From Pseudomonadota bacterium (GTDB lineage Bacteria > Pseudomonadota > Alphaproteobacteria > Sphingomonadales > SMXR01): a DNA stretch of 64,000 nt. The position numbers were made by a program, and so were the translations under genes. The notes beneath the pieces are model-generated. The model did not search any database, was not told where the DNA came from, and saw only the letters and a list, made by a program, of their open reading frames with translations. The DNA is taken from positions 1-64,000 of the forward strand of contig JADFIA010000002.1 of the NCBI GenBank assembly GCA_022566895.1, written 5' to 3'. Below, one piece after another: positions 1 to 64,000 of the stretch; within the stretch, counting starts at the first letter, position 1, and each line of letters starts with the position of its first letter.

Positions 1-3000
1 TCTCCCGCGCCCCCGGACCGGGTTCTGCCCGCCGCCACAATCGTGCCGTCCGGCAAGACCGCCAGTGATTTGACGCCATCGCTCTCGATACCGCTGAAGA
101 TGCGCTCCCAGACGGGATTGCCCGAGCGATCGAGTTTGATGATCTGTATCTCGTCACTGCTGCCGCGGTCCCCCTCGATGCGCCCGGCGACCAGGAAGCC
201 GCCGTCCTTCAAAGCCACGATGGCATCCGCATATTCGTTTCTTTGACCGCCGAAGGCCTTCCCCCAAACCTGTTTGCCGGACCGATCAAGCCTCAAGATC
301 CAAAGGTCTTGATGATCCCGCTGATAGGTCGTGCTGGTAGCCACGGCGAGGCCGCCGTCCGCCAGCGCCGCAAGGGCGCCGAACCGATCCGTGATGGTCG
401 TATCAAATGTCAGTTGCCAGGATATGTTTCCGGTCGTGCTGATTTTCACCAGACGCATTTTGGATCGTTTGCGGCCGCTATCCCGCGGCACCCCGGCCAC
501 CGCCAGCCGCCCATTGGCAAGGACCACGAGACCGGCCGCATATTCGTTGCCGTTGCTGCTGTAGGTCCGCTCCCAGATCGTATTCCCGGAGGCATCCATT
601 TTTCCAACCAGCATGTTTGCGGTTTTTGAACCTTTGGCCTTTCTCCAGCCGGCTATCGCCAACTCGCCTTGAGGCAGTTCTACGATCGCCGTGGCGTTTT
701 CATCTCCCGGGCCGCCCCGCGTATGTTCCCAAATCGTCTTCCCTTTCTCGTCGAACTTCAGAATCCAAACATCGGCCCCACCGGCACCCTTCGATTCGGT
801 CCAGCCGGCCACCGCAATGCCGCCGCCCGATAATATGGCAAGGGCTGTACCCGCATCATTTGCCATGCCGCCCAGCACCCGCTCCCAGGTCACCGGGTAG
901 GGCTCAAAGAACTTGCGCGCCTTATTGGCGTTGGCGCCGCGCGGATATTCCCTCAAGAAGCTGCGATAGTTGGCCACGGTCGGGTTGGCTTGCAGTTTTT
1001 TCCAGGCTGCCCGCTCAACCCTTGAGACCTTGTCCGACAGCAGCTTGATCGCCGCTTCGGCTTCGGCCAGGAACTTGCCCTTTGGATAGGCCGCCTTGTA
1101 GGCCTCGTAGCCGGCGACCGAATCAGCCCTTTGCGCCTCGGCCCAGGCTGCTTCGTGCTGGCGCACGGCGACAGCGGCGATCGCCTGCTCAGCCACCACC
1201 CTGAATTTGCCTCTTGGATAGGCCTTCTTATAAATCTCATAGGCAGCGACCGTATCGAGCCGCTGGGCCTCGGCCCACGCAGTTTCCTCTTTGCGCACGG
1301 CTACGGCTTCGACGGCTTGATTGGCCTCACTTCGAAATTTGCCCTGTGGATAGGCGGCTTTGTAGGCTTCATAGGCGGCGACCGTATCGAGCCGCTTGGC
1401 CTCAGACCATGCGGCTTCTTCTTCGCGCACCGCGACCGCGGAGATCGCCTGGTTGGCCGCAATGACGAACCTACCCCTCGGATAGGCCTCGAGATAAGCC
1501 TCATAGGCGGCGGCAGTGTCGATCTGCCGGGCTTCAGCCCAGGCCGTTTCCTGCGCTTCAATCTTCAGCCTGGCGATCGCTTCATTGGCCGCCTGTACGT
1601 ATTTTCCGCTTGGATAGTTCTCTTTGTAGGTTTCGTAGGCCGGAATTCTGTCGCGGCGCTGAACGCTCACCCAGGCACCTTCTTCGTCCAGCCGCATGAT
1701 CTCGGAGATGGCCTGCCTGGCGGCCGCCACATATTTGCTGGCCGGATGGATATCGATAAAGGCCTCGTAAGCCTCGATCGTTCCTTCAAGCCCTGCCTCG
1801 GCCCAAGCTGCCCCCTGTTCGGCTTCGATTTCTTGAATTTCGGCCATCACCTCACCGACAAAGGCGCCCTCGGGCCTGATCTCGCGGTAGGCTTCTAGGG
1901 CCGGAATGCTTTTCGCGGCCTTGGCAGTCTCCCAGGCCAACCGATCCAGGAGCGCATCTACCTCGGACAGGTGCCGGCCGTCCGACCAGTCCTCCTGATA
2001 TTTCGCGATCTCCACCTCGGTGCCGCCGGCAAGCGCCTCCTGCCAGGCCGCATCGTCTTTCCGATCCAGGGCCGCCATGAGTTTGTCGATCAGAAGCGTG
2101 TCCACTTCCCCGGTCTCAATGAGATTTTCATCGGTCTCGAAACTTCTTACGGCGCCGATAGTGCGCGTGGACATCTCACCGCTCGGTGGGCCAACTTCAT
2201 AGTCCAGTTGGTTTAGCAGCCCCTGCGCCTGCCTGATCAGCGCTGGTTGACCAAACTCGCTGGCTGGCGGTTCGGTTTCCGCCAATTCAGTGGGCGCGGG
2301 GCTTGGGGCAGGCGCTTCGGAAGCCGGCCAGAGAAAATATGCTGTAGCGCCGACCACAAGGACGAGCGCCGCCGCGATGGCCAGTTTGGGAAGACCGTCG
2401 ATCTTCTGGCTAATTTCCGACGGTTTTTTCTGTCTTCGCGCCTTCTTTCCTGCCGCTCTTTCGGCAGCTATCCGTCTACCGCGAAGAAGGGCCAGCCAGT
2501 CGGTGATATCCTTTGGCCGATCATCGGGGTCAGGCGCCAGCGCTATGTCGACCGCTTTTAGGAGGTGTGAAGGCTTGGCTGCTTCGGACGCTTCGTGAAC
2601 CGGAATATAGGGGTCATCCTTGATCCGCACCGTGGCGTCCGGCGGGATTTTGCCGGTCAGGCATTTATAGGCCACCGCGCCGAGCGCATAAATATCGGTC
2701 CAGGGGCCTTGATTGCTGTGCTCGGAATATTGTTCCAACGGCGCATAGCCGGGCGAAACAATGGCCGTAATCGAGCGTGATTTGGCGCCTAAGGCCTGGC
2801 GGGCCGAGCCAAAATCGATCAGAACAGGTGAACCGTCGTCACGGATGATAATGTTACCGGGCTTGATATCCCGGTGTAGATACTCGTTTTTATGAACGAC
2901 CTCGAGCCCTTTGAGCAGCGGTTCCAAAATCGCCCAAACCTCATCTTCGCTTAATTTATGCTTTTCCTTCAGCAGCTCGGAGAGCGTCTTGCCCTCGGCA

Positions 3001-3347
3001 TATTCCATAACGATGTAGCCGGTTTCATGGGCTCGGAAGAAGCGGGAAACCTTGATGATGTTTCGATGATCAAACTTGGCCAGGGTTCGGGCTTCATCCA
3101 GAAAGCGCTCCAGCCCCCATTCAAAGTCTTCCTTGTCGGCCGACGACTTTGGAAGAACGGTCGTTCCATCTTGGCGGACCGCCAAATCGTTGGGTAGATA
3201 TTCTTTTATCGCGACCGGCTTGTAGAGATTGTGATCGTAACCCAGGTAGGTAATGCCGAAACCACCCGAACCGAGGACTCGGATGATCTCATGTTCTTCG
3301 AACCGAAAACCTACCGGCAATGCGTTCAAATGATCGGAAGTCATCAT
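1..3347 (-). CDS. Membrane serine/threonine protein kinase (partial, runs off left edge): kinase domain, TM helix, PG-binding-like domain, 44-aa repeats, propeller-like repeats
   Basis: Minus-strand reading from ATG at 3347 gives MMTSDHLNALPVGFRFEEHEIIRVLGSGGFGITYLGYDHNLYKPVAIKEYLP...YLHRDIKPGNIIIRDDGSPVLIDFGSARQ (GxGxxG, VAIK, HRDIKPGN, DFG). A hydrophobic LAIAAALVLVVGATAYFLW follows, then IRQAQGLLNQLDYEVGPPSGEMSTRTIGAVRSFE. In-frame repeats and ...DASGNTIWERTY...-type repeats continue to the edge. Frame was checked at 1217 and 599. Not in the ORF track because no stop lies inside the window. Confidence 0.9.
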   Translation of the reverse strand, partial: MMTSDHLNALPVGFRFEEHEIIRVLGSGGFGITYLGYDHNLYKPVAIKEYLPNDLAVRQDGTTVLPKSSADKEDFEWGLERFLDEARTLAKFDHRNIIKVSRFFRAHETGYIVMEYAEGKTLSELLKEKHKLSEDEVWAILEPLLKGLEVVHKNEYLHRDIKPGNIIIRDDGSPVLIDFGSARQALGAKSRSITAIVSPGYAPLEQYSEHSNQGPWTDIYALGAVAYKCLTGKIPPDATVRIKDDPYIPVHEASEAAKPSHLLKAVDIALAPDPDDRPKDITDWLALLRGRRIAAERAAGKKARRQKKPSEISQKIDGLPKLAIAAALVLVVGATAYFLWPASEAPAPSPAPTELAETEPPASEFGQPALIRQAQGLLNQLDYEVGPPSGEMSTRTIGAVRSFETDENLIETGEVDTLLIDKLMAALDRKDDAAWQEALAGGTEVEIAKYQEDWSDGRHLSEVDALLDRLAWETAKAAKSIPALEAYREIRPEGAFVGEVMAEIQEIEAEQGAAWAEAGLEGTIEAYEAFIDIHPASKYVAAARQAISEIMRLDEEGAWVSVQRRDRIPAYETYKENYPSGKYVQAANEAIARLKIEAQETAWAEARQIDTAAAYEAYLEAYPRGRFVIAANQAISAVAVREEEAAWSEAKRLDTVAAYEAYKAAYPQGKFRSEANQAVEAVAVRKEETAWAEAQRLDTVAAYEIYKKAYPRGKFRVVAEQAIAAVAVRQHEAAWAEAQRADSVAGYEAYKAAYPKGKFLAEAEAAIKLLSDKVSRVERAAWKKLQANPTVANYRSFLREYPRGANANKARKFFEPYPVTWERVLGGMANDAGTALAILSGGGIAVAGWTESKGAGGADVWILKFDEKGKTIWEHTRGGPGDENATAIVELPQGELAIAGWRKAKGSKTANMLVGKMDASGNTIWERTYSSNGNEYAAGLVVLANGRLAVAGVPRDSGRKRSKMRLVKISTTGNISWQLTFDTTITDRFGALAALADGGLAVATSTTYQRDHQDLWILRLDRSGKQVWGKAFGGQRNEYADAIVALKDGGFLVAGRIEGDRGSSDEIQIIKLDRSGNPVWERIFSGIESDGVKSLAVLPDGTIVAAGRTRSGGAG
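940..1880 (-). repeat. 132-bp (44-aa) in-phase tandem repeats inside the kinase gene
   Basis: The motif GGATAG or a close variant (reverse complement encodes AYP/YP) recurs at 1084, 1216, 1348, 1480, 1612 and 1744, exactly 132 bp apart, with degenerate copies on either side. Protein consensus approx. AWAEAqr.DTvaAYEaYkkaYPrGKF..eA..AI. Confidence 0.9.
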
Positions 3348-3560
3348 TGCTCACAATCCCCCCCTCGGATGGCGGACGCCAACTTGGCAATATTATGTCT
3401 CAAGGCCGGCTTCGGTGCAAATCTTGCATAATATCCGCCTAAGAATCATGCGGTCTGAAATGCCCGTTGAAAGGTAACCGGACCCTCTGAGAACCAAAAA
3501 TAGGCGCAAACCGCCCGATTTGTCAGATGTAGTTTGTTGTGACAGGGAAAATTTGAAAAG

Positions 3561-3648
3561 TGGTGCCCAGGAGAAGACTCGAACTTCCACGACCATAAAG
3601 GCCACTAGCACCTGAAGCTAGCGCGTCTACCAATTCCGCCACCTGGGC
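3561..3648 (-). tRNA. tRNA-Leu(CAG), CCA encoded
   Basis: Reverse complement gcccaggtggcggaattggtagacgcgctagcttcaggtgctagtggcc...gttcgagtcttctcctgggcacca. Anticodon loop TTCAGGT; acceptor GCCCAGG/CCTGGGC; long variable arm. Confidence 0.95.
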
Positions 3649-3847
3649 CAAGAAACCGGTTCGTTGGCTACGCTTCGCACGGCCCGCTGTCAAGCCCTTT
3701 GGAAGGATGAAAACGATCCGGGCCGGATCCATGGTTCAGGCACGAAATTGGCCGATTGCTTCGTTTTTTGGACCCGGTTATGATGCTGCGGTATTTATCC
3801 GCGGGTCAGCTGAAAGCAGTTCGCCTGACCGCAGGAGAGAGCTGACG

Positions 3848-4801
3848 ATGGCGCAGCGACTGATCACTGTTTTTGGCGGTTCCGGATTCCTCGGCCGCTA
3901 TGTGGTGCGGCGCCTGGCCGAGCGCGGCGACCGGGTCCGGGTTGCGGTACGCCGGCCCAATCTGGGGCTGTTCCTGAAGCCGATGGGGGATGTCGGCCAA
4001 ATCGAGCTCAGGGCGGCCAACGTTTTGTACACCGAATCGATTGAAAACGCCGTCGCCGGCGCCGACGCGGTGGTTAATCTGGTGGGTGTACTAAGCGAGT
4101 TTCGGCGCCAGCGGTTTGGGGCCATTCATGCGGCAGGAGCAAGGCGGATCGCCGAGGCCTCGGCCGATGCCGGCGCGCGTACGCTGACCCATGTTTCGGC
4201 TATCGGCGCCGATCCGCAGGCCGCCTCCAAATATGCCCGCAGCAAAGGTGAAGGCGAGTTGGCGGTCAAAGATGCGTTCCCCGCCGCCACCATCTTCAGG
4301 CCCAGCCTTCTAATCGGTCCCGAAGATGATTTCTTTAACCGCTTCGCCCGGCTTTCGAAGCTCAGTCCGGCTTTGCCCATTGTCGGCGGCAAGACCCGCT
4401 TTCAACCGGTCTGTGTCGACGACGTGGCGGCCGCGATCGTGCAAGCTGTGGACGGCGGTAAAAATGTGGCAGGAAAGACTTTCGAATTGGGCGGCCCGGA
4501 GATTTGGACGTTGCGGCAGCTCCTGGAAATCATGATGAGCTACACCGGCGTGAAAAGACCGATTATTGATCTGCCGCCCGTGCTGGCGGCGATCCCGGCG
4601 GCGCTGACCGGCTGGCTGCCAAACCCGCCGATCACGCTCGATCAGATCAGGATGCTGCGCCGGGATAATGTGGTCGGCGAGGGCGCCGCTGGATTCGAAA
4701 AGTTGGGACTGACCCCATCTCCGATCCAAGTGGTCCTGCCGACCTATCTGGCGCGTTATCATGCCAAGGGCCGGCCTCCACAGCCGCGCTCGGGGGTTTA
4801 G
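3848..4801 (+). CDS. NAD(P)-binding epimerase-like protein, complex I NDUFA9 subunit family
   Basis: MAQRLITVFGGSGFLGRYVVRRLAERGDRVRVAVRRP (Rossmann GGSGFLGR). The ORF track begins further upstream, but ATG 3848 follows a purine-rich RBS. Confidence 0.8.
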   Translation: MAQRLITVFGGSGFLGRYVVRRLAERGDRVRVAVRRPNLGLFLKPMGDVGQIELRAANVLYTESIENAVAGADAVVNLVGVLSEFRRQRFGAIHAAGARRIAEASADAGARTLTHVSAIGADPQAASKYARSKGEGELAVKDAFPAATIFRPSLLIGPEDDFFNRFARLSKLSPALPIVGGKTRFQPVCVDDVAAAIVQAVDGGKNVAGKTFELGGPEIWTLRQLLEIMMSYTGVKRPIIDLPPVLAAIPAALTGWLPNPPITLDQIRMLRRDNVVGEGAAGFEKLGLTPSPIQVVLPTYLARYHAKGRPPQPRSGV

Positions 4802-4808
4802 GCTGCAA

Positions 4809-5711
4809 TCAGGCGTATACCCAAATCAGCAGGCCGGCACCGAGCAAAACCCGGTATACAACGAAGATCGTCATGCTCGCCCGTTCGAGCCATCGCATCA
4901 GGAAATGGATGGCGCCGATGGCGGCAAGGAACGACAGGGCGGCGGCAAGAATTGCATCTCCAATCGCCCCCTCGGGGCCGGAAGTGACAAGTTCGTAGGC
5001 GACCAGCGTTCCCGCCGCCAGTATTGTCGGAATGGCCAGCAACATTGAAAAGCGCGCCGCCTCGGTTCTCTTGAAACCGAGCCCGCGGGCCGCAGTCATG
5101 GTGATTCCGGCCCGCGAGGTGCCGGGTACTAGAGCCAGTATCTGGGCCAGGCCGACGATCACAGCTGCCCTCCACGTCAAGCTGGTCAGGTCTTTCTCGG
5201 CCGGCCAGCGTTGGTCGACCCAATAAAGCGCCAGACCAAAAACAATGCTTGCCGCGCCGATCACATCGGCCCGGCGCAGCGCACCGCTGATGCCCAGAGC
5301 GACGAACATAAGGCCGCCCAGAATTACCGGAATTGTGGCCAGAATCAAAAGCCACAGCAGGTGTGGATAATGGCTACCGGCGGTCCGTTGCCGGGCCGCC
5401 TTGAGGCCCAGGGCGCCAAGTCCGGCCCAAAAAAGACCTTTGGTGTCGCGCCGGAAATAGATCAGAACCGCGCCCAGAGTCCCGATGTGCACGGAGACGT
5501 CGAGCAACAGGCCCTGGTCGGGCCAGCCCGTCATTTGGGGTATCAGAATAAGATGACCGGAGGACGAGATCGGCAGGAACTCGGTGATTCCCTGGACCAG
5601 AGCGATGATAAGCAGATGCAGAATCGACAAGGCGCCGGATCCCCCGTTTTTCTCGAGCCTTATACCAATTGAACTCCGTGGCGCCAATGCGGGAATTCCA
5701 AGCTTGGGCAA
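4809..5711 (-). CDS. uppP: Undecaprenyl-diphosphatase (BacA/UppP)
   Basis: LIIALVQGITEFLPISSSGHLILIPQ and PGTSRAGITMTAARGLGFKRTEAARFSMLLAIPTILAA motifs; multi-TM. Start codon uncertain. Confidence 0.95.
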   Translation of the reverse strand: MPKLGIPALAPRSSIGIRLEKNGGSGALSILHLLIIALVQGITEFLPISSSGHLILIPQMTGWPDQGLLLDVSVHIGTLGAVLIYFRRDTKGLFWAGLGALGLKAARQRTAGSHYPHLLWLLILATIPVILGGLMFVALGISGALRRADVIGAASIVFGLALYWVDQRWPAEKDLTSLTWRAAVIVGLAQILALVPGTSRAGITMTAARGLGFKRTEAARFSMLLAIPTILAAGTLVAYELVTSGPEGAIGDAILAAALSFLAAIGAIHFLMRWLERASMTIFVVYRVLLGAGLLIWVYA

Positions 5712-5754
5712 GATGGGGCTGGAGCGCGGACCGCCGATTGGATATTACTTGGCC

Positions 5755-6423
5755 ATGCGCACGCTCTATCACATGATCCTTTCACCGCATTCGCGAAAGA
5801 TCCGCTTGGTTTTGGGCGAAAAGGGTCTGGCTTTCGAGTTGCGGGCCGAAAAAACCTGGGAGCGGCGGGAGGGTTTCCTAAAGCTCAATCCAGCCGGCGA
5901 CGTGCCGGTTCTGGTCGAAGAGGGCAGCCGATTCTATGCCGATTCGACCGCCATCTCGGAATATCTCGACGAGGCTTATCCGGAACCGCCTCTATTGGGC
6001 AATGACGTCGACGGCCGAGCCGAGATTCGGCGGCTGGTGGCCTGGTTCGACGACAAATTTCACCGCGAGGTGGGCCGGCCACTGATCAACGAACGTTTGA
6101 TGAAACGGTTTTTGGGACTCGGAGAGCCGCAGGCCGACGTCCTCCGCAAGGCCTCGCGAAATCTGCGCAGTCATCTGGATTACATTTCCTATCTGGCCGA
6201 GCGACGAAATTATCTCGCCGATGGCATCATCAGCCTGGCCGATCTGGCCGCGGCGGCTCATCTCTCGGTAGCTGACTATCTGGGCCACATCGACTGGTCG
6301 GCCTATCCGGGCGTCAAGGACTGGTATGTCAAAGTCAAATCCCGGAAAAGCTTCCGGCCGCTGCTCAGAGACCGCGTGCCGGGCCTCGAGCCGCCCAAGC
6401 ACTACAGCGAGCTCGACTTCTGA
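5755..6423 (+). CDS. Glutathione S-transferase family protein
   Basis: MRTLYHMILSPHSRKIRLVLGEKGLAFELR...NPAGDVPVLVEEGSRFYADSTAISEYLDE, typical GST N-terminal thioredoxin fold. Confidence 0.85.
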   Translation: MRTLYHMILSPHSRKIRLVLGEKGLAFELRAEKTWERREGFLKLNPAGDVPVLVEEGSRFYADSTAISEYLDEAYPEPPLLGNDVDGRAEIRRLVAWFDDKFHREVGRPLINERLMKRFLGLGEPQADVLRKASRNLRSHLDYISYLAERRNYLADGIISLADLAAAAHLSVADYLGHIDWSAYPGVKDWYVKVKSRKSFRPLLRDRVPGLEPPKHYSELDF

Positions 6424-7532
6424 TGGACCCGAGCCACCTGATCTCAAAAAAAGCGAAGTCGCTTGGTTTCGATGCGGTTGGTTTTACCGCCCCCGAAGCG
6501 GTGGCCGAAGCCGGCGACCATCTGGAGATTTTTGTTGGTGAATCGCGCCACGGCGACATGGATTGGCTGGCCCAGCGGATTCATGAACGCAAGTCACCCG
6601 CCAATCTGTGGCCGGATGTGAAATCCGTGGTGGCGCTGGCCATGAACTACGGTCCCGAGACCGATCCGCTCGATAACCCCAAAAAGAAGGGAGTCGGAAA
6701 CCTCTCGGTCTATGCGCGCGGCAAAGACTACCACGACATCCTGAAAAAGCAGCTGAAGGCGCTTGGCCGTTGGATGGGTGAAGAGTTCGATTGCGAGGTC
6801 AAGGTTTTTGTCGATACGGCGCCGGTGATGGAGAAGCCGTTGGCCGAAGCGGCGGGGATTGGCTGGCAGGGCAAGCATACCAATCTGGTCTCACGGCAGT
6901 ACGGCTCATGGCTCTTTCTCGGTGCCATCTATACGACCCTGGAGATTCCGCCATCGGCGCCGCACCCGGATCGCTGCGGCAACTGCCGGGCCTGCCTGGA
7001 TATCTGCCCGACCGCAGCCTTCACCGGCCCCTACCGGATCGATGCGCGGCGGTGCATCTCGTACCTGACAATCGAGCATAAGGGCCCGATCGCGCGTGAG
7101 TTCCGGCCTCTGATCGGCAATCGCATTTACGGTTGCGACGACTGTCTGGCGGTCTGTCCATGGAACAAGTTCGCCCGCACGGCGAGCGAAGCCGCCTTTC
7201 ACGCCAAAGAAGGCCTCGCAGACCCGCCATTATCGGACCTTCTGGAGCTTGATGAGCCCGCCTTCAGGGAAATGTTCAAGGGCTCGCCGATCAAGCGCAC
7301 AGGCCGCGATCGATTTTTGCGAAATGTTCTTATCGCGGCCGGTAATTCCGGCGATGCCCGGATGCTGGGCGGCGTCGTGCGCCAGCTCGGTGATGAATCT
7401 CCTTTGGTTCGGGGCATGGCGGTCTGGGCGCTCAAGCAACTGGCCGACGATGAACAGTGGAACCGCGAAAAGGCACGACGCGGATCAAAAGAGATGGACA
7501 GCGATGTAAAGAGCGAATGGGCTGCCGACTGA
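6423..7532 (+). CDS. queG: tRNA epoxyqueuosine(34) reductase QueG
   Basis: CGNCRACLDICPTAAFTGPYRIDARRCISYLTIEHKGPI and CDDCLAVCPWNKFA 4Fe-4S motifs; C-terminal HEAT-like segment. Confidence 0.93.
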   Translation: MDPSHLISKKAKSLGFDAVGFTAPEAVAEAGDHLEIFVGESRHGDMDWLAQRIHERKSPANLWPDVKSVVALAMNYGPETDPLDNPKKKGVGNLSVYARGKDYHDILKKQLKALGRWMGEEFDCEVKVFVDTAPVMEKPLAEAAGIGWQGKHTNLVSRQYGSWLFLGAIYTTLEIPPSAPHPDRCGNCRACLDICPTAAFTGPYRIDARRCISYLTIEHKGPIAREFRPLIGNRIYGCDDCLAVCPWNKFARTASEAAFHAKEGLADPPLSDLLELDEPAFREMFKGSPIKRTGRDRFLRNVLIAAGNSGDARMLGGVVRQLGDESPLVRGMAVWALKQLADDEQWNREKARRGSKEMDSDVKSEWAAD

Positions 7533-7536
7533 AGCT

Positions 7537-8490
7537 CTAGCGGCGCGGGCTTTCGGTCTGGCGTTTTTTGCCGGTCACGTCCACCTCGTCGATGCCCTTC
7601 CAACCCTCGATATCGACATTCATCGCTTCGAGATTGGTCCGTGCCGCCTGGGCAGCAACGCTCTTTGGATGGCGACGCAAAAGCTTGATCCAGTCGTGCA
7701 TGGCGCCATCGGTATTGCCGGTCTGCTGGCGCAGGTTTCCGCGCTCAAGAAGCGCCTCCTGATGCTCTTCCGAAATGCGGAAGGCGCCCTTCAGTTCGGC
7801 AGCCGCCAGATCAAACCTCTGCAGATGCCGCAAGGCGCTGGCTCTGAAGACGTAGGTTTCAATGCGATTTGGATCCCGTTCCTGCGCCGCCTCCAGATCC
7901 TTCAGGGCCTGTTCATAATTGCCGAGCATCGCCAGGGACCGAGCCCGGTCGATCCAATGTTCGATGATGGTCGCCGACCAGGTCGGCACGACACCCAAAG
8001 CCTCGGTCAGGCTTGCGTAGGCTTTGAGCGGCTCTTCGGCCAGGATCCAGGCGTTGCCGGCTTGCCCGAAAACTTCAGCCAAAAGTTCGCGGTCGGCCCT
8101 TTCTTCGGAGAAAAAGAAATGACCGCCCAGCCGCATATGGCCGGCAATCTCGTCAAGGGTGCCGGCCGCCTCGGCGAACTTGTTCTGACCCACATAAGAT
8201 AGGGCCAAGCAATGACCGGCCGGCAATCCGCCATCCTCGGCCTGCCAGGCGGCAGCCAGCACTTCGGCCGTTGGGGGCTCGGTTTCGGTAAACGAGATGC
8301 AATCGCGGTAACGCTCGCCGGCGCTGCCGGTCAGCCGGGTTGGCTGCGCGGCCGCTACGGCGCTGCCGAACATCGAGAACGCAAGCAAGATCCGGAGCGT
8401 TTTTGATGCCAAAATCATGCCCCCACATAGGCCATCCGGTGTGGCCATTTCAAGGCTATCTGGGACCTGTCTCCCGGTGCTTCGACTCAA
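7537..8490 (-). CDS. Exported TPR-repeat protein (start probably ATG ~8418)
   Basis: Signal-like MILASKTLRILLAFSMFGSAVAAAQP followed by TPR-like segments (NYEQALKDLEAAQERDPNRIETYVFRASALRHLQRFDLAAAELKGAF). Confidence 0.7.
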   Translation of the reverse strand: MSRSTGRQVPDSLEMATPDGLCGGMILASKTLRILLAFSMFGSAVAAAQPTRLTGSAGERYRDCISFTETEPPTAEVLAAAWQAEDGGLPAGHCLALSYVGQNKFAEAAGTLDEIAGHMRLGGHFFFSEERADRELLAEVFGQAGNAWILAEEPLKAYASLTEALGVVPTWSATIIEHWIDRARSLAMLGNYEQALKDLEAAQERDPNRIETYVFRASALRHLQRFDLAAAELKGAFRISEEHQEALLERGNLRQQTGNTDGAMHDWIKLLRRHPKSVAAQAARTNLEAMNVDIEGWKGIDEVDVTGKKRQTESPRR

Positions 8491-9244
8491 GGTCCTCCAA
8501 CAGCGCCGTCAGCACCGACTGGATGGCCTCGATGTCCCGATCCCGCGACAGGCTGTGGTCACCACCGTCGATAATTCGAATCTGAACGTCGTCCGAGGTC
8601 AGGCGGGCGGCAATGCGGTCCGGCATCTCGGCCGGCACATCGGGATCATCGCCGCCCTGGATCAGGCGGACCGGAATCCCAAGCTCGATCGGCCCCTCCA
8701 TAAGCAGGTTTTGCCGGCCGTCCTCGATCAGCGCCTTGGTGATCGGATAGGTCTCGCCATAGTTGGAAGGCAGTATGACCACACCCTGGCTCATAAGCTG
8801 GCGCCTCTGGGCCGGGTCAAATTGGCACCACATCAATTCCTCGGTAAAATCGGGTGCCGCAGCAAGACCGATCAGGCCAACCACCCGCTCGGGTCTTGAA
8901 AGCGCCACCAAAAGCGCCAGCCAGCCCCCCATCGAACTGCCGATCAGTACCACTGCTCCTTCGGTCACCGCGTCGATGATAGCCAGGGCGTCATCGCGCC
9001 AGGAGGAAATGGTTCCGTCTTCGAAGCGCCCGCCCGAGCGGCCGTGACCCGAGTAATCAAGGCGCAAGTAGGCTTGGCCACGGTCGCGGCAGAAGGCCTC
9101 GAGGGCGGTGGCCTTGCTACCCTCCATATCCGACAGGAAGCCGCCGAGGAAGACAACGCTCGGCTGGCCGCCCGGGCTGTAACGAAAGGCCAGGCGGTGA
9201 CAGCCCGGGACTTCCAGATATTCGATTTCCGACCTGGCGGTCAT
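8456..9244 (-). CDS. Alpha/beta hydrolase
   Basis: VVLIGSSMGGWLALLVALSRPERVVGLIGLAAAPDF nucleophile elbow (GSSMGG); DYSGHGRSGG; C-terminal GGDHSLS. Confidence 0.88.
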   Translation of the reverse strand: MTARSEIEYLEVPGCHRLAFRYSPGGQPSVVFLGGFLSDMEGSKATALEAFCRDRGQAYLRLDYSGHGRSGGRFEDGTISSWRDDALAIIDAVTEGAVVLIGSSMGGWLALLVALSRPERVVGLIGLAAAPDFTEELMWCQFDPAQRRQLMSQGVVILPSNYGETYPITKALIEDGRQNLLMEGPIELGIPVRLIQGGDDPDVPAEMPDRIAARLTSDDVQIRIIDGGDHSLSRDRDIEAIQSVLTALLEDLESKHRETGPR

Positions 9245-9398
9245 GGTTCCCCCTTCGCTCTCTTAATACAGGCTGGCGACCGCCGGGAAAAGCACCGCCG
9301 GTCCGCTGACCGGGGCCGCGCTTTCTTGACAGGGCCCCACAAGGCCTTTACTTCCGCCTAGGGACCAGGAATTTTAAGGCTCTGGAGATCATCAAACC

Positions 9399-11336
9399 AT
9401 GCCCAAGATTTCCATAACCCTGCCCGACGGCAGCGTAAAAAAATACGATCAACCGGTGACCGGCGAAGCGCTGGCGGCAGACATCGGCCCCGGCCTGGCC
9501 AAGGCGGCCCTGGCGGTGCGTATCAATGGTGAGTTGAAGGACCTTTATCTGCCGATAGAGAGCGACGCCGAAGTGGCAATCATTACGGCGAAAGATGAGG
9601 CTTCGCTTGAGCTGATACGGCACGATTGCGCCCATGTGATGGCCCAGGCGGTGCAGGAGCTGTTCCCGGGCACCCAGGTGACCATCGGCCCGGTAATCGA
9701 GGACGGCTTTTTCTATGATTTCGCGCGTCCCGAGCCATTTACCGAGGACAATCTTGCGGTCATCGAAAAACGCATGCACGAGATCGTCGATCGCGACCTG
9801 GCGATCCGGCGCCAGGTCTGGGAGCGCAAAAAGGCGATCAAACATTTCAAGAAGATCGGTGAGGCCTACAAGGCCGAGATTATCGGCGATCTGCCGGGGG
9901 ACGAAGAGATCTCTATCTATTCCCAGGGCGAATGGCTGGATCTGTGCCTGGGGCCGCATCTGACTTCGACCGGCAAGGTGGGCCACGCCTTCAAGCTGCT
10001 GAAAGTGGCCGGGGCCTATTGGCGCGGTGATTCGCGAAACCAGATGCTGACCCGTATTTACGGCACTTGCTGGCACCAGGAAAAGGACCTTCAAGCCTAT
10101 ATCGAGCGGATCGCCGAGGCCGCCAAGCGCGACCACAGAAAACTGGGCCAGCAAATGGACCTTTTTCATTTCCAGGAGGAGGCGCCGGGTGCCATCTTCT
10201 GGCACCACAAGGGCTGGGCGCTAATTTTGCAGCTGGTCGAATATATGCGGGCCCGCAACCAAAAGGCCGGCTACGAGGAGATTTCGACGCCGGAGATTCT
10301 CGATCGGGCGCTGTGGGTAACCTCGGGGCATGTAGAGAAGTTCGGCGAAGACATGTTCTACACCTCGACCCCGGACGGCCGTGAATACGTGATCAAGCCG
10401 ATGAACTGCCCCGGCGGCCTGCAGGTGTACAATAAGGGCATCAAGAGCTATCGGGATTTGCCGCTCAGGGTGGCCGAGTTCGGCAAGGTTCACCGTTTCG
10501 AGCCTTCTGGCGCCCTGCACGGCCTGATGCGTCTGAGGGCCTTTACGCAGGATGATGCGCATATTTACTGCACCGAGGCGCAGTTGCAGGACGAATGCAT
10601 CACCGTGACTCGGCTGATCCTCGATATTTATAAGGATTTCGGGTTTGAGGAGGTCACTATCAAATTCTCGGACCGGCCGCCGCAGCGGATCGGTGCCGAT
10701 GAGGTTTGGGACCGCTCGGAGGCCGCCCTCTTAAAGGCCATCGAGGCGACGGGCAGCGATTTTTCGCACAGTCCGGGCGAGGGCGCCTTTTACGGACCGA
10801 AGCTTGAATTTGTTCTGCGCGATGCGATCGGCCGCGATTGGCAGTGCGGAACTCTGCAGGTCGATCTCAATCTGCCCGAACGCTTTGACGCCACCTTCGT
10901 CGGCCCGGACGGCGAGCGGCATCGGCCGGTCATGCTGCACCGCGCCCTTTTCGGGTCGTTGGAGCGATTCGCCGGGATTCTGATCGAGCATTACGCCGGC
11001 CACCTGCCGCTCTGGCTGGCCCCGGTGCAGACGGTCGTGGCCACCATCACCTCGGATGCCGACGTCTATGCCCGCCAGGTGCATGGGAAGTTGGTGGCGG
11101 CGGGATTGCGCTCCGAGTCGGACTTGCGAAATGAAAAGATCAATTACAAGGTTCGGGAGCATTCGCTGGCGAAAGTCCCGGCTTTGCTGGTCGTCGGACG
11201 CAACGAAGCGGAAAACTCAACGGTTTCAATTCGCCGCTTGGGCGCCAAGGAGCAGCAGATTTTGCCGCTCGATGAAGCCGTCGCCGCACTTCAGGCCGAA
11301 GCCCGGATGCCCGGCTGCCCGGCCAAAGGCGCGTGA
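9399..11336 (+). CDS. thrS: Threonyl-tRNA synthetase
   Basis: TGS domain N-terminus; [16 protein letters not shown]; class II motifs [35 protein letters not shown]. Confidence 0.98.
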
Positions 11337-11374
11337 GCCATTGACTCTCAACCACAAATTGGAATTTCATATAT

Positions 11375-11402
11375 TTGCAAGGCTCGACTGTACGGTTATA
11401 GT
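11375..11402 (+). promoter_or_regulatory. Predicted sigma70-type promoter of infC
   Basis: TTGCAA - 16 nt - TATAGT upstream of infC. Confidence 0.4.
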
Positions 11403-11486
11403 CCGGCCCTTGATTGGATAATACTGGTTGGCGGCACCAAGGCATGAGGCCGATGGCGCCGTACCGGTGAACCGGGAGAAAAGAGC

Positions 11487-12023
11487 ATCGCACGACAATT
11501 CAGGAGGGGGCCGCCGAAACCGACTGGTCCCAAGGCCAATGATCAGATCGAGGCCGAAAAGGTTCGTCTGATCGATCACGAAGGAAACAATCGGGGAATC
11601 GTCGAGCTGGAGGAGGCGTTGGCCGTCGCCAACGAGGTCGGTCTTGATCTGGTTGAGATCTCGCCGAACGCCGAGCCGCCGGTTTGCAAGGTCTTAGATT
11701 ACGGCAAATATAAATACGAGGCCCAGAAGAAAGCAGCCGAATCCCGCAAGCACCAGAAAACCCAGGAAGTCAAGGAAATCAAGATGCGTCCAGGCATCGA
11801 TATTCATGATTATGAGGTAAAGATGCGGTCCGTAAACCGGTTTTTGGAGACCGGTGACAAGGTCAAGGTAACGATGCGGTTCCGTGGCCGCGAGATGGCC
11901 CACCAGGAATTGGGGATGGCAATTTTGGAGCGCGTTCGCGAGCAGACGGAGGACCTGGCCAAAGTCGAGACCATGCCGCTGCTTGAGGGCCGCCAGATGA
12001 CCATGGTGCTGGCCCCCAAATAA
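11487..12023 (+). CDS. infC: Translation initiation factor IF-3 with probable ATC start codon
   Basis: In-frame upstream extension of ORF 11619 gives (ATC)[83 protein letters not shown] lies about 8-10 nt upstream. Confidence 0.9.
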
Positions 12024-12025
12024 TC

Positions 12026-12988
12026 CTATCCAGTTTTTTCTTCGGGTTCTTCTTCGGGCTCTTGTTCCGGCTCTTCGCTCAGCTCCTCCTGGGCCTCGAT
12101 CCGCTCGATCTGATAACCCTCGGCCGCGAGCATTGTCAAAAGGCTGTCGGGACCGATCAGATGGGCCACCCCGACCGCAATCAGATAGCTGCCCGGTTTG
12201 GAGGCCAGGCTATTGATCCGACCAACCCAATTGCGATTGCGCACGGTGATCAGCTGCTCGTATACCTGCGGCTCCGTGTTTAGGAACTGAAACATCAATT
12301 CTTCAAGCGTTTCGATATCGCCGCCCGCCCAAGCGACAATCATGGCGCCCCAGATGTCCGGCAGGCTGGCCAGCTCGTCCAGTGTCTCGGACAGCATCCT
12401 AACCTGAATGTCCATCGGCAAATCAGCCAGGGCCGAGAGCTGCTCGTCCGCCGTCTCGAGCCCGATGATGGGCTTGCCCACGTCCCGGGCTTCTTGGCTC
12501 AGGACGCTTTCCACCCCGTATTCAGGATCAAACCCATGGACCTGGGAAAACTGGACGGTCATGGCCACCGCCGCATACCAGGGTTTGAAGTTGCGCAGCA
12601 TCGATTCTGGAAAGCCAAGCTCGCTGGCCTGGCCCACCAGCCGCAAATATTCTTCCTCGCCGATTTCGTCCTTGAGGGTCTTGCCATCCTTGTAGATGCC
12701 TTTTTGGGCGATCAGAAAGGCGAATAATCCCGGGCTCTGCTGTTCCGGCGACAGCTCGAGCACCATTTTGTCGGAAGCATCGAAGGCCGCCAGAATCTCC
12801 GGATTGATCCACTCGACCTCGGGCGTCAGCAAATGAAAGGTGCCAAGAAAATGGAAGGTTGTGGGACCGGCTTCGGCGCGCCACAGTGGTGGGCCCCCGG
12901 CCAACGCCGGTGGCGCCACGCCGACCACGGCGGCCGCCAGAACCAGAAGCAGGAAAAGCGGCCGAAATATTCTTGAACGATACGCCAT
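12026..12988 (-). CDS. TraB/GumN family protein with Glu/Pro-rich C-terminal tail
   Basis: LWRAEAGPTTFHFLGTFHLLTPEVEWINPEILAAFDASDKMVLELS; signal peptide; GVAHLIGPDSLLTMLAAEGY; tail EELSEEPEQEPEEEPEEKTG. Confidence 0.82.
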   Translation of the reverse strand: MAYRSRIFRPLFLLLVLAAAVVGVAPPALAGGPPLWRAEAGPTTFHFLGTFHLLTPEVEWINPEILAAFDASDKMVLELSPEQQSPGLFAFLIAQKGIYKDGKTLKDEIGEEEYLRLVGQASELGFPESMLRNFKPWYAAVAMTVQFSQVHGFDPEYGVESVLSQEARDVGKPIIGLETADEQLSALADLPMDIQVRMLSETLDELASLPDIWGAMIVAWAGGDIETLEELMFQFLNTEPQVYEQLITVRNRNWVGRINSLASKPGSYLIAVGVAHLIGPDSLLTMLAAEGYQIERIEAQEELSEEPEQEPEEEPEEKTG

Positions 12989-13075
12989 TACAAAACCTTT
13001 TCTACCGACCGGCGCCTATTCTGGCCGATAGTATCTAAGCTAGGCAAGTCCCATCGTAATCAGGCGCCTTTTGTC

Positions 13076-13104
13076 TTGCACCCCGGCAAGCGCGCCTGTA
13101 TAAC
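13076..13104 (+). promoter_or_regulatory. Predicted sigma70-type promoter of rpmI-rplT
   Basis: TTGCAC - 17 nt - TATAAC, about 85 nt upstream of the rpmI ATG. Confidence 0.5.
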
Positions 13105-13187
13105 GCCGCATCGAAAAGGGGCGGGCCGGCCTGAAGGGCATGCCGCGTTCGCCCACAAGCGTTCACTGCAATAAGAGAGGAATGCAA

Positions 13188-13385
13188 ATGCCCAAGCTTA
13201 AGACCAAAAGCGGTGCCAAGAAGCGCTTCAGCCTAACCGCTAAGGGCAAGGTCCGTTCCGCCCAATCAGGTAAGCGGCACGGCATGATCAAGCGATCGAA
13301 CAAGCAAATCCGCAATCTGAGAGGCAAGGATACGCTCTCGGCGGCGGATTCGAAGATCGTCAAGAAATTCATGCCCTACGGTTAA
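13188..13385 (+). CDS. rpmI: 50S ribosomal protein L35
   Basis: [46 protein letters not shown]. Confidence 0.97.
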
Positions 13386-13403
13386 GGCACAAGGAGAGCT
13401 AAA

Positions 13404-13772
13404 ATGGCACGCGTCAAAAGGGGTGTGGTCAGCCACGCCCGTCACAAAAAGGTCCTCGAAAAGGCCAAGGGCTTTCGGGGACGCCGCAAGAACACGATAC
13501 GGATCGCCAAACAGTCGGTGGAGCGCGGGCTTCAGTTCGCCTACCGCGACCGGCGGGTCCGCAAACGGAATTTCAGGGCTCTGTGGATACAACGGATCAA
13601 CGCGGCGGCCCGTCAGCAGGGCTTGACCTACGGCAACTTCATGCACGGCCTGCGGCTGGCCAACATCGAGCTCGACCGCAAGGTATTGGCCGAGCTTGCC
13701 GTGAACGAGGAAAAAGGCTTTAAGGCATTGGTCGAACAGGCAAAGGCGGCCCTCACCAAAAAATCCGGATAA
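13404..13772 (+). CDS. rplT: 50S ribosomal protein L20
   Basis: [55 protein letters not shown]. Confidence 0.98.
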
Positions 13773-13808
13773 ACTCCGGCTTACCTGTTGGATCGAAAAG
13801 AATGAATT

Positions 13809-13835
13809 GGGGGCTTCCCTTTGGAGCCCCCTTTT
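13809..13835 (+). terminator. Rho-independent terminator after rplT
   Basis: GGGGGCT-TCCCTTTGG-AGCCCCC-TTTT hairpin followed by a T run. Confidence 0.75.
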
Positions 13836-13871
13836 GCTGTTATCAGACCGGTCGATATTAGGGCAGTGCGG

Positions 13872-14948
13872 ATGGGCAAGACCGAGGAAATCAGAGACCG
13901 CTTGATCAAGGAGATCGAAGGCGCCGCGGATGTGGCCGCGCTTGAGGCTTTGCGCGTAAAGGCGCTTGGCAAAAAAGGGCAGGTGACGGCCCTCCTGAAG
14001 ACCTTGGGCGATCTGTCGGTGGACCAGCGGCGGCGCACCGGGCCAAAGATCAACGCCCTGAAAGAGGCGGTGACTAACGCCATCCAGGAACGTCAGGCAG
14101 CGCTCGAGATAGAGGCGCTGGCATCCCGGCTGCTCGAAGAGCGGGTCGATGTGACCCTGCCGAGCCGGCCCAGGCCCCGCGGCCGCATCCATCCGATTTC
14201 ACAAGTAACCGACGAGATATCGGAAATTTTCGCTGATTTGGGCTTTAGCGTCGCCGAGGGTAGCGATATCGAAGACGATTTTCATAATTTCACAGCGCTC
14301 AATATCCCGCCCGAACATCCGGCCAGGCAGATGCACGATACGTTCTATCTGTCGCCCGACGAGGCCGGTCAGCGCAAGCTTTTGCGGACCCACACATCGC
14401 CGGTACAGATCCGGACCATGCGGAGCCAGAAACCGCCGATCCGGATCATCGTCCCGGGCCGCACATACCGCTCAGATTCGGACGCCACCCATACGCCGAT
14501 GTTCCACCAGCTCGAAGGGTTGGTGATCGACCAGGAAACGCATATGGGGCACCTTAAGGGTTGCCTCGAGGATTTCGTGCGAGCCTTTTTCGAGATCGAC
14601 GAGATCAAGATGCGCTTCCGGCCCAGCTATTTCCCGTTCACCGAACCCTCGGCCGAGCTCGACATCGGCTGCAGCTTCGAGGACGGTCAGCTGAAGATCG
14701 GCGGCGACCAGGACTGGCTCGAGATTCTGGGCTGCGGCATGGTCCACCGGCGGGTGCTCGAAATGTGTGATCTCGACCCCGAGCGCTATCAGGGTTTTGC
14801 CTTTGGCTGCGGCATCGACCGCCTGGCAATGCTCAAATACGGCATGACCGACCTTAGAGCCTTTTTCGACAGCGACCTTCGTTGGCTCAGGCACTATGGC
14901 TTCCTGCCCCTGGATATCCCAACCCTCGCCGGAGGGCTCAGCCGATGA
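13872..14948 (+). CDS. pheS: Phenylalanyl-tRNA synthetase alpha subunit
   Basis: [54 protein letters not shown]; the track start at 13821 lies inside the upstream terminator, so ATG 13872 is preferred. Confidence 0.96.
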
Positions 14949-17353
14949 AATTCACGCTGGCCTGGTTGAGCGAACATTTGGATACTGAGGCCGGGCTCGA
15001 TGAGATCACATCGAGTTTAACCTGGATCGGACTCGAGGTTGAAAAAGTGGTCGACCGGGCCGCTCTGCTGGCTCCGTTCAGCGTCGCCGAAGTGCTCTCG
15101 GTCAAAAAACACCCCAATGCCGATCGCCTGACGGTTTGTCAGGTCAACACGGGCAACGAGACCGTGCAGGTCGTTTGCGGGGCCGACAATGTGCGGGTCG
15201 GCATGAAGGGTGTGTTTGCACCCGCCGGAACGTATATCCCCGGCACCGGGCTCAATTTAAAAGCAACCAAGATCAGAGGCGTCGAATCGAACGGTATGCT
15301 CTGCTCGGAGCGCGAGTTGATGATCTCGGACGAACATGAGGGGGTCATCGAACTGGACGATGAGGCCCCCCTCGGGGCGCCCTATGCCGAGGTCAGTGGC
15401 CTCGCTGCGGCGGTGATCGAAGTGGCGATTACACCCAACCGTCAGGACTGCCTGGGCGTCAGGGGGATCGCGCGAGATCTGGCGGCTGTGGGCCTCGGGA
15501 AATTGAAAGACAGGACGCCGGAGCCGGTTACCGGGCGCTACGAGAGCCCGATCGGCGTGAGTCTCGATTTTGACAAGGCGAGCACAGCGGCCTGCCCGTT
15601 GTTCGTTGGCCGGCATATCCGTGGTTTGAAGAACCGTCAGAGTCCGCGGTGGCTGCATGATCGTCTTGTGGGTATCGGGCTGCGGCCGATCAGTGCTCTC
15701 GTGGACATCACCAATTTCGTCACCTTCGACCGGGGCCGTCCCTTGCACGTATTTGACGCCGCTAAACTGAACGGCAATATCCACGCGCGGCTGGCCAAAA
15801 AGGGCGAGCAGCTTCTGGCCCTGGATGGCCGAACCTACAGGCTCGAAGGCCCCGAATGCGTGATCGCCGACGACAAAGGCGCCGTGGGTCTCGGCGGTGT
15901 CATCGGCGGCCAGACTACCAGCTGTACACAAGAGACGACCGAGATCTTTATCGAGGCGGCCTATTTCGATCCGGTGCGCACGGCGGCGACCGGGCGCCGG
16001 CACGGCATCGAGAGCGACGCTCGCTATCGCTTTGAGCGCGGCATTGATCCGGAATTTGTAATTCCCGGAATGGAACTCGCGACCCAGCTCATATTGGAAA
16101 TTTGCGGCGGCCAGCCAAGCGAGCTTGTGATTGCCGGCACGGTGCCGGAATGGCAAAGGACTGTGAGGTTCCACCCCGAGCGGATTCAAACCTTGGGCGG
16201 TCTCGATTTGCCGACCGAGAAGTCGTTGGCAATCCTTGAGAGCCTGGGCTTTTCCGTTAATCGAAAGGCCAAGACGAAATCCTTGGAGGTCACGGTCCCG
16301 AGCTGGCGGTCGGATATTGATGGCGAAGCCGACCTCGTAGAGGAGGTGCTGCGCATCCACGGCTATGCCGCCATTCCTGCGCTTGGCATGCAGCGGCAAA
16401 GCGGCGTCGCCCAGCCGACCCTGACCCGCAGCCAGATCCGGGCCCGCGCGACCCGTCGGCGTCTGGCTGCAGAAGGTCTTGTTGAGTGCATAACCTGGTC
16501 CTTCATGCCGACCTCGACGGCCAAGCTTTTTGGCGGCGGCAGCGAGGCCTTACGGCTTGGAAACCCGATCAGTTCGGAACTGGATGCTATGCGCCCATCG
16601 ATCCTGCCCAACCTCCTGGCCGCCGCCCAGCGAAACCTGGATCGCAGTGTCAAGTCTGTGGCGCTTTTCGAGGTGGGCCCACAATATGCGGACGACACGC
16701 CGGAGGGTCAGGCCTTGGTGGCCGCCGGCGTTCGGGTTGGTGAGGCCGGTAACCGCCATTGGTCAAGGCTCCCTTATCCGCTCGACGCCTTTGACGCCAA
16801 AGCGGACGCATTGACGGCCCTGGAGGCCGGCGGCGCACCGGTGGACAGCCTCATGGTCGCGGCCAAAGCCCCAAGTTGGTATCACCCAGGCCGCTCTGGC
16901 AGTTTCCTGCTCGGGCCGAAACAGGTGCTGGCGACCTTTGGCGAAATTCACCCCGGTGTTTTGGCGGCCATCAGGGTCGATGGCCCGGCGGTCGGCTTTG
17001 AAGTGTTCTTGGACGCCATTCCGGCCAGGCGAGAGAAAAAGCTACGCACCCGCCGGGCCCTTGAGGTTTCGGATCTGCAGATCGCCGATCGGGATTTCGC
17101 CTTTCTAGTCAAGAACGAAGTGAGCGCCGAGGAGATTGTCAGCGCCGCCATGGGCGCGGCCAAGGACCATATAAGAGCCGTCTCGGTATTCGATCTTTAT
17201 GAAGGCAAGGATTTAGAGACAGGCACAAAGTCCTTGGCCATTTCGGTCCGCTTCGCGCCTAGGGAAAAGACCTTCACCGACCAGGAAATTGACGGGCTTT
17301 GCGAACGCATCGTCACCGCCGTCACCAAGGCGACCGGCGGCAAGCAACGATAA
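14945..17353 (+). CDS. pheT: Phenylalanyl-tRNA synthetase beta subunit
   Basis: [33 protein letters not shown]; overlaps pheS stop as ATGA; C-terminal FDX-ACB domain. Confidence 0.97.
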
Positions 17354-17470
17354 TCGTGTTTAACAACGCGTTCTGGGCTTGAGCAAAGTGTGATTTTTGG
17401 TCTAGATTTGTGCCGCAAGACAAGCCGCGTCCGAGGGCCCAATAGGGCCGGGCGCACGAGGATAGGATCA

Positions 17471-17830
17471 ATGGAATCAGATAAGAGGTACAATCGCCGG
17501 ATTGCCGCCTCGAAAATCACGACGATTGAGGTTGCCGGTAAAAACTACGAAGTCGATACAATAAACGTTTCTCTTAGCGGCATGCTCGTTGAGACCGACG
17601 CGCCGCTCGAGGTCGGCACCAAAGTGATTTGGGGCGACAAGACGACCGGCAGGGTCGAAGGAACCGTAGTCCGGGTAACCCTCGACGGATACGGGATCGT
17701 ACTCCGGCCCGGCCAATCAGCCACGGCCCACGTTCTAAAGGAGATTACCGACGGCTTGCTGGCTCCGGATGGAGATCCCGAGGGCAAAAAGTACCAAAAG
17801 AAATGGCAAAAGCCCAAGCAGGGTGAATAA
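17471..17830 (+). CDS. PilZ-like domain protein
   Basis: MESDKRYNRRIAASKITTIEVAGKNYEVDTINVSLSGMLVETDAPLEVGTKVIWG...VVRVTLDGYGIVLRP; PilZ-like N-S-SGM pattern. Confidence 0.65.
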   Translation: MESDKRYNRRIAASKITTIEVAGKNYEVDTINVSLSGMLVETDAPLEVGTKVIWGDKTTGRVEGTVVRVTLDGYGIVLRPGQSATAHVLKEITDGLLAPDGDPEGKKYQKKWQKPKQGE

Positions 17831-17927
17831 CCGCCGCCCGGTCGCCATTCGTTCCTTCCGACCGATTTTGAAAGCCCACAAAGAGCTTCCTCTTGGCTCT
17901 CCCATTCGCGGGTGCTAAACGAGCGCC

Positions 17928-19730
17928 ATGCCCGCGCAAAAGCATATCAGAAATTTTGCCATTATCGCCCATATCGACCATGGCAAGTCGACCCTCGCCG
18001 ACCGATTGATCGAAGCCTGCGGTGGCCTCAGCAAGCGTGAAATGAAGGCGCAGGTGCTCGATTCGATGGATATCGAGCGCGAGCGCGGCATCACCATCAA
18101 GGCGCAGACGGTGCGGCTCGACTATCAGGCCAAAGATGGCGAGAGTTATGCGCTTAATCTGATCGACACCCCCGGTCACGTGGATTTTTCCTACGAGGTG
18201 AACCGCTCGCTGGCGGCCTGCGAAGGCTCGCTTCTGGTGGTCGACGCCAGTCAGGGGGTCGAAGCGCAAACGCTGGCCAACGTTTATCAGGCCCTTGAGA
18301 ACAACCACGAGATCATCACGGTCCTCAATAAGATCGATCTGCCGGCCGCCGAGCCGCAGCGCGTCAGGCGCCAGATCGAAGACGTGATCGGGCTCGACGC
18401 TGCCGATGCCATCGAGGTATCCGCCAAGACCGGCCAGGGTATCGATCGGATTCTGGAGGCGCTGGTCGAGCGCTTGCCGGCGCCCGCAGGCAAGACCGAG
18501 GCGCCCTTGCGGGCGCTTCTCGTCGATAGCTGGTACGATGCCTATCTGGGCATCGTCATATTGGTCCGAGTTGTCGACGGGTATTTAAAGAAGGGCATGA
18601 AGATCAGCATGATGGCCGCCGGCACCCAGCATCTTGTGGAACAGGTCGGCGTTTTTCGCCCCAAGCCGCAGACGGTCGGGCAGCTTGGCCCCGGCGAGGT
18701 TGGGTTTTTTACGGCGGCGATCAAAGAAGTCGCGCAAACCCGGGTCGGCGACACGGTGACCGAGGCCAAGCGACCGACCGCCGAGGCCCTGCCCGGCTTT
18801 AAGCCGGCTCAGGCGGTTGTCTTTTGCGGCCTGTTTCCGGTCGACGCCGACGACTACAATCATTTGCGCGAAAGCCTGCAGCGCCTGCGGCTTAATGACG
18901 CCAGCTTTACGTATCAGGCCGAGACCTCGGCGGCCTTAGGTGTCGGCTTCCGCTGCGGGTTTCTGGGCATGTTGCATCTCGAGATCATCCGCGAACGGCT
19001 GCAACGCGAGTTCGATCTCGATCTGATCACCACGGCGCCCAGCGTCATCTACCAGATTGAAATGACCAACGGCCAGACGATCGAGCTGCACAATCCGGCC
19101 GACATGCCGGAGGCCGTAAAGATCGTACAAATTTCGGAGCCCTGGATCGATGCCACGATCCTGGTCCCGGACGAGTATCTGGGCGCCATCCTCAAATTGT
19201 GCCAGGACCGGCGCGGCCGCCAGCAACAGCTGACCTATGCCGGCCGGCGGGCCATGCTGGTATATCACCTGCCGCTAAACGAAGTGGTCTATGATTTTTA
19301 CGATCGCCTCAAATCGGTCTCGAGCGGTTATGCCAGTTTCGATTACACCCATCACGGCTACGAGCCCGGTGATCTCGTAAAGCTTAAGATTCTTGTTAAC
19401 GGCGAACCGGTCGATGCGCTGTCGATGCTGGTCCACCGTCAGCACGCCGCATCGCGCGGTCGGGTCTTGTGCAAGCGGCTCAAAGACCTGATCCCGCGGA
19501 TGCTTTTCAAAATCCCGATCCAGGCGGCCATCGGCGGCAAAATCATCGCCCGCGAGACCATTGCGGCCCTGCGCAAGGACGTGACCGCCAAATGTTACGG
19601 CGGCGACGTGACCCGCAAGCGCAAGCTGTTGGAAAAACAAAAGGCCGGCAAAAAGCGGATGCGCACCTTCGGCAAGGTCGAGATCCCCAATGACGCTTTT
19701 GTGGCCGCTTTGAAGATGGGCGAGGACTGA
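17928..19730 (+). CDS. lepA: Elongation factor 4 (LepA)
   Basis: [59 protein letters not shown]. Confidence 0.98.
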
Positions 19731-19800
19731 GCCAACCCCGATCGAGTTGCGGCTTGCGCCCGGGCGGGTGTTGATTATAGTGCCGACGCATTCCTTAAAA

Positions 19801-19890
19801 GGAGCGGTGGCCGAGTGGTTTAAGGCGCACGCCTGGAAAGCGTGTTGGGGTGCAAGCCCTTCGGGGGTTCGAATCCCCCCCGCTCCGCCA
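19801..19890 (+). tRNA. tRNA-Ser(GGA), CCA encoded
   Basis: ggagcggtggccgagtggtttaaggcgcacgcctggaaagcgtgttggggtgcaagcccttcgggggttcgaatcccccccgctccgcca; anticodon loop CTGGAAA. Confidence 0.96.
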
Positions 19891-19990
19891 GCCAAAAAGG
19901 CCGGGCCCGTGAGACGGACCCCAGTTTTCCCTGTATTTTCGGGCTGGAAAGTGGAAATTTGATCCTCCTGCTGCACTGTGGAGGAGAGGC

Positions 19991-21427
19991 ATGAAAAGAT
20001 CAGCTGCGCCAGATGTCTGCTTCGAGGCTGTGGCCAAGCCCGACGGCATCCCAATTTTGCCGCTACCGGGGGCCGGCTTTGAGGCCTGGCAAGAGGAGGC
20101 CGCCGCGGCACAGGCCAAATGGGCCGAGGCCCAGGGATTTGGCGCCGCAGGCGGCACAATCCTCTGCCTTCCCGACGCTGATGGCGACTTGGAATCGGTT
20201 TTATGGGGGCTCGGCGAAACCGCGGCCCTGGCGGAGTGCAAGCCGGCCGATTTCGCAAAACTCTGCGCTCGCCTGCCGGTCGGACGATATTCGATCGCCG
20301 GTCTCGACGATGCCGGAGCCGCCGCCGCGATAACCGGCTGGTGCCTCGAACAGTATGATTTTGATGCCTTTAAGACGGAAAAATCCAGGGCTGCCGGGCG
20401 ACCGGTTCTGGTGGTTGGAAAGAGCGACGAACTGGGCCGGGCCAAGGCTTTGCTTGAGGGCATTTACCTGGCCCGGGATATGGTCAATACACCGGCCGAC
20501 GATCTCGGCCCCGAAGCCTTGGCCGGGGTGGCACAGGGACTGGCGAAGACATTTGGCGCCGATATTTCGGTTATCGAGGGTGAAGACCTTTTAAGAGAAG
20601 GTTTCCCGGCTGTGTACGCGGTCGGGCGGGCCGGAGCCGGGGCGCCGCGCCTGATCGATATGACCTGGGGCCAGCCGGGTGATCCGGGCCTGACCCTGGT
20701 CGGCAAGGGCGTTTGTTTCGATACCGGCGGGCTCGATCTCAAGACCGCGGCCGGCATGCGGCTGATGAAAAAAGACATGGGCGGCGCCGCCCTCTCTCTG
20801 GGTCTCGCTCAGGCGATCATGTCCCTGGGGTTGGGCCTGCGTTTGCGGGTGATTATCCCGGCGGTCGAAAATAATGTGGCGGCCAACGCCCTGCGGCCGG
20901 GCGATATCATTTCGTCGCGCAAGGGTCTGAGCATCGAGATCGGCAATACCGATGCCGAAGGCAGGCTGGTGCTCGCCGACGCCCTGGCCCTGGCCGACGA
21001 AGAGGAGGTCGATCTCCTTCTGGACTTCGCGACCCTTACCGGTGCCGCAAGGATTGCGCTGGGGCCTGACCTTCCAGCCTTTTATACCGACAACGGTGGG
21101 CTCGCCGCGGCCCTAAGCGATGCCTCACAAAGGGCCAGCGATCCGGTCTGGCGAATGCCGCTTTGGGGGCCCTACAGGGACGACTTGAAAAGCGACGTGG
21201 CCGATATCGCCAATATCACCGAGCACAGTTTTGCCGGCTCTATCACCGCGGCGCTCTTCCTGCAGCGCTTTGTCGAACAGCGGGACCGCTGGATGCATTT
21301 CGATATATTCGCCTGGAACCCGGCCGCCAAGCCTGCTCGACCCAAGGGCGGCGAGGCCTCGGCGCTCAGGGCCGTCTTCGGTCTGATTGAAAAGCTGGCG
21401 GCTGGACAGTTGCCTGGGGATCATTGA
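19991..21427 (+). CDS. Leucyl aminopeptidase family protein (M17)
   Basis: GKGVCFDTGGLDLKTAAGMRLMKKDMGGAA and NTDAEGRLVLADAL metal-binding motifs. Confidence 0.93.
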   Translation: MKRSAAPDVCFEAVAKPDGIPILPLPGAGFEAWQEEAAAAQAKWAEAQGFGAAGGTILCLPDADGDLESVLWGLGETAALAECKPADFAKLCARLPVGRYSIAGLDDAGAAAAITGWCLEQYDFDAFKTEKSRAAGRPVLVVGKSDELGRAKALLEGIYLARDMVNTPADDLGPEALAGVAQGLAKTFGADISVIEGEDLLREGFPAVYAVGRAGAGAPRLIDMTWGQPGDPGLTLVGKGVCFDTGGLDLKTAAGMRLMKKDMGGAALSLGLAQAIMSLGLGLRLRVIIPAVENNVAANALRPGDIISSRKGLSIEIGNTDAEGRLVLADALALADEEEVDLLLDFATLTGAARIALGPDLPAFYTDNGGLAAALSDASQRASDPVWRMPLWGPYRDDLKSDVADIANITEHSFAGSITAALFLQRFVEQRDRWMHFDIFAWNPAAKPARPKGGEASALRAVFGLIEKLAAGQLPGDH

Positions 21428-22353
21428 TGAAGAAGAACGTGGATTTCTTCAGTGAACTTACCACCGGGGGGGATGCCCGGCTGACCCCGGCCCGCGGCGA
21501 TCTGGCGGCGGCGCATCTGGAAGGCATCGTAGAGGCCGAGCACTACGTCGCCGGGCGATCCCATGAGGTCACGACCTTTACCGCCCCCTTGTTCGTCAAG
21601 CCGTCGGACGACGGGCCGTTGCTCACCGAGCTTCTCTACGGCGAGGCCTTCGAGGTCTATGATCAAAAGGACGGCTGGGCCTGGGGCCAATCCGGGCACG
21701 ATTACTACGTCGGATATACGCCACTCTCATCCTTGGCGCCGGCCAGAGAGATTGGCCAGGAAGCCGGCTGCACGGTCACCGCGACCGTGATCGACGCCTA
21801 CCGAGAACCGGATATCAAATCCCCGATTCTGGCCCGCTATCCGATGCATGCCAGGCTGGCCCCTGCGGGATCGGAAACCGTGGGCGATTATAGGTTTCTC
21901 AAAGTCGAGAACGGTGCCTGGGTACGGGCCGACCTGGTCTTCGAATGGGATCTTGAGCGCCGCCCGTGGCCGCTGAAATCCGACTATCTGCTGCTGGCCC
22001 GATCATTTCTCGGTACACCGTACCGCTGGGGCGGCCGCACGGTTCTGGGCCTCGACTGTAGCGGTTTATTGCAGATCGCCTGCGTGGCCAGGCTGCGGGA
22101 TACCGACCTTCAGGAACGGGAAATTGGCTTGAGGGCCATAGATGTCACCGACCTGCCGCCTCAGCGCGGCGATATCGTCTTCTTTCCGGGACACGTCGGG
22201 ATCATGGTTGACGAGAAGGGCCTTCTACACGCCAACGCCCGCAAGATGTGCCTTTCCATTGATCCCCTGTCCAGCGTCATCGAGCGACTGGCCCACGAAC
22301 ACGACCAGCCGGTGCGGGCAGTCTACCGCCTGCCGGACGGGACAAAACTTTGA
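21424..22353 (+). CDS. SH3 / NlpC-P60 family peptidase
   Basis: Overlaps the M17 stop (ATGA); GTPYRWGGRTVLGLDCSGLLQIA and GDIVFFPGHVGIMVDEKGLLHANA (Cys/His of NlpC/P60). Confidence 0.92.
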   Translation: MMKKNVDFFSELTTGGDARLTPARGDLAAAHLEGIVEAEHYVAGRSHEVTTFTAPLFVKPSDDGPLLTELLYGEAFEVYDQKDGWAWGQSGHDYYVGYTPLSSLAPAREIGQEAGCTVTATVIDAYREPDIKSPILARYPMHARLAPAGSETVGDYRFLKVENGAWVRADLVFEWDLERRPWPLKSDYLLLARSFLGTPYRWGGRTVLGLDCSGLLQIACVARLRDTDLQEREIGLRAIDVTDLPPQRGDIVFFPGHVGIMVDEKGLLHANARKMCLSIDPLSSVIERLAHEHDQPVRAVYRLPDGTKL

Positions 22354-22372
22354 TACCGGGCCGGGCCGGCGC

Positions 22373-23470
22373 TTAGGGAAGTTCCGGTGGCTTATCGCTG
22401 CGGCTTCGCAGATACAGGATCAGGTCGGCCCGGTCGGCGAGTGCCTTGATGCCCCCAAAGGGCATCCGGGTGCCGGGGATCGCCTCCGACGGGCTGGTCA
22501 GAAAGGCATCGAGCGCCTGATAGCTCCAGGTCCCACCATGGCCGGAAAGGGCCGGCGAGTAGCTGAAGTCCGTCTGCCGGCCTATCGCTGTGCCGACCAC
22601 ACCGTAAATGTTGGGTCCGATCTTGTGGGCACCGCCCTTCTCGATACTGTGACAAATGGCGCAGACCGAGAAGGCCGCCTCACCGCGCTCGAGCGAGGCC
22701 GCTCTGAGGGCCGCAACGAGCGGACTTGCTTCGGTCATTGCTTCGGCGACTGCAGCCGGCTCAACTTCGTCGGCCGGCTCCTCTGTTATTTCTTCAACAG
22801 AATCGGCGGCGGGTTCTTCGCTGACTGGTTTTGTCATTTCCACGGGCGCTTCGGGGTCTGCCAGAAAGTCGAGCGCTTCCTCCGCCTCGGCGACCGGCTG
22901 GGCCTCAGGAAGCGGTACAGGATCGGTCGCCAGCAAACGCAGGTAGGCGATCAGATCCGCCCTCTGGTTGGCGCGGCTGATACCGGCGAAGGGCATTCTG
23001 TTGTTGGGAATCGTTTCGGCCGGGTTCTCGATGTAAGCGTCCAGCAACTCGAAATCCCAGGTGCCGCCGTAATTCGCAAGCGCGTCAGAGTAACCGAAAT
23101 CGGCCTGTCCAGCGACCTTGACACCAACGATTCCATAAAGATTGGGGCCAATTCCATGCGGTCCGCCTTCCTGAACCGAGTGACAGGCGGCACAACGCCC
23201 AAACACCCGAGCCCCTTTTTCGGCCGAGGCGCCGGCCAAGCGGCTGGCTAGACTCGGACCCTCGACGACCACGGCCACCGGCGTCTCGGCCGCCGCCTCT
23301 TCTACGCCCTCGACTTTGTAGCCTTTTACTTCCGGCTGCTCGATCTGAAACAGATCATCAGCCACCAAACCGACGACCACGATAAACAAGACCGTGGCCA
23401 ACAGGGCCCCAACGATCTTGTTCCGTTCAAAGGAATTCAACGCTCTGTCTCCTGCGATTTTTCTGGCCAA
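22373..23470 (-). CDS. Membrane-anchored diheme cytochrome c with duplicated domain
   Basis: N-terminal TM (KIVGALLATVLFIVVVGLVA), then two homologous c-type domains with CAACH and CAICH and MPFAGI / MPFGGI. Confidence 0.92.
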   Translation of the reverse strand: MARKIAGDRALNSFERNKIVGALLATVLFIVVVGLVADDLFQIEQPEVKGYKVEGVEEAAAETPVAVVVEGPSLASRLAGASAEKGARVFGRCAACHSVQEGGPHGIGPNLYGIVGVKVAGQADFGYSDALANYGGTWDFELLDAYIENPAETIPNNRMPFAGISRANQRADLIAYLRLLATDPVPLPEAQPVAEAEEALDFLADPEAPVEMTKPVSEEPAADSVEEITEEPADEVEPAAVAEAMTEASPLVAALRAASLERGEAAFSVCAICHSIEKGGAHKIGPNIYGVVGTAIGRQTDFSYSPALSGHGGTWSYQALDAFLTSPSEAIPGTRMPFGGIKALADRADLILYLRSRSDKPPELP

Positions 23471-23530
23471 AAAACAGGGCGGAGGTTACCGCCGCCCAGG
23501 GCCCGTTTCAAGGCGAATTCGCTGCGCCGA

Positions 23531-24496
23531 TCACTCGTCTCCAAACAGCATCCAGGACCGGATGAGCCGATGGGAAATCGCCATTTTGGGCGGTAGCTGA
23601 AAATCGGCCTTCGGTTGTCCCTCGACCGCGGCCCTCATTTCCTCACGCATGACCCAGCGCAGATTCTGCAGTTCGCCGTCACGCATCTCGAAATCGTCGT
23701 TTAAAGCCTCCGCATAGCAGCCAATCATCAGGGAGGCGGGGAAGGGCCAGGGTTGGCTGGCGAAATATGTCACTTCACCGACTCGTATGCCGGCCTCCTC
23801 ATAAAGTTCCCGCCGCACCGCCTCCTCGATGGATTCGCCCGGTTCCATGAAACCGGCGAGGGCCGAATAGACCCCTTCTAGAAACTGCGGCTGCCGGCCA
23901 AGCAGGCATTTGCCGTCGCGGATGGCGAGCATGATGACGACAGGGTCGGTACGCGGAAAATGCTCGGCCTTGCAGGACGGTTCGGCGCATTTACGCGTGT
24001 AACCGGCCCGCCGAAGTTCTGTCTTGGCGCCACAGCGCGGACAGAATTGGTGGGTTTCATGCCAACCCAGAAGCGCCTTGGCGAGTCCCAGATTGGCCAG
24101 ATCAATCTTGTGGCTCGTTGCGGTCATGCCGATGGCAACCGATCTCAGATCTTTGAATTGGACGCCCCTCTTGGCCAGCGCCTTGGTTCGCTTGGTGCCG
24201 GCGCCCGACAGATCGACCGCAAAATAATTATGTTTGCCGCGGCTGCCCAAAAGGACCGCCGCCGGCTTTTCTTTCATGAAGGCGGAGATGGCCTCATAGG
24301 TCAGATAGGCCGGCGACACCTCGGGCTTCGTTTTGACGAGTGGTTTGCCGCCAGAAAAGACTACGAATCGCGTGCTTTTGCGTTTCAGCGCTCTCTTGAT
24401 CCAGGAGCTATCGTCGCGCCGGTGTTCGAGCCTGTTGAGTTCACCCCCAGCAAAATGGCACGGTTCATAAAGAGGTTTGGGAAACTTTTGATCCAT
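23531..24496 (-). CDS. nudC: NADH pyrophosphatase (Nudix, NudC-type)
   Basis: CPRCGAKTELRRAGYTRKCAEPSCKAEHFPRTDPVVIML zinc ribbon plus GFMEPGESIEEAVRRELYEEAGI Nudix box. Confidence 0.93.
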   Translation of the reverse strand: MDQKFPKPLYEPCHFAGGELNRLEHRRDDSSWIKRALKRKSTRFVVFSGGKPLVKTKPEVSPAYLTYEAISAFMKEKPAAVLLGSRGKHNYFAVDLSGAGTKRTKALAKRGVQFKDLRSVAIGMTATSHKIDLANLGLAKALLGWHETHQFCPRCGAKTELRRAGYTRKCAEPSCKAEHFPRTDPVVIMLAIRDGKCLLGRQPQFLEGVYSALAGFMEPGESIEEAVRRELYEEAGIRVGEVTYFASQPWPFPASLMIGCYAEALNDDFEMRDGELQNLRWVMREEMRAAVEGQPKADFQLPPKMAISHRLIRSWMLFGDE

Positions 24497-24578
24497 GCAA
24501 CCCCGCTCACTTGCCCATCCTTTGGTTAGTCGAGCCTTGCATGTATGCTAGGCCGGATCAACCGGTCACTTTCCTCCC

Positions 24579-24607
24579 TTGCCACAAAACCTGAAATCGC
24601 ACATATA
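24579..24607 (+). promoter_or_regulatory. Predicted promoter of SRP RNA
   Basis: TTGCCA - 17 nt - CATATA immediately upstream of the SRP RNA. Confidence 0.35.
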
Positions 24608-24611
24608 TGGC

Positions 24612-24710
24612 AGGGGAGGTCGGGTGCGGACGAGGCACTCGCCAACCCGGTCAGGTCCGGAAGGAAGCAGCCGTAACGAGTTCGGCTCGGGTCGTTGCCC
24701 GCCTCCCACC
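24612..24710 (+). ncRNA. ffs: Bacterial small signal recognition particle RNA (4.5S-like)
   Basis: gggaggtcgggtgcggacgaggcactcgccaacccggtcaggtccggaaggaagcagccgtaacgagttcggctcgggtcgttgcccgcctccc; contains the conserved GGTCAGGTCCGGAAGGAAGCAGCC apical domain and complementary ends. Confidence 0.95.
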
Positions 24711-24776
24711 TTAAGAAATCTCAGTCACAACCGGCTCCCGGACCGGTCGGTCTGAGCAGGGTCAGCGGCGGATATT

Positions 24777-26567
24777 ATGGGCATGGAATCGGGCGAATAT
24801 CAGGTGCTGGCGCGCAAATACCGGCCCGGCACCTTCGCTGAACTGATCGGCCAGGAGGCCATGGTTCGGACCTTGACCAATGCCATTGAAGGCGGTCGCC
24901 TGGCCCACGCTTTCGTGCTGACCGGAGTGCGCGGCGTCGGCAAAACCACAACCGCCCGCCTGATCGCCAGAGCGCTCAACTGCATCGGCAAGGACGGTAA
25001 TGGCGGGATCACCGTCTCGCCCTGTGGGGAATGCGAGAGTTGCAAGGCGATTGCTGAATCGCGTCATATCGACATCATGGAGATGGATGCCGCCAGCCGC
25101 ACCGGAGTGGACGATATCCGCGAAATTATTGAAAGCGTTTGCTACGCCCCCGCCTCAGCGCGCTTTAAAATCTATATCATCGATGAAGTCCATATGCTTT
25201 CGAAAAACGCCTTTAACGCGCTACTAAAGACCCTTGAGGAGCCACCGCCGCACGTTAAGTTCATTTTCGCGACAACCGAGATTCGTAAACTTCCGGTGAC
25301 CGTGTTGTCGCGCTGTCAGCGTTTTGATCTGCGCCGAGTCGATGGCGAGCTGTTGATCAAGCATTTCGCCGGAATTGCCGAGAAAGAGGGGGCCGAGGTT
25401 GAGGCAGAAGCCCTGAGGATGATCGCCCGGGCCGCGGAAGGCTCGGTCAGGGACGGCTTGTCGCTGCTTGATCAGGCGATCGCCCACGGTGGCGGAAAGG
25501 CAAATGCGGAAGACGTGCGGGTGATGCTGGGCCTGGCCGACCGGGCCAAGGTGCTCGATCTTTTCCGGCATCTCATGGCCGGGGAGCCAAAAGAAGCGCT
25601 GGCGCTGTTCCGGGAGCAGTACGACCTGGGAGCCGATCCCGCGGCGATCCTGCGGCATCTGGCGGAGGTTGTGCACTGGCTGACGCGACTGCGGGTGGCT
25701 CCGGAGGCCGGCATCGACGCCCTGGTCTCGGAGGCACAACGCCGCGAAGGCCGCGATATGGCCGATAGGCTGAAAATGCCCGAATTGACGCGCGCCTGGC
25801 AGCTTCTGCTCAAGGGCATTCAGGAAACGCAATCGGCCGCCCAGCCGGTGGCGGCGGCGGAAATGGTACTGATCCGGCTGGCCTTCGCGGCCAATTTGCC
25901 AACTCCGGCCGAGATTGCACGGAGCTTCGAAAAACAGAATGCTTCTCAGACCAGCCCACCTGTGGAGACACCCGCGGCAACGTCGCCCGAGCCGGAGGAT
26001 CCGGCTGTTGGCGGCGCCACAACTGCCGCCTCGCAAGACGACTTGCTGTCGGCGAAAAAAGAGGCCGTCCAACCGACCGCAGCGGCCGGCGGCGCCGAGG
26101 TGCTGGCGCTCAATCAAAGCGCAAGCCCCCCATCGGTCGAGGAGCCGATGCCGATCTCGTTTGCGGCCATGGTCGAGCTGTTCGAGCGGCACCGCGAGGG
26201 GGTTCTTGGCCACTTTCTGCGCGACGCGGTCGAGGTTGTTTCGTATAAACCCGGAGCCTTGGTTATTCATCCGGTTGGCCGGATCCCGCCCCAGATAAGC
26301 AGTCAGATGCGCCTTTGTCTCGAAGCGTGGACCGGCAATAACTGGCAGATCGCGATCGATACCAGAACTAAAGGTAAGGGCACGTTACGCGAGGCTGACG
26401 AGGCCCGACAGGCCGAGCTGTACAAAGAGGCGGCCCGCGATCCTCTGGTCTCGGCCGCGATCAAGGCCTTTCCCAGTGCCCGTATCCGCGAAGTTATCAA
26501 CCTGGGGGGTACAGCAGGCGCTGATGGCGTGGTAAATTTGGATGACAATGACAAACAGGACGGTTAG
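24777..26567 (+). CDS. dnaX: DNA polymerase III subunits gamma/tau
   Basis: YQVLARKYRPGTFAELIGQEAMVRTLTNAIEGGRLAHAFVLTGVRGVGKTTTARLIARALNC. Start may be ATG 24783. Confidence 0.97.
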   Translation: MGMESGEYQVLARKYRPGTFAELIGQEAMVRTLTNAIEGGRLAHAFVLTGVRGVGKTTTARLIARALNCIGKDGNGGITVSPCGECESCKAIAESRHIDIMEMDAASRTGVDDIREIIESVCYAPASARFKIYIIDEVHMLSKNAFNALLKTLEEPPPHVKFIFATTEIRKLPVTVLSRCQRFDLRRVDGELLIKHFAGIAEKEGAEVEAEALRMIARAAEGSVRDGLSLLDQAIAHGGGKANAEDVRVMLGLADRAKVLDLFRHLMAGEPKEALALFREQYDLGADPAAILRHLAEVVHWLTRLRVAPEAGIDALVSEAQRREGRDMADRLKMPELTRAWQLLLKGIQETQSAAQPVAAAEMVLIRLAFAANLPTPAEIARSFEKQNASQTSPPVETPAATSPEPEDPAVGGATTAASQDDLLSAKKEAVQPTAAAGGAEVLALNQSASPPSVEEPMPISFAAMVELFERHREGVLGHFLRDAVEVVSYKPGALVIHPVGRIPPQISSQMRLCLEAWTGNNWQIAIDTRTKGKGTLREADEARQAELYKEAARDPLVSAAIKAFPSARIREVINLGGTAGADGVVNLDDNDKQDG

Positions 26568-26579
26568 GCAGCAATTACG

Positions 26580-26903
26580 GTGACCAACCTTTCGCAAATG
26601 CTCCGGCAGGCTCAGGAAATGCAAGACAAGATTGCGCGCCTGCAGGGCGAGCTGGCGGATCTGCGGATCGAGGGGGTGGCCGGAGCCGGGCTCGTAAAGG
26701 TCGAGCTGAACGGCACGGGGTTGATGACCGGCCTGTCGATCGCGCCTGAACTGTTCGACCGCGAGGAGGCTGAAGTGGTCGAGGATCTGATCGTCGCCGC
26801 CCACAATCAGGCCAAGGCCAGGTCCGAAGAGCTGGCCCGGGCCGAGATGGCCAAACTCACCGGTGGGCTGCAGCTGCCGTCTGGCCTGAAGCTGCCTTTC
26901 TAG
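26580..26903 (+). CDS. YbaB/EbfC family nucleoid-associated protein (GTG start)
   Basis: [47 protein letters not shown]; between dnaX and recR. Confidence 0.95.
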
Positions 26904-26920
26904 AAACGGAGAGCTGGCCG

Positions 26921-27520
26921 ATGGCCTCACACAATGTCGAGATTGACCGCCTGATCCAGGCGCTTGCCCGGCTGCCGGGGCTTGGGCCGCGTTCGGCTCG
27001 CCGCGCCGTCCTTCACCTGATCAGAAAGCGTGAGCGGTTGCTCAAGCCGCTGTCCGAGGCCCTGAGGGAGGTCGGTGAGAGAATCCGCGACTGCGAGGTT
27101 TGCGGCAACCTCGATACCGTAAACCCCTGTTTGATTTGCAGCGATCCTCGGCGCGATCGATCGCTTGTTTGTGTGGTCGAGCAGGTGGCCGATTTGTGGG
27201 CGCTCGACCGGGCGGAGGGTTACAAAGGTCTCTATCACGTGCTCGGTGGCACGCTTTCGGCTCTCGACGGCGTGATGCCCGAGGACCTCAATATCTCCGC
27301 CCTCGTCGAGCGGGCTAAATCGGGCGAGGTCAAGGAGGTTATCCTGGCTACCAATGCCACCGTCAACGGCCAGACCACCGCCCATTACATCGCTGAAAGG
27401 CTTAAAGAGGCAGGGGTTTTGGTCACTGGGATCGCCCACGGTGTGCCGGTCGGCGGCGAGCTCGATTATCTGGACGAGGGCACGCTGCGGGCAGCACTAA
27501 AGGCCCGAAAGCCGGTCTGA
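26921..27520 (+). CDS. recR: Recombination protein RecR
   Basis: [31 protein letters not shown]...[37 protein letters not shown]. Confidence 0.98.
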
Positions 27521-27846
27521 TGGCCGAAGCGCCCTATGTTTACTCGGTTCTGGTACATGTCGATCCCGATCGCGGCGGCGACTATGTGGCCTGGCTCGAT
27601 AACAAACATATCGCTGATGTGGTCGGCTTTCCCGGTATTCTGTGGGTCCGCAAGGTCAGGCTCGACGAGCCGGCCGACGATGGCTGGGACCGGTACTTTG
27701 TGATCTATGGCTTTGAATCGCGGGATGTCCTGGCCCGCTATCAGGCAAGTGAGCTGTTCCGAGGCTTCGCCGAGGAGCTCAAGCCCTTTGAAGGGCTTTT
27801 CCGATTGCAGCGATTCTTTGGCCAAGTGGAGCTTGAAATTGGCTGA
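27520..27846 (+). CDS. Small uncharacterised protein, DUF4286-like
   Basis: YVYSVLVHVDPDRGGDYVAWLDNKHIADVVGFPGILWVRKVRL...; start overlaps the recR stop. Confidence 0.5.
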   Translation: MAEAPYVYSVLVHVDPDRGGDYVAWLDNKHIADVVGFPGILWVRKVRLDEPADDGWDRYFVIYGFESRDVLARYQASELFRGFAEELKPFEGLFRLQRFFGQVELEIG

Positions 27847-28968
27847 TCAGCCCTTGTCTTCCACCAGCCGCGGACGGGCTGCCTTTTCAAGCCCCTCTTC
27901 AGCCGAATCGTCTGCCAATTGAACCGCCTCGATGCGCTCCACATGCCGCGTGATCTTGCCGGTCGAGATTTCGATCTCGCGGATATCCTTTTCGGCCAGA
28001 TCGAAATGTTTTGACAGGTTGCCAACCCGGCCTTTCAAGCGTTCGGCGTCGGCCAGGAGAACGTGCACCTCCTTTTGGATCAGGCCCGCCTGTTCGCGCA
28101 TCCGCACATCCTTAAGAACCGCACGGATGGTATGCAAGGTGGCCATCAGAGTGGTCGGCGAGACGATCCAGACCCTGGCCCGGTAGCTCTTTTCGACGGT
28201 CGCCGAAAAATTGGCGTGCAATTCCGCATAGACGGCCTCCGAGGGCAGAAACAATAGGGCCGATTCCGCGGTCTCCCCGGGAATTATGTATTTTTCGGAG
28301 ATATCCTTTACATGCTTAAGAATGTCAGCCGCGAAGTTCTTTGCCGCCGCTGCACGGGTGCCATCGTCTTTGGCCGCCGACAGAGCGCGATAACTTTCGA
28401 GTGGGAATTTCGCGTCCACCGCGATCGGGCCTGGCGGGTCCGGCAAGAGGATCAGGCAATCGGCCCGCTTGCCGTTCGAGAGTGTTTTTTGAAAAACATA
28501 GGCGTTCGGCGGCAACGCCGCCTCGACCAGATTTTCAAGCTGAACCTCACCAAAGGCTCCGCGTGCCTGCTTGTTCGAAAGAATATCCTGTAGGCCGACG
28601 ATATCGGTCGAGAGGGCCTCGATATTCTTTTGCGCCTCGTCGATGACCTTGAGCCGCGTTTTGATCTGCCCGATGGTCTCGGCCGTCTTGGTGGCCGAGT
28701 TTTCAAGGCTTTGGCCCATGCGCTGGCTAACCTGGTCCAGGCGGTCCTGGAGCACTTTGGCAAGCTCCAACTGGGATTTGCGCCCGTCGTCCGCAATCTG
28801 GGCCAGCCGCCCCGAAAGCTCGCGGTTTTGCGCTTCCATCTGCTCGAGAAGCACTTTCAGCTCGGCCATCGATCCGCTTTCGACACCCTTGCGGCGCATC
28901 AAAAAGACCAAAAGGCCGCCGATCGCCAGAAGCGCCGCAAAAATAAGGATAGTAGCGTCAATCTCCAT
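27847..28968 (-). CDS. rmuC: DNA recombination protein RmuC
   Basis: N-terminal TM, coiled coil, then GAFGEVQLENLVEAALPPNAYVFQKTLSNGKRADCLILLPDPPGPIAVDAKFPLESY. Confidence 0.93.
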   Translation of the reverse strand: MEIDATILIFAALLAIGGLLVFLMRRKGVESGSMAELKVLLEQMEAQNRELSGRLAQIADDGRKSQLELAKVLQDRLDQVSQRMGQSLENSATKTAETIGQIKTRLKVIDEAQKNIEALSTDIVGLQDILSNKQARGAFGEVQLENLVEAALPPNAYVFQKTLSNGKRADCLILLPDPPGPIAVDAKFPLESYRALSAAKDDGTRAAAAKNFAADILKHVKDISEKYIIPGETAESALLFLPSEAVYAELHANFSATVEKSYRARVWIVSPTTLMATLHTIRAVLKDVRMREQAGLIQKEVHVLLADAERLKGRVGNLSKHFDLAEKDIREIEISTGKITRHVERIEAVQLADDSAEEGLEKAARPRLVEDKG

Positions 28969-29092
28969 GACAGGCGTGCCTCCAAACCGCTATCGCCTTT
29001 ACAATAACAGGGGCTGCGGGCCTTGGCCATGGCTTGACGCCCTCCATGCCAGCCACTAGGTAAAGGGCCTGAGATTTGAGGATGAAAAACCG

Positions 29093-29611
29093 ATGGCAAT
29101 CCGACAGATCATAGAGGCGCCCGATCCGCGTCTGAAGGTGATTTCAGAGCCGGTTGAGGCGGTCGATGACGATCTGCGCCAGCTCATGGACGATATGGCC
29201 GAAACCATGTACGCGGCACCGGGCATCGGCTTGGCGGCGATCCAGGTCGGGGTGCCGAAGCGGGTCTTGGTTTTGGACATCTCGAGCGATGAGGAAGAGT
29301 CGGATCTCCGCTATTTTGTCAATCCGCAGATCGTTTGGACCAGTAATGAGCTGGCCATCTACAACGAGGGCTGCCTGTCGCTACCGGAATATTATGCCGA
29401 AGTGGAGCGCCCGGCTGCTTGCCGGGTCGAGTATCTCGACTACGACGGCAATCGGCATACGCTCGAGGCTTCCGATCTTCTCTCCACCTGCATCCAGCAT
29501 GAATGTGATCATCTGGAAGGTATTTTGTTTGTCGATCATCTTTCGAGCCTCAAACGCGATATGATCTTGCGAAAACTGGCTAAAGCCAAGAAATTGAAGG
29601 CGGCCGAATAG
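29093..29611 (+). CDS. def: Peptide deformylase
   Basis: GIGLAAIQVGVPKRVLVLD, EGCLSLPE, QHECDHLEGILFVDHL. Confidence 0.98.
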   Translation: MAIRQIIEAPDPRLKVISEPVEAVDDDLRQLMDDMAETMYAAPGIGLAAIQVGVPKRVLVLDISSDEEESDLRYFVNPQIVWTSNELAIYNEGCLSLPEYYAEVERPAACRVEYLDYDGNRHTLEASDLLSTCIQHECDHLEGILFVDHLSSLKRDMILRKLAKAKKLKAAE

Positions 29612-29654
29612 GCGTCCCTGGCAAACAGCAACCGTAATCGAAGGGGAAAGAGCA

Positions 29655-30572
29655 ATGCTCCGGTTGGTATTCATGGGCACCCCCAACTTCGCTGTATCGG
29701 CGTTCGACGCGATAATCGAGGCCGGTCACCAAGTGATCGCTGTTTATACCCAGCCGCCGCGGCCGGCCAAGCGGCACCAGAAGGAACAACCGAGCCCGAT
29801 CCAGCTCCGGGCCGAGGCAAAGGGTCTCAAGATCAGGACCCCGGTCAGCCTTTCGGGGGACCGGGAACAGGAGGCCTTTGCCGCCTTGAAAGCAGATGTG
29901 GCTCTGGTGGTGGCCTATGGTCTTCTGCTGCCCGGGGCACTTCTCGACGGGCCGCGCTACGGCTGCATTAACATTCACGCCTCGCTTTTGCCCCGCTGGC
30001 GCGGCGCCGCGCCGATCCAGCGGGCGATCATGGCGGGAGATAGCGAGAGCGGCGTTTCAATCATGCAGATGGACGAGGGTCTCGATACCGGGCCGATCTT
30101 TCTAAAGCAGGCAATCACCATATCCGAGGGTGAAAATTATGGTTCCCTGCACGATCGCCTGGCGGCGCTCGGCGCCAGGTCCGCAGCCTGCGTCCTGGCC
30201 GACCTCGAAACCGGAAAAGCGGTCGCCGTCCCGCAGGATTCCGAGGGAGCGATTTATGCTCATAAAATTGATAAGGCCGAAGCGCATATTGACTGGCGCC
30301 GCAGCAGCGAAACGGTCAGTCGCCAGGTCCGTGCCTTGAGCCCCCGGCCCGGCGCCTGGTGCGAGGTGGCGGGCGAGCGCCTGAGAATCCTCGAAGGCAC
30401 CCCAAGCAACCTCAGAGGAGAGCCCGGTGAAGTCCTTGACAACAAACTCACCGTGGCCTGTGGCCAAGGCGCCTTGCAGATTACACGAGCCCAGCGACCG
30501 GGCAGGGATGAGATGAATGCGGCCACCTTGCTGCGTGGCTTCCCGATCGCGGCCGGAACCAAAGTTCTGTGA
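29655..30572 (+). CDS. fmt: Methionyl-tRNA formyltransferase
   Basis: [90 protein letters not shown]. Confidence 0.98.
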
Positions 30573-30573
30573 A

Positions 30574-31317
30574 ATGAAGGCAAGCCGGATAAAAATCACG
30601 GTCGAATATGACGGCGCCGATTTCGTCGGCTGGCAGGCCCAGAACAACGGGCCGTCGATACAGACTGCTCTTGAAGTTGCCATTCGCAGCTTTTCGGGCG
30701 AGGAGCAACGGGTCACCGGGGCCGGCCGTACCGACGCCGGGGTCCATGCCTTAGGGCAGGTGGCCCATTTCGATCTGGCGATGGGGATTGAGCCCCGGAA
30801 GATCGTCAGCGCTTTGAACGCGCATCTTCGCGAACTGTCGATTTCGGTACTCTCGGCCGAAAAGGTGCCCGGCGATTTTTCAGCCCGCTTTATGGCCACC
30901 CAGCGGCACTATCTTTACCGGATTCTCAACCGGGAGGCTCCGCCGGCGATCGAAAGGGGGCGGGTCTGGCATGTGGCCAGGCCGCTCGAGGTGCCAGAAA
31001 TGCACGAAGCCGCCCAGCTGCTCGTGGGTAAGCATGATTTTACAACCTTCCGCTCGTCCCAGTGTCAGGCTAAATCGCCGGTCAAAACGCTTGACAAATT
31101 CGATGTGGTGACACGCGGCGAAGAAATCTGGTTTTCGCTCAGCGCCCGTTCGTTCCTGCACCACCAGGTCCGCTCGATGGTCGGATCCCTGAAGCTCGTC
31201 GGCCAAGGCAAATGGACGGTGGTGAATCTTAAGGATTCCCTCAAGGCCTGCGACCGCAAGGCCCTTGGGTTCAATGCGCCGCCGCACGGGCTTTATCTTT
31301 CAAGGGTCGATTATTGA
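30574..31317 (+). CDS. truA: tRNA pseudouridine(38-40) synthase TruA
   Basis: [37 protein letters not shown]...[19 protein letters not shown]. Confidence 0.97.
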
Positions 31318-31889
31318 ACCGGCACCATCAGATTTACCAGCGAGCGTTCCACCAGCAAGATCAGCACCCAGTCGAATAGCGCTATCAAACCGGCGTGAAA
31401 CCAGAAAACGCCCAAGGCGCGGCCGGCAACGTTGCCCTGGTAAATCAGAATGAAAATCGCGGTCAGCGTCAAAAGGCCATTGTCCGCCCAGGCGGGCGTC
31501 AAGCGCAAGCTGATCAGCGCCTCAACGGGCAAGAGAAGCGCAAAGGCATAAACTCGCGACCAGTTATAGGCGCTTAGAAACCGCGTGAAATTGACCGACC
31601 GGTGCAAGAATTTCGCCAAATAGAACATGGCCAGCGCAAAGACGGGATAAACCAGAATATGGCCCGCCAGAAGGGCCGGCGTCGGCGTCGCCGCAAAGCG
31701 CGGCAGGCTCGTATCCAACCCGACCAGATAGATCGACAAGGCGTATATGGGCAGCGTGAACAGAAGCGCCGAAAACGACCGCAACGTCGAGCGGCCGCCG
31801 CTTTCCAGAAAATTAAGCGCTCCAGGATCGAACCGCAGAAACTGCCAGCCCACGAACAGGCCCCGCGCCATATGCTCGGCCAGACTCAC
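31311..31889 (-). CDS. Multi-pass integral membrane protein of unknown function
   Basis: Several hydrophobic segments ([52 protein letters not shown]); start overlaps the dapE stop. Confidence 0.7.
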
Positions 31890-33058
31890 GCCGCAGATCC
31901 ATCGAGCATCAGCGCAATCAAGCGGCCGTAGATTCGCTTTAATGCGTCGATGTCTTCAGTAAGGGCATATTCGTCCACCGCATGGATTGTCTTGCTGACC
32001 AAGCCAAATTCGACGACCGGGCAATAATCCTTGATATAGCGGGCGTCCGAAGTGCCGCCGCCGGTGGCCAATTCCGGCCGGCTGCCGATCTCTTCGTGGA
32101 TGGCCTTTTCCAGCGCTTCGCTCAGGGGGCCGGGCGCCGTAATGAAGGGTTCGCCCTTTAGCGCAAAGTCCAGCTCGTGCGCCAGCCCCGTTTTCTCGCA
32201 GGCTGTCCTGAGGCTGGCGATCACCTCCTCGCCCGTGTGCAGCGTATTGAAACGCACGTTAAACATCGCCTCGGCGCCCCCCGGGATAACGTTAAAGGCG
32301 TTGACATCGGTCTCCAGGCTGGTGACCTCGAGGTTCGAGGGTTCAAAAAACTCATTGCCATCGTCGAAAGGACCAAGCGGCAGAGCCGCCAGCAGCTGCA
32401 ACAACTTAGGTACCGAATTGTCGGCCCGGTGCGGGTAAGCCACATGCCCTTGTTGTCCCGAAACGGTGAGCCTTACATTGAGGCTGCCGCGGCGGCCGAT
32501 CTTGACCGTCTGCCCCACCTGCTCGGGGTTTGTCGGCTCACCGACAAGGCAGCCTTCGATTTGCTCGCCGCGCTGGCGCAGCCAGTCCAGGACCTTGATC
32601 GTGCCATTCTTGGCCGGACCCTCCTCGTCGCCGGTAATCAAAAGCGAGATTGAGCCGTTTCGAATTCCGCCCGCCGCCCTGAGGTGATCCTCGGCCGCCA
32701 CCACAAAGGCGGCGATCGCGCCTTTCATGTCAGAGGCCCCGCGACCCCACAGACACCCGTCCTCTATGTCGCCGGCAAAGGGTGGCCGGCTCCAGGCCGT
32801 CTCATCGCCAATCGGCACCACATCGAGGTGCCCGGCAAAACAGAGATTGGGTTCCGCCTTGCCGATCCGGGCATAAAGATTGTCCGCAGGTGCATCCGAA
32901 TCGATCCCGAAAGGCAGGCGCCAGCATCGAAAACCGGAAGCCTGAAGCCGCACCGCCAAAGCGTCGAACGCGGCTGAGGTCTCGGGCGTCACCGAGGGGC
33001 AGCACACAAGCTCCCGGGCCAGGGCCACGGCGTGGCTCGGGGTGGTACCGGATGTCAT
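31886..33058 (-). CDS. dapE: Succinyl-diaminopimelate desuccinylase
   Basis: [58 protein letters not shown]; adjacent to dapD. Confidence 0.96.
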
Positions 33059-33921
33059 GTGCCCGGGTCCGCCATGGCTTGGCGCAACAGTTTGTTGATC
33101 GAGGTTTTGGAGCGCGTGCGCGCGTCAACTTTCTTGACGATAATCGCCGCCGCAAGCGCCGGCACAGGTTTGCCGTCGTCGCGCGGTCGTCCCGGCAGAG
33201 TGCCTGGCACTACCACCGACCCGGCGGGCACACGCCCTTTAAAGCGTTGGCCGGTCTGGCGGTCGTAAATGACCGTCGATTGGGAAAGGTAAACACCCAT
33301 GGAGAGAACCGCGCCCGTCTCTACGATGACGCCTTCCGCGATTTCCGAGCGGGCGCCGATAAAACAGTCGTCCTCGATGATCACCGGCCGCGCCTGCACC
33401 GGCTCGAGGACACCGCCAATCCCGACACCGCCGGAGATATGCACGCGATCGCCAACTTGCGCACACGAGCCAACGGTGGCCCAGCTGTCGACCATCGTAT
33501 CCACACCGACCCGCGCCCCGACATTGATAAAGCAGGGCATCAGGACGGCCCCGGGAGCAATATATGCCGAGCGCCGCACCAGGGCGCCCGGCACCACCCG
33601 AAAGCCCGCCTTTTTGAACTCGTCCTCTCCCCAAGTTTGAAATTTTGAAGGGACCTTGTCGAACCATGTGCCCTTAAGTCCCGGTCCGCCTTGGATCAGC
33701 CGGGAATCGGCGAGCCTGAAGGATATCAGGATCGCCTTTTTGATCCAGTCATGGACCATCCAGTTGTCGCCAGATTTCTCTGCGACCCGCAGCTCCCCGG
33801 TATCGAGCGCCGCCAGTACCCGTTCGATCGCTTCCGGCACCGCGTCCTTGTGCGAAAGGGAGCGCTCGTCGCTGGCCTCCCAAGCCCCCGAGATGATGTC
33901 TTTGGCATCCGTCCAACTCAT
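33055..33921 (-). CDS. dapD: Tetrahydrodipicolinate N-succinyltransferase
   Basis: [14 protein letters not shown]; left-handed beta-helix [49 protein letters not shown]. Confidence 0.97.
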
Positions 33922-34652
33922 ATCGCACCGTCCGGATCATCGAGTGCGGCCACAAGACCATTTAGCCAGGCCGTCAGGTCGTCGATCTCGATATCGACAT
34001 GCGTTGCATCATAACCGACCTTGCCCCATTGTCCGCCGGTATTCAGCCACACCGTGGTCATACCCAGGTCGTGAGCCGGCTTGAGGTTGCGCACCATGTC
34101 CTCAACCATCACCGCTCTGTCTGTTTCGATATCGAAGTGACCGACCAGGGCGGCATAGGTCTGCGGGGCCGGTTTGGGCACGAAATCAGCAGCTTCAATA
34201 TCGAAGATGCCGCTGATCTCACCGACTGCCCCGAGGCGCTCCAAGACCGCTTCGGCATGGGCGCGTGTGCCGTTCGTAAAGACATATTTGGCCCCGGGCA
34301 GCCGCCTCAGGCTGTCGACCAGATGCGGGTCGGGTGGAATCACATCGATGTTCACATCGTGGACATAATCCAAAAAATCATGGGGCTCCACGTCGTGGTG
34401 CTCCATCAAGCCGCGCAAGGTGGCGCCGTACTCGACAAGATATTTTTTCTGAATCTCGTAGGCCTCCTCGAGTTCGACCGCCAGAAGGTTGGAGATGAAG
34501 GTTGTCATCCGCTCGCCAACCCGCAGGAAAAGATTAGTCGCTTCCGGATAGAGCGTATTGTCGAGATCCAGGATCCAGTGATGGACATCGGCCGCCCTCA
34601 GGGTAGTGCTGTGGCCCGAAAGTCCCGCTCTACCGATTGCCCGCACATCCAT
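33918..34652 (-). CDS. HAD-superfamily pyrimidine 5'-nucleotidase
   Basis: [31 protein letters not shown] (DLDNTLYP) and [19 protein letters not shown]. Confidence 0.9.
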
Positions 34653-34663
34653 GACCGATCTCT

Positions 34664-35329
34664 TTATCCCGCCGCCAGCGCCGCCACCGTGGCTCGCAGT
34701 TCCTCAATACCCCAACCCTTTATCGCACTGGTGGCCAGAATCTCCGGGTGCCGCGCAATCATGGACTTGCTATCCTCGAGGGCCCACTTTGCAGCCCCAT
34801 GATGATCTGCCGCCTTGAGTTTGTCGATCTTGGTGAGCACGATCTGATAATTAACCGCGGCCGCATCGAGCATCTTCATGATCCTGAGATCACTGGGCTT
34901 GATGCGGTGGCGGGCGTCGATCAGCAGCATGACCCGACGCAGATTCGGCCGGCCTTTCAAATAGGCTTCCACAAGGGCCGTCCAGGCGGCAATTTCCGAT
35001 TTGGCAGCCCGTGCGTATCCATAACCGGGCAGGTCGGCCAGATACAAAAAAGGCGCCGCCTGCGGACCCAGTCCAAAAAAATTGACCTGGCGGGTGCGGC
35101 CGGGAGTGTTCGAGGTGCGGGCCAGCGCCCGACGACCCACGAGGGCGTTCAGCAGGCTGGACTTGCCGACGTTCGAGCGGCCGGCGAAGGCCACTTCGGG
35201 CACATCCGGCGGCGGCAATTGGTCGAGGCCGGCCGCGCCGAGGAGAAACGCCACTGGTCCAGCAAAAAGCTTACGGGCAGCTTCAATTTCAGAGGCAGAG
35301 AAGTTGATTCCTTCCGGCGCCCTACTCAT
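34664..35329 (-). CDS. engB: Ribosome biogenesis GTPase EngB/YsxC
   Basis: VAFAGRSNVGKSSLLNALVGRRALARTSNTPGRTRQVNFF; DLPGYGYA. Confidence 0.97.
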   Translation of the reverse strand: MSRAPEGINFSASEIEAARKLFAGPVAFLLGAAGLDQLPPPDVPEVAFAGRSNVGKSSLLNALVGRRALARTSNTPGRTRQVNFFGLGPQAAPFLYLADLPGYGYARAAKSEIAAWTALVEAYLKGRPNLRRVMLLIDARHRIKPSDLRIMKMLDAAAVNYQIVLTKIDKLKAADHHGAAKWALEDSKSMIARHPEILATSAIKGWGIEELRATVAALAAG

Positions 35330-37064
35330 TGCTCACGCTGACGCCCATGCGGCGCATGATGACCCACTGCTGGGTAATCGAGAGGATATTGTTCCAGGTC
35401 CAGTAGATCACCAGGCCGACCGGGAACGAGGCCAGAAGAAAGGTGAAAAAGAACGGCATAAAGGCAAAAATCTTCGCCTGAATCGGATCGGGCGATTGCG
35501 GATTAAGTCGCATCTGCAGCCACATGGTCAGCCCCATAAATATGGGCCAGACGCCGATCAGCAAGAACGTCGGGGCATCCCAGGGGAACAGGCCGAAGCC
35601 GGTAATAAAGGTCAGATCGTCGGGTGCCGAAAGGTCCTGGACCCAGCCGAAGAAGGGTTGCTGGCGCATTTCGATGGTCACAAACAGGGTCTTGTAAAGG
35701 GCGAAAAAGACCGGAATCTGCAAAAGGATAGGCAGGCAGCCGGCGGCCGGGTTGACCTTTTCTTTTTTGTAAAGCGCCATCATCTCCTGCTGCAGCCGCT
35801 GCTTGTCGTCTTCGAAGCGCTTTTTTATCTCCTGCATTTTCGGCTGCAGCTTTTTCATCCGGCTCATGGCCACATATTGCTTGTTGGCCAAGGGGAAGAA
35901 GAGGAGCTTGATCACCATGGTCAAAAGCAGGATCGCGACCCCGAAATTGCCCACCAGCCCATGGAAAAAAACCAGCATCCAGAAAATCGGTTTGGTCAAA
36001 AGATAAAACCAGCCCCAGTCGATGGTGCGGTCAAACAACTCGATGCCGTAGGTTTCTTCATAAGCATCGATGATGCTGACCTCTTTGGCCCCTGCAAATA
36101 GGCGGGTGACCACCTCAATCGCCCCGCCGTCCGGCACCGTGGTCAGTTCACTGGCGATGAAATCCGCCTGATAGCGACCGACAAGACCGTTCTGTCGATA
36201 CACAAATCGGGCTTTGAGGTGGCTCGCCGGATCTGGGATCAGAGCGGCCAGCCAGTATTTGTCGGTAATGCCAAGCCAACCGCCAACCGAGTCATAGGAA
36301 TAGCTGCCGTCGTCCTCCAGATCGCTGTAGTCCACTTCCTGCAATTCGCCCCCAAGAACCCCGAGGGGGCCTTCGTGGAGGATGAAAAAACCTGTAGTCT
36401 CGGGCCGCGTCTTGCGCACAAGAAGACCGTAAGGCGCCAGGCCAATCGGCTGGCCGGACTTGTTTTCGACCCGGTCGGTAATCGTAAATAGGAAGTTTTC
36501 GTCGACCCCGATGGTGCGCGTGAAATAGAGCCCGTGGCCATTGTCCCACCTGAGTTCGACCGGCTGGTCGGTGCTCAATACTCGCGCCTCGCTTTGCCAA
36601 AGCGTATCTGCGGTCGGAACTTGAAGGTCCGAATCGCTGCCCGTCTGCCAGCCGAACTCGGCGTAATAGCCGTCGGGCCGAGCTTTGCGTTTCAGGAGAA
36701 CGATCTTCTCCCGGTCTTCGCCGAGTTTGTCGTAATAATCGCTCAGCACAACATCGTCGATGCGGCCGCCGCGCAGCGAGATCGAGCCTTCCAGCCGGGC
36801 CGAAGCAATCGGCAATCTTGCACTTTCCGTCTCCACTTCCTCGGCCGGTAATGTTGTCGCCTGCGGCAGGACTTCCGGTGTGGCGCCCGCAAGGGTTGGT
36901 GTCTGGTCAACCGACGGCGGAGCTTGAGGGACCTCGGAAGTGGGTTGTGCGCGTTCGGCCTGCTGGGCGGCTTCCTCGGCTGGCGTAACGAAAAACTGCT
37001 GATAGCCCAGCATCACCAGAAGTGAGAGCACGATGGCCATGATGAGATTTTTGTGGTCGTCCAT
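35322..37064 (-). CDS. yidC: Membrane protein insertase YidC
   Basis: MDDHKNLIMAIVLSLLVMLGYQQFF; MSRMKKLQPKMQEIKKRFEDDKQRLQQEMMALYKKEKVNPAAGCLPILLQIPVFFALYKTLF. Confidence 0.98.
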   Translation of the reverse strand: MDDHKNLIMAIVLSLLVMLGYQQFFVTPAEEAAQQAERAQPTSEVPQAPPSVDQTPTLAGATPEVLPQATTLPAEEVETESARLPIASARLEGSISLRGGRIDDVVLSDYYDKLGEDREKIVLLKRKARPDGYYAEFGWQTGSDSDLQVPTADTLWQSEARVLSTDQPVELRWDNGHGLYFTRTIGVDENFLFTITDRVENKSGQPIGLAPYGLLVRKTRPETTGFFILHEGPLGVLGGELQEVDYSDLEDDGSYSYDSVGGWLGITDKYWLAALIPDPASHLKARFVYRQNGLVGRYQADFIASELTTVPDGGAIEVVTRLFAGAKEVSIIDAYEETYGIELFDRTIDWGWFYLLTKPIFWMLVFFHGLVGNFGVAILLLTMVIKLLFFPLANKQYVAMSRMKKLQPKMQEIKKRFEDDKQRLQQEMMALYKKEKVNPAAGCLPILLQIPVFFALYKTLFVTIEMRQQPFFGWVQDLSAPDDLTFITGFGLFPWDAPTFLLIGVWPIFMGLTMWLQMRLNPQSPDPIQAKIFAFMPFFFTFLLASFPVGLVIYWTWNNILSITQQWVIMRRMGVSVSNE

Positions 37065-37091
37065 TCTTATTCCTACGAAGCTGTCCGGGAT

Positions 37092-37364
37092 CTAGTGATC
37101 ATGGAGCCCCTCTGAGTGGCGGCAAGAGGCTCGATTGTCTTTAACCCCGGGGACCGGGTCGTATCCATGGCCGCCCCAAGGCTGACAGCGCAGGACTCGT
37201 CTGACGGCCAGCCAAAAGCCTTTGAGAGCGCCGTGCCGCTCCATGGCCTCGAGCGCATAGGCGCTGCAGCTGGGATCATAGCGGCAAGCGTTCGGAAACA
37301 GCGGCGAGATCGCCACTCTGTACAGGTGAATGGGCGCTGAAAGAACCCTCGCCAAAATGCTCAT
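37092..37364 (-). CDS. yidD: Membrane protein insertion efficiency factor YidD
   Basis: LYRVAISPLFPNACRYDPSCSAYALEAMERHGALKGFWLAVRRVLRCQPWGGHGYDPVP. Confidence 0.97.
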   Translation of the reverse strand: MSILARVLSAPIHLYRVAISPLFPNACRYDPSCSAYALEAMERHGALKGFWLAVRRVLRCQPWGGHGYDPVPGVKDNRASCRHSEGLHDH

Positions 37365-37750
37365 GCCGACCGCTCCACCGCTGTGGTCTTTAATGCCCGC
37401 CGTAAATCCTGTTCCAACAGCGGATAGGGCCGCGAGAGGATGGCGCGGCGTGCAACAAGGACATAATCTCTTCCGGGCTCGGCCTCAAGGGCCATAATGT
37501 TCTTGGCCAGCGACCGCAAGCGCCTTTTGGCCCGGTTGCGTTCGACCGCGTTGCCAACTTTACGGCTTGCGGTAAAGCCGACGCGCAGCTCCGGAGTCAC
37601 TTGGTTCCCGGTTCTGCGGCCAACCTGCAGCAACAGGCCTGGTTCAACCGCCTTGCGGCGGCTGGCCGCCACTCTCAGGAATTCGCTTCTTTTCTTTAGA
37701 ATTTCCAAGCCGAGCGCTCCGCGGTGCGCCCCCCAACTAACCGACCCCAA
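37361..37750 (-). CDS. rnpA: Ribonuclease P protein component
   Basis: RVGFTASRKVGNAVERNRAKRRLRSLAKN; between yidD and rpmH. Confidence 0.95.
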   Translation of the reverse strand: MGSVSWGAHRGALGLEILKKRSEFLRVAASRRKAVEPGLLLQVGRRTGNQVTPELRVGFTASRKVGNAVERNRAKRRLRSLAKNIMALEAEPGRDYVLVARRAILSRPYPLLEQDLRRALKTTAVERSA

Positions 37751-37809
37751 GCCGATGTTTCTATCGACATGACTTTCGCGGCTGGCAACGGACAGGCGTG
37801 GTCTCGAGT

Positions 37810-37944
37810 TTAGGCGGAAAGCCTTTTGCGGCCCTTGGCGCGGCGTGCGTTGAGAACGCGCCGACCGCCGACGGTCGCCTTACGGGCCCGGAAGCCGTGG
37901 CGGCGCTTACGCACCAGGACGCTAGGTTGAAATGTCCTTTTCAC
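37810..37944 (-). CDS. rpmH: 50S ribosomal protein L34 (GTG start, below ORF-track size cutoff)
   Basis: Minus-strand translation (GTG)[56 protein letters not shown]. Confidence 0.97.
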
Positions 37945-38256
37945 TCTTTCCTCCGAATTATCCGCCGGCGCCGGCCCTCCAAGTCGGAGCGCTGTTGTGC
38001 CGTATCTCTTCGAAGGCGGTGTATAGCTTCGACCAACCGCAAAGTCAACGGTCGGCAGGGGCCAATAGAGTCGGCGAAAGAATGTCGCAAAACCGCGCCC
38101 AGCCTTGTGCGCGGAGGTTCAGATGGAAACCGCCCAACAAATTACTGGCGAGGCTTCGAAATCCGGATAGATTAGAGGCGGACGGGCGGCACGGGGGACT
38201 CGTAACCAGGCAATCGCACGGGTAAGGGGTGCGAACCGGATAGGGGGAAGTTTCGT

Positions 38257-39651
38257 TTGGCTCGTGGTAGCTTGAGCGCCCGGCTTCTTTTCTTGACCAT
38301 CTGCTTTGTGATGGTGGTCGAGGTGCTGATTTATGTGCCTTCGATCGCCAACTTCAGGCGCGGTTTTCTCGAACAGAAATTGATGGCCGCCCAAGTGGCC
38401 GCCCTCTCGTTTGAGGAGATTCCAGGTCAGGAAGTCAGCGACATGCTGGAGCAGGAAATCCTCGATTCGGCGGATATTCTTGCGGTGATCGTGTTGCGCG
38501 GCGATTCCCGACAGTTGATGCTGCGGCGCCCCTTTCCTTATCCTCTCGTCGCGCGTTTCGGTCTCGACAAGATCAGCTACTTTGATCTTCTAAAAGGCGC
38601 CATCATGACCCTTTGGCGGGGCGGCGAGGGCGTAATCCAGGTGTCTGGACCAACGATTTCGGCCCGCCACGACCGGGTCGAAGTGGTTCTGGCCGAAACC
38701 ACGCTTTACAAGGAGATGCTGGACTTTACCTGGAATGTGCTCGGCGTCTCGATCCTCGTCTCGCTGTTCACCGCCGGCCTGGTCTATCTGTCGCTGGCTT
38801 TTCTGGTCAGCCGGCCGATTGGCCGAATCGTAAAAAGCATAAACCAGTTTCGCAAGAATCCCGAGGGCGCCCCGGAGATCGGGCTATCGAGCACGCGCAA
38901 GGACGAGATCGGCACCGTCGAGCGCGAACTGGCGCGCCTGCAGAACGAAATTCGCAAAGCGCTCAAACAGCGCGCCAATCTGGCCGCGCTCGGCGCCGCG
39001 GTAAGCAAGGTGAACCATGACCTTCGAAATATCCTGGCGACGGCGCAATTGTCCCTCGATCGCCTGGAGACGGTCGATAATCCGGTCGTCAAGACCACGC
39101 TGCCACGGCTCATCCGCTCGGTCGACCGGGCCATCCGCTTTTGCGAGCGAACGCTGAAATATGGCAAGGCCGACGAGCCACCGCCCGAGCGCACGCGGGT
39201 CAGCCTTCACCACCTTATTGAGGAGGTCGAACTGTCTCTGGGCGTTGAAGATATAGAGGAATTGAGCTGGCGGAACGAAGTGCCGGAAGACTTGGTGGCC
39301 TATCTAGATCCGGAGCAGATATTTCGGGTGCTGTTGAATCTGGGCCGCAATTCGGTCCAGGCCATGCGGCGCTCGGGAGATATTCGTTTTGACGCCGAGG
39401 TGGATGCGGCCGGCGAGATTGTGCTCACCGTCTCCGACTCGGGGCCCGGCATACCAGGGCCGGTGCGCGAGCATCTTTTCGTGCCTTTTAAGGGCGGCTC
39501 CGGGGGCAGTACCGGCCTTGGCCTGGCGATCGTCCGCGAGCTCTTGCAGGCCCACGGCGGTGATATCCGGCTCGAGAAGAGCGACGCCCAGGGCACCACC
39601 TTCGCCTTGCGCCTCGGACCGTTATCGAGCGGTCCCGAACCGCGGGCCTGA
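38257..39651 (+). CDS. Sensor histidine kinase (TTG start), orphan
   Basis: Two TM segments, HAMP-like linker, H-box VNHDLRNILATAQLSLDRLE, N-box LLNLGRNSVQAM, G-box SDSGPGIPG and GGSGGSTGLGLAIVRELLQAHGG. No response regulator adjacent. Confidence 0.9.
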   Translation: MARGSLSARLLFLTICFVMVVEVLIYVPSIANFRRGFLEQKLMAAQVAALSFEEIPGQEVSDMLEQEILDSADILAVIVLRGDSRQLMLRRPFPYPLVARFGLDKISYFDLLKGAIMTLWRGGEGVIQVSGPTISARHDRVEVVLAETTLYKEMLDFTWNVLGVSILVSLFTAGLVYLSLAFLVSRPIGRIVKSINQFRKNPEGAPEIGLSSTRKDEIGTVERELARLQNEIRKALKQRANLAALGAAVSKVNHDLRNILATAQLSLDRLETVDNPVVKTTLPRLIRSVDRAIRFCERTLKYGKADEPPPERTRVSLHHLIEEVELSLGVEDIEELSWRNEVPEDLVAYLDPEQIFRVLLNLGRNSVQAMRRSGDIRFDAEVDAAGEIVLTVSDSGPGIPGPVREHLFVPFKGGSGGSTGLGLAIVRELLQAHGGDIRLEKSDAQGTTFALRLGPLSSGPEPRA

Positions 39652-39682
39652 ACCATGCTCTATCGCCTTTGAGTCGGCCGTC

Positions 39683-40213
39683 TCAGCCGGGTCGCCGCGC
39701 TTCGAGCCGTTGACGCTCAGCCGCCAGCACCTGGTCAAGCTCCGCCTTGCGGCCCTCCACCTCAGCCAGAAGTTCGCGCAGCACTTCGCCGCTTCGGCCA
39801 GCTTCGGCTTCGGCCCGCCGCAGATCGAGCGCCAAGAGGCTCAGGCCGTCGGCAGCCTGCGAGACCCGGCTCAGGGCCAGCTGCACGCTGAGCCAGGCCC
39901 GCTCCGCGGCCTCGCCGGACTGGGCCTCGAGCCGCCCGAGAGCCACCTCGTATTCGGCCATCAGCGCGGCAATCTCGGTATTGGAGGCCTGGAGCCGCGC
40001 CCGGCCCTCGGCCGCTGCTTTGGCGATCTCTTGCGGGCCCAGCACGGCTGGCGCCGCCTCTAGGGCCGGCGGCGGCTCTGTGGGTTCTGTAGGTTTATAT
40101 TCGAAACCCTCGATCAGATCTGGCCACTCGGCACTGGCATACTCGCCGCAGGCGGCCAGAAGCAAAGCCGCGAGGACGATCAGGAAGCGGGCGGCAGGAT
40201 TTTGCATAGGCAC
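39683..40213 (-). CDS. Putative lipoprotein with coiled-coil region
   Basis: Lipobox-like MPMQNPAARFLIVLAALLLAACGEYASA; Ala/Glu-rich helical C-terminus. Confidence 0.65.
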   Translation of the reverse strand: MPMQNPAARFLIVLAALLLAACGEYASAEWPDLIEGFEYKPTEPTEPPPALEAAPAVLGPQEIAKAAAEGRARLQASNTEIAALMAEYEVALGRLEAQSGEAAERAWLSVQLALSRVSQAADGLSLLALDLRRAEAEAGRSGEVLRELLAEVEGRKAELDQVLAAERQRLEARRPG

Positions 40214-40347
40214 CTCTTGGCAGCATCGGTACAGCGCCTATATGCAGCGCCCCGGCCATGGTAGCGGAGGCTCCGGGCGGGCTACAAGGAGAAGCTTGAA
40301 TCCCAAGGACAATATGGGTAGGTTCCGGGCCGGACGAAAGACCTTTT

Positions 40348-40424
40348 GCGCTCGTAGCTCAGCTGGATAGAGCACTAGACTACGAATCTAGGGGTCGGGG
40401 GTTCGAATCCCTCCGAGCGCGCCA
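40348..40424 (+). tRNA. tRNA-Arg(ACG), CCA encoded
   Basis: gcgctcgtagctcagctggatagagcactagactacgaatctaggggtcgggggttcgaatccctccgagcgcgcca; anticodon loop CTACGAA; T run after CCA. Confidence 0.96.
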
Positions 40425-40496
40425 CTTTTTCCAATAAACCTCAAATCAAAAGAACCCACAGGATGTAGTGGGTCGCAACCTATGATTCGCAAATTG

Positions 40497-40525
40497 TTGT
40501 GTTCGCAACGCCGACGGGCTAATCT
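40497..40525 (+). promoter_or_regulatory. Candidate promoter of the HTH/CHAT islet
   Basis: TTGTGT - 17 nt - TAATCT about 140 nt upstream of the first HTH ORF; three TCGCAA motifs overlap or precede it. Confidence 0.25.
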
Positions 40526-40663
40526 TTAGTTGGCGACTCGCGAAGGGAGCAGATGCATATGCCCCTCGGACGATGTTATCTGTGGCAAAAGTTAGGCGGC
40601 TCCCTAAATCTGTAGCGCGACCTTTGGAGGACGAAGAAAACTATTTACGGTTAAGGATGGCAA

Positions 40664-40900
40664 ATGAGTAAGGATTCCACCTTGGAACAAGCCCTCTTGG
40701 ACAAGATCGACGTTCTGATCCGGCTTCAGGCGGTCACGTCTGTCGCCAACTTCGATTCACAGAAAGACAAGATATTGTTTCTCGGCAAAGCTGGAGTCTC
40801 GCCAAAGGACATTGCAGAAATTTTGGGAACGAGCGCCAATACGGTCAGTGTGACCCTATCCAGGGCCCGTAACACTTCTGCAAACAAGGGTAAGAAATAG
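40664..40900 (+). CDS. Small sigma-70 region-4-like HTH protein (HTH-1)
   Basis: 78 aa: MSKDSTLEQALLDKIDVLIRLQAVTSVANFDSQKDKILFLGKAGVSPKDIAEILGTSANTVSVTLSRARNTSANKGKK; SPKDIAEILGTSANTVSVTLSRAR resembles sigma region 4.2. Confidence 0.8.
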   Translation: MSKDSTLEQALLDKIDVLIRLQAVTSVANFDSQKDKILFLGKAGVSPKDIAEILGTSANTVSVTLSRARNTSANKGKK

Positions 40901-40919
40901 TTCGACCGGGAGAAAGCAA

Positions 40920-41108
40920 TTGAACGATACACAAGCGAAGGCCCTTATTGAAGAGATGGAGGCCATTAAGAAACTACTGATATTGCAGCTGGTTGGCAGC
41001 GGCACCAAACAGAAAGAAATCGCTCAAATGCTCAAAATCAGCGAGGCGACTATGAGCCGCATGATTCCTAAAGGGATCACGAAACCGGGCGTAAAATCTG
41101 GTTCCTAG
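40920..41108 (+). CDS. Miniature HTH protein (HTH-2), TTG start
   Basis: 62 aa: MNDTQAKALIEEMEAIKKLLILQLVGSGTKQKEIAQMLKISEATMSRMIPKGITKPGVKSGS; GGGAGA RBS upstream of TTG. Confidence 0.75.
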   Translation: MNDTQAKALIEEMEAIKKLLILQLVGSGTKQKEIAQMLKISEATMSRMIPKGITKPGVKSGS

Positions 41109-41139
41109 AAATTTTTTTTACCTACGAAGGGGAGTCTAA

Positions 41140-41328
41140 ATGGATAAGGCGGATTCAAAGAAAATCATATCTGAACTAGAGGCACTAAAGAAGTTGACAA
41201 TTTTGCAGTTGTTGGACAGAGGGTACACTCAAAACCAAATCGCGCTTACGTTGGGCGTAGCCCAGCAAACGATCAGTAAAATGTTTCCAAAAGGCGTGCT
41301 TGGAAAACCAAAGAACAAAGCGGAATAG
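41140..41328 (+). CDS. Miniature HTH protein (HTH-3), paralogue of HTH-2
   Basis: 62 aa: MDKADSKKIISELEALKKLTILQLLDRGYTQNQIALTLGVAQQTISKMFPKGVLGKPKNKAE; AAGGGGAG RBS; aligns along its length with HTH-2. Confidence 0.8.
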   Translation: MDKADSKKIISELEALKKLTILQLLDRGYTQNQIALTLGVAQQTISKMFPKGVLGKPKNKAE

Positions 41329-41329
41329 A

Positions 41330-42373
41330 ATGGCCGCGATAAAAGTCACAGACTCTCTCTCAAACACACCCGAACAAATTGTGGCCGCGGCTCAGGCGAT
41401 AGGCCGTTCTAGGTATAGGCGAGCGGTTTTTGACGCTGTGTATTATCACAAGAAACGCGACAAGTCGGTGCCGGAGATTTCTAAAACGACGGGTTTGACA
41501 GAGAAACAGGTGCTTAATGCAGGAAACGAATTAAGGAAGGCGGGCATAATCGAACAGACAAAAATTGATGGCAGAACGGCTTACAGTCAAATCGAGTTTT
41601 TTCATCATAACAAAAAGAAAATAATCCGGCTTGTGGAGAACCCGGCAAAAATAAAGGCCATCGCCACAAAGAGAAACCCGGCTATCGGCAAAGGGAAGGT
41701 GTTCTCCTTTACCAAAAAGAGCGCTCAAGCCAACGCCCAGAAAGCGGTGCCTGGGAGTCGAAAAAGGGTTAACAAGAAAATTCGAATCGCGTTTTTGACG
41801 ACCAACCCGATTGAAGAATATTCCTTGCGTACAGACCTAGAAGCGAGAGACGTAAGTCGAGCCATTCAAAGATCCCAAAATAGGGAATTCGTGGACGTAC
41901 ACTATTTCCCGGCGGCTCAATTGCGCGACCTGTTGGATGCCTTAAATAATTTTAGGCCTAACATAATCCACTTTTCCGGACACGGTGGTGACGAGGTTTT
42001 CCTATTTGATAATGAAACAGCAGCAGATGATGAAGGCATCGAGCTTGATTTCGAGAAAATAAATAAAGTTGTTTCAGCGACCATTGAGCCTCCGGTGCTT
42101 TTGGTTTTTAACGCTTGTAATACGACGGACGGCGCCGAGGTATTCCTGGAGACAGTCTCGGCTGTTGTAGCAATGTCCAGCAGCATCAGCGATTTGGCGG
42201 CATGCCTATTCTCTGAGCAATTCTACTCAGCGATTGCCGCTGGCCAATCGATTGGGCACGCACTGAAGCAAGGCAAAATAGTGTTGGAGGCGGCTAATTT
42301 GAAGGACGCGGATCTCCCGACAATAATTTCCAGACCGGAAGTTGATGCCGATACGCTAACGTTTATCGCCTAG
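41330..42373 (+). CDS. Winged-helix + CHAT-domain (caspase-like) protease
   Basis: ATG 41330 lies 1 nt after the HTH-3 stop. N-terminal wHTH (YRRAVFDAVYYHKKRDKSVPEISKTTGLTEKQVLNAGNELRKAGIIEQTKIDGRTAYSQ), Lys-rich linker, then RIAFLTTNP...NIIHFSGHGGDEVFLF (His218, codon 41981) and VLLVFNACNTTDGAEVFLETVSAVVAMSSSISDLAACLFSEQFYSAIAAGQSIGHALKQGK (Cys263, codon 42116), a CHAT signature. Confidence 0.82.
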   Translation: MAAIKVTDSLSNTPEQIVAAAQAIGRSRYRRAVFDAVYYHKKRDKSVPEISKTTGLTEKQVLNAGNELRKAGIIEQTKIDGRTAYSQIEFFHHNKKKIIRLVENPAKIKAIATKRNPAIGKGKVFSFTKKSAQANAQKAVPGSRKRVNKKIRIAFLTTNPIEEYSLRTDLEARDVSRAIQRSQNREFVDVHYFPAAQLRDLLDALNNFRPNIIHFSGHGGDEVFLFDNETAADDEGIELDFEKINKVVSATIEPPVLLVFNACNTTDGAEVFLETVSAVVAMSSSISDLAACLFSEQFYSAIAAGQSIGHALKQGKIVLEAANLKDADLPTIISRPEVDADTLTFIA

Positions 42374-42393
42374 CTCGATTCTTGTTTCCCGCC

Positions 42394-42654
42394 CTAATCG
42401 CGCGGCAGGTCCATCTCGAGGATCGAGATCTGGAGGGCGTAGGAAATCTCGCCTTCGTCCTCGTCCTTGTAAATCACGCCCATAAACTCGTCGCCCATAA
42501 GCATCTCGACTGAATCGTCGACATTGGCCCGGGCCTGGACCTTGATCTGGTTGTTGGAAAAGGTCTCGCGCAGATATTGCTGCAGACGGGCGATTTCAAA
42601 GGGGTCCACGGGATTTCCTTCGGAATTGGAGTGATTCGGGCGTCGATTCGCCAA
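42394..42654 (-). CDS. DUF3126-like small protein
   Basis: (V/M)DPFEIARLQQYLRETFSNNQIKVQARANVDDSVEMLMGDEFMGVIYKDEDEGEISYALQISILEMDL; likely start at in-frame GTG (VDPFEIARLQQYLR). Confidence 0.7.
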   Translation of the reverse strand: MANRRPNHSNSEGNPVDPFEIARLQQYLRETFSNNQIKVQARANVDDSVEMLMGDEFMGVIYKDEDEGEISYALQISILEMDLPRD

Positions 42655-42852
42655 TGGCGATTCCTATATCGCGGTTTTTTTGCCCGAGGGCAAGGCCCTA
42701 GCCGCACGAAAGAAAATGAATCATTTGGCGGCCCCTGGGGCAATATTCGGTGCCCGGGCCGGCCCACGGCGCAGCCTTCGTTCGCTTCGTCAAAAGCCCC
42801 TTGACTTCTGGAATTTGCACCCTATCTAGAGCCGCGATTGGGGGCCTTGTGT

Positions 42853-42888
42853 CCCCATTTCGTGGATTTGCCCCATTTCGTGGATTTG
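42853..42888 (+). repeat. Perfect 18-bp tandem duplication in front of the SleB-like gene
   Basis: CCCCATTTCGTGGATTTG x2 at 42853-42870 and 42871-42888, ending at the GGAGG RBS. Confidence 0.9.
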
Positions 42889-42900
42889 GAGGAAAAACCT

Positions 42901-43500
42901 GTGAACCGAATCTTCGGCTTATTTGCCGGCCTTGCTCTTTTCTTGCCTTTGGCCTTGGCGGATCGGGGCGATGCCGCGCCTCAGGATGATTTCTTGCTGT
43001 CGCTAGAGGACATCGTCGCGGTGGTCTCCTTTGACCAGGCGGTGGCGCGAACCTCAAGCCTTGAGAGCCTTGTGCGGGCCTCGGCAACGATTGGCGAGGG
43101 GCAGCTTTCCGATGCCCAGCGCTGTTTGGCCCAGGCGGTCTACTTTGAGGCCCGCAGCGAGACCCTGGAGGGTCAGCTCGCGGTCGCCCAAGTGGTCCTG
43201 AACCGGGTCGCGAACCGGCGCTATCCCTCGAGCATCTGCGGCGTCGTGTTCCAGAACGAGCGGCTGCGGCACCGCTGTCAATTTTCCTTTGCCTGCGACG
43301 GCCGTTCGGATACGCCCCGCGAGCGCCGGGCCTGGGAGATCGCCAAGCGGATCAGCCAGATCGCTCTGGCCGGCCAGTGGCGCGACCTGAGCGGTCGGGC
43401 CACCCACTATCACGCCACCTACGCCGACCCGAGCTGGCGCTCAGCGATGATGAAAACCGCAGCCCATGGCCAACACCTATTTTACCGTGAGGCCAGTTAA
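42901..43500 (+). CDS. Cell wall hydrolase, SleB/CwlJ family (GTG start)
   Basis: Signal peptide (V)NRIFGLFAGLALFLPLALA; QRCLAQAVYFEARSETLEGQLAVAQVVLNRVANRRYPSSICGVVFQ...CQFSFACDG. Confidence 0.88.
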   Translation: MNRIFGLFAGLALFLPLALADRGDAAPQDDFLLSLEDIVAVVSFDQAVARTSSLESLVRASATIGEGQLSDAQRCLAQAVYFEARSETLEGQLAVAQVVLNRVANRRYPSSICGVVFQNERLRHRCQFSFACDGRSDTPRERRAWEIAKRISQIALAGQWRDLSGRATHYHATYADPSWRSAMMKTAAHGQHLFYREAS

Positions 43501-43621
43501 ACACTCTCGACTGCCGAGCCTTCACATGGCGTTGCAAGCGCCCCCTTTTCCTCCTACCATCCCGGTTGATGCGGCGGCCATGAAAAGCCGCGGCTTTGGA
43601 TGATATAAGGGGAACCGATCG

Positions 43622-44020
43622 TTGAGTGATCCGGGCGCGGAATTAAGCGATACCTACGTGGGCTGGACCCAGCAGGCGCTCGAGCGGTTTAAAGAGCTTG
43701 TGGCCGGCCGTGAGCGTGCCGAAACGGATATCGACAAGCTGCGCCAGGATTTGCACCGCATCGCCCACGACATCAAAGGCATGGGCGGAAGCTTCGGCTT
43801 TCCTCTGATGACCGATTTCGGCACCTCTTTGTGCCTATACCTTCGAAGCCTGCCCGACGGCACGCCATTGATCTTCGAGATTATCGAGGCCCATTTGGAA
43901 GCCATGGACCTGATCCTAAAGGATGGCATCAAGGGGCCGGGCGGCGAGCGCGAACAGGCTTTGGTCGCCTCGCTTGGCCAAATGGTCAACCACGAGATCG
44001 GCGATTTGGCGGCTGATTGA
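43622..44020 (+). CDS. Hpt (histidine phosphotransfer) domain protein (TTG start), orphan
   Basis: LHRIAHDIKGMGGSFGFPLMTDFGTSLCLYL: HDIKGMGGSFGFP phosphotransfer motif. Confidence 0.8.
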   Translation: MSDPGAELSDTYVGWTQQALERFKELVAGRERAETDIDKLRQDLHRIAHDIKGMGGSFGFPLMTDFGTSLCLYLRSLPDGTPLIFEIIEAHLEAMDLILKDGIKGPGGEREQALVASLGQMVNHEIGDLAAD

Positions 44021-44067
44021 GGCCGGATTCGAAGACCAATCTCGAAGTATTTTCCGGAGATTCGCTT

Positions 44068-44559
44068 ATGCCCGAACCGCCGGCGATGGAAGCGTTGGCC
44101 ACGCGGCGCATCACTTTGGGCGCCATACGGGTCCTTCACTCCTTGGGTATCAGTGTGATCGACGAGTTTCCGCTCGGAAACGGCCGCCGGGCCGATATCG
44201 CCGGCCTTGATCGGTCCGGGAACATCACGATTGTCGAGGTAAAATCGTCGCGCGCCGATTTTCGAAGCGACCGCAAGTGGCAGCAGTATCTTGACTATTG
44301 CGACCGTTTTTTCTTTGCCGTCGATCCAGAGTTTCCGCTGACCCTTCTGGACGAACCGTCAAGCCTGCCCGATCAGACCGGGATCATCGTAGCCGACCAG
44401 TTTGGCGGCGATGTTTTACGTGAGGCCCCCTTGCGCAAGATCGTCCCGGCGCGGCGGCGCGGTGAGACCCTGCGTTTTGCCCGGCTGGCCGCGGACCGCC
44501 TGGGCCGTGCCCTGAACGGTCCCTTCAAAATCGGGCCGGCGGACGAAAGTGAAGATTAA
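44068..44559 (+). CDS. mmcB: MmcB family DNA repair protein
   Basis: RRADIAGLDRSGNITIVEVKSSRADFRSDRKWQQYLDYCDRFFFAVDPEFP. Confidence 0.85.
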   Translation: MPEPPAMEALATRRITLGAIRVLHSLGISVIDEFPLGNGRRADIAGLDRSGNITIVEVKSSRADFRSDRKWQQYLDYCDRFFFAVDPEFPLTLLDEPSSLPDQTGIIVADQFGGDVLREAPLRKIVPARRRGETLRFARLAADRLGRALNGPFKIGPADESED

Positions 44560-44590
44560 GAACGTGATCGGGTATGGAAAATTGGAACGA

Positions 44591-45166
44591 TCAGCTTGAA
44601 GATTCCGCTTTTCGAAGCAGTTTCATAATGCTCCGGGCCCGCGCCTCTTCGGCGTAATTGAGGGCCGTGCGGCCCGTGTAATCGGTATCTTTGACATCGG
44701 CACCCGAAGCGATCAGAAATTCGACGATCCGGCGCTTGCGGGCCCGAGTCGCCTTCATCAGAGCATTCTCGCCACCTCTGTCCTTCAGGTTTACGTCGGC
44801 GCCGCTGGTGACCAGAAAGCGCACCGTTTCCATATCGCCGATTTCCGCCCGCCGCATCAGCGCCGTGTCACGCCGGTCCTCAGCCCGGCCGTCGACGTTA
44901 ACACCAAGCTCAAGAATGAACTTCATCAGGCCTACATTTCCATGTTCGGCCGCAATGATCATGGCTGGCAGGCCGTCGCCGTTTTTGGCGTTTACGTTGG
45001 CCCCTTTTCTCTCGCGTTGGCGGAGTTCCTTGCGATCGTCATCTTCAACCGCCTTTAGGAATTCCCAGCTGTGGGAAAACTGAGCTGCCGCCTCGCGAAT
45101 TTCCAAGCCGTTCAGGCCGATCACGCCCAAGACCATTCCGGTGACAAAAAAACGAAGAAAACGCAT
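44591..45166 (-). CDS. Exported ankyrin-repeat protein
   Basis: Signal-like N-terminus; GANVNAKNGDGLPAMIIAAEHGNVGLMKFILELGVNVDGRAEDRRDTALMRRAEIGDMETVRFLVTSGADVNLKDRGGENALMKA. Confidence 0.88.
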   Translation of the reverse strand: MRFLRFFVTGMVLGVIGLNGLEIREAAAQFSHSWEFLKAVEDDDRKELRQRERKGANVNAKNGDGLPAMIIAAEHGNVGLMKFILELGVNVDGRAEDRRDTALMRRAEIGDMETVRFLVTSGADVNLKDRGGENALMKATRARKRRIVEFLIASGADVKDTDYTGRTALNYAEEARARSIMKLLRKAESSS

Positions 45167-45295
45167 GGCAGCGCTCCAAATTCAACACGTGTCTTGCAGG
45201 TGACAATCGACAGGCAAGAGCGAATGCCTTTATAAGCTTTGTGTGCGGCGAAGGCAATTCGCCATAAAAATGAGCTTCAGCACTCGGAGGCAATA

Positions 45296-45943
45296 ATGAG
45301 ACTACGGTTGAGGAGTTTGCTTCGAGGCTTGGGTATTGGGCTGGTGGTCATTGCTGCGATGGGTGTCTGGTTTCACTTTAACCCGTCACGGTACGAGCCG
45401 GTCCAGATCGTTCGGTCCAGCGGTGAGGCACTGATCGGTGGGCCGTTTCAGCTGGTCAATCATCATGGGGCCCTAGTTATCGATTCCGATTTTCGTGGCC
45501 GCCTGATGCTGGTCTATTTCGGCTTCACCTTTTGTCCCGATGTCTGTCCGCTTGATATGGCGCGGCTTTCCGCCGCTCTGGATATTCTTGAAGGGCGCGG
45601 GGCCGACATGTCACTCATACGGGCGCTTTTTGTGACCATTGATCCGGCGCGTGACAGTCCGCGGATTTTGAACAAATTCGTTAGCGCCTTTCATCCACGG
45701 CTGATGGGTCTGACCGGCAGTCATGCCCAGATTGCGACGATCGCGGCGGCCTATAAGGTCTATTACGCCAAGGTGCCGGGCGAGGAAGGGGCGGATTACC
45801 TCATGAATCACTCCAACAACATCTATGTGATGGGGCCCGACGGTAAATTCATCTCCTTCTTTTCGTCCCTCGATTCACCGGAGGTCATGGCCAACGAGCT
45901 TTCCAGACTGTTGCAAGAGGTGGATTTCAGTGACGACCAGTAA
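45296..45943 (+). CDS. SCO1/SenC family copper protein
   Basis: GRLMLVYFGFTFCPDVCPLDMARLSAALD (CxxxC) and DPARDSP; MNHSNNIYVMGPDG. Confidence 0.95.
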   Translation: MRLRLRSLLRGLGIGLVVIAAMGVWFHFNPSRYEPVQIVRSSGEALIGGPFQLVNHHGALVIDSDFRGRLMLVYFGFTFCPDVCPLDMARLSAALDILEGRGADMSLIRALFVTIDPARDSPRILNKFVSAFHPRLMGLTGSHAQIATIAAAYKVYYAKVPGEEGADYLMNHSNNIYVMGPDGKFISFFSSLDSPEVMANELSRLLQEVDFSDDQ

Positions 45944-46388
45944 TCCGGACGCCTTCTGGAAGCTCAAGTCGTTGGAAGAAATGAGCCGCCAGGAGTGGGA
46001 GTCGCTTTGCGACGGCTGCGGCAGATGCTGCCTTCACAAGATTGAGGACGAAGATACGGGCGAGGTCTTTTATACGAATGTCGCCTGTCGTCTTCTCGAT
46101 CTGAGATCTCTTCGCTGCACAAAATACAAGGAGCGCCAGCGCTACGTGCCCGACTGCGCGGTCCTGAACCCCGAAAACGTGCATATGCTGTCCTGGATGC
46201 CGGACACCTGTGCCTACCGGCTTTTGGCGGAAGGCAAGGATTTGGCAGACTGGCACCCTTTGATCTCCGGCCGGCCGGAAAGCGTTGTCAAAGCCGGTAT
46301 TTCGATAAGAGGCCGGGCCGTTTCGGAACGCCAGGCCGGGCCTCTGACCCATCATCTGGTGGCCCCGAAGGAAGGGTCCGAGACCTGA
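45930..46388 (+). CDS. YcgN family cysteine cluster protein
   Basis: WESLCDGCGRCCLHKIEDEDTGEVFYTNVACRLLDLRSLRCTKYKERQRYVPDCAVL. Confidence 0.93.
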   Translation: MTTSNPDAFWKLKSLEEMSRQEWESLCDGCGRCCLHKIEDEDTGEVFYTNVACRLLDLRSLRCTKYKERQRYVPDCAVLNPENVHMLSWMPDTCAYRLLAEGKDLADWHPLISGRPESVVKAGISIRGRAVSERQAGPLTHHLVAPKEGSET

Positions 46389-46390
46389 GG

Positions 46391-48211
46391 CTACTCGGGG
46401 CTGCTGTCAGCAAGCAGTGGCCGCGGCGGCAGACCCTTATGCGCCGGCCTCATGAAGGCGGCCCAAATGCGCGCCGGTAGGCCGCCGCCGGTAACGCCAT
46501 TCATCGGCCGATTGTCGTCGTTGCCGATCCACACCCCGGTCACCAGGTCGCTCGAAAACCCGAGAAACCAAGCATCCCGAAAGTCCTGGCTGGTGCCTGT
46601 CTTGCCGCCGGCCGGGCGTCCGATTCGTGCCGCCCGGCCGGTCCCTGAGACCACCACCTCTTCAAGCAGCTGCGTCATTCGGGTCACTATCTTGCGCTTG
46701 ACGATTCGCGAGCGCGGGGAGTTAGGGCGGCGATAGAGCAACTCGCCATCAGCACTGCGAATTTCCAGAATTGCAAAGGGCTTCACCTCATAGCCACCGC
46801 CGGCGATCACAGCGTAGGCGCCTGTCAGTTCCAGCAGCGAAACCCCGGCCGTACCCAGAGCCAGACTCGGATGTTCGGCGCTCATTTCGCCCAGGCCTAG
46901 GCGGCGGCCCGCCGCCACAACCTGGCTCCGACCGACCTGCTCGGAGAGCCGTACGGAAATCGTATTGATGGACTGGGCAAAGGCCTCAAGCAAAGTGACT
47001 TTGCCACGGAATTTTCCGTCAAAGTTCCTGGGCGACCAGCCGTCGATGTCGATAGCGGCGTCGGGCAGGGTTTCTTGCGGCTTCCACCCGGCCTCAAGCG
47101 CCGCCAGATAAACAAATAGCTTGAACGCCGAGCCGGGCTGTCGGCGGGCCGAGATCGCCCGGTTAAACTGGCTTGACTGATAGGATCGTCCGCCGACCAT
47201 CGCCTTGACCGCGCCATCGGTGGTCAGAGCCACCAGCGCTGCCTGGCTTGCCTGTCTCCGCTGCCCTTCGCCATCCAGCCCTGCGGCCACGGCTTTCTCG
47301 GCCGCCAGCTGCATCGGGCGGCTGAGGCTGCTGACCACCACGAGGGGCTGGCCCGGATGGTCAACAAACGCCCGCGCCCGGGCTGCAACCCAGTCGGTGA
47401 AATATCGCCGGTTCCCACCCCGTCCCGCCGCCTCGATTATGGGCGGCGCTGCCTCGGCCTGCGCCTCCTCTGCGTCGCTGATCATGCCTTGGCGGCGCAT
47501 GGCTGCCAAAACGATCCTGCCGCGGGCCCGAGCCTCGAGCAGATTGCGAGTCGGGGCCAGGCGCGAGGGGGCCTTTAAAAGCCCGGCCAGCATCGCCGCC
47601 TCGGCGATCGACAGGCGCCGGGCGGAATGGCCAAAATAGTTGCGCGACGCAGCGTCGAGACCGTAGGCGCCGGAGCCGAAATAGACCCGGTTCAAGTAGA
47701 TTGTGAGAATGTCTTCTTTGCCCAGATTGCCCTCTAGCCAGCTGGCCAGCAGCAACTCCTTGACCTTGCGGGTCAGCGTCCGTTCCCGGGTCAAGAAAAT
47801 GTTTTTAGCCAACTGCTGGGTCAAGGTGCTGCCGCCCTGAGCGAAGCTGCCGGATCTCAGGTTAGACAGGAAGGCCCTCAAGATTCCGCGGACATCGATT
47901 GCCCCATGCTCGAAGAAGCGACGATCCTCGATCGCCACCAGCGCCTCGATCATGGTTTTGGGAATCCGTTGGTAGTCCAGCCACTGGCCGTAGATGGCCC
48001 CGTAAGTGGCGACAATCTCACCGTCCTCGAACTGCACCTCAAGGCGATCATTGAGGCCTGGCGGCGGCAGGGTCTCAAGATCCGGCAGATCGCGCGCTAA
48101 CCAGGCAATCGCCACGATGGAAGCGATAACCAGCCACACGCCAACCACCGCCAGCCAGTAGAAGAAACTCTTTACCGCGCCGTCAGGACCATAATTGATA
48201 TGCCGTTGCAT
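46391..48211 (-). CDS. Penicillin-binding protein 1A family (transglycosylase/transpeptidase)
   Basis: VAIEDRRFFEHGAIDVRGILRAFLSNLRSGSFAQGGSTLTQQLAKNIFLTRERTLTRKVKELLLA; RQPGSAFKLFVYLAAL; GKTGTSQDFRDAWFLGF. Confidence 0.96.
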   Translation of the reverse strand: MQRHINYGPDGAVKSFFYWLAVVGVWLVIASIVAIAWLARDLPDLETLPPPGLNDRLEVQFEDGEIVATYGAIYGQWLDYQRIPKTMIEALVAIEDRRFFEHGAIDVRGILRAFLSNLRSGSFAQGGSTLTQQLAKNIFLTRERTLTRKVKELLLASWLEGNLGKEDILTIYLNRVYFGSGAYGLDAASRNYFGHSARRLSIAEAAMLAGLLKAPSRLAPTRNLLEARARGRIVLAAMRRQGMISDAEEAQAEAAPPIIEAAGRGGNRRYFTDWVAARARAFVDHPGQPLVVVSSLSRPMQLAAEKAVAAGLDGEGQRRQASQAALVALTTDGAVKAMVGGRSYQSSQFNRAISARRQPGSAFKLFVYLAALEAGWKPQETLPDAAIDIDGWSPRNFDGKFRGKVTLLEAFAQSINTISVRLSEQVGRSQVVAAGRRLGLGEMSAEHPSLALGTAGVSLLELTGAYAVIAGGGYEVKPFAILEIRSADGELLYRRPNSPRSRIVKRKIVTRMTQLLEEVVVSGTGRAARIGRPAGGKTGTSQDFRDAWFLGFSSDLVTGVWIGNDDNRPMNGVTGGGLPARIWAAFMRPAHKGLPPRPLLADSSPE

Positions 48212-48217
48212 GGCGCC

Positions 48218-50668
<2,451 letters not shown>

Positions 50669-51979
50669 CTAGGCCTGTGAACCGGACGCCAACGGCGCCA
50701 ATTTGTTTTCGCCGGCGCCATAAAACGCCGCCCGCCCATCGAGCGCCTGGAACAGTCCGGCATCGGTTCCGGTCAGCCAGATCTGGCTGTTTAATGACAG
50801 CAATTCCCCGAACAAGGAGCGGCGGCGCATCTCGTCAAGATGGGCCGCTACTTCATCCAAGAGAAGAATCGGCCCGGCGCCCCGGAGCTGGTACTGCATA
50901 CGCGCATCGGCCAACACCATATTGATCAGTAGCGCCTTTTGCTCGCCGGTCGAACACAGCGCCGCCGGGATGGATTTCTTCCGGTGATGAACCTCAAGAT
51001 CGCTGCGGTGGATGCCGGCGGACTGGCGGCCGATCTCGCCATCCAAAGGACGGGTTTCGTGAAGACGGACAGCGAAGGCGTCCTCCACCTCAATAGCCGG
51101 GCGGTCGACAAGCCACTCCTCCAGCAAGCCCACAAGTTTCAGATCCGCCTTTGGAAAGGCCCCCTCGGCGCTCTTGTCGATCTGCTCCTGCAGATGCATC
51201 AGCGTGTCGATGCGGGCCGCAGCAATGGCCACACCACTTTCCGAAATTTTTCTTTCCAGGGCAGTCAGCCAATTGGGCTCGGCCAACCGCTGGCGTTGGG
51301 TTAACAACCGCAGGCGTTCGCGCATCGTCCGCTCATGGGCGGCCAGATGTTTTCCGTGATCCGGGTGCAGTCCCAAAACCAGCCGGTCAAAAAAACGCCG
51401 CCTGCCGCTTGCCGCCTCTTTGAACAGACGGTCCATCTTCGGCGTCAGCCAGGCGACTGAGACATGCTCGCCGAGCGCTGCCGGCCCCGAAGCGAAAACG
51501 CCGTCGATTCGAACCTGGCGCCGGACGGCGACCACGGGGTTTGAGGCCGGCCCCTCTGCGGCGCCCGAAGCTGCCTCGGCGAGCCTATGGCCCCGAATCG
51601 GCGGTGGCGGCGGTGTCAGTCCGGTCCCCACCTCAACCAAGCCACGCGGTGTAGCCAGGGTCGCCGCGACCGCCCACGGGATCGGCTCTTCCATATAGGT
51701 GACGTCGGCCAGCCGCGCGCCCCGTAGTCCGCGGCCCGGAGCCAGATAGGAGATGGCCTCTAGAAAGTTTGTCTTGCCGGATCCGTTGGGCCCCAAAAGG
51801 ACTGCGATCGGCGGCGCCCCAGGCTCCAGATCAAGCCGAAAGCTTCGGTAATTCCGGAAATGAGAGAGTGACAGCCGACGCAAAGCAAGGCAGCACTTCG
51901 CTCGGTTGGGGGAGGGGGTTTGCGTTGTTCTGTCCTGCCGGGTCACGAAACATCCGGATCGCTCTTGAGTGATCGCCAA
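50669..51979 (-). CDS. recF: DNA replication/repair protein RecF
   Basis: LRRLSLSHFRNYRSFRLDLEPGAPPIAVLLGPNGSGKTNFLEAISYLAPGRGLRGARL; LLLDEVAAHLDEMRR. Start uncertain. Confidence 0.95.
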   Translation of the reverse strand: MAITQERSGCFVTRQDRTTQTPSPNRAKCCLALRRLSLSHFRNYRSFRLDLEPGAPPIAVLLGPNGSGKTNFLEAISYLAPGRGLRGARLADVTYMEEPIPWAVAATLATPRGLVEVGTGLTPPPPPIRGHRLAEAASGAAEGPASNPVVAVRRQVRIDGVFASGPAALGEHVSVAWLTPKMDRLFKEAASGRRRFFDRLVLGLHPDHGKHLAAHERTMRERLRLLTQRQRLAEPNWLTALERKISESGVAIAAARIDTLMHLQEQIDKSAEGAFPKADLKLVGLLEEWLVDRPAIEVEDAFAVRLHETRPLDGEIGRQSAGIHRSDLEVHHRKKSIPAALCSTGEQKALLINMVLADARMQYQLRGAGPILLLDEVAAHLDEMRRRSLFGELLSLNSQIWLTGTDAGLFQALDGRAAFYGAGENKLAPLASGSQA

Positions 51980-51991
51980 GCGCGCTGCTCC

Positions 51992-53104
51992 CTAGACCCG
52001 CATCGGCATTAAAACATAAAGCGCCGCTGGGTCGGCGCTGTCTTGAATCACGGTTGGCGATGAAGGATCGGCCAGCTTGGCGTGCATCGTATCGCCCTCG
52101 ACCTGTCCAAGAATATCCAGGAGATAGCGCGCGTTAAACCCGATCTCCATGGCTTCGGCGGCGTACTGGGCCGCCACCTCTTCGCGCGCCGTGCCGTTTT
52201 CAGGGCTGTTGACGGTCAGCACCAACTTATCAGCCTCGAGGTTCAGTTTGACCGACCGCGTTCGATCGCTCGAAATCGTCGAAACCCGGTCGACAGCCTC
52301 CGCAAACATGTGACAGTCGACTTCGAGGATTTTGTCGTTGCCGAGTGGAATGACCCGTGAATAGTCCGGGAAGGTGCCGTCGATCAGCTTCGAGGTAAGG
52401 ACCGCGCCATCAAAGGAAAACTGGATTTTGGTCTCGGACAGGGCAACGCTGACGTCGCCGTCAAACTCGTCGATTAATTTTCTTAGCTCGTTCACTGTCT
52501 TGCGCGGCACAATGACCCCGGGCATGCCTTTGGCCCCGTCGGGCAAGGGAATCTCCATCCGCGCCAACCGGTGGCCGTCGGTCGCAACCGCCCGAAGTGT
52601 GCTGTCCCCGTTTTCCGAGACGTGCAGGTAAATGCCATTCAGATAATACCGCGTTTCCTCGGTCGAAATGGCAAAGCGGGTTTTGTCGATTAATCGTTTT
52701 AGCTGGTCGGAGGCGATGTCGAACCGATGCGGCAGATCACCCGTCGACATAACCGGAAAATCCTCCTTGGGCAGACAGGCAAGAGCAAATTTTGCACGTC
52801 CCGCCGTCAGCGCCAGCCGCTGATCCGCCTCAAGGCTAAGCTCAACCTCGGCGCCATCCGGCAGCTTGCGGACAATGTCAAAAAGTGTATGGGCCGGCAC
52901 CGTGGTTGCGCCGCTCTCTGAAATATTGGCCTCGGTAGTATCGACGATGGTCAGATCGAGGTCGGTGGCGGTTAACGCCAGAGAGCCGTTTTGCACTTCG
53001 ATTTGAACATTTGAAAGGATCGGGATCGTATTGCGCTTTTCGACAACACTCTGCACATGCCCCAACGAGCGCAGCAGCTTGCCTCGTTCAATGCTTAGTT
53101 TCAT
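51992..53104 (-). CDS. dnaN: DNA polymerase III beta clamp
   Basis: MKLSIERGKLLRSLGHVQSVVEKRNTIPILSNVQIEV...YVLMPMRV. Confidence 0.98.
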   Translation of the reverse strand: MKLSIERGKLLRSLGHVQSVVEKRNTIPILSNVQIEVQNGSLALTATDLDLTIVDTTEANISESGATTVPAHTLFDIVRKLPDGAEVELSLEADQRLALTAGRAKFALACLPKEDFPVMSTGDLPHRFDIASDQLKRLIDKTRFAISTEETRYYLNGIYLHVSENGDSTLRAVATDGHRLARMEIPLPDGAKGMPGVIVPRKTVNELRKLIDEFDGDVSVALSETKIQFSFDGAVLTSKLIDGTFPDYSRVIPLGNDKILEVDCHMFAEAVDRVSTISSDRTRSVKLNLEADKLVLTVNSPENGTAREEVAAQYAAEAMEIGFNARYLLDILGQVEGDTMHAKLADPSSPTVIQDSADPAALYVLMPMRV

Positions 53105-53350
53105 TTGATTGTTCTCTTCCTCAACCGGCTCTCAGCACCAGCATGAGCCGAATTGGCCTCCTATTTCGGGCCCTGCGTGCCCCTGAACAGACCCACAAAC
53201 GCCCCTTCGGTCATCATATGCCATCCGCCAATCCCAACCTAGCAAAATATCGTTGTTTTCCAACATTTTTTGCCCCACCCGGGGCGCCGATTCTGGCCTC
53301 CCAAACGGCCAGAAATCAGCACTTTCCGCGGGTTTGGGTTGGGTCGAATC

Positions 53351-54760
53351 TCAGGCTTCTAAAATCCGCCGGATTCGCTTCACATCCTCGTCGAGGACGC
53401 TGTCCATGCGCCGCAGATCCTCGACCTTGCGGACCGCATGCATAACCGTCGTGTGATCACGACCACCGAACTTGCGGCCGATCTCCGGAAGCGATCTGGA
53501 AGTGAGCTGCTTGGCCAGATACATGGCCACCTGGCGGGGTCGCGCGATGTTCTGCGAACGCCGCGCCGAGAGCAGCTCGGAGAGTCTGAGATTGTAATAG
53601 TCGACGACCTGCCTTTGAATTTCGCTGATCGTTACCTTGCGGTCGTTGGCCCGCAAGACATCCTGCAGGACGTCTTGCGCCATATCTCGACTGACCGCGC
53701 GGCCCATAAAAGTGGCGTAGGCGGCGATGCGATTGAGCCCGCCTTCCAGCTCGCGGACGTTCGAAGTGATACGGCGGGCCAAAAGTTCGAGCACCTCTTC
53801 GGGGAAACTGACGTCGGGATACTGTTCGCATTTGGATTGCAGGATTCCGAACCGCAGCTCAAAATCGGTTGGGTGGATATCGGCCACAAGTCCCCAGCCG
53901 AGTCGCGAAATAATCCTTTCTTCGATTCCCTTAAGGTCGGTCGGTGAGCGGTCGGAGGATACGACCACCTGACGCCGGTTATCCACCAGCGCGTTGAATG
54001 TATGAAAGAACTCTTCCTGGGTCGAGTTCTTGTTGGCAATGAACTGAACGTCGTCGATCATCAACAAGTCGACCGAGCGGAACTGGCGCTTAAATGCAAC
54101 CGTATCCTTGTATCTGAGCGCTGATATGAACTGGAACATGAATTTTTCGGCCGACATATAGACGACCTTGACCCCGGCCCGGCGTCGCTTCACCTCATGG
54201 GCGATTGCATGCATCAGATGGGTCTTGCCAAGCCCCACGCCGCCGTGCAGAAACAGCGGATTAAACGGCACTTCGCCGGTCTCGGCGACCCGGCGGGCGG
54301 CGGCATAGGCCAGCTCATTGGATTTGCCAACCACAAAACTGTCGAAAGTAAATCTTGGATCCAGGCTGGCCTGCAGCGCTCTATCGGCCACCACAGGGGA
54401 GTCGGCTGTCCCAACATGGTCTTTGGCGGCCATCGGCACCCTTATTTTGATGGCACTAAGATCGGCCACAATTTCCACTGCCAGGATGCTCTTGTCTTCG
54501 CGGGCCCAAAGTTCGTGGATGCGATCCATGTAGTGACGTTGAATCCAGTCACGCACAAATTTCGTGCGGGCACTCAGGCGGACTGTGCCACCCTCGGCCG
54601 TCTCGATCTTTAGACCGCTGATCCAGGTTTCGAAGGCATCGTCGCCAATCTCGGCCCTCAGATAGGACTTAATGCGCTCCCAAATCTCGGCTGCCTGAGG
54701 CACTGATTCGTCCACTTCTTTCCCTCCCGTTGGTCTTGTGATCGCCCCGATCCGCGACAA
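53351..54760 (-). CDS. dnaA: Chromosomal replication initiator DnaA
   Basis: NPLFLHGGVGLGKTHLMHAIAHE; RPRQVAMYLAKQLTSRSLPEIGRKFGGRDHTTVMHAVRKVEDL. Start may be a downstream GTG. Confidence 0.98.
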   Translation of the reverse strand: MSRIGAITRPTGGKEVDESVPQAAEIWERIKSYLRAEIGDDAFETWISGLKIETAEGGTVRLSARTKFVRDWIQRHYMDRIHELWAREDKSILAVEIVADLSAIKIRVPMAAKDHVGTADSPVVADRALQASLDPRFTFDSFVVGKSNELAYAAARRVAETGEVPFNPLFLHGGVGLGKTHLMHAIAHEVKRRRAGVKVVYMSAEKFMFQFISALRYKDTVAFKRQFRSVDLLMIDDVQFIANKNSTQEEFFHTFNALVDNRRQVVVSSDRSPTDLKGIEERIISRLGWGLVADIHPTDFELRFGILQSKCEQYPDVSFPEEVLELLARRITSNVRELEGGLNRIAAYATFMGRAVSRDMAQDVLQDVLRANDRKVTISEIQRQVVDYYNLRLSELLSARRSQNIARPRQVAMYLAKQLTSRSLPEIGRKFGGRDHTTVMHAVRKVEDLRRMDSVLDEDVKRIRRILEA

Positions 54761-55294
54761 AAAATCTTTAAACCGCGCCCGGCCGAATTTCGTCGCGAAC
54801 CGGCAGGGTCAAGCGGCGCCTGGTCGTTCCTGCCGCCTAGATTCTACTCATTTCACAGGGCAGGATTCATAGTTTCCAGATAAAAATCCAAACAACTCAA
54901 TAACTTAAAGAACAACTGGCCTTACAGAAAAACAAACCCAGCGCAAAATAAAGTGCCATGAGTTGGTCTCAACGAAGGAACGGGCGCGGCCCTACATCAG
55001 GCATTTTTGGTATTTCCAAGATCGCCGTCCCCCATGTCTCGACCGGATAGCAACTCGTTCTGGCCGCTCTCAACGTAACCTGCACCCACTGCCCTGACAA
55101 CAGATTCTAGCGGCGACAGGCGAAAAAATTTGAGTCGTGTGGGTTGCCGTCTCTTAGGGCACAAAATCTAGGTCAAGTGGAATCTCAAGCCGCCCGAATC
55201 GGACCTGATTGGCCGCCGCCGGTTGGTTAATTGGGGCCTGGGTGGCGAATTGTTGGTAGGGGATTGAAAATTTTAGACAGCGACTCGGGAAAAA

Positions 55295-55561
55295 CTAAGA
55301 GGCCATTTTTTTGACGCGGTTCGAAAGTCTGGAAATTTTGCGTGCCGCGGTATTCTTGTGAAGTATACCGGCACTGATCCCGCGTTGGATTTGGGGCTGG
55401 GCCGCCTGCAAGGCCTTGCGGGCTTCTTCCTGATTGCCGGAGGCGATCGCTTCTTCCACCTTCCGCAAATGGTTGCGAATCCGGCTGACCCTGGATTTGT
55501 TGGTCAGTTGGTTGTAACGGTTTCTGCGAATGCGCTTCCGCGCCTGCGGTGAGTTTGCCAT
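55295..55561 (-). CDS. rpsT: 30S ribosomal protein S20
   Basis: [39 protein letters not shown]. Confidence 0.97.
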
Positions 55562-55666
55562 TCTATCGCCTTTGTGAACAGTCAGGCAGGCCTTTTGTGC
55601 CTGCCCCGCTTCAGGATGCGCTGTATACCCATAGAGGCCCTCAAGGTCAACACCTTCCGCCCCGCT

Positions 55667-56443
55667 CTATTTGTTTTTAAACTGCGGCTTGCGCTTCTCG
55701 ACGAAGGCCTCCATGCCCTCGGTCTGATCCTCGGTCGAGAACAGCGAATGAAAGACCCGGCGCTCGAACCTGATGCCCTCCGAAAGCGTTGTCTCGTAAG
55801 CCCGGTTGATCGCCTCCTTGGACAGCATGACCGAGGGGCGGGACAACTCGGCAATGCTCTGAGCAATTTTCAAGGTCTCCGTGACCAGGTCATCGAGCGG
55901 AAAGATACGGCTGACAAGGCCGGAGCGTTCGGCCTCTTCCGCGTCCATCATGCGGCCGGTCAAGATCATATCCATGGCCTTTGATTTGCCGATCTGACGG
56001 GTCAGTCGCTGGGTGCCGCCGGCCCCCGGCATCACACCGAGTTTGATCTCCGGCTGGCCAAACTTGGCGTTATCGGCGCAGATGATCATATCGCACATCA
56101 TCGCCAATTCGCAGCCGCCGCCGAGTGCGTAACCTGCTACCGCGGCAATAACGGGTTTGCGGCAGCGGCTCGCCTCTTCCCAATTGGCGGTGATGAAATC
56201 CTCCATAAAGACGTCCATGTAACCCTTAGAGGCCATCTCATTGATATCGGCCCCGGCCGCAAATGCCTTGTCGCTGCCGGTAATCACCGTGACCCCAATA
56301 TCGTCGTCGGCCTCCAGCGCCAGCAGGGCGTCCGTCAGCTCGTCCATTAGCTGCTTATTAAGGGCGTTAAGGGCCTCGGGACGGTTAAGCGTGATCAGGG
56401 CCACCGGCCCTTTTTTTTCCAGCAGGATGGTCTTGTAAGCCAT
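55667..56443 (-). CDS. Enoyl-CoA hydratase
   Basis: [71 protein letters not shown]. Confidence 0.96.
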
Positions 56444-56532
56444 GATTATAACCTCTTTCGCGTTGTCTGGCGGGTCGCTCTTCCTACGGTTTGGGGGGCG
56501 CCTTGAAAAGAAGATTCTCTCTCACAAAGGAG

Positions 56533-56940
56533 CTATACAATCGGTGCGAGAGCCAGGCGAACCAGTGTCTTGTTGCCCTGGCGACCGATGGTCAGTACGA
56601 GTCTCTCTTCCTCCCGCGTAAAAATCAGACCTTCGCCGGCCGGCGATTCGATTCGCCAACCGAGCGCCGGCAGCGCACCCAAATAATAATCCTGGACCGC
56701 CGCCGGCAGTGCTTCGCCGCCGAACACCGCTTCGACGATCCGACCGCCCGGTTTGTCAAAGATGACCCAGGTCTCCTCCTGTTCGCTAAAGCCGGGCATC
56801 AGTGGAAAATCAGGTAAGGCGGACAGATAGCCCGCATCTTCCTGGACCTGGGCCCAGACTTGGCCAGATAAGGAACCAAAAAGCGGCACCTCAAGGGCGG
56901 CAAACGCCAATAACAGGGCAAGGACTCGAAAGTACTTCAT
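56533..56940 (-). CDS. Small exported protein of unknown function
   Basis: Signal-like MKYFRVLALLLAFAALEVPLFGSLSGQVWAQ; no family recognised. Confidence 0.6.
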   Translation of the reverse strand: MKYFRVLALLLAFAALEVPLFGSLSGQVWAQVQEDAGYLSALPDFPLMPGFSEQEETWVIFDKPGGRIVEAVFGGEALPAAVQDYYLGALPALGWRIESPAGEGLIFTREEERLVLTIGRQGNKTLVRLALAPIV

Positions 56941-56986
56941 CGGGTTACCATAACAGCCGCGCTTGGCGTGACAAGCGCCGCGCGAA

Positions 56987-57817
56987 TCAACCCTGGCAGC
57001 GGCCGCAGAAGAAGGTTGAGCGGCCCGCCTGGGTGATCTGTTTCACTTGTCCTCGGCAGCCCTCGGTCTGGCAAGCCAAACCGGCGCGTCCGTAGACCCG
57101 GAAGTGGTGCTGAAAATAGCCGGGCTCGCCGTCTGCCCCGGCAAAGTCCCGGAGGCTGCTTCCGCCGGCCTCGATAGCTTCACAAAGCACATCACGAATG
57201 GCGGCGACCAGCCGCTCGGCCTGGCCGGTCGAAATATTGCAGCATTTGCGCCGTGGGCTGATACCGGCCCGGAACAAGGCTTCCGAGGCGTAGATATTGC
57301 CGAGGCCAGCCACCAGCCGTTGATCCAGGAGGGACGGCTTTATGGCCCCGCGCCGCTTCCCTAGTGCCTTGCCAAGGCTCGGCGCCGAGAGCGCGTTGCC
57401 GAGCGGCTCCGGTCCCAGCGTATCCAGCCGAGGGTCCGGATCGTCCACCCGCTCGAGAAAATCCATGATCCCGAACCTTCGTGTGTCGTTAAAGACGAGC
57501 TGCCGCCCACCCTCGATGGTCATCACCACATGATCATGTTTTTTGAGCACACGAGCGGTGCTGCTCTCGACCACAAACAGATTTCCCGACATTCCGAGAT
57601 GAAAAAGAATCGCCCCGCCCCCGGAAAGCTCGAGCAGAAGATATTTGGCGCGCCTTGAAACCCTTTCGATGCGCTGGCCCTCGACCCGTCGCTCAAAGCC
57701 ATCCGGCACCGGCGTCCTCAGGTCACGCCTTATCACGTCGACCTTGCGGATGGTCCGGCCCTCCAGTGCCCGGGCCAAACCGCGGCGTATGGTTTCGACT
57801 TCCGGCAATTCCGGCAT
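56987..57817 (-). CDS. mutM: Formamidopyrimidine-DNA glycosylase
   Basis: MPELPEVETIRRGLARALEGRTI; C-terminal zinc finger CQTEGCRGQVKQITQAGRSTFFCGRCQ. Confidence 0.98.
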   Translation of the reverse strand: MPELPEVETIRRGLARALEGRTIRKVDVIRRDLRTPVPDGFERRVEGQRIERVSRRAKYLLLELSGGGAILFHLGMSGNLFVVESSTARVLKKHDHVVMTIEGGRQLVFNDTRRFGIMDFLERVDDPDPRLDTLGPEPLGNALSAPSLGKALGKRRGAIKPSLLDQRLVAGLGNIYASEALFRAGISPRRKCCNISTGQAERLVAAIRDVLCEAIEAGGSSLRDFAGADGEPGYFQHHFRVYGRAGLACQTEGCRGQVKQITQAGRSTFFCGRCQG

Positions 57818-57898
57818 TGGTTTTGTCCCAACAAGAGTCCACTGGCGAAGCCTCAGCCTCTACGCTATGGTCCCGGGCGGATCAAGCGGGTAATTGGC

Positions 57899-58696
57899 AT
57901 GAGCAGTAAAGCCAGAGATCAGGTGCCGGACGCCGACGCGATTGGCCCCGGAGATGGTGGCCCGGAGGGCCAGGATAAGGCCAGACTGGTCGGGCGCATA
58001 TTCGATCGCGTCGCCGATCGCTACGATCTGATGAACGATCTGATGAGCGGCGGTATCCACCGCCTGTGGAAGGAAAGCTTTGTCGATCAGCTGGTGCCAC
58101 GGCTCGGCGAACGATATCTTGATGTCGCCGGCGGCACCGGCGATATTGCTTTTCGTGTCCTTGAACGGGTGAAAAAGAGCGGCCGCAAGCAAAATGTGTC
58201 CCATACCCAAGTGATCGTCTGCGATATCAACCCCTCGATGTTGAGTGTCGGCCGCGACCGGGCTATCGACAGGGGCCTGTTGACTGATTTGTCCTGGGTC
58301 ACAGGCGACGCCCAGCAACTGCCCTTACCCGACAAATGCGTAGACGCCTATTCGATCGCTTTCGGCATCCGCAACGTCAGCCACCTGGAACGCGCCCTCG
58401 AAGAGGCCTACCGTGTGCTGACACCCGGCGGCGTATTTTTGTGCCTTGAGTTTTCGAAGGTGGGGGATCGCTTTTTGAAGCGCCTGTATCGCCTTTATGC
58501 GGACAACGTAATCCCGATGATTGGCGAATGGGTCACCGGTAGTCGTCCGAGTTACGAGTATCTGGTCGACAGTATTCGCCGGTTTCCTGATCAGGATACG
58601 CTGGCCGGGATGATTACCGAAGCCGGGTTCGGACGCGTCGCCTATCGTAATCTCTCGGGTGGCGTCGTCGCTATCCATAGCGGTCGGCGTCTCTAA
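57899..58696 (+). CDS. ubiE: Ubiquinone/menaquinone biosynthesis C-methyltransferase UbiE
   Basis: VGRIFDRVADRYDLMNDLMSGGIHRLWKESFVDQL...LDVAGGTGDIAFRVL. Confidence 0.97.
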   Translation: MSSKARDQVPDADAIGPGDGGPEGQDKARLVGRIFDRVADRYDLMNDLMSGGIHRLWKESFVDQLVPRLGERYLDVAGGTGDIAFRVLERVKKSGRKQNVSHTQVIVCDINPSMLSVGRDRAIDRGLLTDLSWVTGDAQQLPLPDKCVDAYSIAFGIRNVSHLERALEEAYRVLTPGGVFLCLEFSKVGDRFLKRLYRLYADNVIPMIGEWVTGSRPSYEYLVDSIRRFPDQDTLAGMITEAGFGRVAYRNLSGGVVAIHSGRRL

Positions 58697-58709
58697 GGCG
58701 GAGGCTCAG

Positions 58710-60149
58710 GTGATCCAGGCAACCCGACACGGTATCCGGCTTCTCACGGCTTTTCGCAAGCTGGCGGCCTATGACGCCCTGTTTGCCCTCCATGCGGCGG
58801 AGGTGGAGATTCCGTTGCTCGGCCTGGCGCGACGGCTCTTTTGTTGGGGCGTGACAAAAATCGATAAGGTAGAGGGCCTGCGTCCGGGGGAACGGCTGGC
58901 CCTGGCGTTGCCGGCCATGGGCCCGGCTTTTATCAAACTTGGCCAGACGCTCTCGACGCGGCCCGACATTCTGGGCAAAGAGGTGGCCGCCGACCTCGCG
59001 GGACTGCAAGACCGCTTGGAGCCATTTTCGTTCCCTGAAGTAAAGAAAGCCCTCGCCGCCGCCTTCGATCAGGACACCGACGCCCTATTTCCCTCTTTCG
59101 ACCAGGAAGCGGTGGCCGCCGCATCGATCGCCCAGGTCCACTTTGCCACCACTGCCGATGGTGACGAAGTGGCGGTCAAGATCTTGCGGCCAGGGATCGA
59201 GGACCAATTCGCAAGGGATCTCGCGAGCTTTGAGTGGGCGGCCGGGCTTTTAGAGCGCTGGGTGTCAGCGAGCCGGCGCCTAAAGCCGCGCGAAATTGTT
59301 GGGCTGCTGGCCAAAACCGTGGCGGTAGAAATGGATTTGCGCATGGAGGCGGCGGCAGCCTCGGAGTTGGCTGAGAATATGCAAGGCGAGCAGGACTACC
59401 GGGTACCTAAGGTTTATTGGCAGCACACCTCGAAGCGGGTCCTGACCCTCGAGCGGATCAAGGGGATTCCGATTTACGACCGCGCTGCAATCGTCAAGGC
59501 CGGGCATGAGCCGGCAAAGCTGGCGGCGGCCATCGTGCGGCTGTTCTTGACCCAGTGTATTCGGGACGGCTTTTTTCATGCCGATCTGCATTCGGGAAAT
59601 TTGTTCGTGGCCGCCGACGGCGCTATCCTGCCGGTCGATTTCGGCATTATGGGCCGCCTCGACCGACCGACTCGCCGATTTCTGGCCGAGATTCTCTGGG
59701 GCTTCCATAATGGGGATTATGAGCGCGTGGCCGAGGTTCACTTTGAGGCCGGCTACGTGCCGGCCGATCAATCGGTGGCCCTGTTCGCCCAGGGTTTAAG
59801 GGCCATGCTCGAGCCGATCAAGGGCTTGCCGATCCACGAAATTTCGTTCGGCCGATTGCTGGCCCGGCTTCTCGAGACCACCGCTACCTTTTCGATGGAG
59901 ACCCAACCGCAGCTGCTGGTTATGCAGCGGGCCATGGTGATGTCAGAGGGGCTGGCAATGCAACTCGACCCGGATGCCAACATGTGGGGGCTGTCGCGCC
60001 CGGTGCTCGAGCGGCTGATCAAGGAGGTCCACAGTCCGCTGCCCGAATTATTGAAAACATTAAAGCGGTTGCGCCGCTTGGCAACCCGGCTGCCCGAATT
60101 TCTGGAGCGGCTCGATGCCTTGCTGACCAACCCTGAAAAGCCCGGGTAA
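58710..60149 (+). CDS. ubiB: Ubiquinone biosynthesis kinase-like protein UbiB (GTG start)
   Basis: MGPAFIKLGQTLSTRPDILGKEVAADLAGLQDRLEPF; FFHADLHSGNLFVAADGAILPVDFGIMGRLD. Confidence 0.96.
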   Translation: MIQATRHGIRLLTAFRKLAAYDALFALHAAEVEIPLLGLARRLFCWGVTKIDKVEGLRPGERLALALPAMGPAFIKLGQTLSTRPDILGKEVAADLAGLQDRLEPFSFPEVKKALAAAFDQDTDALFPSFDQEAVAAASIAQVHFATTADGDEVAVKILRPGIEDQFARDLASFEWAAGLLERWVSASRRLKPREIVGLLAKTVAVEMDLRMEAAAASELAENMQGEQDYRVPKVYWQHTSKRVLTLERIKGIPIYDRAAIVKAGHEPAKLAAAIVRLFLTQCIRDGFFHADLHSGNLFVAADGAILPVDFGIMGRLDRPTRRFLAEILWGFHNGDYERVAEVHFEAGYVPADQSVALFAQGLRAMLEPIKGLPIHEISFGRLLARLLETTATFSMETQPQLLVMQRAMVMSEGLAMQLDPDANMWGLSRPVLERLIKEVHSPLPELLKTLKRLRRLATRLPEFLERLDALLTNPEKPG

Positions 60150-60276
60150 TATGACCCCCACCGTTCTGAGTTGAAAAAGGCCGTGCGATGCCATATTTAT
60201 GTGCCTCGCCCCGGGGTTACAGCTTTGGCGCCCCGAGGGGCCGCGAAAATTCGGCCGGCGATAGCGGAGCAAAAGC

Positions 60277-61488
60277 ATGCTGAAGGACAAATCCGTCCTG
60301 TTGATCATTGGCGGCGGTATCGCCGCCTATAAATCGCTCGAGCTGATCCGGCGGCTTCGTGATCTTGGAGCCGAGGTACGCTGCATTCTGACCGCCGGCG
60401 GCAGCGAGTTTATTACCGCCCTGTCGGTGGCCAGTCTTAGCGGCCACCCGGTCTACGCGGATTTATTTTCTCTAAAGGACGAGACCGAGATGGGACATAT
60501 CCGCCTGTCGCGGGAAGCAGACCTTTTGGTGGTGGCGCCGGCAACCGCAAATCTGATGGCCAAAATGGTCGCCGGCGCGGCCGAAGATCTGGCTACCACG
60601 ACCCTTCTTGCGGCCGACAAGCCGGTTCTCTTGTGCCCGTCGATGAATGTCGAGATGTGGAAAAAGCCGTCGACCCGAAGAAACGTCCTGCAGCTCTTGG
60701 AAGACGGCGTTTTATTGGTCGGCCCCGAAGCCGGCGATCTGGCCTGCGGCGAGGTAGGCATGGGTCGGATGGCCGAGGTCGACGAAATTGTCGACGCGGT
60801 GGTTGATCAATTAACGCCCCGAGCGCGCATCCTTGAGGGTCACCGCGCCCTGGTTACCGCCGGACCGACCCATGAACCGATCGATCCGGTTCGCTATTTG
60901 GCCAACCGCTCGTCAGGAAAACAGGGCTATGCGATGGCGGCAGCTCTTTCAGAGCTCGGCGCCGAGACTGTGCTCGTCTCCGGTCCGACGATGCTCCCGC
61001 CGCCAGCCGGCGTGCAACGGCAGTCGGTTGAGACGGCCCAGGAAATGCTCGAGGCCTGCCTTGAGGCCCTGCCGGTCGATGTCGCGGTTTGTGTAGCTGC
61101 AGTCGGCGACTGGCGCGTCTCATTGGATGCTCCTCAAAAGCTCAAGAAGCGCGGCAAACGGCCGCCAACCCTGAAACTGGTCGAGAACCCGGATATTCTC
61201 TCACGGCTGTCCGAACCCTCGAACCGGCGGCCCGAACTTGTGGTGGGATTTGCCGCCGAGACCGAAAATGTGGTGCCCTTCGCGGCCGAGAAACGAAAGC
61301 GCAAGGGTTGCGATTGGATCGTCGCCAACGACGTCTCGACGGCCGGCGGCGCGATGGGCGGCAATACCAATGAGGTTCACCTGATTACTGAGACCGGGAC
61401 CGAATCCTGGCCGCGGGCCGGCAAGGCGGCAATAGCCAGAGAACTGGCCCAAAGGATCGCCCATTATCTTAACCACGAGGCCGTCTGA
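60277..61488 (+). CDS. coaBC: Phosphopantothenoylcysteine decarboxylase / phosphopantothenate-cysteine ligase
   Basis: [68 protein letters not shown]. Confidence 0.97.
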
Positions 61489-61976
61489 TGAGCGCTGTGC
61501 CGACGATCGAGGTCGGGTTTAAACGTCTTGATCACGGTAGGGGCCTCGATCAACCTTCATATGAGAGTGGCCAAAGCGCCGGCATGGACCTGCCGGCCGC
61601 GGTGCCCGAAGGCGAACCGCTAACGCTGGCGCCCGGCAAGAGAGCGCTGGTGCCGACCGGCTTTGCAATTGCCCTGGCACCGGGTTTTGAAGCGCAGATT
61701 CGGCCGCGATCCGGCCTGGCCGTCAAGTACGGCGTGACGGTCCTGAATGCGCCGGGCACGGTCGATGCGGACTACCGCGGCGAGGTCAAGGTGATCCTGG
61801 CCAATCTCGGGGACCAACCCTTCGTCGTTGAGCGGGGCATGCGGATCGCGCAAATGGTCGTCGCGCCGGTCACCCAGGCGGTGCTTATCGAGCGCCATGA
61901 ATTGGACGATACTCACCGGGGCGACGGCGGATTTGGCTCGACCGGCCTCAAGTCAAGTGGCGGCAGCGGGGCTTGA
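61488..61976 (+). CDS. dut: dUTP diphosphatase
   Basis: [62 protein letters not shown] overlap with coaBC. Confidence 0.97.
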
Positions 61977-62007
61977 CCGGAAACCCGGCCTCGGTATCAA
62001 TGCACCC

Positions 62008-62796
62008 ATGGACCTACGTGACGATCAGCTCGAACGCTACGCCCGCCACATTATCTTGAAAGAAGTCGGCGGTAGCGGTCAGATCAAACTGCTGGAAAGC
62101 GCTGTGCTGATCGTTGGTGCGGGTGGTCTCGGTACGCCTCTGGCGACCTATCTGGCGGCGGCCGGCGTGGGCACCATTGGCATTGTTGATTCGGATACCG
62201 TCGATCGCTCGAACCTGCAACGGCAGATCTTGTTCTCGGAGGACGACATTGGCCGGCCCAAGGTCGAGGTGGCAAAACAAGCGCTGGCGAAAATCAATCC
62301 GGACGTTCGGGTAAAAGCCTTCAAGATGCGGCTTGATGCTTCAAATGCCGAGGAAATTTTTAACGGTTTCGATCTGATCGCCGACGGCTGCGATAATTTT
62401 GAGACCCGGCTGGTCGTCAACGATGCTGCGATCGCAGCCCGGAAACCCTTGGTATCAGCAGCTCTTGCACCCTTTGAGGGGCAGCTTTCGACATTCAAGC
62501 CGCACCAGACGGCGCCCGATGGAAAGCCTTGGCCCTGCTATCGATGTCTGGTCGCCTCGGCCCCCGAAGTAGCCGAGCGCGGTTGCTCGGAACAGGGCAT
62601 ATTGGGTGCCGTGGCCGGCGTCCTCGGAACCATGCAGGCGCTTGAAGTTCTCAAAGAGCTTCTGTCGATCGGCGAGAGTCTGGCCGGTCAGCTTTTGATT
62701 GTCGACGGTCTGACCTTCAAGGTTCGCTCGATCCTTCTGCCGGCCGATCCGGCCTGTCCGGGCTGTAGTCATTTGCATGCAGATTCGGACGCTTGA
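62008..62796 (+). CDS. HesA/MoeB/ThiF family adenylyltransferase
   Basis: MDLRDDQLERYARHIILKEVGGSGQIKLLESAVLIVGAGGLGTPLATYLAAAGVGTIGIVDSDTVDRSNLQRQILF; CPGC near the C-terminus. Confidence 0.94.
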   Translation: MDLRDDQLERYARHIILKEVGGSGQIKLLESAVLIVGAGGLGTPLATYLAAAGVGTIGIVDSDTVDRSNLQRQILFSEDDIGRPKVEVAKQALAKINPDVRVKAFKMRLDASNAEEIFNGFDLIADGCDNFETRLVVNDAAIAARKPLVSAALAPFEGQLSTFKPHQTAPDGKPWPCYRCLVASAPEVAERGCSEQGILGAVAGVLGTMQALEVLKELLSIGESLAGQLLIVDGLTFKVRSILLPADPACPGCSHLHADSDA

Positions 62797-62857
62797 CGGG
62801 GCCTTGACCGGCCGCAATGCAGCAGGGCATATAGGCGCCAAGACATGGGAAACAGCA

Positions 62858-63376
62858 ATGAATTCAGGCGCCAAATTTCTTTTGATCGCGGTCGTGGTGG
62901 GGATCCTAAATTTGCCCGCTCAGGCCCAAACCATCATCCGCAAGGAACAAACCTTGGGCGCCTCGGGCCTGCCAACGCCGCGCTTTGTCTCGCTGAACGT
63001 ATCAAAGGCTAACATGCGTAGCGGGCCAGGCGAGCAATATCCGATTCTGTGGGTTTACGTACGCAACACCTTGCCGCTTGAAGTGACCGACGAATATGGC
63101 GCTTGGCGGCGAATCCGGGACAATGAGGGGACCACCGGTTGGATGCACGGCGCTTTGCTTTCGGGTCGGCGCAGCGGGATCATTTCTGGGGCGACGAGAA
63201 TTCTTTACGCGGACCCGGATACAAAATCGAAAGCCCTGCTCAGGAGCGAGCCGGGTGTGATTCTGTCGATCGAGTCCTGCGAGAACGACTGGTGCGAGGT
63301 GAAGATTCGCGGGCGTAGCGGCTGGATCCCTCAAGAGCATTTCTGGGGCACCTATGCCAATGAAAGTATACGCTAG
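62858..63376 (+). CDS. Exported SH3-domain protein
   Basis: Signal peptide MNSGAKFLLIAVVVGILNLPAQAQ; NVSKANMRSGPGEQYPILWVYVRNTLPLEVTDEYGAWRRIRDNEGTTGWMHGALLSGRR. Confidence 0.88.
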   Translation: MNSGAKFLLIAVVVGILNLPAQAQTIIRKEQTLGASGLPTPRFVSLNVSKANMRSGPGEQYPILWVYVRNTLPLEVTDEYGAWRRIRDNEGTTGWMHGALLSGRRSGIISGATRILYADPDTKSKALLRSEPGVILSIESCENDWCEVKIRGRSGWIPQEHFWGTYANESIR

Positions 63377-63382
63377 AACCGC

Positions 63383-64000
63383 CTAATCGCCGGTCTGGAT
63401 GCGCTCGACCAGTTGCTTGACGGTCGGCACGAAGCCATTCGAGTAGAACGGATCCTTCCGGAAATTAAAGGCGTTGTGGCCGGCAAACATCAAGTTTTCC
63501 TGGATGCTGCCATTATGGGCAATGTCCTGAAGCGTTTTTTGAATGCAGAAGCTGCGCGGATCCGCCTTGCGGCCGCTCGAGTGCTTTTCATTGTCGGCCC
63601 AGTTGGAAAACAGACACTGCGACAAACAACCCATGCAGTCGACCTGATCGCGGCGAATGCTCTCGCGGCGCTCCCGCGTAACAAAAATCAGGGTCTGGTC
63701 CGGAGTCCTAAGGGCCTCAGTATACCCCATTTTCATCCACTTCTTGCCGCGCAATAGATCACCGGGCGTCACATAGACCGGGCGGGCCCGCACCAGCTTC
63801 AGCTCTGCCGTATGATCGCCAACCTCCTCGATACTGAAAGCGATCTGGCGCTCGTTTCGCTCTTCCAGCTCTTTCAAATAGTTGTTCCTGACCGCCGACG
63901 AATAAAATCCGGTGGGACTGAAGCGGTGCAGCAGGACGTCGCCATCTTTCAACGTCATCAGCCGTTCTTTCCAGGCGTCCGAGATCGGGCTTTCCTTGGT
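63383..64000 (-). CDS. Nitronate monooxygenase-like flavoprotein, C-terminal part (runs off right edge)
   Basis: In-frame extension upstream of M 63958 gives TKESPISDAWKERLMTLKDGDVLLHRF; C-terminus FVTRERRESIRRDQVDCMGCLSQCLFSNW...NGFVPTVKQLVERIQTGD. Confidence 0.6.
   Translation of the reverse strand, partial: TKESPISDAWKERLMTLKDGDVLLHRFSPTGFYSSAVRNNYLKELEERNERQIAFSIEEVGDHTAELKLVRARPVYVTPGDLLRGKKWMKMGYTEALRTPDQTLIFVTRERRESIRRDQVDCMGCLSQCLFSNWADNEKHSSGRKADPRSFCIQKTLQDIAHNGSIQENLMFAGHNAFNFRKDPFYSNGFVPTVKQLVERIQTGD

Follow-up and report, generated by a model that had tools for sequence, protein, structure and literature searches.

What is the role of a short row of genes in which three miniature helix-turn-helix (HTH) proteins are followed by a winged-helix protein with a CHAT protease domain, beside a tRNA-Arg gene of an alphaproteobacterium of the order Sphingomonadales? 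The window, by which we mean the whole stretch of 64,000 nucleotides analysed here (contig JADFIA010000002.1, positions 1 to 64,000), contains this row, which an earlier note had described as a minimal signalling or defence module at 40440–42373. The four same-strand open reading frames (ORFs) on which that description was built (78, 62, 62 and 347 aa) are present next to tRNA-Arg(acg), and the protease ATG does begin 1 nt past the stop codon of the third HTH gene. The right-hand end of the interval stands, but the left-hand end does not, as the operon has its first start codon at 40664, preceded by non-coding sequence. The features of the locus are as follows.

40348–40424, plus strand: tRNA-Arg(acg), found by ARAGORN and Rfam; left border of the insertion, outside the module
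40425–40663, plus strand: non-coding operon leader, with no wHTH remnant and no convincing promoter or operator
40664–40900, plus strand: HTH-A, 78 aa, from Pfam, alignments and HMM, with orthologues at 9 of 9 other loci
40920–41108, plus strand: HTH-B2, 62 aa, TTG start, from alignment, tree and AlphaFold (AF2) model
41140–41328, plus strand: HTH-B3, 62 aa, from Pfam, alignment and tree; the final HTH gene ahead of the effector
41330–42373, plus strand: effector gene, 347 aa, as an ORF with its stop codon at 42371–42373
41330–41680, plus strand: predicted winged-helix adaptor, about residues 1–117 of the effector, from the AF2 model and its TubR/MarR-like structural matches
41681–41776, plus strand: variable linker, residues 118–149, predicted to be disordered (AF2 pLDDT below 50 at 118–148)
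41777–42370, plus strand: predicted CHAT caspase-like protease domain, residues 150–347, from Pfam, alignment and AF2 model
42394–42654, minus strand: DUF3126-like gene, convergent to the effector gene; the AT-rich insertion has its right border between the two

The genes of the window module are separated by 19 nt (HTH-A/B2), 31 nt (B2/B3) and 1 nt (B3/effector), and the module is AT-richer than its surroundings, as had been noticed from the sequence (46.9% GC compared with 59.9% in the flanks). Homologues of all four ORFs were found by HMM at nine independent loci, with E-values of roughly 1e-20 to 1e-35, so these are real genes rather than chance ORFs. On the far side of the DUF3126-like gene, we observed a perfect 18-bp tandem duplication at 42853–42888 (CCCCATTTCGTGGATTTG), a short way into the ORF at 42838–43500; it possibly sits upstream of the true start of that ORF.

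The effector protein carries a predicted CHAT domain joined to a predicted winged helix. The 347-aa protein matched the CHAT profile PF12770 with 36.7 bits against a cut-off of 24 (E 4e-9). An AF2 model built with nine homologues (mean pLDDT 81) places a winged helix at about residues 13–108, a disordered linker at 118–148, and the CHAT domain at 150–340. The top fold match of this model in the PDB was SAVED-CHAT 8tl0 (Foldseek, E 4.5e-14), followed by human caspases, and in sequence too, no solved CHAT domain came closer than 8tl0 (E 4e-13). TubR and the MarR-type BpsR were among the structural matches as well, and we take these to belong to the N-terminal half of the effector. The residues H218 and C263, which the earlier note had proposed for mutation, are invariant in 9 of 9 aligned sequences and align with the HFIGHG and NAC motifs of 8tl0. 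By profile, alignment and model, the protein is thus a predicted CHAT peptidase with a caspase-like fold and an intact predicted His/Cys pair, in agreement with the original assignment. NCBIfam gave no match for the protein. A T-K-R-x-P motif closes the adaptor; its form TKR(R/N)P is largely conserved and is degenerate in the Hyphomicrobium locus L023.

Searches of other genomes revealed a larger operon, of which the window copy is a reduced version; the word minimal is therefore misleading. Among 301 genomes of the window's order there was a single full-length homologue (L010, 44% identity), and directly 5′ of its effector gene lie five small HTH genes and a wHTH gene of about 109 aa. The same gene plan, with four small HTH genes, was found at L019, which is from the same class as the window. 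A CHAT-motif scan of 85,462 species genomes, to which modules with other effectors are invisible, returned seven full-length homologues among the best 80 of 470 relatives. These come from Hyphomicrobium (L023), Methyloceanibacter (L024), Rhodoplanes (L025), Bauldia (L026), a member of Hyphomonadaceae (L032), and two further Alphaproteobacteria (L052 and L060, the latter being the same locus as L019), and all seven have the gene order wHTH, HTH-A, HTH-B genes, wHTH-CHAT. Including the window, the module is therefore known from ten distinct loci in Alphaproteobacteria, nine with CHAT and one (L113) with another domain. The general order in the relatives is a wHTH gene (about 105 aa), HTH-A, one to four HTH-B genes and the effector gene, giving four to seven genes in 1.7–2.3 kb. 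Gene junctions in the relatives mostly range from −14 to +14 nt, often −8, −4, 0 or +1, and these short or overlapping junctions suggest translational coupling.

The number of HTH-B genes varied across loci. A third HTH-B gene is usual in the relatives, L010 has four, and L113 has only one. The window copy lacks the upstream wHTH gene and HTH-B1, and tblastn found no remnant of the wHTH gene in the leader at 40425–40663. One decayed copy was seen in a Rhodospirillaceae metagenome-assembled genome (L061:4980–5693), where the CHAT domain and the TKRNP linker motif are kept and the adaptor and HTH genes are gone, which suggests that the module is dispensable. This relic shows that decay occurs, and together with the two missing genes it would fit a view of the window copy as a degenerate remnant of a selfish element that has no cellular function in this genome. 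We consider that very unlikely, however, since the four remaining frames are intact with their catalytic pair, and the sets at L032 (without B1, like the window) and L113 indicate that small sets are viable. The relic also bears on the origin of the fusion. We do not claim that CHAT was recruited to the adaptor more than once independently, as a single-clade p-value of 0.0002 becomes 0.41 when L061 is counted, and we go no further than to say that one origin of adaptor-CHAT is not rejected by these sequences.

The small HTH genes accompany the adaptor without exception. The earlier note had asked whether HTH and CHAT genes co-occur across genomes, and a uniform HMM test was applied to 104 loci that had 1.2 kb or more of upstream sequence. 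Both HTH-A and HTH-B were present at 9 of 9 distinct adaptor loci besides the window (eight of them with CHAT), and the 88 adaptor-less CHAT loci had none of the three HTH types. Further order in the set came from a tree of 26 HTH-B proteins. The HTH-B2 clade contains exactly one gene from each of nine CHAT-type loci (support 98/99), and the HTH-B1 clade contains genes of five loci (support 92/80). The second HTH gene of the window is HTH-B2, and the third groups with the B3 genes with weak support. As judged from this tree, the HTH genes are distinct parts with positional orthology, not a random array. Such orthology of HTH-B2 and HTH-B1 speaks for separate tasks within a single assembly rather than for recent amplification of a regulator. 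An array of recently duplicated sensors, forming a diversifying repertoire, is accordingly not favoured, given that HTH-B2 is a single-copy orthologue at each locus.

The HTH proteins themselves are of generic types. HTH-A reaches the Pfam gathering scores of both Sigma70_r4_2 and HTH_23, although the Sigma70_r4_2 match covers only the last 26 positions of that profile. HTH-B3 meets the HTH_7 cut-off, and all HTH matches of HTH-B2 in Pfam are sub-threshold. The AF2 model of HTH-B2 (mean pLDDT 86) has an N-terminal helix of 24 residues (3–26) followed by an HTH, and this HTH part superposes on those of NarL/LuxR-type and archaeal regulators at about 1 Å over 32 residues, with E-values that are not significant. 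Overall, the small HTHs are generic tri-helical domains, nearest to GerE/LuxR, DeoR, Hin, archaeal regulators and sigma region 4. When sigma profiles were compared with the window HTHs, matches were confined to the HTH segment and lay far under the curated cut-offs.

The earlier note had proposed an analogy with sigma-factor and anti-sigma circuits, as a much reduced counterpart of CRISPR-type protease signalling. In such a Craspase- or CalpL-like system, the CHAT protease would free a sigma-like HTH protein and so change transcription. The resemblance of the domain to CHAT and SAVED-CHAT proteases and the Sigma70_r4_2 score of HTH-A point in that direction. However, the module encodes neither a sigma region 2 nor an anti-sigma protein, only single tri-helical HTHs of 62–78 aa, and the effector protein gave no match to a SAVED, CARF or TPR domain. 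There was no Cas gene nearby, and no CRISPR-like direct repeats were found at 30000–54000. At L113, moreover, the HTHs persist in the absence of the protease. With generic HTHs, no sigma factor and nothing pointing to a protease-sigma circuit, the analogy finds no support, and we regard reduced CRISPR-type signalling as highly improbable.

Comparison with the nearest known CHAT proteins points to a different sensor half. SAVED-CHAT (8tl0) is activated by cA3 and belongs to type III-B CRISPR and CBASS. A protease of type III CRISPR/CBASS immunity (PMC11229360), it has, among solved structures, the CHAT domain nearest to that of the module by both sequence and fold, with HFxGHG and NAC motifs common to the two. 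In contrast, the window locus has no SAVED, Cas or cyclase genes, and its sensor half is a predicted winged helix plus separate mini-HTHs. Craspase (TPR-CHAT, or Csx29, with Cas7-11, Csx30 and a sigma factor) likewise uses a CHAT protease as a multi-gene effector, but TPR, Cas7-11, crRNA, Csx30 and the sigma factor are all missing from the module, whose HTHs also persist where CHAT does not. Outside the module, the CHAT domains of highest similarity, at 49% identity or less among the best 80 of 470 relatives, are those of coiled-coil-CHAT proteins, which are encoded by single genes of about 350 aa (L002, L003, L020, L027 and others). These have the same overall length as the module effector, but their N-terminal half looks like a coiled coil rather than a winged helix, and HTH genes are found at none of them.

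We also observed CHAT genes in two clusters of other composition. On the pTi plasmid NZ_CP039902.1 (L005), positions 119–10166 hold a caspase gene, a TIR gene, three CHAT genes, a wHTH gene, a metallophosphoesterase gene and a second TIR gene, and this Ti-plasmid cluster resembles a densely packed CHAT/TIR conflict island. On a Sphingomonas plasmid (L004, NZ_CP155753.1), positions 2261–6168 encode a caspase-like protein, an S8 peptidase, a CHAT-like protein and a TIR protein in series.

An indication of how the parts relate came from a locus where the protease has been exchanged. When 249 genomes of another order were searched with HTH-A, genome G1172 proved to have a wHTH gene, HTH-A, one HTH-B gene and a gene for a 296-aa effector, the last at L113:1928–2815 (plus strand) and L114:9406–10293. 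The N-terminal 115 or so residues of this effector are 50% identical to the window adaptor, and its C-terminal half is not CHAT. That half carries the motifs KDWGGExxD ... DG ... KGP ... GxNGDQ ... RL ... QH ... IDG and has relatives, fused to different N-terminal parts, on plasmids of Rhodococcus and Gordonia (L117, L118). It had no match in Pfam, and a PDB sequence search returned nothing credible; by our reading of the motifs, it may be a nuclease-like domain of the PD-(D/E)XK-like kind. Fusion of a window-like adaptor to an unrelated domain indicates that the effector is swappable, although we have seen this exchange only once; the contig that bears it measures 233 kb, and its genome is listed as 99% complete. 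Effector swapping is typical of immune systems. That the HTH chassis persists where the protease is exchanged speaks for HTHs that work for the adaptor rather than for the protease itself. The adaptor motif is no dedicated site of CHAT self-cleavage, since it also appears, as PTKRKN, in this non-CHAT effector.

This exchange weakens the idea that the operon is a regulatory cassette in which small HTHs repress a toxic operon and the CHAT protease cleaves one or more of them, or its own linker, so that a trigger brings about de-repression. There is precedent for such an arrangement. PprI/IrrE cleaves DdrO, and published pairs of an HTH repressor and a protease govern immune operons, among them CapP, which cleaves CapH (PMC13373217). 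The HTH proteins of the module have a net positive charge, are encoded ahead of the effector, and include similarity to antitoxin- and repressor-like families (HTH_3, HipB, HigA and Xre-like). Likewise, in CapH with CapP, CapW/BrxR, and CapK with CapS, HTH proteins are encoded before an immune effector, with a protease involved in the case of CapH/CapP. In those controllers, however, the protease or kinase is part of the regulator and the effector is separate, whereas the module has several paralogous HTHs followed by an HTH-fused effector. No relatives of CapP, WYL or GHKL/STAS proteins were detected in the module, and Pfam and PADLOC gave no match to a second peptidase. Since L113 retains the HTH set and adaptor with no protease, HTH cleavage cannot be the general reason for the set; three to six different HTH proteins also exceed the need of an autoregulator, and the effector is itself a wHTH fusion. 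We consider a regulatory cassette doubtful, if worth keeping in view.

Composition and context indicate that the module is a predicted mobile insertion between core genes. Its GC content (47%–55%) is lower than that of the flanks (57%–71%) by 8–16 points at 10 of 10 loci. Two genomes of the same family (L122 and L124) have an empty site, in which tRNA-Arg is followed after about 60 or 120 bp by a DUF3126-type gene, the counterpart of the one at 42394–42654 in the window, with no module between them; in L124 the genes upstream of the tRNA, which encode a relative of histidine kinases and a small lipoprotein, are syntenic too by inspection. Integration sites vary and include tRNA-Arg in the window, the 3′ side of lepA (L010 and L024), and a position beside dnaE (L114), with neighbour names such as DUF3126, lepA and dnaE taken from inspection of ORF translations. 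The lepA site has been used independently twice (L115, in genome G236, and L024), with both modules convergent to lepA, which suggests that the 3′ side of lepA is a shared, integrase-free insertion hotspot. Distribution is patchy, at about 1% or fewer of the sampled genomes. No integrase was recognised beside the modules, the 3′ end of the tRNA showed no att-type duplication, and no obvious defence islands surrounded the loci, the window neighbours being core genes by ORF inspection. Searches of phages, viral contigs and plasmids found no copies of the HTH set; five viral contigs matched through CHAT similarity only.

Patchy, mobile distribution would also suit a toxin-antitoxin system, with the effector as toxin and the small HTHs binding and blocking it as antitoxins or co-repressors. 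A tight operon with short junctions and the effector last, as well as the HipB/HigA matches among the HTHs, would be expected of such a system. Nevertheless, a single antitoxin would be enough, four positionally orthologous paralogues are unusual, and a lack of plasmid copies is atypical for addiction modules, so we judge a toxin-antitoxin function unlikely.

We did not find a shared DNA signal ahead of the operons. In 10 leaders, no common operator or other motif in the DNA stood out against shuffled controls. The words GATTCG/CGAATC (containing GANTC) occur in 6 of the 10, partly as inverted pairs (for example at window 40480–40490, L024:3697–3748, L052:3650–3680 and L025:3670–3810), a frequency no better than in shuffles. 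GANTC is the CcrM methylation site of alphaproteobacteria. In winged-helix fusion endonucleases of the DpnI/HhiV4I type, which are 6mA sensors (PMC11037411), a winged helix is similarly joined to an effector domain and senses the state of DNA, but their effectors differ from those of the module and there is no HTH array. Methylation sensing by the module is a speculative idea.

Together, these observations lead us to a tentative preference, held at somewhat less than an even chance, for a compact, horizontally mobile conflict module, most likely anti-phage, in which a fixed mini-HTH set and an adaptor carry a swappable effector. The HTH proteins and the winged-helix adaptor would bind DNA, each other, or both as one assembly, and the DNA-bound assembly would hold the effector separated or silent. 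A change of DNA state, such as invader DNA, DNA damage or loss of an operator complex, would then release or cluster the effector domains, and the CHAT protease or alternative effector would act on host or invader targets and stop the cell. In favour of a conflict module are the perfect co-occurrence, with adaptor loci always accompanied by HTH-A and HTH-B and the 88 adaptor-less CHAT loci by neither, the positional orthology, the replacement of the effector, and the low-GC insertion at varied sites with an empty site and a patchy distribution. Proximity of the CHAT domain to the SAVED-CHAT of CRISPR/CBASS immunity and the relic at L061, by which the module is apparently dispensable, count in the same direction. 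Against it are the lack of phage or plasmid copies, defence islands, an integrase and an operator motif, the single swap, and the generic HTH families, which could equally be simple transcription regulators. A more specific reading, possible but rather improbable, is that this is an undescribed modular immune system in which heteromeric, positionally fixed mini-HTHs would read DNA directly (its sequence, modification or invasion state) and the adaptor would switch on interchangeable effectors, be it a caspase-like protease or another domain.

PADLOC-DB 2.0 gave weak matches only, limited to generic HTH, wHTH or CHAT segments, and we found no description of the module in the open-access full-text literature. 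As far as these sequences tell, the module is a new modular arrangement of known domains, and its immune role is plausible but unproven. In bacteria, CHAT and caspase proteases count among the counterparts of the proteases that act in eukaryotic cell death, and their known upstream sensors are, to our knowledge, nucleotide second messengers, CRISPR RNA or large NTPases. The small size of the module means that it could easily be moved into, and tested in, laboratory alphaproteobacteria. If our preferred reading is true, direct sensing of DNA state would be another way of controlling a caspase-like effector.
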